IMG/VR virus record: IMGVR_UViG_3300025137_000182
Location: 1-29,380 of that record
Source of the DNA: a virus
DNA: 29,380 nucleotides
Strand: one strand, 5' to 3'
This document shows, one piece after another, positions 1 through 29,380 of this stretch. Made by a program: the position numbers and the translations under genes. The notes beneath the pieces are model-generated. The model saw only the letters and a program-made list of their open reading frames with translations. It was not told the origin of the DNA and ran no database searches. Position 1 is the first letter of the stretch. The number at the start of each line of letters is the position of its first letter.

Positions 1-405
1 GCTTGGTCTATTAACTATATTGTTTTCAATACTAGTTCTTCTGCTAGAATTATAAACTACGTTATAACCTTGATTATTAAAAGGCCCTTGATTCCAAGGT
101 GTCATATAGTAATCCCAATAATTCCAAGGTCTGTAAAAGCTAGAGTAATAATTATAAAAGTTACCTTGATAAAAATTAAAATCCATCCACATAGGTCTCA
201 TTCCCCAATAACCATAGTTATTAGCAAAGTAAAAATGAGGTTTAAAAGGCTTGAATTTTATACGTATTATATCTGTGTTAAAACCAGTAAATATAGATGT
301 TATATCTTCTGGAGATGTTTGCACATCTACATAGACACTATTAGGAATATATTGATAACTTCCACAGCTACATAGTAGCATTACTAATATTATAAGTTTT
401 TTCAT
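1..405 (-). CDS. Lipoprotein rich in aromatic residues, partial (runs off left edge)
   Basis: An open frame begins with ATG at base 405 and stays open to base 1, giving 135 codons with no stop in the window. The N-terminus is a short lipoprotein signal peptide: MKK, then a hydrophobic run, then the lipobox L11-C12-S13-C14, so Cys14 should be the lipidated residue. The mature part up to about residue 60 is ordinary. Residues 60-115 are very rich in Tyr, Trp, Phe, Asn, Pro and Met (for example YGYWGMRPMW and RPWNYWDYY). It starts 10 bases after the stop of the giant virion gene and follows it in the same transcript. Expected location is a host membrane, anchored by lipid. Phage lipoproteins can mask receptors or block superinfection (T5 Llp is a known case), but that role is inference here. 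No family was recognised; the signal peptide call is strong. Confidence 0.8.
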   Translation of the reverse strand, partial: MKKLIILVMLLCSCGSYQYIPNSVYVDVQTSPEDITSIFTGFNTDIIRIKFKPFKPHFYFANNYGYWGMRPMWMDFNFYQGNFYNYYSSFYRPWNYWDYYMTPWNQGPFNNQGYNVVYNSSRRTSIENNIVNRPS

Positions 406-415
406 GTTTAAAGTG

Positions 416-3400
416 TTATGGTAATGTAAATTGAATTTTAGTTCCTTTTTTCTTTGTTTTAGTTTTTGAATCTTTTTTATTTTCTTTTTGTAATCTTTTA
501 TATTCATCAACTATAGCTTTCTTTTCTTCTGGAAGTATATAAGGATTTATACCTAAACTATATTGGTCCCAACCTGCCATAAGAGATATTTGTTGCCAAG
601 CTTTAGTGTTATCTTCCATAGAAGTTCTTATGTTGTCTACTTTTTTAACTAATCTATCTAAAGGTAAATTAAGAAGAGCAGATGAAACTTGCGCAGTTGC
701 TAATATAGCTGGATTATCTATGTCTAATCCTAAAGCTTTTATTTCGTCCATATTATATTCTACTGTTTTAGCGGCAGATCTTAATTTTTGCATTTTAGAT
801 CTTACAGGAGGAGATATACTAAGCGTTTGCATAGCTACAGAAGTATAATCTGGTCTTTTCTTTTTATTTTGTCTTCTAATTTCCATTAAAATATTTTTAA
901 GCGTAGCTCCAGCTGCTCCATAAACTCCAGAACCTCTTAATAAAGAATCAGCCATACCGTTTAAAATACCAATAGACTTTTCTTTTCTCATGTCTTTATC
1001 TGCCAACTCTTGTTCTTCATCTTCTGGTTCTTCTTCCCATAATAATCCAAATAAAGCTTGTTGAAGCGCGTTAAATATAAAGTTTTGCGCAAGAGCATAA
1101 TAAGCTATTTTAGATATATTAGTTTTAGCGTCTCCTCTACCATTTTTAAGATCTAAATAAGCTTTCTTCATTAGTCTATTATATTGTAATGGAGTATTAG
1201 CAAAAGCTAATATAGTACGTCCTAAAGGCCCAGCTTGCTCTGTGCTAATTCTATCAGGTCTACTTGATTGTTGAGACTCTTCAGTTATTTCCATAAAATC
1301 AAACATAGCTTTTTCTTCAGCTTCAGCTAATTCAAAACCTTGTTGAATATATACATCTGTTCTATTTCTAAAAAACGAAGCACCACCTGTAGCAATAGCA
1401 AAACTATCCATCATTTGCGTAAGTATAAAACCTTTTCTTAACGCATAATTTAAAGCTGCTTTCATTTTATTGCCTTTGCCTTTTACAAAAGCTGCAATTT
1501 CATCAGCGCTTACGTCAAATTTATTACCTGTTCTTCTACTTTTTAAGAAATCAGAATTAAATATTCTAGCAAAATCCGCCCAATATTGAGGTTGATTAGC
1601 AAAAGCTATAGCTGCTTTAACTGGATTGTTATCACTCCAGTTTATATAATTTATCATAGATATACCTTGTAACACAGCACTTCTAGTGTTAATAAACATT
1701 ATAGTAGCAACAGAATTGTTAATCCAGTTCATGAAACCATTAACCATTTTATTTGTTCCAAAAGTTCTGTGTCTTCCAGTTTTCATTCTATAAAGAATAT
1801 CACTTAAAGAATCTAAAAAATCTGAACCATAAATAGCTTGTATTTTATTAGCTGTGTTACCAACTAATTTACCTTGGCCGTTTAATTGACCAAACATTTC
1901 CTCTGAGTTTTTTATAAACTCTGCTAAATAAGCAGCTCTATTTGTAGACGTGCTAGCGCTTTGCAGGTCAGACTCTATTGTTCCAACTTCCCAAGACTCG
2001 TCAGGTGTAACATAACCTTCTTGAGTCAAGCCATAAACGTTGTCACTAAAATCTTTTAACATTTGATCGTTTTCTACAATATCAACTAAAGTATCAATGT
2101 CTTGTTTAGATAAACCTGGGATATCATAACCAGCCTTGTTCCACATGTAAACCCTTGAAGCATCTCCATAAGTAAAACCACTGTAATCTGTTTTTTTATT
2201 TATTTTGTTCTTACCTATAAAAGGGAACATTTCTGGAAATTGTTTCTTTAAAGCGTTGTAATTGTTTTTAGTACGCAAAGAATTTACATTAATAGCGTTT
2301 ATACCTTTGCCAAATGGGTCTAATAAATTAGCTTTAAACCAAGCTAATTGTTCTTCTCCTTTTTTACCTTCGCTTAAAAATTGATATAACAAACCAGTAA
2401 AATCTTCTGCCGTTGGAGGTAAAAACACTTTGTTTTGTTTTATTATAGCGTCTGTTTTTAATGCTCTTTTTTCAGAGAATATCTCATCTGCTGGTATTTT
2501 AGATACATCAAATAATATTTGATTAAAGTTTTGGTTTAAAGTAGCGCTATTTCTTAGCTTAGCTAATTGCGTTACTCCTTTAACGTCATAGGTGTTTAGT
2601 AGATCTTGAACTGCTTTAACGTTTTTCTTAGCATCATCAGCAAAGTAAAAGTCATTATAACCTTCAGTGATCTTTTCTTCGATCCATTTTGCTTTTGCTT
2701 CTGCTTTACCATCTTCTAAGCCAGTTATATTAGATAAAGGTATATTTAAACCTACGCCATCTAAAAATGTTTTAATAGCTTTAGCAGCTTTCTGCGGTCT
2801 TGCTGTCAATACAAATACGTTTTCTGTTCCTTTTTTATCTTGAATAGCTTGAGCAACTTCAAATAAAGGACCTTTTTTACCATCAATAACTTCGTTGAAT
2901 TCTGTAAAATCAAAAACAGCACCTTTGTCTTCTAACGCAGCAGACTTAGCGGCAAACTGAGTAGCGTTTAATTTACCTGTTTTACCGTTAGGCAAAGCAT
3001 ACAACACTTGAGAATTACTTTGTGCTAAAGTATCATCAAAGTCAAATACTCTAATTTTATTAATAGTAGAGCTGTTTCTTAAATTAGGAGTTAAAGGAAC
3101 TTCAAAGCCCATTTCTTGTTTTAACATAGTTTTAAGCTCAGCTAAAGCAACATCATACATGTTTTTGCCAGTTTTTAAATCCCATATTTCTTTAGATTCT
3201 TTTGGAGCTAGTAAAAATCTTAAATTACCTAATGGACTATTTCTTCCTCCTAGTTTATCAAATAAATCTGCTACTCTTTTTTCTATTGCTGATTGCTCAA
3301 AATTGTTTAATATTTTTGATATATCCTGTTTTATTGTTCCTTCGTATATAGATTCAACTATGTTAAATGTAACAGTAGAAGCATCGTCCACATGCTCACC

Positions 3401-6400
3401 TTTTATGCCTGTAAATTTATCATCAATGTTTTGTGGTCCATCTGTAAATTGAAAAGAGCTAAACGCGGCATATGCTCTTGCGGAGAAAACAGCATTTGTA
3501 GTTTTTTGAAAATTAGTAGCCACAAACTTAATTGCGTCTACCTTAGTCATACCATTAGCAACTTTATCATTAACTAAATCGTTAACGCTAAGAGCGTAAG
3601 CTTCAAGAAGTAACTTACCCATTTCTATAGCAGCAATACCATCTTTACCTAATCGTTTTCTTAGTTCTTTAATTTTTTCTTGAGCTGTGATTTCAGAGTT
3701 AGCAATTTCTCTATATATGTTTAAAATATGACCAATTTTAGCTGCTCCTTTGTTTCCTAGTTCTATTTTATTTATATCAACTTTTGCCCAAGCGGCTATA
3801 GTTTCTTCGCTAGCTTTTGTGTCTGCGGCTAAAGCTTCTTTCAAGGCTATATTTCTTTGATTATTTAAATATGCTTTACTTATTTCAACAGCCTCGTTAA
3901 ACTGCTCATCTGTCATGTTTATTTGATCTGCTTTAGACAAAGGTCTACCGTTTGAATCAACAGCAGCTACAGGAGCGCCTACTATACCTCTAGCACTTCC
4001 AAGGTTCATCTCTACCATCTTTTTAAACCAATTACTGTTTTGATTTTCTACATCTAACGAAGATTGTATTTGGTACGCTGGTATAAATAAAGCAATGTTC
4101 TGTTCAAAGTTTTCTAATTGATTTAATAATTCACTTGAATCAACTATATATCTTTTTTTATATATAAGTTGTTCTAATAAATTATCATCATCTAACTTAT
4201 AATCAATTATAATTTTTTTACCTTTATCATTTTTATAGAAATGCTCATCAATTAATTTAGTATCCATATCTGGAAATAAAGCTTTAAGCTTTGTGGTAAA
4301 CCCTTTATTAATCGGTGTAACGTTTAAATTTTCAACACCTACTATTAAGTTTTCTTCAGAAATGTTATTTAAATCATCTACAAATAGACCAAGAGAGTTT
4401 GCTAGCTCAACATAGCTATTATTTATTGTTGCACTATTTCTAAGGTTTGGAGTAGCTCTGTCTAAAGCTTTACCTAAAGCCGCTGCTTGGTTTTCTAAAT
4501 TATCATTATTCATCAAGCTTTGTACACCTGCAAACCTAGCTCTAGCTTCTTTGTTATTTTCTAAAACATCTATAGTAGCATCAAAACCTAATTCTTTACT
4601 TAAAGTTTTAGCTAAAGATTCTTTTCTACTAAGATTTTTAGTAAAGTAATCTACAAACTTATCTGAATTATACTCTTCTTTTTCTGTTATTAAATTACCA
4701 GCTGTTCTACTTTTAACTTTAGGATTTTTATCTGACAAAGCTACATTACCTCTACCTAGGTTTATCATAAACGTTTGGTAGTTGTTATTTATAACCTCTT
4801 TAGACATCTTGTTATATATAGATTCTCCGTTTATTTCTAAAAACGTAGTAAACGACTCTAGGTTTTGAGGACCTCTTTTGCCTTTTTGATGATTAAAAAC
4901 ATCTGTATATATTATATCATATAACATGCTCTCAAAAGCTTGTTGTAATTTCTTTTTAAATTCTATTTGATTTATCTCAGGTAGTTTAGAACCTAAAGCT
5001 GAGATTGTTTTGTCCGCAATGTCTTTGTATATAGGGTTATCTTCTTTAATGTCTAAAAGCTCAAACCAAGTTTTTTCTTGTTCTTCGCTATAAACTTCTT
5101 CGTCTAATAAAGATCCAGTGTTTGACTCATTTAGCTCATTAGTAAATTTTTCTGTAGTAGCTCTACCACTACCTAGCACATTGTTTATTTTATTATTTAC
5201 TTGAGAATTAATCCAAGCAGCTAAATTATCATTTTTAGAAGGATCAAAGTTTCTAATATGTGGAATTAATTCTATTTTTGTTTCAGCTATAAAATCTTCT
5301 TGACTAAAATTTGGTAAAGCTCTTAAAGAAGAAGTTATTTTAGCTCCAATTAAATTATCTAACGTAGGATATATTCTAGCTATAACTCTATCTGATAAAG
5401 CATCCCACTCAGCTTTAGACATGCTTTTATCTGTTAACGTGTCTGGTCCTCCCATTATCCTGTTGGCCATATCATTTATTGTTGCACTATTTCTAATAGT
5501 ACTACCGCTACCACTGCTGTTAGTTCCTTGGCCTGATACTCTTACCTTGTTGTTACCTAAAAATGTTCTATTGTAAGTTTTAAGAAAATTAAAAGCTTGT
5601 TCTCCAGTTCTTATATCAGAAGTATTAATAATTTCATGATCAATACCTAACCAGTATTGAAAATAATCAGTCATACTGTCAGCAAACTTTTGCCAAAACT
5701 TTTTATCTGCTCTTTCCCATGAAATATTGTTGATACCCATTTCATCACTAAAAGACGTAAAAACCTCTTGCGCGTACGCATCGCTATCTTTTCCGTGGGT
5801 TTTTTCTGCGTTTAATAATCTAGTTTTTATTCTACCAATAGTTCCTTTACTTATGTTTCTGTTTTCTACAGGTCCTTCACCTTCTTCTAAATAAGTTAAA
5901 AGCTGCTTACTTAAATCTTTAACTTGTTTCTTAGAAAAAGTTCTATCTAATATAGCGTGAAGTATTTCGTGAGATATTGCTACACTTGCTGATTTACCGC
6001 CTTCTTGAGAACTAAATAAACCACTTACAATAGACTTTTTCTGGTTTTCTAAACTTGAAATAACCCAAGTTTTTTTGCCTTTTTCGTAAGGTGTTATAAA
6101 TGCAGAGTTTTGTCCATTGTTCTCTGTTAAATGATTTATAATAAAAGCATTTGCAGTTGCTTCGTTAGTTATTGAAGGAAAGTTTTTGCTTTCTATTAAA
6201 TATTCTAATAATTTAGGGTCAATACTATTTATATCTATTTTACTATTACTATCTATTTGGTTTACGATAACATCACTATCTATGCCAAACATGTTTAAAA
6301 TATTTGAAGCATTTGTCAAAGCACCTTGTACGTTTCTTATTTGATCATTTATAGTTTGAAAACGATTTTCATTACCTTTTTCTAAAATACCACCTGTATC

Positions 6401-9400
6401 AAGTATACTTTGTATTTCTCTTTCAATGTTTTTTATATTCTTACTAGCTTCAGACAGTGTAGTTTTGTTTCCAAATTTTTTCAAAAAATTTAAAGTATTA
6501 TACAAATCCGCTAATCTGTTTCTTACTTTACCACTTCCTTTGATTTTTCTAGATACTTTATTATCAGTTGCGTTTGTAGCTCCTTCGTTTATTTGATCGA
6601 CTACTAGCTGGTTTTCTAGCATTGCTTCGTAAGTATCAATGTCAATAGTTCCATCGCTCAAAAGTCTAACAGCCATAGCTTTGACTCTATTGCTGTCAAA
6701 ATTAGAATTAACAGCAAAATTTGTTGACGCAGCTAATTCAAGAGCGGTTGCGCCTGCTTTGTTGCGGAAAAAATCATGAGTTATTTGAATTGAAGCTACG
6801 CTAGCAGAAGATCCAAAACCACCTAAAACTTCATTAGTAATATCTGTTTGGAAGTTTCCTTCTCCTGAAACTCCAATAGCTATAGCTTCACCACTTGCTT
6901 CTCCTAAAGCATCAACACCAACAACTTGGGTTGCAACTATAGCTCTTCCTACTTGTGACTTTAAAGCTACGCCTTTAGTTAGCCTTAAAGATGCCGCAGA
7001 AGTTACCAAGGTCATAGCAGCAATAGGAAGTCCTCTTTTTATACCAATACCTTGAGCTCTATCAATAACGTCTTGATCGGTAAGTAATTCTTTTATTTGC
7101 TCTGGATTTTTCCAAAATTGATTTAAATCATAACCTCTTACTTCTGCTTCTTTTTGCATTTCACCCATCATAGCATTACCCATTTCCATGTTAAAAGCAG
7201 TTATAGCCTGCCAACTCATCAAGCTGTTTTTAATTCCAGTAGCTAAACCAGCATATGTAGGTCCTTTTGTCAAGCCTGTTCCTACGCCTATAGCAATAGA
7301 TGGTGCTATAGATTCTGTGGATAAACCTGTAGATAAAAACTGACCCATTGAATCAAGGAATAAGCCAGTCATAATTTCAATAGGATTTTTTGATAAAAAC
7401 TGTGTTTGTTCTTGGAAAGTTGTAGCTTGCATGTATCTATCCATTTGCTCTGTAGTAAGTAGACCTTTGCTATGAGCTTGGTTTACTACTAGTCTTGCTA
7501 CTGCTTCATCAATTGATTCATCGTCGGTAGCTCCATAAATAGTTCTATAAAAATCTATATTATTTTCACCATTATTAATTCCTTTTACAAAACCATTGTA
7601 AAGACCTTCTGTTACGCTTTCTGTATGTGTCCCTACGTAAGTAGTTAAGTCTTTATCGTTGACAGCTACATTTAAACCATAAGCTACAACGCCTAATTTA
7701 TTAAACCCTTCGCCAACAATTCCAATTTTTTCTAAAGTTTCATTAACAACTGACATGTCTTGAACAATTTTATTGTATTCATCTAAAAACACATTAACTG
7801 AATCAGCTTCTTCTTGATCTTTAGCTATAAAACTACCATCAAATATTTTTTCAACAATTTCCTCGCCTAGCTCGGCGATCATATTGTTTTTAATTTCTTC
7901 AAACTGCATGTTTACACGCGTGTTTAAATAATTTAAGTTTTCTTGTGTAGGCTCACTTCCACTACCAGTTCTTAATCTTTCTTCGCTAAGGATTTTGCTA
8001 ACTATTGGTAACGAACTAAATATCTCCGCTTGTTTATCCCAAGCTTCAGTAAGTTTAATTTTATCTTTTTCAACATTTTCTTTCATAAGTTTTTCATACT
8101 TAAGAACTATGTCTTTAGAAGCGTCCACCATTTCAAGATAAACTTCGTTGGTAGTTATTTCTGAAATTCTATCTAATTCAATTTCTGCTTCACCTAAAGT
8201 AGTGTTTTGATAATATTCAGATTGCATGCTTGCGCCATCAACTTCATCGATTCTTGTTTCTGCTCTATAAGCATTTCCTTCTGGAACACTTGGTCTTCTA
8301 GATCCTGGGCCAATATATCTAATTGTTTCTCCTTCTGCGGTAAATCCTTTACTGCTAATAGGATTTCGTTCAAAGTATTCACTAAAAAATGGATTATTAG
8401 TAAGCTTATCAATTTGCTCTTGGTCGTAACCTTCAAAAGTATCATTAATAATTAAACCTTGATCTCTAATAGTAGGAAATCTTATTCTCTCAGCTCCAAT
8501 TATAGAACCTTTAACAAAATCTGAGTTATAACCTTCAGTAGGGTAATAAGCTGCGTATTTTTTATTAAACTCTTCTATATTTTTTTTAATTATATAATCT
8601 GACGTATTTTCATCTTTATAAAAAAGATCATCTGCAGAAGATTGATAAACATTGTCATAAATATCGTTCCATTGAGTTATCATTTCAGTAATTAAAGCAG
8701 TTTTATTTGCTAAACTATCTTTTTTGTCTTCTAAAGCTTTAAACTTATTCCAATCATAACCTTTGTTTGCAAAAACAACCTGTTGTACATAGTCTAAAAA
8801 TCCGCCGCCATCTGGATCTGTATTAAAAGCAGTACCAAAATCATTTATTAAATCTAAACCTGTTTCTGATTTATATTTAATAGCTTCGTTAAATTTTTCC
8901 ATCATTTGGCTTACGTTCCAGTTTTTCATTTCTGGATTGTAAGACGGAAAATCACCTGAGGCGGTATCTAATTCTCCAGTTTCAAAATTATATTTTAAAT
9001 TTGATTCTTGTAAAAATTGTTGATCCCAAGTAAGTTTTGAATTAGGATCAATGCTTGGTGATGGAAATGTAAAAGGCATTAACTCTCTTACCTCTGTATT
9101 ATCACCTTTTATAGAATTAATTAAATCTATATTAGCATTATCTTTTAATGGTAGATTAGATTTTACACGCGCAGGAACAGGTTTTATTTCTGTAGGAGAG
9201 TCCAAAGTAATATCCAGCGACTGTGACTCCGATGATGTCGATGGAATTGGCTTTCCCACGTTAAGATCTATATTTAAATCTTTAACAATTTTTTTCTTTT
9301 TAAAGCTTTCTTTTAATGCTTTAATCTGCTGATCAGTGTCGGTAGCTTTTTCTGATACCAACCTTGCTCTTAAGGCGTTAATTTGTTTTATTTGTCCTAA

Positions 9401-9412
9401 TGTTAAATCCAT
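416..9412 (-). CDS. Giant multidomain virion/ejection protein (2998 aa, polyvalent type)
   Basis: This single frame fills almost a third of the window and is the last complete gene of the structural cluster, where T7-like phages carry internal ejection proteins. Visible blocks in order: hydrophilic N-terminus (1-670); Gly/Ala-rich hydrophobic stretch (about 677-880); helical linker (900-1050); zincin-like peptidase with HEILH at 1148-1152; sigma-70 region-2-like block (1340-1415); unassigned block (1660-2110); HAD phosphatase (2120-2278); and a large C-terminal domain (about 2300-2900) with hydrophobic helices near 2560-2585 and 2768-2790. The tail is Lys-rich. Four R-N-S-(A/S)-T-(I/L)-N copies mark block boundaries at R1307, R1658, R2112 and R2287. 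Domain content resembles the polyvalent proteins described for phages and conjugative elements. The likely role is a capsid-carried protein ejected with the DNA, whose enzymatic parts act on the host early. The start is 9 bases after the upstream stop, with an A-rich leader. Virion location and ejection are inferred from position and architecture. Confidence 0.8.
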   Translation of the reverse strand: MDLTLGQIKQINALRARLVSEKATDTDQQIKALKESFKKKKIVKDLNIDLNVGKPIPSTSSESQSLDITLDSPTEIKPVPARVKSNLPLKDNANIDLINSIKGDNTEVRELMPFTFPSPSIDPNSKLTWDQQFLQESNLKYNFETGELDTASGDFPSYNPEMKNWNVSQMMEKFNEAIKYKSETGLDLINDFGTAFNTDPDGGGFLDYVQQVVFANKGYDWNKFKALEDKKDSLANKTALITEMITQWNDIYDNVYQSSADDLFYKDENTSDYIIKKNIEEFNKKYAAYYPTEGYNSDFVKGSIIGAERIRFPTIRDQGLIINDTFEGYDQEQIDKLTNNPFFSEYFERNPISSKGFTAEGETIRYIGPGSRRPSVPEGNAYRAETRIDEVDGASMQSEYYQNTTLGEAEIELDRISEITTNEVYLEMVDASKDIVLKYEKLMKENVEKDKIKLTEAWDKQAEIFSSLPIVSKILSEERLRTGSGSEPTQENLNYLNTRVNMQFEEIKNNMIAELGEEIVEKIFDGSFIAKDQEEADSVNVFLDEYNKIVQDMSVVNETLEKIGIVGEGFNKLGVVAYGLNVAVNDKDLTTYVGTHTESVTEGLYNGFVKGINNGENNIDFYRTIYGATDDESIDEAVARLVVNQAHSKGLLTTEQMDRYMQATTFQEQTQFLSKNPIEIMTGLFLDSMGQFLSTGLSTESIAPSIAIGVGTGLTKGPTYAGLATGIKNSLMSWQAITAFNMEMGNAMMGEMQKEAEVRGYDLNQFWKNPEQIKELLTDQDVIDRAQGIGIKRGLPIAAMTLVTSAASLRLTKGVALKSQVGRAIVATQVVGVDALGEASGEAIAIGVSGEGNFQTDITNEVLGGFGSSASVASIQITHDFFRNKAGATALELAASTNFAVNSNFDSNRVKAMAVRLLSDGTIDIDTYEAMLENQLVVDQINEGATNATDNKVSRKIKGSGKVRNRLADLYNTLNFLKKFGNKTTLSEASKNIKNIEREIQSILDTGGILEKGNENRFQTINDQIRNVQGALTNASNILNMFGIDSDVIVNQIDSNSKIDINSIDPKLLEYLIESKNFPSITNEATANAFIINHLTENNGQNSAFITPYEKGKKTWVISSLENQKKSIVSGLFSSQEGGKSASVAISHEILHAILDRTFSKKQVKDLSKQLLTYLEEGEGPVENRNISKGTIGRIKTRLLNAEKTHGKDSDAYAQEVFTSFSDEMGINNISWERADKKFWQKFADSMTDYFQYWLGIDHEIINTSDIRTGEQAFNFLKTYNRTFLGNNKVRVSGQGTNSSGSGSTIRNSATINDMANRIMGGPDTLTDKSMSKAEWDALSDRVIARIYPTLDNLIGAKITSSLRALPNFSQEDFIAETKIELIPHIRNFDPSKNDNLAAWINSQVNNKINNVLGSGRATTEKFTNELNESNTGSLLDEEVYSEEQEKTWFELLDIKEDNPIYKDIADKTISALGSKLPEINQIEFKKKLQQAFESMLYDIIYTDVFNHQKGKRGPQNLESFTTFLEINGESIYNKMSKEVINNNYQTFMINLGRGNVALSDKNPKVKSRTAGNLITEKEEYNSDKFVDYFTKNLSRKESLAKTLSKELGFDATIDVLENNKEARARFAGVQSLMNNDNLENQAAALGKALDRATPNLRNSATINNSYVELANSLGLFVDDLNNISEENLIVGVENLNVTPINKGFTTKLKALFPDMDTKLIDEHFYKNDKGKKIIIDYKLDDDNLLEQLIYKKRYIVDSSELLNQLENFEQNIALFIPAYQIQSSLDVENQNSNWFKKMVEMNLGSARGIVGAPVAAVDSNGRPLSKADQINMTDEQFNEAVEISKAYLNNQRNIALKEALAADTKASEETIAAWAKVDINKIELGNKGAAKIGHILNIYREIANSEITAQEKIKELRKRLGKDGIAAIEMGKLLLEAYALSVNDLVNDKVANGMTKVDAIKFVATNFQKTTNAVFSARAYAAFSSFQFTDGPQNIDDKFTGIKGEHVDDASTVTFNIVESIYEGTIKQDISKILNNFEQSAIEKRVADLFDKLGGRNSPLGNLRFLLAPKESKEIWDLKTGKNMYDVALAELKTMLKQEMGFEVPLTPNLRNSSTINKIRVFDFDDTLAQSNSQVLYALPNGKTGKLNATQFAAKSAALEDKGAVFDFTEFNEVIDGKKGPLFEVAQAIQDKKGTENVFVLTARPQKAAKAIKTFLDGVGLNIPLSNITGLEDGKAEAKAKWIEEKITEGYNDFYFADDAKKNVKAVQDLLNTYDVKGVTQLAKLRNSATLNQNFNQILFDVSKIPADEIFSEKRALKTDAIIKQNKVFLPPTAEDFTGLLYQFLSEGKKGEEQLAWFKANLLDPFGKGINAINVNSLRTKNNYNALKKQFPEMFPFIGKNKINKKTDYSGFTYGDASRVYMWNKAGYDIPGLSKQDIDTLVDIVENDQMLKDFSDNVYGLTQEGYVTPDESWEVGTIESDLQSASTSTNRAAYLAEFIKNSEEMFGQLNGQGKLVGNTANKIQAIYGSDFLDSLSDILYRMKTGRHRTFGTNKMVNGFMNWINNSVATIMFINTRSAVLQGISMINYINWSDNNPVKAAIAFANQPQYWADFARIFNSDFLKSRRTGNKFDVSADEIAAFVKGKGNKMKAALNYALRKGFILTQMMDSFAIATGGASFFRNRTDVYIQQGFELAEAEEKAMFDFMEITEESQQSSRPDRISTEQAGPLGRTILAFANTPLQYNRLMKKAYLDLKNGRGDAKTNISKIAYYALAQNFIFNALQQALFGLLWEEEPEDEEQELADKDMRKEKSIGILNGMADSLLRGSGVYGAAGATLKNILMEIRRQNKKKRPDYTSVAMQTLSISPPVRSKMQKLRSAAKTVEYNMDEIKALGLDIDNPAILATAQVSSALLNLPLDRLVKKVDNIRTSMEDNTKAWQQISLMAGWDQYSLGINPYILPEEKKAIVDEYKRLQKENKKDSKTKTKKKGTKIQFTLP
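713..2515 (-). other. C-terminal domain of the giant protein shared with marine phage virion proteins
   Basis: Residues about 2300-2900 hold a long, mostly helical domain. Landmarks are a segment around F-T-Y-G-D-A-S-R-V-Y-M-W, then D-I-P-G-L-S-K, then R-M-K-T-G-R, then I-M-F-I-N-T-R-S-A-V-L-Q. I recognise this order from memory as a recurring C-terminal domain of very large virion proteins in marine phages; no search was run. Two hydrophobic helices (about 2560-2585 and 2768-2790) suggest membrane contact, and an acidic patch (WEEEPEDEEQE) follows the second. No catalytic residues are evident. Confidence 0.5.
2534..2554 (-). repeat. Junction heptapeptide copy 4 (R2287-N2293, RNSATLN)
   Basis: This is the fourth copy of the heptapeptide. 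It lies between the end of the HAD domain and the start of the large C-terminal domain. At DNA level it differs from copies 1 and 2 at several synonymous positions, so the peptide is conserved more than the DNA. A leucine precedes the arginine, as in copies 2 and 3. Confidence 0.8.
2579..3055 (-). other. HAD-superfamily phosphatase domain inside the giant protein
   Basis: Residues about 2120-2278 carry the four HAD motifs in correct order. Motif I is DFDDTL, with nucleophile D2124 and general acid D2126. Motif II is V-L-T-A-R-P with T2203. The motif III lysine is probably in GKAEAKAKW. Motif IV is FADDAKKN with D2259 and D2260. The domain is bounded exactly by two junction heptapeptides at R2112 and R2287, about 175 residues apart, which fits a free-standing single-domain HAD. 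All catalytic positions are present, so activity is plausible. The insert between motifs I and II (about 75 residues) resembles a C1-type cap. Substrate is unknown; a nucleotide or a 5'/3' nucleic-acid end phosphate would fit phage biology, but that is inference. Confidence 0.8.
3059..3079 (-). repeat. Junction heptapeptide copy 3 (R2112-N2118, RNSSTIN)
   Basis: This is the third copy of the heptapeptide, with Ser replacing Ala at position 4. It stands directly before the HAD domain, whose first beta-strand (K-I-R-V-F-D-F-D) starts right after it. It is preceded by P-N-L, as in copy 2 (P-N-L), so the conserved unit here is about ten residues. Confidence 0.8.
4421..4441 (-). repeat. Junction heptapeptide copy 2 (R1658-N1664, RNSATIN)
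   Basis: This is the second copy of the heptapeptide, separating the block after the sigma-like segment from the unassigned block 1660-2110. Its DNA is identical to copy 1 over 23 bases (4421-4443 against 5474-5496), whereas copies 3 and 4 use partly different codons. Confidence 0.8.
5168..5395 (-). other. Sigma-70 region-2-like helical block inside the giant protein
   Basis: Residues about 1340-1415 follow the pattern of sigma-70 region 2: a helix ending in L-I-G, then N-F-S-Q-E-D-F-I-A-E-T, then the characteristic F-D-P-S-K-N-D-N followed by L-A-A-W-I-N and N-K-I-N-N-V-L. In sigma factors the same order is EDL-x-QE, then FDPSxG, then a core-binding and -10-recognition helix. Downstream there is a Glu/Asp-rich stretch (S-L-L-D-E-E), also common after region 2. 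No region 4 helix-turn-helix is obvious. The match is by eye to a family pattern and needs profile confirmation. If real, it could bind host RNA polymerase after ejection (inference). Confidence 0.4.
5474..5494 (-). repeat. Junction heptapeptide copy 1 (R1307-N1313, RNSATIN)
   Basis: This is the first copy of the heptapeptide, located just after the peptidase region and a Ser/Gly-rich flexible stretch (S-S-G-S-G-S-T) and just before the sigma-like block. In this copy isoleucine, not leucine, precedes the arginine. The 23-base block 5474-5496 is identical to the DNA of copy 2. Confidence 0.8.
5720..6262 (-). other. Zincin-like metallopeptidase domain inside the giant protein
   Basis: Residues about 1050-1231. 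The zinc-binding motif HEILH occupies 1148-1152 in the context S-H-E-I-L-H-A-I-L-D, with H1148 and H1152 as ligands and E1149 as catalytic base. A glutamate in A-Q-E-V-F (E1216), 64 residues further, is a plausible third ligand, as in gluzincins. Metallopeptidase domains of this sort are known from phage polyvalent proteins. It could process this same polyprotein, another virion protein or a host target; the sequence does not say which. Confidence 0.65.
6773..7384 (-). other. Hydrophobic Gly/Ala-rich segment of the giant protein
   Basis: Residues about 677-880 contain several hydrophobic, small-residue stretches: M-T-G-L-F-L, A-P-S-I-A-I-G-V-G-T-G, L-P-I-A-A-M-T-L-V-T-S-A-A, and V-L-G-G-F-G-S-S-A-S-V-A-S. 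These alternate with amphipathic helices. The rest of the N-terminal third is hydrophilic. Such segments are typical of ejected virion proteins that must insert into the cell envelope to form a DNA conduit (T7 gp16 is the model). The conduit role is inference; the hydrophobic character is seen directly. Confidence 0.5.
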
Positions 9413-9421
9413 AGTATTTTT

Positions 9422-11059
9422 TTATATTCCTGCGGCTAGTTTTTTAAGCATTTTTTCATGATCGTTGTATTGTTCTTTTGTAATATCCTTATCTTTAAGC
9501 GCTTGTTCTACAGATTTCATTTGTTCATCAACAAAATCTTTTCTTTTATTCATCATTGATTTTTTAAAAGCAGTTTTTTCAGGTGATAGTTTAAGCTTGT
9601 CGTAAATATAATTCATTAATCTAAAAGGATTTTCTTCAGCATCAGATGGAATCATGCTAAAATCGTCAGTTCCAGTTTTAATATAAAATCTACCAGCTAC
9701 AGCTTTTGCTTCTTGACCTGTTGCCTTGTAATAATCGTTCATTTTATCAGAATTATAAACAAGATCAAAAGATTTTCCAGGTATAGCGTTTTGCATTGCG
9801 CTAGCTATAGCATCTTCACCTACATACTCTTTTATAGAGAATGTTGAGCTAGTATCGTCAAATACATAGTTTTCAATTATTTCATTAACTCCTTCAGTGT
9901 AAACTGTACCTGTTTGAACTTCTTCTTGATTTGCTTGTCCACTGTCTTCTAGCCAATTACTAGTTTCTTCAAATCCTTTAAGAGGTTTAAATTGTCCAGG
10001 AACACCTGTGTCTTCAACGAATCTGTTTCTATCAAAATAATTTTTAAGTATATACTCTTGTAAATATTTTTTTGCACTTTTATATTCATCACTTAGTTCT
10101 CCTTCGCTGTTCAATCTTTTAAATTCTTTATACCTAGGGTCATCAATGTCTATGTCTCTCATGCCTCCTCCAGTAATTTCGCCATTAAGACCAAACTCTG
10201 TAGGCATCCAATCAGCGTATAAAGAAGCCATACTAGTCCCTTGGTTCATCATAGTGTCTAAAGCAGTATAACTAGCGCTGTTCATATATTCAACTAAATC
10301 GTTTATATTATAATAATTTACATTTTTTTTACTTTTATCAGGAGTTAGTTTAAATCTTCCACCTAGGTTCTTTAATTGCTCTGCTAAAGCTTCAACACCA
10401 AATGTAGGGTCGTCAATGTTTAAAGCTTCTATAACAACGTTACCACCTTCCCCTTGTGCATTACCAGTTTTTTCTAACATAGAGGCATACTCTTCAAGGT
10501 TTAAAGTATAATTCCAGTCTTTCATTCCTCCTTTTCCATCATCAATTTGTCCTTTTCCTACTAAAGCCATTTTACCATTTAAGTTTTGCAAAGTAACACT
10601 CCCAGAATCTTTATAAAGTTCGTGGAATAATTGCTGCATCTCTGGGTTATTTAATTTAGAAAGTTCTCCACCATTTCCATTAGGTCCTAAATTTCTAAAC
10701 ATCATGGTAGTTGTTGCTAAAGATCCTCTTATTTTTGCATACGATTCAAGCTCTCCTTCTATTGTATTAGTCATTTTAGCAGCTTCAACAGGATCTAATT
10801 TTCCTGTTTCTACTAGTGTTTTTATATCATAAATAGTATTAGCTCTTTGTGTAAAATATTCTTTAACGCCATCATCAAAACCAGTAACATCTACGTCCAT
10901 GTCACCTAGTTTTTTAAAAGTATCATAAGTAGTTGTAGCCTGTGAAGCGTTAAAAAGTTTTTGGCTTTCACTTAATGCCACAGGTTTAAACTGACTAAAA
11001 CCCTTAGCTATTTTATCTATTACATCTTGATTATACGTTGATATTACTTGATCTCCCAT
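9422..11059 (-). CDS. Probable internal virion (ejection) protein, 545 aa
   Basis: No family was recognised. The protein is soluble, mixed alpha/beta in appearance and acidic overall, with no signal peptide or membrane segment. It has helical segments near the N-terminus (residues 10-110) and a charged coiled-coil-like C-terminus (residues 490-540, rich in Lys, Glu and Asp). It lies between the small Ala/Gln-rich protein and the giant multidomain protein, 14 bases after the former and 9 bases before the latter. This is the position of the middle ejection protein (gp15) in T7-like phages. That parallel is positional only. The start has a leader with TAAAATATAAAAA and no Shine-Dalgarno. Confidence 0.55.
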   Translation of the reverse strand: MGDQVISTYNQDVIDKIAKGFSQFKPVALSESQKLFNASQATTTYDTFKKLGDMDVDVTGFDDGVKEYFTQRANTIYDIKTLVETGKLDPVEAAKMTNTIEGELESYAKIRGSLATTTMMFRNLGPNGNGGELSKLNNPEMQQLFHELYKDSGSVTLQNLNGKMALVGKGQIDDGKGGMKDWNYTLNLEEYASMLEKTGNAQGEGGNVVIEALNIDDPTFGVEALAEQLKNLGGRFKLTPDKSKKNVNYYNINDLVEYMNSASYTALDTMMNQGTSMASLYADWMPTEFGLNGEITGGGMRDIDIDDPRYKEFKRLNSEGELSDEYKSAKKYLQEYILKNYFDRNRFVEDTGVPGQFKPLKGFEETSNWLEDSGQANQEEVQTGTVYTEGVNEIIENYVFDDTSSTFSIKEYVGEDAIASAMQNAIPGKSFDLVYNSDKMNDYYKATGQEAKAVAGRFYIKTGTDDFSMIPSDAEENPFRLMNYIYDKLKLSPEKTAFKKSMMNKRKDFVDEQMKSVEQALKDKDITKEQYNDHEKMLKKLAAGI

Positions 11060-11073
11060 TTTTTATATTTTAC

Positions 11074-11763
11074 TTATAATAAACCACCTAAGCCTTGAAG
11101 TAATCCACCAGCTGCGTTCATAGTGTCTTGAGCAGCTCCTGCTTGATTATTTTGTGCGTTATTTAATTGTCCTAAAGCTATACTCATATCGGTATTAGCT
11201 CTATTTTCTACTAACTCTATTTCAAAAGCATTTCCTGCAGCCTCAGCTTGTTGCATTCTTTGGCCTTCGCCTATATTTATAGCTTGTATTCTTGATTTTT
11301 CTTGAGTTTTAGCTACTTGTAATTGTTGATCACCTTGTGCTCTTAGTTTTTGGTTTTGAGCTTCTTGAACCTCTAGACTAGCTGAAACACCTTTTTTACT
11401 TCTTAATGCTGCTTGTGCTAAAGCAGTTGCCCCACCAGCACTTGCGCCACTAGATCTTAAAGCATCTAGCGTATTAGCTAAAGCAATATCGGCTTCTTCG
11501 GCTTGCATCTCTGCTGCTTGTGTTGCTACTCCTAAGCTTTCAAATGGATTAGACATCATGTCAGATAAATCAGTTGCCATGCCTGATAGATTAGATGTAA
11601 CTCCTTCGTAAGGATTTGTTACTGCTGACCTAGAGGCTCTAGCTGAGTCTACAGCCGCTTGTGCTATTCTTTGTTGTTCTTCAAAAGCTTTTCTTCTTTT
11701 ATTAGAACCTATTAATTTCATTCCAGTAGAGGCGAGGCTCATTAATGCTCCAAATGGTGCCAT
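11074..11763 (-). CDS. Small Ala/Gln-rich internal virion protein (gp14-like)
   Basis: 229 residues. The N-terminus has a short hydrophobic helix (residues 4-19, F-G-A-L-M-S-L-A-S-T-G-M-K-L-I-G), followed by a basic patch (SNKRRK). A long low-complexity helical body rich in Ala, Gln, Glu and Ser follows (about residues 25-205). The C-terminus is Gly/Leu-rich (GGLLQGLGGLL). This composition is what internal or ejection proteins of the T7 gp14 type look like, and the gene sits just ahead of two larger candidates for ejection proteins. It starts 7 bases after the upstream stop. No sequence homologue can be named; the role rests on composition and position. Confidence 0.55.
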   Translation of the reverse strand: MAPFGALMSLASTGMKLIGSNKRRKAFEEQQRIAQAAVDSARASRSAVTNPYEGVTSNLSGMATDLSDMMSNPFESLGVATQAAEMQAEEADIALANTLDALRSSGASAGGATALAQAALRSKKGVSASLEVQEAQNQKLRAQGDQQLQVAKTQEKSRIQAINIGEGQRMQQAEAAGNAFEIELVENRANTDMSIALGQLNNAQNNQAGAAQDTMNAAGGLLQGLGGLL

Positions 11764-11770
11764 ATATTTA

Positions 11771-13126
11771 TTATCTTAAGTTATAGGTTGCGCCTACAGA
11801 GAATATTCTTTTAATCCCGGTAGGTTCTGTTGTTGTGTCTGTTTTTAGTGTTACATTTAAATAATAACCTTTTGTACCTGTTAAAGAATTACCATAAATA
11901 ACTTCATCAATTTGAGGTGTTGTAGCGTTTTTAATGCTTGCAACATATTTGTTTTGTTTTCTATTAAAACCTGCATAATATTGTATACCACCTTCTTCGT
12001 AAGCACCTTCTACATAGCTATAGATTCTTGACGATGTATCCACATAAGAAGTCCAAGTAGCTCCATCATCATCTGTGTCGGCTCCTGTTGATTCTGTAGT
12101 TAACGATGTAACTTCCCACCCGCTACTACCTTGGTAATTAAGAGTGTTAAAGTTTTTCATTTTAATAGCATCTGGATTTATTACAATTTCTAATTGAGAG
12201 TTTCCGCCCGATGATCCATAAAACTTATTAGGTTGTTGTGGGTTTTGATAGTGTAAAAACACTTGATCAGTAGTAGTAGAATAAAACTGTCCTTGCATAC
12301 TAAATATAAAGCCAGGAGTATAACCATAGAAACTAGTCCAACCATTAACTCTTTCGTCAAAAGACAAAGTTTGGCTAGAGCTTGTTGTTGGTTGTAGTGA
12401 CAACGTATAGTTTTGATTATATATATCGTAACCACCTACAGCTTTTCCTGTATCACCCACAAGGCTTAGTTGATCTCTAAAAAAGTCAGACATACCGTAA
12501 TTAGATATTTCTGTTATACCGTCGTTAGAAAGCCTAAGAACAGCGTTCCTGTCTACATCAGTAAAGTATTTTCTAGTTCCATATACCGCAAAGCTTTCTG
12601 GATTTCTACTTATACCAAATTCACCTACGTAAGGTATAATTTGTCCAATAACTAAGTTAGCGCTTGTGGTTAATGATTGTCCTTCGGCAGAGTATATAGC
12701 GTCTTTGTCTATTAATGCTCTATTAACTTTTCTTTCTTGAAATATAATTAAGTTAGTGTCTTCAGAATATAGTTTTTGTATAGAACCATTTATAGGGTCT
12801 ACACTTCTTATAATTTCTTCAGCTACGCTAAATTGATTTGTTTGATTTACACCTGTTCTAGAATTGAATACTCCAGAATATATAAGAGAGTTTGATCTTG
12901 TTGATTGATTAGAAGTATCTTCTACTATATATGCCTTAACTCCAAAATCTACAGTAGTGTTGTTGTAACCACCTCTTATTCTAGATTCTTCTATATACCA
13001 GTCGCTAGCAGCAATCAAACCTGTAGTCACCGGCTCTGTATTGGCTGGCACTTGTGGTAGTTGCTCGCTTGCTAATCTCTTTGCCCAAAAGGTGTTAAAA
13101 TAACTTAATTCTATGGTTACACTCAT
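11771..13126 (-). CDS. Tail structural protein, muzzle/propeller partner
   Basis: 451 residues, beta-rich, with no signal peptide. A conserved-looking central part contains L-I-I-F-Q-E-R-K-V-N-R-A-L-I, then G-E-F-G-I-S-R-N-P-E-S-F-A, Y-G-T-R-K-Y-F, and E-I-S-N-Y-G-M-S-D-F-F-R-D. I remember this combination from tail proteins of marine flavobacterial and related phages, where it belongs to the propeller-like tip/muzzle assembly. It follows the 1436-residue protein after 29 bases, so the two may form one structure. The C-terminal 120 residues are Thr/Ser/Tyr-rich beta-strands. Location at the distal tail is inferred. Confidence 0.6.
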   Translation of the reverse strand: MSVTIELSYFNTFWAKRLASEQLPQVPANTEPVTTGLIAASDWYIEESRIRGGYNNTTVDFGVKAYIVEDTSNQSTRSNSLIYSGVFNSRTGVNQTNQFSVAEEIIRSVDPINGSIQKLYSEDTNLIIFQERKVNRALIDKDAIYSAEGQSLTTSANLVIGQIIPYVGEFGISRNPESFAVYGTRKYFTDVDRNAVLRLSNDGITEISNYGMSDFFRDQLSLVGDTGKAVGGYDIYNQNYTLSLQPTTSSSQTLSFDERVNGWTSFYGYTPGFIFSMQGQFYSTTTDQVFLHYQNPQQPNKFYGSSGGNSQLEIVINPDAIKMKNFNTLNYQGSSGWEVTSLTTESTGADTDDDGATWTSYVDTSSRIYSYVEGAYEEGGIQYYAGFNRKQNKYVASIKNATTPQIDEVIYGNSLTGTKGYYLNVTLKTDTTTEPTGIKRIFSVGATYNLR

Positions 13127-13155
13127 ATTATATTATTACTTGTTTTTTATATTTA

Positions 13156-16100
13156 TTACAAAGGTCCTAAGTTACATTGGCTACCATAACCAGGTGTTGC
13201 ATCACCAAATAGTACAGTAAACTTTGCATCTGTAGAACAAGCTGGCGTACCACAACGAGGTCCACTTAATGGCGTTGTTAGCACTCTGTATTCTCCAGCA
13301 GCATCAAACTCATAAGTAAAAGAACCTGTATTACCTGGTATCACTGATTGAATTTGCACAGCGCCTAATTGTGTATTAGCTGGTCCAGCTGTTACTGTTG
13401 CGGCTGTTGTTGCTGGTCCCCAATTACCACTACTTGCTGCTCTATATTGTATAGTAAAATAACCAGATACCTCACCGTTAGTAGAACAAGCTCCGTTAAC
13501 TGGGTTTACTATTCTAGGTATAATATACATTTGAGCGCCTAAATTTAAACCTCCATTAGAAGTTGATGTTCCAGCACTTAAGTTATACTGTCTCGCAACA
13601 TTGTAATAAAAAGTTGTTCCCCATATTACTCCACTGTAAGAAGGTAAATTTCCAGTAGGTGTAAGACTTAAGCTATTTCTAAAATGAAATTCTCCTCCGC
13701 CAGTACAACTATAATTAAAAGTATTAGAACCACCTGATCCATTATTTAACTTTAATCCATTACAAACAGCTTGGTTTACATGCTGAGCACCAGCTGTAAA
13801 AGATAAACTACTTGTACCAAATAAGAAGCCTACACCAACTTTATTGCAATCATATGCTCTTACTTGAATTGTATAAGTTTTATTTAACACCATTGTCTTT
13901 CCGCTTTTCACAGCTAATAAACCAGGAACTACCGCGCCATTTTTTATAGCATTTATTTCAAAAATATCTACAGCACCACTTCCATCAACTTGAGTATGTA
14001 TTTCATATATTATTTGTGATCGTAAGTTTGTTGAGTTAACATCAACCGAAGAACCGTTTTCAGCTATAAAACTAGTTGTTTGAGTTAAACTTCCAAGTGA
14101 AGTTTCCCATAATATATAAGTATCGTTTACTTGAACTAATCTATCACCGTCTAACGATGGGGTTCCTATTGTTTTAGATAGAGGAAAACGAGAATTATTT
14201 GCTATGGTGTTAGGAGGAGCAACGTTTGTTAAAGACACTGTTTGTGAAACAGTGCTATTGTAAGTAGCACCACCAGTTGGCGTGTAAGTTACCGCGTATG
14301 TTATTTGATACACATTGTCTTGAGGCGAATTTGTTCCATACCAAAAAGTTGCACTAGGTCCGGTTTTTAATTCGTAAGTATAATCTCCAGAATCTTGTAC
14401 TATGGCAAAAGGAACTGCGTTTGTTACATTAACAGTACCATTATTAGAATACACACTAAGAATTGTAGCAGATATAACACCAGTTGATGGTGTTACAACT
14501 GTTCCACCTCCATCTTTAAATGACCAAGCAGCGTCTATTGTTCCGCCAGCAGCTAAGGTTTCTGCAAAAGTAAAGCTTAGTTCAGTTGTAGAAGTTACAC
14601 CTGGGTCTTGAGTACTTATTGTTGTGTTAAAATCCGGTAAATAACCAGAAGAGCTAGTCTCCCAGAATATTGCTAACAAAGATTCTGTAGGATCTGTTTC
14701 AGCTATAGTTAATACAGAACCAAAAGAATACCTAACACCGTTTGTTACACTTGCAGGAGGAACAATATATTGCTCATTAGTACACACAGCGCCTACAGGA
14801 TTTGTTGTTAAAGCTCCCATAGATATCTGAGCTATAAGTGGATTATTTTCTAAATTATAAAAAGGAGCTGCTAGTAAACCATTACCATTAGATTCACCAG
14901 GACCTATCCCCCAAGGAATTTTACCATTACCTGCTTGAGAAAATACTGAACTGCTACCAGTTTGTATCACGTCATTGTAAGTGCCTTTTGATCTACCTGA
15001 TATAAAAGGAATAGCACAAAGCTCTCCGTCTATCATGGTTTGTATGTTTAAAACAGTATCTCCTTTGTTTCCTGGAAAGTATTGTATATTATAAGGGCTA
15101 GAGTTGTAATGATCTCCATTTGTTCTGTAAAAAATATCTGGATTATTTACTCTGCAATAAAGTTTAGTACTACTAGTATATTGAGTTTGATTAGGACCAA
15201 CCTCATTTAAATCTCTAGGTATTTTATTAACGTTATCACCAAATAAAGGTGTAAAATAACTAATGTTTCTTTCTAAATCTGTTGTAATAGGATAGCCATT
15301 TACAAAACCGGGCATGTAAACATTGTAATAATCTTGTTCTTGTTGCTTAACAACTATCTTATACGAAAACCAACCTAAAGGATTGTTACTACTATTAAAC
15401 CAACCAGGTTCTCCTGTTTCATAATTTCTAAATTGTGCTCCAATAGACTCATTAAAAGTAACACGAAGAGCATCTCCTATCCAAGAAAAAGTTTGGCCGT
15501 TAGCTATTTCATCCGCCTCTGTATAAGGATGAAAAACCGTAGAGCCTGAAGACCCTAAAACATTGTCATTACTAGATAATATAACATCTGATTGTCTTCC
15601 GTACATATCTGCTAAAACTATACCTACTTGATAGGTTCTGTTTTGTTTTAAAGAACTGTTTGGGAATTGAGTAAAATTATCAAACACAATTGATTTTTGC
15701 TGTGCAGAAGTATTGTAATTTATACTGTCTGGCGCGGTATGATTATCTACAAAATTACCATAAGTAACTCTATTGCCAGTAACCTCTTGGCTTAAAGCTC
15801 TTATAGGAACTCTATCATATACTCTCACGGTTTGAGACTCTGGTAGTGTTTTATAAGGTTTGCTAGACTCGTAGTTATAGTCGTAAAAATATTGATTAAC
15901 ATCTCCTTGAACAAAATCTTCATAAGCAGTATATGTGAAATTTATATTAGAACTCAACGAGACAGTGTCTAAAACTTTAACAGACAAAGCATCAGATTCT
16001 TTATATAATATATCTATGTCGCTAATTAAATAATAAGAATTTAACAAAGTTCTATTAGATATAACACTTTGATTCATCTGTCTAGGTATAGGTATTTTTA

Positions 16101-17466
16101 AGTCAATACTATCTATATTGTTTTCAAACCAAGCTAAAATAGTAGACTTGTAGGCTGATTCCATGTCTTCATCAGAAGTGTCTTGGCCTAATCCAAAAAA
16201 CCCTTTTTGCTTTGGTATAAACATTATTTGAGAAAACGGAGCCATTAATGAATACTCATTGTCTTCAAATTTAAATCTATAACTAAACCTTACGTATCTT
16301 CCTTCTAAAAAAGCAGGATTACCCTTCCACGTAGAGTTATAATCAGGGTTGTTACCTATAACAAGTTTGTTGTTTGCTATCAATGTGTTTGTTACATCTA
16401 AAGCAATAGTAAAACTACCACCTACTCTAGCTACAGCTTGTATAACGCCTGTGTTTGCTGGTACTACGCCCGCGCCAGTGGATATTTTAGCTGCATCAGT
16501 ACTACATGTAACTAACATACCTATAACAGGATCTTTAAAAGTAGAGCCAGGCACAGCAGCAACAGTAATCAAATCTCCTACAGCCCCACCAGCTACACTT
16601 GTAACGTTACCAGTAAAAAAATTACTAACGTACTCTTTTTTCTTATTAGTCATTGAAGGCCTGCTAAAATCTAAATACGTTTGATTAGGTAGTGCGGAGC
16701 TAGGACCTGCTGATACTTTTATTGTAGTAGCAAATACTCCAACAACATATATTATATTAGTTATTAAAATAGTACTATTATTCTTGTCTTTAACGGTAAC
16801 TATATCACCAACTTGTATTCCTGAGGTATTTTTTACAGCCCAAACGGTATCTGAAGTATTAACAACCCCGTCAGTGCTAGATTGAACTCTATTCATGGCA
16901 ACTATAGGTTGATAAGGATAATATTTTGCTACAGATATTTGAGGCTCGTATTGATATTTAGTAGGGCTAGAAGCACCTGTTGGATTAGCGTTGGCTACGT
17001 TGATTTTTCTAGGTTGATTTTTATTGTCAGTCCAGAATAATAAAGTTTCTATTAAATTTATACCATATATAGGAAATCTTTTGTCAAAATTTAAAAAATG
17101 ACCTTCAACTAGTTTTACAGCTGGCGCTGTTGAAGATGTGCTTAAATCTAATTGATGTATAAAACATTTGTCAGTTGACAAAGCTCTTTGGTTATTGTCT
17201 GTGCTAGTGAACGTTGTTGAAAATAGATATATAACCTTGTTAGTATTGTCTACATGTGTTCCAATTATTTCTAATGAAGTGTTAGAATCTAATTCTTGAA
17301 CCAGTCGTGTTGTGCCTGGAATTTGCTCAAACTCTCCAACGGTTGATCCTTCTGATCTACTTATTTGCAGGTTTAAAGCTCTTCTATATTCTCCTTTAGG
17401 AAGAATTCTAGCGTCTAAGTCTTGATTCATTTTGCTTTTTAGAAAAGCATTAGTAACTTCTGCCAT
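13156..17466 (-). CDS. Large tail protein, muzzle / tail-tubular-B-like, 1436 aa
   Basis: The N-terminus has the signature F-L-K-S-K-M-N-Q-D-L-D-A-R-I-L-P-K-G-E-Y followed by A-L-N-L-Q-I-S-R-S-E-G-S. This is typical of the beta-propeller tail (gp12-like, or crAss muzzle) proteins, in which a marker such as KMNxDxDxRxxxxGEYxxAxN opens the chain. The protein is almost entirely beta. Residues up to about 900 look like propeller repeats. Residues about 950-1130 resemble one or more Ig/PKD-like sandwiches. The last 250 residues are Gly/Ser/Thr-rich and contain seven cysteines, ending in S-Q-C-N-L-G-P-L. The gene starts 3 bases after the connector gene and precedes its 451-residue partner. It should cap the tail and gate DNA exit; the C-terminal half may contact the cell surface (inference). 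Confidence 0.7.
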   Translation of the reverse strand: MAEVTNAFLKSKMNQDLDARILPKGEYRRALNLQISRSEGSTVGEFEQIPGTTRLVQELDSNTSLEIIGTHVDNTNKVIYLFSTTFTSTDNNQRALSTDKCFIHQLDLSTSSTAPAVKLVEGHFLNFDKRFPIYGINLIETLLFWTDNKNQPRKINVANANPTGASSPTKYQYEPQISVAKYYPYQPIVAMNRVQSSTDGVVNTSDTVWAVKNTSGIQVGDIVTVKDKNNSTILITNIIYVVGVFATTIKVSAGPSSALPNQTYLDFSRPSMTNKKKEYVSNFFTGNVTSVAGGAVGDLITVAAVPGSTFKDPVIGMLVTCSTDAAKISTGAGVVPANTGVIQAVARVGGSFTIALDVTNTLIANNKLVIGNNPDYNSTWKGNPAFLEGRYVRFSYRFKFEDNEYSLMAPFSQIMFIPKQKGFFGLGQDTSDEDMESAYKSTILAWFENNIDSIDLKIPIPRQMNQSVISNRTLLNSYYLISDIDILYKESDALSVKVLDTVSLSSNINFTYTAYEDFVQGDVNQYFYDYNYESSKPYKTLPESQTVRVYDRVPIRALSQEVTGNRVTYGNFVDNHTAPDSINYNTSAQQKSIVFDNFTQFPNSSLKQNRTYQVGIVLADMYGRQSDVILSSNDNVLGSSGSTVFHPYTEADEIANGQTFSWIGDALRVTFNESIGAQFRNYETGEPGWFNSSNNPLGWFSYKIVVKQQEQDYYNVYMPGFVNGYPITTDLERNISYFTPLFGDNVNKIPRDLNEVGPNQTQYTSSTKLYCRVNNPDIFYRTNGDHYNSSPYNIQYFPGNKGDTVLNIQTMIDGELCAIPFISGRSKGTYNDVIQTGSSSVFSQAGNGKIPWGIGPGESNGNGLLAAPFYNLENNPLIAQISMGALTTNPVGAVCTNEQYIVPPASVTNGVRYSFGSVLTIAETDPTESLLAIFWETSSSGYLPDFNTTISTQDPGVTSTTELSFTFAETLAAGGTIDAAWSFKDGGGTVVTPSTGVISATILSVYSNNGTVNVTNAVPFAIVQDSGDYTYELKTGPSATFWYGTNSPQDNVYQITYAVTYTPTGGATYNSTVSQTVSLTNVAPPNTIANNSRFPLSKTIGTPSLDGDRLVQVNDTYILWETSLGSLTQTTSFIAENGSSVDVNSTNLRSQIIYEIHTQVDGSGAVDIFEINAIKNGAVVPGLLAVKSGKTMVLNKTYTIQVRAYDCNKVGVGFLFGTSSLSFTAGAQHVNQAVCNGLKLNNGSGGSNTFNYSCTGGGEFHFRNSLSLTPTGNLPSYSGVIWGTTFYYNVARQYNLSAGTSTSNGGLNLGAQMYIIPRIVNPVNGACSTNGEVSGYFTIQYRAASSGNWGPATTAATVTAGPANTQLGAVQIQSVIPGNTGSFTYEFDAAGEYRVLTTPLSGPRCGTPACSTDAKFTVLFGDATPGYGSQCNLGPL

Positions 17467-17469
17467 TTG

Positions 17470-18672
17470 TTAGTTTTTAAGCCATTTAGATTTACCTCTC
17501 ATAACTTGAGTAATTTCATCAAGCTTAATGTTAGATAATCTAATTTTTGCATTTCTTAATTTAGCGCTTCTTTCGCGCTTATATCTTTGTACTATATACT
17601 CAGGTACATTCATTCTACTACCTAGCACAGCATGATTTATATGTGCGTACATTGCATCCTCAGCCATTTTAGGTACTCTAGTATCTAAATCACTTGCTAA
17701 ACCATCTGATATATACTCTATAACTATAAGCTGATTAGCTAAGTTACTAGAAAAATTAAAAGTTCCATTAACTTCATTTATAGTAAACCATCCATTTTTT
17801 TGAGTAGTAGCAGGGTCCATTCCATATCTTTGACCTAGTTGCTCTACCCACCAATCAGGATAATAACTTTGTGGAAAAGTGTTTGTATTAAAAGCACTGC
17901 CAACTGGGTACTCTTGCCAAAGACCTGTTATTAATCTTGTGTTAGCTCTACTCCATAATTCAGTAGTAGTATCAGGAACCTGTGTGTTATTACCATTAGA
18001 ATCTTGTATTGGTTCCCCTAGACTATCCTGCGTTAAAGCTTTAGGATTTATTGTTAAATTGTTTGCTGGATATATTATATGCTTAACACCAATAGCGTCT
18101 ATATAAGAAAACCTTACATAATTAACGTAGTCTTGAGGAATAATAAGAGAAAGGCTTGGCGGTATTTGAAGCTCTAAAGCTTTAACACTTTTTAAAGTGT
18201 CATAACTAAACTCTTGTAATCCACGTTTAGCATGAAATACAACGTCTGTTCTTTTTATGTTAGGTATTAATTTATCTTGACCAACATAAGCCATCAAATA
18301 ATTATTAACTATATCACTTATCTTTATATACTCATAACCACCGTAGTTATTATCAATAGCCGCAGTTCTTAATTGAAGCATTAACCATGTGCCTGCTGGA
18401 ATACCATTTGGAACATTAACTATATTACCTATTCTTAAGTTGTAAGTAAATAAAGGATTAACATTTGTATTATAAGCTGTCCATGTAGCTCCAGCATCTA
18501 CGCTTATCTTTAAGTCAACATTGTTTAAAGGATATACTTGAGCTGCTGGATTATCGCTTTGTATTATTAAGTCTGTATTAAAAGTACTTTGAAAAGTTGT
18601 AGTATTATTGTTCTGGGTAAATAACTGTGTTCCCGCGTAGTATTGTAAGTTAGTTTCTTGTATTAGTCCCAT
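17470..18672 (-). CDS. Tail connector/ring protein (tail-tubular-A-like), 400 aa
   Basis: Residues about 118-215 hold the recognisable part: K-I-S-D-I-V-N-N-Y-L, then V-F-H-A-K-R-G-L-Q-E-F-S-Y-D-T-L, then I-P-Q-D-Y-V-N-Y-V-R. These occur in head-to-tail ring/tubular proteins of crAss-like and marine podoviruses, as remembered. The first 100 residues form a separate beta-rich domain with Asn/Thr-rich strands. The C-terminus (residues 350-400) is basic and helical, suited to docking or nucleic-acid proximity. It starts 3 bases after the previous connector gene, and the muzzle gene starts 3 bases after its stop, so the three tail genes are tightly coupled. Confidence 0.65.
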   Translation of the reverse strand: MGLIQETNLQYYAGTQLFTQNNNTTTFQSTFNTDLIIQSDNPAAQVYPLNNVDLKISVDAGATWTAYNTNVNPLFTYNLRIGNIVNVPNGIPAGTWLMLQLRTAAIDNNYGGYEYIKISDIVNNYLMAYVGQDKLIPNIKRTDVVFHAKRGLQEFSYDTLKSVKALELQIPPSLSLIIPQDYVNYVRFSYIDAIGVKHIIYPANNLTINPKALTQDSLGEPIQDSNGNNTQVPDTTTELWSRANTRLITGLWQEYPVGSAFNTNTFPQSYYPDWWVEQLGQRYGMDPATTQKNGWFTINEVNGTFNFSSNLANQLIVIEYISDGLASDLDTRVPKMAEDAMYAHINHAVLGSRMNVPEYIVQRYKRERSAKLRNAKIRLSNIKLDEITQVMRGKSKWLKN

Positions 18673-18675
18673 TTA

Positions 18676-19629
18676 TTAGCTTTTATCATTGATTTGTTCT
18701 TGTTGCACTTGTTGAGCCATCATCTGTACTAGATTAGGATCTTGTAAAATAACACCTGAATAAGTTAATATTTGTAATATAACGTTTGTTTGTTCTGAAT
18801 CATGCAATTCAAACTGAGTAGACAATGTTGGATTATATAATAATTGGCCAACAGTTCCAGCAGTAGAACTCCATACAACGTTTGAAGGTTTTTTTATGTA
18901 AGAAACTTGTATTGGACTAGTATTGTTAGTAGATAAACCAGGTATTATAGTAGTAGGATATACGTATATTTTTTGATCTTCAAACAAACAAGCTGGATAA
19001 GATGTAGTAGGTGCTACTAAAGGTGCTTTTTTAATTAAATACCATTCGTTTCTATCCATTAATTGAAGTTCTGTAACGTCGTTATATATAACTGTACCTA
19101 GTCTATAAAAATCCATAGCATACAAAGATATAGATATTGCAGCCGCGTTAGCGGGTGGAGTTGTAAATGTTACCGTGAGTAGTTGGTTGTCGTAAGTCCA
19201 GTTAAAAACTTCAACACCAGCTACAGTTACTTTAACTTGAGAATCTATAGAACCTAAAAGAGTAGTCCATGGTGCTCCTACAACAAAAGCCGTTAACGTT
19301 CCGTTACCTGTAAAAGCTTGCGCAGGTACTAAAGGAGTATCTATAGCAGTAGGTAATTCATAATAACCTCCTACATTATTATATGTAGAGGTTCTAATTT
19401 TTTTAAAAATGTCAATTTTAGTAGAAACGTTTTTGAATCTATCACCATACTCAGTTTCGTTTTGAGGAACTCTTATTTGCTGACTAAGATCGTTAGCGTA
19501 GTTTTCAAATATCCCTAATTGAACTTGTGTAGCTACTCTATTGAACTCGTCAGGTGTCATATACCCTCTTTGTTGCTGGTTAAGTATTAATAAAACTGTT
19601 TTGTAAACAGTGTCCACGTTTATTGCCAT
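18676..19629 (-). CDS. Head-tail connector/ring protein, 317 aa
   Basis: The N-terminal 60 residues read V-D-T-V-Y-K-T-V, then Q-Q-R-G-Y-M-T-P-D-E-F-N-R, then F-E-N-Y-A-N-D-L. I recognise this pattern from connector (ring-type) proteins that sit below the portal in crAss-like and marine podoviruses. A beta-sandwich insertion (about residues 105-170) is flanked by the core. The C-terminus is helical and ends in a Gln-rich tail (M-M-A-Q-Q-V-Q-Q-E-Q). The leader contains TAAAAAAATACAA before the ATG. It follows an RNA hairpin in the 60-base gap after the 275-residue gene. Confidence 0.65.
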   Translation of the reverse strand: MAINVDTVYKTVLLILNQQQRGYMTPDEFNRVATQVQLGIFENYANDLSQQIRVPQNETEYGDRFKNVSTKIDIFKKIRTSTYNNVGGYYELPTAIDTPLVPAQAFTGNGTLTAFVVGAPWTTLLGSIDSQVKVTVAGVEVFNWTYDNQLLTVTFTTPPANAAAISISLYAMDFYRLGTVIYNDVTELQLMDRNEWYLIKKAPLVAPTTSYPACLFEDQKIYVYPTTIIPGLSTNNTSPIQVSYIKKPSNVVWSSTAGTVGQLLYNPTLSTQFELHDSEQTNVILQILTYSGVILQDPNLVQMMAQQVQQEQINDKS

Positions 19630-19646
19630 TTGTATTTTTTTATTAT

Positions 19647-19678
19647 AATATTGGGCCCGAGTGAACGAGCCCTATATT
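19647..19678 (-). terminator. Hairpin between the 275-aa gene and the first connector gene
   Basis: Arms 19647-19659 and 19666-19678 enclose a six-base loop. Read as minus-strand RNA, the 13-pair stem has one U-U mismatch and one U-G wobble; on the plus strand the wobble would be a C-A mismatch, so the structure fits the minus transcript. The core is GC-rich (GGGC/GCCC) in an AT-rich genome. No U-tract follows (the next bases are A-rich and form the leader of the connector gene), so it is not a textbook intrinsic terminator and may instead be a stability or processing element. Confidence 0.6.
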
Positions 19679-19689
19679 AGTATTACAGA

Positions 19690-20517
19690 TTATGATAGTT
19701 TTTTCTCTATCATTTTAAAAACTTCTACGCCTTCGTCTGTTTTAAACCATGCAGCTAAAGCTGAGTATGGGTTTTCATCATAAGGTATAGTTAGTAATTT
19801 TCTATCATTACTAGCCCATAGAAATTCTCTTTGGTTTTGAGAAAGTTTAATTATTCCATTTTCTCTAGCCTTGATTCCAAAGTTTCTTAATTGAACGTTT
19901 TCATCGTTAGCTAAATCAATAAATAATCTAGGATTCTTTTTAGCAAATAATAATACATCTCTTCTTAATTCTTTAGATGTTAATTCATTTACTCCGCTTC
20001 CTTGCTCTACTCTAAGTATAGCTTCCGCGTGCTCTATATCTATATCTCTTGCTCCATTTAATGCTACGATTTCTAACTCTAAATCTACAAGTTCATCTTT
20101 AGCTTCTTCAACTGGTTTAAACTCTGTGTATCTAGTGTCTTTACCTGGGTGATATAATGATAATAGTTTTTGTAAGTTTTGCATTTCTTTAGGAACTACT
20201 AAGGCTCCGTCTTGAAATACAATGTGTTGCAAAGTTACTTCTCCTTTTTGATCTTCTACAAAAGGCGAGGCCTGATTTGTAGCAAACCTAATTGTTTTTT
20301 GCACACCTGTTATTGGGTCAAAATACATTAAAGGATATCTTTGTGTATGTTTAGATGGTAAAGTGTAAGTTAAAGGAGTTTTTCTCCCTACTAAAAAATA
20401 CTTTCTATCTTTAAGTTCCCAGTTATCTTCTGGGTGTGGTACTTTTTTTTGTACTGGTTGCGCTTGAACTTTTGGTCTCTCAGCTACAGCCTCTTGTGTT
20501 TTTGCGTTTTTCGCCAT
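19690..20517 (-). CDS. Conserved-looking phage protein downstream of capsid gene, unknown function
   Basis: 275 residues. The N-terminal 30 are low-complexity (Gln, Pro, Lys, Ala). After that, W-E-L-K-D-R-K-Y-F-L opens a compact domain with P-L-T-Y-T-L-P-S-K-H-T and a segment R-Y-P-L-M-Y-F-D. The C-terminal third is mostly helical (A-I-L-R-V-E-Q-G-S, L-L-F-A-K-K-N-P-R-L-F, N-V-Q-L-R-N-F-G-I) and ends with P-Y-S-A-L-A-A-W-F-K-T-D-E-G. It resembles a protein I have seen next to capsid genes of marine phages, but no function is known to me. Its position between capsid and connector genes suggests a head component or assembly factor. It is the only gene isolated by hairpins on both sides. Confidence 0.6.
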   Translation of the reverse strand: MAKNAKTQEAVAERPKVQAQPVQKKVPHPEDNWELKDRKYFLVGRKTPLTYTLPSKHTQRYPLMYFDPITGVQKTIRFATNQASPFVEDQKGEVTLQHIVFQDGALVVPKEMQNLQKLLSLYHPGKDTRYTEFKPVEEAKDELVDLELEIVALNGARDIDIEHAEAILRVEQGSGVNELTSKELRRDVLLFAKKNPRLFIDLANDENVQLRNFGIKARENGIIKLSQNQREFLWASNDRKLLTIPYDENPYSALAAWFKTDEGVEVFKMIEKKLS

Positions 20518-20550
20518 GATATAATATAATAAAAGTTAGTAAAAATAAGA

Positions 20551-20591
20551 GTAACAATTACCCCCGTAGTTTTTACGAGGGTAACTATTAC
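20551..20591 (-). terminator. Hairpin just downstream of the capsid gene
   Basis: The inner stem pairs 20558-20568 with 20574-20584 around a five-base loop. As minus-strand RNA all 11 positions pair, including one U-G wobble that would be a C-A mismatch on the plus strand. An outer four-pair stem (20551-20554 with 20588-20591) adds to it across a three-by-three internal loop. It begins 9 bases after the capsid stop. A T-containing but imperfect tract follows on the minus strand. A terminator or 3'-end stabiliser after the capsid gene is common in phages and would favour capsid mRNA. The structure is clear; the function is inferred. Confidence 0.65.
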
Positions 20592-20599
20592 AATAAATA

Positions 20600-22096
20600 T
20601 TAAGCAGTAAACAATACGAAATTGTTTGCAGCTTGTGTACATAGACATCTTTCAGATAAGAAAGAAACTTGCATACTATCTGAAGTGTTAGTGTAAACAC
20701 CACCAACAGAACCAGTAATCCAAGATTTCATTCTTCTATCGTCAGCCTGTGAAGCTCTGTATCTAACATGTAAGAACGGTCTACGTATGTTTGTACCAAG
20801 TAATTGGTCATAAACAGTAGAAGTTCCTGCAGGAATTAATACACCATCAATGTTATCACCAGACGTGAAGTTCGTAGAACCACCTCTAGTAGAAGCATCG
20901 TTTAAGTATTTCCAGCTAGTTTTGTAGAAGTCATAAGAACCTCTTCTGAAACCAGAAAAACCTAGGTTAAGCGCCATTTCTTCAGAGTTTTCAAATACAC
21001 CGTAAGATGTACCTCCAGCTCCGTAAGAATTTTGCTGTGCTAACATGTTGTCAAACTGTAATTCTGTAGCTCTATCTAAGAAAAGCATGTTTTCTTCAAT
21101 AGCACCTTGAGAATCTAAGTTCATTAAGATATCATCGAAATCTTGTAAAGATCCACCGAATCCTGCCATAACGTTTCCTCTTGTGTTGATAGCAGAGAAT
21201 AAACCTTGCGTACCAGCACCTTGAACAGCAGCTCCAAATCCAGAAGCAGCAGGTAAATTACCAGCTACAGCTTGATTAAGGAAAGATAGATCAGTTCCAC
21301 CACCACCAAAAGATAGTGCTCTTTCACCTTCTACCATACTCATTTCTAAGTAATCTTCGAATCTTAATCTTGTTTCTCCTTCAGCTTTTAAGTACCATAA
21401 GAAACCAGAAGTTCCATCTTCAGCAGCAACTTCAACCCAACCGATTTGAGCAGTATCAGATCCACTAACTTGGTAGTTAGATTTGATAATGATCGGAGCG
21501 TTAGAATATTGTGTAAATGAAGGTTGGATATTTTCCGTAGATCCTAATGTACCTTTTGCAAATTCAGAACCGTATACAAATAGCTTTAATCCAACAAGAC
21601 TTAGTCCTATTAAAGAAGCAGCATCGTAAGGGTAAACATCCACAGAGTTTACACCACCAGCACCACCAGCAGCCGCAGCGCCAACAGCTCCAACAAATCC
21701 GTGAATAGTAGCTCCTGGTTTAGAAGGATCCATTATTACAACAGTCATGTTAGTTGCTAGTACATTAGTTATGCCAGCTACAGCGCCAGGATTAATGTTA
21801 ACTGTAAAGTTATTCGCTAAACGAGAACACCCGTCGTACGATATATGTAATCTATTTTGTTCAGACCAGATTACTTGATCAGACGTCATTGGCATTTCAG
21901 CACCTACCATTCTTAAGAAACCTCCAAGAGTACGATTACCGTATCTTTCTATTTCAGCTTCATAAATTTCTGGTAAATATTGTTGTGCGAACGTCCCACC
22001 GCCAGCGGCGGAGTTAAATTGTAGATAATTTGAAGATAAAGCCTGCGCTGTTGGCGAAGGAATCAAATTACCAAATTGAGGAGATAATACACCCAT
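20600..22096 (-). CDS. Major capsid protein, 498 aa
   Basis: The gene follows portal and scaffold-like genes, as expected for a HK97-fold capsid protein. The length (498) is normal for podoviral or crAss-type capsids. The N-terminal arm (G-N-L-I-P-S-P-T-A-Q-A-L) is followed by L-P-E-I-Y-E-A-E-I-E-R-Y-G-N-R-T-L-G, which resembles the spine helix and preceding segment of related capsids. The protein is Gly/Ala-rich, with few lysines compared with its neighbours, and lacks a signal peptide. Codon use has more C-ending codons than neighbouring genes (its DNA is visibly less AT-rich), consistent with high expression. The leader is strongly A-rich. Confidence 0.75.
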   Translation of the reverse strand: MGVLSPQFGNLIPSPTAQALSSNYLQFNSAAGGGTFAQQYLPEIYEAEIERYGNRTLGGFLRMVGAEMPMTSDQVIWSEQNRLHISYDGCSRLANNFTVNINPGAVAGITNVLATNMTVVIMDPSKPGATIHGFVGAVGAAAAGGAGGVNSVDVYPYDAASLIGLSLVGLKLFVYGSEFAKGTLGSTENIQPSFTQYSNAPIIIKSNYQVSGSDTAQIGWVEVAAEDGTSGFLWYLKAEGETRLRFEDYLEMSMVEGERALSFGGGGTDLSFLNQAVAGNLPAASGFGAAVQGAGTQGLFSAINTRGNVMAGFGGSLQDFDDILMNLDSQGAIEENMLFLDRATELQFDNMLAQQNSYGAGGTSYGVFENSEEMALNLGFSGFRRGSYDFYKTSWKYLNDASTRGGSTNFTSGDNIDGVLIPAGTSTVYDQLLGTNIRRPFLHVRYRASQADDRRMKSWITGSVGGVYTNTSDSMQVSFLSERCLCTQAANNFVLFTA

Positions 22097-22113
22097 AATT
22101 TTTAATTTTTGTT
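22097..22113 (-). promoter_or_regulatory. A-rich translation leader of the capsid gene
   Basis: The 17 bases between the scaffold stop and the capsid ATG read, on the minus strand, as runs of A with scattered T and one C, and no purine-rich GGAG element. Together with the TAA stop this forms TAAAACAAAAATTAAAAATT before ATG. Such A-rich leaders with TAAAA are the usual translation signal in Bacteroidetes. The other starts in the window look the same. Confidence 0.5.
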
Positions 22114-23247
22114 TTAGTTAAATTTTCTTGTTTTTATTTTCAGTCTTGAAGAATCTTGACCTGTTACTGCTTTAACTTTTAATCCTCCAATATAAACTTC
22201 ACCTTTTGGAGTCTCTCTTACTTCGGTTTTTATATTCTTAGAATTAGCTACGACAGATTTTACAGCATCTGCTCTACCTTGCTCATAAAAATGTTGAGCA
22301 ATAGTATCTGCATTCTCTGCAGCGTACATAGCCTTGTGGTAACCAGCGTGATTGTTTACATTACCTTTGTCATCCATAAATTTAGACACTAGGTTTTTTA
22401 AACTACTTTGCTTTTTAGCAATTTCATCAGGATTTTTAACTCCATACCTAAACTTTTTTTCCCCAACTTTAAAATCAAAACCTTTGAAATCATCAGAGAA
22501 CAGTTGTTTAGTTTTAGACTTAAACTCTTCATGGTTCTTGCTAACCACTTTTTGTTCTTCACTATATCGATTAAAAAAATCCACAGCTTTAGTTTGCTCT
22601 TGAGTAACGCCCGGTCTCAACTTGATCTCGTCGTAATATTTACCTTTTAAGTCTTCTAAAAATCCATGGGCTTTTGCAACCTCTTCTTTAAATGCGAGTT
22701 TTTTTAATTTGATGTCTCGCTGTTCATCAGTATCTTCGTCATAATGAAAGTTTTCTTCCATTATAAAATCTATTTCTTCATTGTTTAAATGAGGTTTAGA
22801 TTTTTTATAATATTCTTTTAATAAAGTACTACTGTCTACTTTTGTGTAATCAGCATTTAACCTTGTGTAGTCTTCTATACTGCCACCAGTTTCTTTCATG
22901 AAGTCTACTAGCTTTTCTACGTTCTCAGGTAAAACTATTTCTGGTTTTGATTCTATTATAACCTCTTGCTTAATAGGTTCTTCTTCTTCTGTTACATCTT
23001 TAATAACACTAGGTTCTTCTTCTTTAGTTTCCCCTATAACTATTACTTCTTCCTCAATAACATCAGGTTTTAATTCAATCTTTGTTACTTCTTGTTTTTT
23101 CTCTAAGCCTTTAACCTCAGGTTCTAACGCTGTAACCTTTATAGGTTGTTCGTCTGTTTTTTCGATTGGTTCTTTAATTTCTTCTTTACTTTTTAATAAA
23201 GATTTTTTAATTTTTAAAGATCCTTTTGTTTCTTTTTCTGTTGACAT
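22114..23247 (-). CDS. Probable scaffolding protein, 377 aa
   Basis: The gene lies between portal and capsid, the classic place for the scaffold. The N-terminal 120 residues are low-complexity and rich in Glu, Lys, Val and Ile (charged, probably disordered). Residues 125-260 are helical and charged (E-D-Y-T-R-L-N-A-D-Y, L-K-E-Y-Y-K-K-S-K). The C-terminus is basic (R-L-K-I-K-T-R-K-F-N), as expected of a scaffold that docks on capsid subunits. No protease motif is seen. A complementary-strand open frame over the N-terminal half is a by-product of this repetitive composition. Function is assigned from position and composition. Confidence 0.6.
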   Translation of the reverse strand: MSTEKETKGSLKIKKSLLKSKEEIKEPIEKTDEQPIKVTALEPEVKGLEKKQEVTKIELKPDVIEEEVIVIGETKEEEPSVIKDVTEEEEPIKQEVIIESKPEIVLPENVEKLVDFMKETGGSIEDYTRLNADYTKVDSSTLLKEYYKKSKPHLNNEEIDFIMEENFHYDEDTDEQRDIKLKKLAFKEEVAKAHGFLEDLKGKYYDEIKLRPGVTQEQTKAVDFFNRYSEEQKVVSKNHEEFKSKTKQLFSDDFKGFDFKVGEKKFRYGVKNPDEIAKKQSSLKNLVSKFMDDKGNVNNHAGYHKAMYAAENADTIAQHFYEQGRADAVKSVVANSKNIKTEVRETPKGEVYIGGLKVKAVTGQDSSRLKIKTRKFN

Positions 23248-23276
23248 GATAAAATATTATATAATTATTAATAAAA

Positions 23277-25679
23277 TTATCTAGGAGCAAACTGCTCTAG
23301 ATTCATTCCTCCTCCAAGGGTGTCATTACCATTAGATTCAAAATTCTTAGGTAATAAGTCATTTTTTCTTTGACTTATCATTTCACTTTGTTGTGTTGCT
23401 TGTATTCTAGTACGTTGATCTTTACGATCTTCTATCTTAGCTTCTTTTTCATTCATGGTTTTGTTTTGAGCTTCTGTTAACTTTATGTTATATTGAAACT
23501 CTAGTTCCATAAGTTCTTTTTTTATTATTGCTTCTTGCTCTAGTTTAGCTATTTCAAAATTAGATTTTCCTTGCTCTAACTGAAGCTTAGACTGAGTCAT
23601 TGCTTCATTTTTTTGAACCTCTGCCATTGCAGCTCTTTCTGATGCCTCAGCGTTAGCGTTAGCTTGAGCTTGGATATTAGCTTGGTTCATTTCTTGATCT
23701 TGCTTCATTTTAACTTTACGCTTAACTTTAAGCATTTGGTTAGCTAGCTTAAGATTTTTTATTTGACGTATGTCTATAGCGTCTTCTAAAAATATTTGAC
23801 CAGACTGTAAAGCCACCTGTATGTTTTGCTCTAACATTGCCTTTTCTTCTTCGTCAGGTTCTAGTTCTAAGTATATGCCAAATTCAAATAAGTTTAGGTC
23901 TTTCATTTCTTGTAAGCTACCTACATTGTAGTTGCTAATAGAATCTTTTAAACTTTGAGCAAGCATATCATACTCTAAAACGTCTGCTATTTTTAGTGAT
24001 ATATTTTCTGCTATTTTAACAGTTAAGTAAGAGCTAGCTTGTAGTATATGTCTAGTGGCTACATTAGAGTTAGCAGCTGCTAGTTTTTGTATACCTACTA
24101 AAGCGTCTTTATCAGGCATACTACCATCTCTAGCTTCGTTAAGCCCTGTTACATCACGTATCATTTGTAAGTAGTAGTTATAAGTACCTATAAGTGACTG
24201 TATTTTTCCATTAGCGCTAGAAGTTTGTAATTCTTGAATAGGTATTTTACCTCTATTAGGATCTCCGTCTTGCGTAAGTGATCTACCTACTATAGAACCT
24301 GTTTGAAAATACATGTTTAATGCTTCTTGAGGATTATAGTTTGTACCATTACCTAAATCAACTTCAGCCAATCCATCAACGTCTACAAACACGCCATCTG
24401 GAACCATACGAGCTAGCACTTGCTGTAACTTTAAATGAGTTAATTGAATCATATCAGCAAAACTTATACATTTACTAACTAAAGATTCAACTCTTCCTCT
24501 GTACATCCTAGGAGCTGATATTTGATAATTCATATTTACTTTAGTCATGTTAGAAGTAGGTCTTGTCATATTTTCTGCAAGTTTCCATTCTAACATATTC
24601 TCAATACCTAATATCTTAGCACCAGTATATAAAACCTCTATTGATCTACCTATTCTTTCAAAATTGTCGTTTGGCGGTGGAGCAAAAGTATCTGGTTTTT
24701 CTAAAGCTTTTTCTAAACCTTGATCTGTATATTTAATTTTAAATATTTGATTATTGTAAGTCTTGTATTCAAAAAATAACACTTGCACTATTTCAGGTCC
24801 TTCTCCCCAGTTTCTTAAATAGTTTTGAGTACCTGGAAATTTTTGTATCTTTTCCATTTCTTCTTCTGTAAGATTAGGAAATTGTTTTTTAACTTCACCC
24901 ATAGTTAAAGACTTAACTTCTCCTACATAGTATATATCTTCAAAATTAGGATCTTCTGTATATGAATAAACTAAAGAAGCAGGATCAACGTATTCTACTT
25001 TTATTCCATTAGCAGGGTTAAAATTAGTTTTAACACAAGATATACCTAACACTACCAAGTCTTGAAGTATTCTTTTTCTAGTTTGCGTGTATTTGTTTTG
25101 TGCTAATATATTTGATATAGCTTCTTCTTCTGCTATTTCTATAGACTGCTTGTAGCTAAGTTGCATATGCAAATCTAATTCTTCTTTGTTTTCAGGTAAG
25201 TTTTCTGGATCAGCACTAGTATAAAGATTTAAATCTAATTCTGATTGAGCTTTTTTTAAAAAAGATCTAGCTTGTATATCTCTTAATATAGCTTCAGCAT
25301 ATGTAGTTCTTTTCTTTTGTGACTCAGGATCTTGAGCATAAGCTTTTACGTCATAGTCTCTTTGAGACATACCATTAACTACAATATCTACAAACTTAGA
25401 TATAATAGGTATTGGCTTCCAGTCTAAATTTAAATAAGACATGTCTCCATTTATAGATAATTCATCTTTATATTTTTGTACTGACTGCTCTCCTCTTGAG
25501 TATAACCTTCTAGTGTGATACTGTTGATAATTAGTCATAAACCTATCTCCGCCTCTATTATTACGAAACCACTCGTTCTCTATAGCTCTTCCAACTTGAA
25601 GTCCATATTCCCATGTGCTTTTCTCTTCATCAGGTACTACTTGATTTGGAAACGTGCTGTTGTAATTAGTTGTAATCAT
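23277..25679 (-). CDS. Portal protein, 800 aa
   Basis: The gene is next to the terminase gene, starting on the base directly after its stop (TAG then ATG). The protein has the size of a crAss-type or large podoviral portal. A core segment at about residues 505-520 (R-D-V-T-G-L-N-E-A-R-D-G-S) is the portal motif near the stem/clip, where DVTGxxE-like sequences are common. Residues about 630-770 form a long, Gln/Glu/Ala-rich helical extension (Q-A-N-A-N-A-E-A-S-E-R-A), the usual barrel or coiled-coil end of such portals. It forms the dodecameric ring at the packaging vertex. The last 30 residues are Gly/Asn-rich. Confidence 0.85.
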   Translation of the reverse strand: MITTNYNSTFPNQVVPDEEKSTWEYGLQVGRAIENEWFRNNRGGDRFMTNYQQYHTRRLYSRGEQSVQKYKDELSINGDMSYLNLDWKPIPIISKFVDIVVNGMSQRDYDVKAYAQDPESQKKRTTYAEAILRDIQARSFLKKAQSELDLNLYTSADPENLPENKEELDLHMQLSYKQSIEIAEEEAISNILAQNKYTQTRKRILQDLVVLGISCVKTNFNPANGIKVEYVDPASLVYSYTEDPNFEDIYYVGEVKSLTMGEVKKQFPNLTEEEMEKIQKFPGTQNYLRNWGEGPEIVQVLFFEYKTYNNQIFKIKYTDQGLEKALEKPDTFAPPPNDNFERIGRSIEVLYTGAKILGIENMLEWKLAENMTRPTSNMTKVNMNYQISAPRMYRGRVESLVSKCISFADMIQLTHLKLQQVLARMVPDGVFVDVDGLAEVDLGNGTNYNPQEALNMYFQTGSIVGRSLTQDGDPNRGKIPIQELQTSSANGKIQSLIGTYNYYLQMIRDVTGLNEARDGSMPDKDALVGIQKLAAANSNVATRHILQASSYLTVKIAENISLKIADVLEYDMLAQSLKDSISNYNVGSLQEMKDLNLFEFGIYLELEPDEEEKAMLEQNIQVALQSGQIFLEDAIDIRQIKNLKLANQMLKVKRKVKMKQDQEMNQANIQAQANANAEASERAAMAEVQKNEAMTQSKLQLEQGKSNFEIAKLEQEAIIKKELMELEFQYNIKLTEAQNKTMNEKEAKIEDRKDQRTRIQATQQSEMISQRKNDLLPKNFESNGNDTLGGGMNLEQFAPR

Positions 25680-27890
25680 CTATTTTATTATTTTTGAAAG
25701 TACTCCTTTGTTGTCATATGTTGTAAATCCTAAAGAAATTTTTTCTCTAATTAATTCATTTATTGGTCTATACTTATTTTTATTACATGCCATAATAGCT
25801 AAACCTGAACTGATTGACGCATCGTGTTTTGTTCTATTGTTTATATCAAAAGAAGCCCAGTCTTCTAGAGTTCTTTGAAAATATATATCACCATGACCAT
25901 CACCTAAAAAACCAACATAACTTTCTATGTAAGTTTCTATTGCCGCGGCATGAGCTTGTTTAATGTCTTCACTTGAATTAGGTATTCCACCTATTTCTCT
26001 CTCTGTTACTGATAATTTATTATAAAGTTTATCAGGTCTATTAATAGAAAATTTTCTATAACCTCTTCTTTTAAAATGATATAAAAGTCTAGGCTTATTA
26101 TTTTCACATAATATAGGCATACCGTAAAACACACAAGCCATAAGCACTTCTTCAAAAAATATTTCAGCGGTTTGTGGTCTTGCTATATATTCTAAGAAAA
26201 AAGAATTATAAGGAGCATCTTCCATACTAAACTTAGTTAAACCATGTAAAGATCCATTAGAACCTTTACCATCTACAGTACCTGATATATCATAACTATC
26301 ACAACCAAAAGCTCCTATATGTTCATTACCTGGAGATTTCATACCGTTTTTATTTATAACTATATTTTGTAGTCCTACGGGTGGAACCCAAGATATTTTA
26401 AATCTTCCGTTTCTATCTGGTATAAATATAACTTTAGTGTCTTTTATTCCTCCTTCCCATTGGAAGTTACCAGTAGTAACTAGGTTTGAATTTTTTAAGT
26501 CTTCGTTATAGTCTATTTGTTCGTATATTTTAGTTAAATTAAATAAAGATTGTTTAGACTCATCTCTAAACGCGTGTTTAGTTGTGCGTGGAAATTGTCT
26601 ATAAAATTCATTTAATCCATCTTGATCATCTTTAAGACCTTCTACTTCATTATCCCAGTATTGTATTACACCTAGTTTAATTTTTCCACCATGTGGCCCG
26701 AAAACTGGTTTAGGCGGTGTGTCGAAGACAGGTAAGCCATAAGCATCAATGTATCCTTCGTAGTTCCATTCCATAGGTATGAACAAAGAATAGAGTCCCG
26801 AACGAGTCTGTCCGTTGGCGTTTCTTTTTGTAACATCTGAGTCATCGTATAGTTTTTTAAAATTTCTACCTCCTTTATCTAAAGCATTTGATGTTGATCC
26901 CATCATGCACTTACCTATAATTCTTGACCCTAACCTAAGAGTAGTTTTTGTAACTCTCCAGTTGTTTAATATATTATTAGGTCTTTCCCATTTTCCTGAT
27001 TCATCATGAACTAAAAGTTTTAATTTTTCTCCATCATAAGCATTGTCTCCAGTGTTTTTCCAATCTATAGTCGTGTCTAGTCCAGTAAGATCTTCTGGTT
27101 TATCTGTAGAAACTATAGATCTTCTTGTAAACTTAGAGGCTGGTACTCTATATGCTAACTCTGTTTTAGGACGATCCATACCATCTTGTATAGGTTTAAA
27201 AAAGAAAGGATAGTTAACTGATATAGGTACAACCTTGTCAGTAAACATCTTCTTAGCATCCGCACCAGATTTAGATAATATACCAAATCTAGCGTCTGTT
27301 GATATTGTTGCCATGTTAACACATTCACCAGAAGCCATAAAAGAAAAACCTGAACGTCTGTTTTTAAGATAAGACATACCGTAACATCTGTCATCTGCTC
27401 TGCATGCTTCCCAAAATATAAAAAATAATCTATTTGATTCTCTAAAATCCGGTTGGCCTACGTCAATCTTTGACCATTGTAAATACATGTAATGAGTACC
27501 AGTGAGATAAGTAGGGGTATTTTTATTAATATACCAAAAGCCTTCTTCGCGTCTTTTAAACTCTTCATCAATATAGTCGTAGTATTTTTCTTTGAATTCT
27601 TCTGGATATTCTCTCCAGTCAAACACGGTTTTTATTCTATTTAATTCTTTAGCGTAATCAAATCTAGTCCATCTATTTTCTTTAAACTTATGAACATTTT
27701 CTTGTTTAGGTAAAGCTATCTTAAGATTTTGTATTTCATAAATCTCTCCAATTTGTCCAGTCTTAGATATAACAACCATATCATGATCATCATTATATCC
27801 ATACTCCCATTTTTTATACCTATTCATTCTATTAAGAATTTTAGGTTTAACGTAATCGGGTAATATCTTATATAGCGTTTGCTCGTACAT
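25680..27890 (-). CDS. terL: Terminase large subunit, 736 aa
   Basis: ATP-driven DNA-packaging motor with a nuclease. The ATPase half has a degenerate P-loop, K-N-R-R-S-G-F-S-F (residues 176-184), instead of the textbook GxxxxGKT. Walker B is L-L-V-H-D-E (292-297) with D296 and E297, and motif III is G-S-T-S-N-A (331-336). The RuvC-like nuclease half shows G-C-D-S-Y-D (529-534), then L-C-E-N-N with E596, and a final acidic residue D690 in T-K-H-D-A-S. The N-terminal 150 residues (Y-L-T-G-T-H-Y-M-Y-L-Q-W) resemble terminases of crAss-like and marine phages. The ATG overlaps the preceding stop by one base (TAATG), indicating translational coupling. Confidence 0.9.
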   Translation of the reverse strand: MYEQTLYKILPDYVKPKILNRMNRYKKWEYGYNDDHDMVVISKTGQIGEIYEIQNLKIALPKQENVHKFKENRWTRFDYAKELNRIKTVFDWREYPEEFKEKYYDYIDEEFKRREEGFWYINKNTPTYLTGTHYMYLQWSKIDVGQPDFRESNRLFFIFWEACRADDRCYGMSYLKNRRSGFSFMASGECVNMATISTDARFGILSKSGADAKKMFTDKVVPISVNYPFFFKPIQDGMDRPKTELAYRVPASKFTRRSIVSTDKPEDLTGLDTTIDWKNTGDNAYDGEKLKLLVHDESGKWERPNNILNNWRVTKTTLRLGSRIIGKCMMGSTSNALDKGGRNFKKLYDDSDVTKRNANGQTRSGLYSLFIPMEWNYEGYIDAYGLPVFDTPPKPVFGPHGGKIKLGVIQYWDNEVEGLKDDQDGLNEFYRQFPRTTKHAFRDESKQSLFNLTKIYEQIDYNEDLKNSNLVTTGNFQWEGGIKDTKVIFIPDRNGRFKISWVPPVGLQNIVINKNGMKSPGNEHIGAFGCDSYDISGTVDGKGSNGSLHGLTKFSMEDAPYNSFFLEYIARPQTAEIFFEEVLMACVFYGMPILCENNKPRLLYHFKRRGYRKFSINRPDKLYNKLSVTEREIGGIPNSSEDIKQAHAAAIETYIESYVGFLGDGHGDIYFQRTLEDWASFDINNRTKHDASISSGLAIMACNKNKYRPINELIREKISLGFTTYDNKGVLSKIIK

Positions 27891-28165
27891 TATTTAGATC
27901 TTCCTTCAGCAAAACCACGGAATGTAGTTTCTTTTTTAACTTCTTTAGGTTTTTCTTCTAGTATATTTTTTTCTTCTTCTATACGGTTAAGTATTTCAAA
28001 AGCATCAAATATAGCTAGCTTTTTTGTAGCAGCAGCATTTTTAAGTCTGTCAGCGGTTATATCATCTCCAGTATCTATTATTGGTTCTTTAGCAACTTTG
28101 ATTAATTCTTCAACTGCTACTTGTCCAGCTAGGATTATATTGAGTTTGGTTTTCTTTACGCTCAT
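27890..28165 (-). CDS. Small protein upstream of terL, candidate small terminase
   Basis: 91 residues, mostly helical and charged. The core reads D-I-T-A-D-R-L-K-N-A-A-A-T-K-K-L-A-I-F-D-A-F, followed by an E/K-rich helix and a basic tail (T-T-F-R-G-F-A-E-G-R-S-K). Its stop overlaps the terL start (TAATG), so it is translationally coupled to the motor subunit. Position is that of a small terminase, and length fits a minimal one, but no helix-turn-helix is obvious and no homology can be claimed. Its first 56 bases overlap the end of the GroES-like gene. Confidence 0.5.
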   Translation of the reverse strand: MSVKKTKLNIILAGQVAVEELIKVAKEPIIDTGDDITADRLKNAAATKKLAIFDAFEILNRIEEEKNILEEKPKEVKKETTFRGFAEGRSK

Positions 28166-28715
28166 ATTTAATTACAATATCATTAGATTTCATACAGTAT
28201 AATAGTTCATTATCTAGATTGAATTCCCATTCTCTCTTAGGTTTAAAACCTACAGTGTCACCAGGTGTTATTCCTAGCTCTTCTAAGCGACTATTACCAA
28301 TTTTTAATATACCAACTAAGTTTTTTGTTTTAGCGGTGTCAAATTGATCATCGTTTTTTATAGGTGCAACAAAGCATCTATCGTTAAATGATAACCATTT
28401 GTTTTGTTTTTTAAATAAATATACTTGATCAGGATAAACTATGTACATGTTATTTTTAAAATAACCTGCTCCGTTTCTTTCTTTACCTTTTATATCATAC
28501 CATCTTCTGAATATGTTATGATGAACAATTATTTCGTCACCTTTTTTAATATCAGAACACAACAACAAAGGTGTAGATATAACAATAGCTTTTCTACTCA
28601 CATGCTTAAAGCTTTCTATCTGAGTGTTTACTATTAGTTTTTTATCTCCTATATTTATCTCATTGTCATATCTATTTTCTATAGGTTTAACAATAAAGTT
28701 ATATAGTCCATTCAT
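28110..28715 (-). CDS. Tandem GroES-like (co-chaperonin fold) protein, 201 aa
   Basis: The chain reads as two successive barrels. Barrel one, about residues 1-104: F-I-V-K-P-I at the start, K-A-I-V-I-S-T-P in the middle, then K-K-G-D-E-I-I-V-H-H-N (58-68) and a Tyr-ended strand V-Y-L-F-K-K. Barrel two, about residues 108-187: D-R-C-F-V-A-P-I, then G-I-L-K-I-G-N, P-G-D-T-V-G-F-K-P (151-159), then Y-C-M-K-S-N-D-I-V-I-K-Y. This is the GroES order (first strand with xxPxxD/N, central strand, GDxVxF, final strand before the C-terminus). GroES is about 95 residues, so two fit the length. The C-terminus beyond 187 is polar and is encoded in the overlap with the next gene. It could help capsid or tail protein folding with host GroEL (inference). 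Confidence 0.5.
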   Translation of the reverse strand: MNGLYNFIVKPIENRYDNEINIGDKKLIVNTQIESFKHVSRKAIVISTPLLLCSDIKKGDEIIVHHNIFRRWYDIKGKERNGAGYFKNNMYIVYPDQVYLFKKQNKWLSFNDRCFVAPIKNDDQFDTAKTKNLVGILKIGNSRLEELGITPGDTVGFKPKREWEFNLDNELLYCMKSNDIVIKYERKENQTQYNPSWTSSS

Positions 28716-28945
28716 TAATATTGTAAATCATATTCAACTGATATAGCCATGTTAGAGTTAAACTTCTTCCAAGGCAGTACTTCATTGTTTTTTTTAATAA
28801 ATACATTATAAGACTTGTCTTGTTCGTCTAATATTATATGGGATATTTCATGACCACCATATACTTGTTGACCAACAGAATAATGCATCGCGTCATTTTT
28901 GTAATCTGACCCAATGCTTATCTTTCTAATATTACTTCTTGTCAT
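28715..28945 (-). CDS. Small conserved-looking protein, unknown function
   Basis: 76 residues, basic at the N-terminus (T-R-S-N-I-R-K-I-S-I-G), then a compact stretch A-M-H-Y-S-V-G-Q-Q-V-Y-G-G-H-E-I. The remainder is beta-like with charged residues, ending in Y-D-L-Q-Y. It overlaps the upstream gene by 14 bases and its stop overlaps the start of the GroES-like gene by one base (TAATG), so these three genes are coupled. The N-terminal half resembles a small protein I recall upstream of terminases in marine phages, but no function is known to me. Confidence 0.65.
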   Translation of the reverse strand: MTRSNIRKISIGSDYKNDAMHYSVGQQVYGGHEISHIILDEQDKSYNVFIKKNNEVLPWKKFNSNMAISVEYDLQY

Positions 28946-29186
28946 CTTCTGGAATCTCTGAGATTTCTCCAGTTTTTAAGTCGACTTGTACTTTACCAAA
29001 TTCTTTTTCTAGTTCTGATTTAAAGTCTTCAATAAGAGTACTGTTTGCTTTAAATTGTTCTAAAAAGTTAATTTTTTGGATTTCAAACGATCCTAGTTGT
29101 ATTACAACTTCGTTTTGTTTTGCTGTTAAGTCCTGAATTTTTTTTAATTGTTTTTCAGAAATCATTTGTTTAGCTTCTTCTGCCAT
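28932..29186 (-). CDS. Small coiled-coil protein, unknown function
   Basis: 84 residues. The bulk is two charged amphipathic helices (about residues 8-35 and 40-66) with a short break, like a helical hairpin. It ends in a beta-like tail G-K-V-Q-V-D-L-K-T-G-E-I-S and an acidic-basic terminus (E-D-D-K-K). No family was recognised. The start has an A/T-rich leader without Shine-Dalgarno, 69 bases after the previous stop. This is the first complete gene of the run and lies furthest upstream in transcription order. Confidence 0.6.
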   Translation of the reverse strand: MAEEAKQMISEKQLKKIQDLTAKQNEVVIQLGSFEIQKINFLEQFKANSTLIEDFKSELEKEFGKVQVDLKTGEISEIPEDDKK

Positions 29187-29255
29187 GTTGATTTAATTTA
29201 AATTGTTATTAATTAATTGTTAGTTATATAATTACACGTTTTAAGTGCACTTTAC
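29187..29255 (-). other. Longest AT-rich gap on the right, with a palindrome
   Basis: The 69 bases between the edge gene and the coiled-coil gene are AT-rich and hold a perfect ten-base palindrome, AAGTGCACTT, at 29243-29252, near the end of the upstream gene. No clear Bacteroidetes promoter (TTTG then TAnnTTTG) and no hairpin with a loop is seen. The palindrome could be an operator or chance. Confidence 0.3.
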
Positions 29256-29380
29256 TTATTCTTCCTCTTCCACTGGCGGTACTGGTGGTACTGGATTTTG
29301 CCATGTAAAGTATAAGTCTTCATTTACTGGTGTAATTTGAGATTCTATATTTGCTGCTATGCTAGCTTGCATTGCAGGTA
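29256..29380 (-). CDS. C-terminal end of an unidentified gene, partial (enters at right edge)
   Basis: An open frame enters from the right edge and ends at a TAA (29256-29258), giving 40 visible codons. The end is distinctive: N-E-D-L-Y-F-T-W-Q-N, then P-V-P-P-V-P-P-V and E-E-E-E. An in-frame ATG lies three codons in (M-Q-A-S-I-A-A-N-I), so this could also be a complete 38-residue protein. The flanking frame is open on both sides of that ATG, so neither choice is decided. No function can be given. Confidence 0.5.
   Translation of the reverse strand, partial: PAMQASIAANIESQITPVNEDLYFTWQNPVPPVPPVEEEE

Follow-up and report, generated by a model that had tools for sequence, protein, structure and literature searches.

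The polyvalent proteins, described in 2017, are very large multi-domain phage proteins for which processing by an embedded zincin-like peptidase was proposed, together with an analogy to polyproteins (PMC5512222). The same source reports that DdrB of phage P1 is cleaved before packaging, and that the giant ejection protein vRNAP of phage N4, in which a zincin-like domain is present, is packaged unprocessed. In a 2025 structure paper N4 vRNAP was handled as a 383 kDa single-chain enzyme (PMC12633501). The proposed zincin processing and the cleavage of P1 DdrB count in favour of cleavage of such proteins, whereas the unprocessed, single-chain state of N4 vRNAP counts against it, and the question whether the giant polyvalent proteins are single chains or polyproteins was posed in 2017.

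The protein analysed here is encoded in a window of 29,380 nt from an uncultured virus (IMG/VR record IMGVR_UViG_3300025137_000182, positions 1 to 29,380). As with the polyvalent proteins of PMC5512222, it is predicted to combine zincin-like, enzyme and nucleic-acid-related domains in one very large phage protein; unlike them, it carries short peptide tags between its domains, which do not clearly track the zincin, and term searches of the main text of that source found no such interdomain tag. The N4-like gp50, a single-chain ejection protein of about 3500 residues with loosely connected domains and an HExxH domain (PMC12633501), is similar in build, but gp50 is reported as one full-length enzyme, whereas the giant of the window has no RNA polymerase match in Pfam or PHROGs, nor was a T7-like RNA polymerase module matched by Pfam, PHROGs or NCBIfam. 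In SPN3US gp245 (PMC10052503) a short linear motif marks cleavage sites in virion-internal proteins; there, however, several head proteins are substrates of a separate maturation protease, whereas the tag described here is confined to the giant and to its internal domain boundaries. The window also shares a crAss-type muzzle with Crassvirales, whose virions contain giant cargo proteins (PMC10172136), and differs from phicrAss001, in which gp45, gp46, gp47, gp49 and gp50 are described as individual cargo and RNA-polymerase-associated proteins. Zincin processing of polyvalent proteins has already been proposed; of junction tags and their dialects no description was found in the papers searched.

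The giant gene and its predicted domains

The giant protein, P0001, is a polyvalent-type protein of 2998 residues encoded by an ORF on the minus strand (416..9412), and its gene ends a run formed by the muzzle gene, a 229-aa and a 545-aa ORF and the giant itself. The crAss-type muzzle was recognised above the cut-off of PF25729, and the portal and terminase of the window by PHROGs, the relatives of the portal being those of Cellulophaga, Flavobacterium and Maribacter phages. Judged by this muzzle and by the related portal and terminase, the window phage fits Crassvirales. The closest homologue of the giant, L002, is a full-length protein of 3076 residues with 52% identity, and a muzzle is present also in the records of L002, L043, L046 and L073. 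A tblastn search of annotated phages with the whole giant or with its HAD module found no cultured relative, and its sole match was MW202828 (26%), an uncultured spring metagenome record. Considering that the giant gene adjoins the muzzle gene, and that giant phage ejection proteins are a known class, the giant is probably ejected into the host.

On sequence grounds, the giant appears to be one polypeptide with several distinct effector-type domains. A zincin-like metallopeptidase domain is predicted at residues approx. 1090-1290 (5543..6145, minus strand) from an HExxH motif, here HEILH at residues 1148-1152 (window 5957-5971), and a downstream EE that is aligned and conserved in most relatives; neither Pfam nor Foldseek gave a zincin match, and the structural model of this region is of low confidence. 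A block resembling sigma-70 region 2 follows at residues about 1365-1411 (5180..5320, minus strand). Its profile and fold matches are as follows: TIGR02937 with E=7.4e-4, under the curated cut-off; Pfam Sigma70_r2 with E=0.014; and, by Foldseek, the N-terminal domain of SigE with a TM of 0.68-0.71 by target length and E about 2-3. A distant relative (L028) gave a SigBFG match with E=0.001. Residues 1665-2111 (3080..4420, minus strand) form a module with a low-identity counterpart in relatives, after which a HAD-superfamily domain with a DFDDT motif is predicted at residues 2119-2284 (2561..3058, minus strand) on the basis of a phrog_415 match (E=5.7e-9) spanning residues 2111-2307. This HAD module occurs in hundreds of viral contigs; the HAD-containing model gave no significant Foldseek match (best E=0.03). 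The C-terminal block, residues 2294-2998 (419..2533, minus strand), is better conserved across the family than any other part, and BLAST recovered its homologue in about 51-53 of the 55 giants.

The heptapeptide and its counterparts in relatives

The four R-N-S-[AS]-T-[IL]-N heptapeptides that the first-pass annotation had noticed in the 2998-aa ORF are indeed present, at residues 1307, 1658, 2112 and 2287 (minus-strand starts 5494, 4441, 3079 and 2554, respectively). A six-frame search with the pattern RNS.T.N returned no further copy. The composition of the protein predicts 7e-5 copies, so that a chance repeat was rejected. A de novo search for internal repeats ranked this motif first, with four copies where shuffled sequences reach three, and RNSAT, a part of it, is the only exact 5-residue repeat that the giant contains more than twice.

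Tag 1 (J_A, RNSATIN, 5474..5494, minus strand) lies between the zincin and the sigma-like block, about 155 residues past HEILH. Tag 2 (J_B, RNSATIN, 4421..4441, minus strand) and tag 3 (J_C, RNSSTIN, 3059..3079, minus strand) share the longer string TPNLRNS, standing in TPNLRNSATIN and TPNLRNSSTIN, respectively. In two relatives, L027 and L054, the block of homology stops at tag 2 (at 1652 and 1660, respectively); tag 3 abuts the first HAD strand. Tag 4 (J_D, RNSATLN, 2534..2554, minus strand), which served as anchor of the dialect test, separates the HAD domain from the C-terminal block. The exact flanking of the HAD domain claimed earlier was borne out, the third motif ending immediately before KIRVFDFDDTLA and the fourth standing after the last HAD strand. 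In AlphaFold models of moderate confidence (mean pLDDT 61 on the zincin-to-tag-2 side and 66 on the HAD side), tag 1 closes a low-confidence linker (model residues 224-253) and tag 2 inside a broadly low-confidence region (569-633). Tags 3 and 4 coincide with dips of pLDDT below 50 (model residues 471-475 and 645-649), the former just before the first HAD strand (479-484) and the latter between the last one (638-643) and the next domain; the models place both in narrow gaps of low confidence beside the HAD domain.

A tag was found at corresponding places in about 100 non-redundant giants sharing the HAD module, at up to four sites: downstream of the zincin, ahead of the module that precedes HAD, and on either side of HAD itself. 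This recurrence, together with the linker-like gaps in which the tags stand between predicted domains, supports the view of the peptide as a selected junction element. The distances from tag to HAD are similar among relatives, and J_C or J_A is difficult to make out in some of them. As regards the expectation that relatives would carry the motif at their domain boundaries, position and within-protein likeness are conserved, but the heptapeptide itself is not, since relatives spell the tag differently. The commonest spelling is K-[FY]-S (e.g. KFSK), others being ASKR, ESKLE, LAQKK and more, and the tags of L002 read LRDSEIN, FRDSEVL, LRNSETI and LRNSETL. This comparison of sequences shows that the heptapeptide represents a single "dialect" of a junction tag common to the family, whose spelling shifts between phages and stays alike within a protein. 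A clear junction tag was not seen in the giants of elemovirus, in MW202828 or in the Panino proteins examined. Pooled tripeptide enrichment over the giants gave no information, because homology dominates such a test.

Likeness of the tags within each giant

The likeness between the tags of one protein peaks at the junction alone, with mean self percentiles of 0.745 and 0.723 at two junction offsets as compared to 0.44-0.58 at 26 other offsets (control about 0.5). When J_C was compared with J_D, the self percentile was 0.752 against other proteins (p=2e-7) and 0.890 against the protein's own shuffled sequence (p=4.6e-9). This coherence persists when the window and L002 are left out, in 13 distant proteins after thinning and in non-KFS dialects, and 57 held-out giants gave 0.809 against shuffles (p=9e-10) and 0.721 against other proteins (p=1.6e-7). 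The other ORFs of the locus show no coherence with the tags of the giant, and the tag therefore appears to belong to the giant protein. A recurrent motif that is coherent within each protein and stands at domain boundaries is what would be expected of the protease sites of a polyprotein.

A single shared reader would be the simplest cause of this likeness, and a protease that releases the modules seems to fit best. We thus tentatively regard the tags as copies of a junction tag with one reader, most likely a protease separating the giant into parts, a reading to which we give a little less than an even chance.

Candidate readers of the tag

Two alternatives dispense with cleavage. The tags might be remnants of a linker for module exchange at the DNA level, recombination at short DNA repeats homogenising the copies; in fact, blocks of homology switch at the tags, and the first two copies in the window are identical over 23 nucleotides (P=0.0044 by codon usage, a single-pair value for one of six pairs). 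The pairs with copies 3 or 4, that of 3 with 4 included, agree in their codons at chance level only, which refines the earlier remark that two copies use partly different codons. Over the whole family, 82 of 133 codons are identical between copies, as compared to 71.5 expected. This number is too small for DNA copying to be the main cause of the likeness, and agreement so near chance suggests that selection acts mainly on the peptide. The standard linker for module exchange put forward in the first-pass annotation is therefore disfavoured in its DNA-level version, copies 1 and 2 excepted, and we consider it very unlikely. The tags might instead be docking motifs for a common partner (a scaffold or chaperone, a part of the packaging or ejection machinery, or the C-terminal block of the giant itself), one pocket of which would keep the copies alike. 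Docking would account for the within-protein likeness equally well, and the C-terminal block is both the best correlate of tag similarity and the best conserved stretch of these giants. However, docking does not require one tag per domain boundary, and the correlation may come simply from phage phylogeny or from tag 4 lying next to the block; we judge this alternative unlikely, though worth keeping in mind.

Two specific proteases were also considered. Cutting of the tags by a host protease or by a capsid maturation (prohead) protease would be a specific version of the preferred explanation, and an outside reader would explain why the tags do not track the zincin; moreover, prohead proteases are known to cleave head and ejection proteins of giant phages at short motifs, as with SPN3US gp245 (PMC10052503). 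Against the prohead protease, the dialect is absent from the other ORFs of the locus, which in the window include the portal and other head genes, and a capsid-protease motif common to head proteins was not found in the neighbouring ORFs, head genes being fully covered in the window only and many relatives' loci stopping short of them. Against a host protease, many dialects within one phage group would be unexpected unless the hosts differ. We hold this version to be quite improbable. Only slightly better placed, and still doubtful, is the in-chain zincin, suggested as processing enzyme by the first-pass annotation, which would cut its own protein at the tags, in cis or in trans, the spelling coevolving with the zincin pocket. 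Of the 125 giants whose sequence extends 900 aa or more upstream of HAD, 115 have an HExxH there, tag 1 lies about 155 residues past HEILH in the window, zincin processing of such proteins has been proposed (PMC5512222), and the partial correlation between tag and zincin similarity given the other blocks is positive, at r=0.106 (p=0.033, J_D-J_D measure). However, the effect is small and falls short of significance both by the J_D-J_C cross measure (r=0.048, p=0.14) and in the first set (r=0.10, p=0.107), and the C-terminal block is a stronger correlate of tag similarity (r=0.25, p=0.003). Furthermore, the zincins of 11 giants with ASKR or ASKK tags have normalised similarities of 0.06-0.94, less than 0.4 for the majority of pairs. 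Six giants in which [LIVM]EE[LIVM]FH replaces HExxH retain KFSK/ASKG tags, and a second zincin homologue was not found in the records of these six, two of which are 64-66 kb long. The weak tracking, the sharing of ASKR by very different zincins and the tagged EExxH giants make the zincin a poor candidate.

Weak coevolution with the zincin and retention of the tags where its motif is degenerate count against the preferred reading as well. Under the preferred reading, a single reader would impose the likeness of the tags within each giant, and a protease would cut the giant at the tags into about five parts, during assembly or after ejection. It is conceivable, though distinctly less than probable, that this widespread family of uncultured crAss-like phages makes a true polyprotein, that is, a virion or ejection protein of 250-400 kDa with four junctions cut by one protease other than the in-chain zincin, tags and reader drifting together. 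The tag dialects would then be a readable record of the coevolution of protease and substrate, and the tags would delimit modules (sigma-like, HAD and C-terminal) that could be expressed separately. The tags predict exactly where cuts would fall and how large the fragments would be, so that the choice between single chain and polyprotein becomes testable by mass spectrometry: the parts predicted here are a zincin-bearing N-terminal part of 145 kDa, the sigma-like part of 40 kDa, the module between tags 2 and 3 of 51 kDa, the HAD part of 19 kDa and the C-terminal block of 80 kDa.

Four copies of one heptapeptide in the giant protein

At residues 1307, 1658, 2112, and 2287 (tags 1 to 4), the minus-strand ORF of 2998 aa (416-9412) matches the pattern R-N-S-[AS]-T-[IL]-N. 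All four copies listed by the first-pass annotation are present, as compared to 7e-5 copies expected from composition. No further copy was found in the six frames of the window. De novo detection of repeated 7-mers ranked the tag as the top family of the protein, with four members (at most three in shuffled sequences). The HAD domain spans residues 2119-2284 (phrog_415, E = 5.7e-9 over 2111-2307); its first strand directly follows tag 3 and tag 4 lies beyond its last strand, which agrees with the annotation that the copies flank this domain exactly.

In the AlphaFold models, the pLDDT falls below 50 at residues 471-475, ahead of the strand 479-484, and again at 645-649, past the strand 638-643; the first dip coincides in part with tag 3 (model residues 472-478) and the second with tag 4 (647-653). 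Tag 1 lies at the end of a low-confidence linker, while tag 2 falls inside a broadly low-confidence region and is hence uninformative. Since the mean pLDDT of the two models is only 66 and 61, these modelled gaps support, rather than prove, a linker-like placement.

Selection on the peptide had been proposed from codon differences between copies. Family-wide, the same codon is used at 82 of 133 identical tag residues, with respect to 71.5 expected, which argues that the likeness is maintained mainly at the peptide level and not at the DNA level; codon sharing between tags 3 and 4 is not above chance. Tags 1 and 2 are the exception and share 23 identical nucleotides (P = 0.0044 by codon usage, for that pair and uncorrected for six pairs). 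This identity (window 5474-5496 vs. 4421-4443) stops at the peptide boundary, and a recent, short DNA copying event between these two copies is possible.

Tag spelling within and between relatives

The nearest homologue (L002) is full-length (3076 aa, 52% identical) and has LRDSEIN, FRDSEVL, LRNSETI, and LRNSETL at the four tag places. In its HAD domain (giant residues about 2060-2220), about 165 inserted residues separate the first motif from the remainder. A HAD-module profile search gave hundreds of viral contigs, in which the post-HAD junction is spelled A-K-[FY]-S-K, AK-x-KFS, AKASKR, AKESKLE, ALAQKKL, and in other ways; in most cases a conserved FNxIIE or a similar sequence comes next. 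In related giants, a tag recurs at corresponding junctions, but not with the spelling of the heptapeptide. Homology blocks to the window protein switch near the tags: about 52 of the 55 giants have the HAD and C-terminal block (2112-2955), and the upstream blocks of two relatives stop at 1652 and 1660, at tag 2.

The 13 residues at the post-HAD junction of each giant were matched to its own protein and to other proteins. The mean self percentile was 0.745 and 0.723 at the two tag-covering offsets, as compared to 0.44-0.58 at 26 other offsets. When the target was limited to the pre-HAD stretch, it was 0.752 vs. other proteins (p = 2e-7) and 0.890 vs. that stretch in shuffled form (p = 4.6e-9), with 0.47-0.56 for three control stretches, and the post-zincin stretch gave 0.634 (p = 0.011). 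The likeness survives removal of the window and L002 and thinning to 13 proteins whose C-terminal blocks are distant, and is also present in dialects (the spellings shared within one protein) without KFS. It was observed again in 57 previously unused giants (0.809 vs. shuffles, p = 9e-10; 0.721 vs. other proteins, p = 1.6e-7), where one HAD control stretch gave 0.579 (p = 0.03) and 0.487, respectively. All these p-values are indicative, because the giants are mutually related and thinning covers part of the kinship. The other ORFs of each locus showed no tag likeness (0.46-0.56).

A different layout was seen in L037 and L068 (by HAD position also in L072 and L074), where a protein of 2500 aa has its HAD near residue 900. 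In L037 and L068, the HAD is followed by two HExxH motifs and by no recognisable tag. HAD-module contigs inside MAGs labelled Woesearchaeota, Ilumatobacteraceae, Aliivibrio, and Bacteroidetes (L087-L092) are probably of phage origin and misbinned.

Possible readers of the tags

The favoured reading is that a single protease cuts at the tags: each of several domain boundaries has one copy of a short peptide, in a linker-like place, and the spelling drifts as a set, as would be expected of cleavage sites. The predicted products would be of 145, 40, 51, 19, and 80 kDa. This reading is drawn from the sequence pattern, and cleavage itself is a prediction. A prohead protease is known to cut head and ejection proteins at motifs (PMC10052503), and the 2017 polyvalent-protein paper proposed zincin processing and drew an analogy to polyproteins (PMC5512222). 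The main alternative is that the tags are docking motifs for one partner. The precedent of N4 vRNAP, described as an uncut chain (PMC12633501 and PMC5512222), counts against cleavage of the giants. Term searches of the main text of PMC5512222 returned no interdomain tag, and no description of junction tags or dialects in polyvalent proteins was found in the open-licence literature searched.

The giant protein has HEILH at residue 1148, with a downstream EE kept in relatives; both are consistent with a zincin-like domain, a region that a Pfam search did not recognise as zincin. If this domain read the tags, tag similarity should track zincin similarity. The partial correlation was 0.10 (p = 0.107) in 39 giants, and 0.106 (p = 0.033) or 0.048 (p = 0.14) in 90 giants, depending on the tag measure. 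The C-terminal block gave 0.25 (p = 0.003) and 0.15 (p = 0.007) in the same 90; this may derive from vertical descent or from the closeness of tag 4, and therefore does not identify the reader. The eleven giants of the ASKR/ASKK dialect have zincins mostly 0.06-0.4 similar (0-1 scale). Among giants with 900 or more residues upstream of the HAD, 125 in all, the patterns used place HExxH in 115, EExxH in 6, and neither in 4. The six (L008, L033, L039, L043, L056, and L065) have [LIVM]EE[LIVM]FH in place of HExxH and retain tags (KFSK or ASKG), and their records, two of them of 64-66 kb, contain no second homologue of the domain. The low correlations (0.048-0.106) and these retained tags speak against the zincin as the processing enzyme, the candidate initially put forward. 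EExxH zincins (e.g., L008, residues about 1020) are otherwise homologous to HExxH ones, and are possibly inactive or altered in their metal site.

Sigma-like segment and surrounding genes

Residues 1365-1411 (window 5180-5320, minus strand) form a putative sigma-70 region-2-like segment, with weak profile and Foldseek matches: NCBIfam TIGR02937 at E = 7e-4, under the curated cut-off, and the SigE N-terminal domain with a TM of 0.68-0.71 (target length) and 21-24% identity, but an E of about 2-3. The domain is seen weakly in two distant relatives; in the distant relative L028, a block between tags matches SigBFG (E = 0.001). If delivered, such a domain could redirect the host RNA polymerase.

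Among the other products of the 29,380-base virus record are a terminase (phrog_6681), a portal (phrog_6547), and further structural proteins, as well as a muzzle protein of the crAss type, which scores above cut-off for PF25729. The relatives of the portal are from Flavobacterium, Cellulophaga, Tenacibaculum, and Maribacter phages (below 60% identity). A 229-aa protein adjoining the muzzle gene (window 11074-11763, minus strand) gave no PHROGs or PDB match and is kept in 52 related loci, with up to 72% identity. In gene order (muzzle, small, middle, and giant), this set resembles ejection-protein operons.
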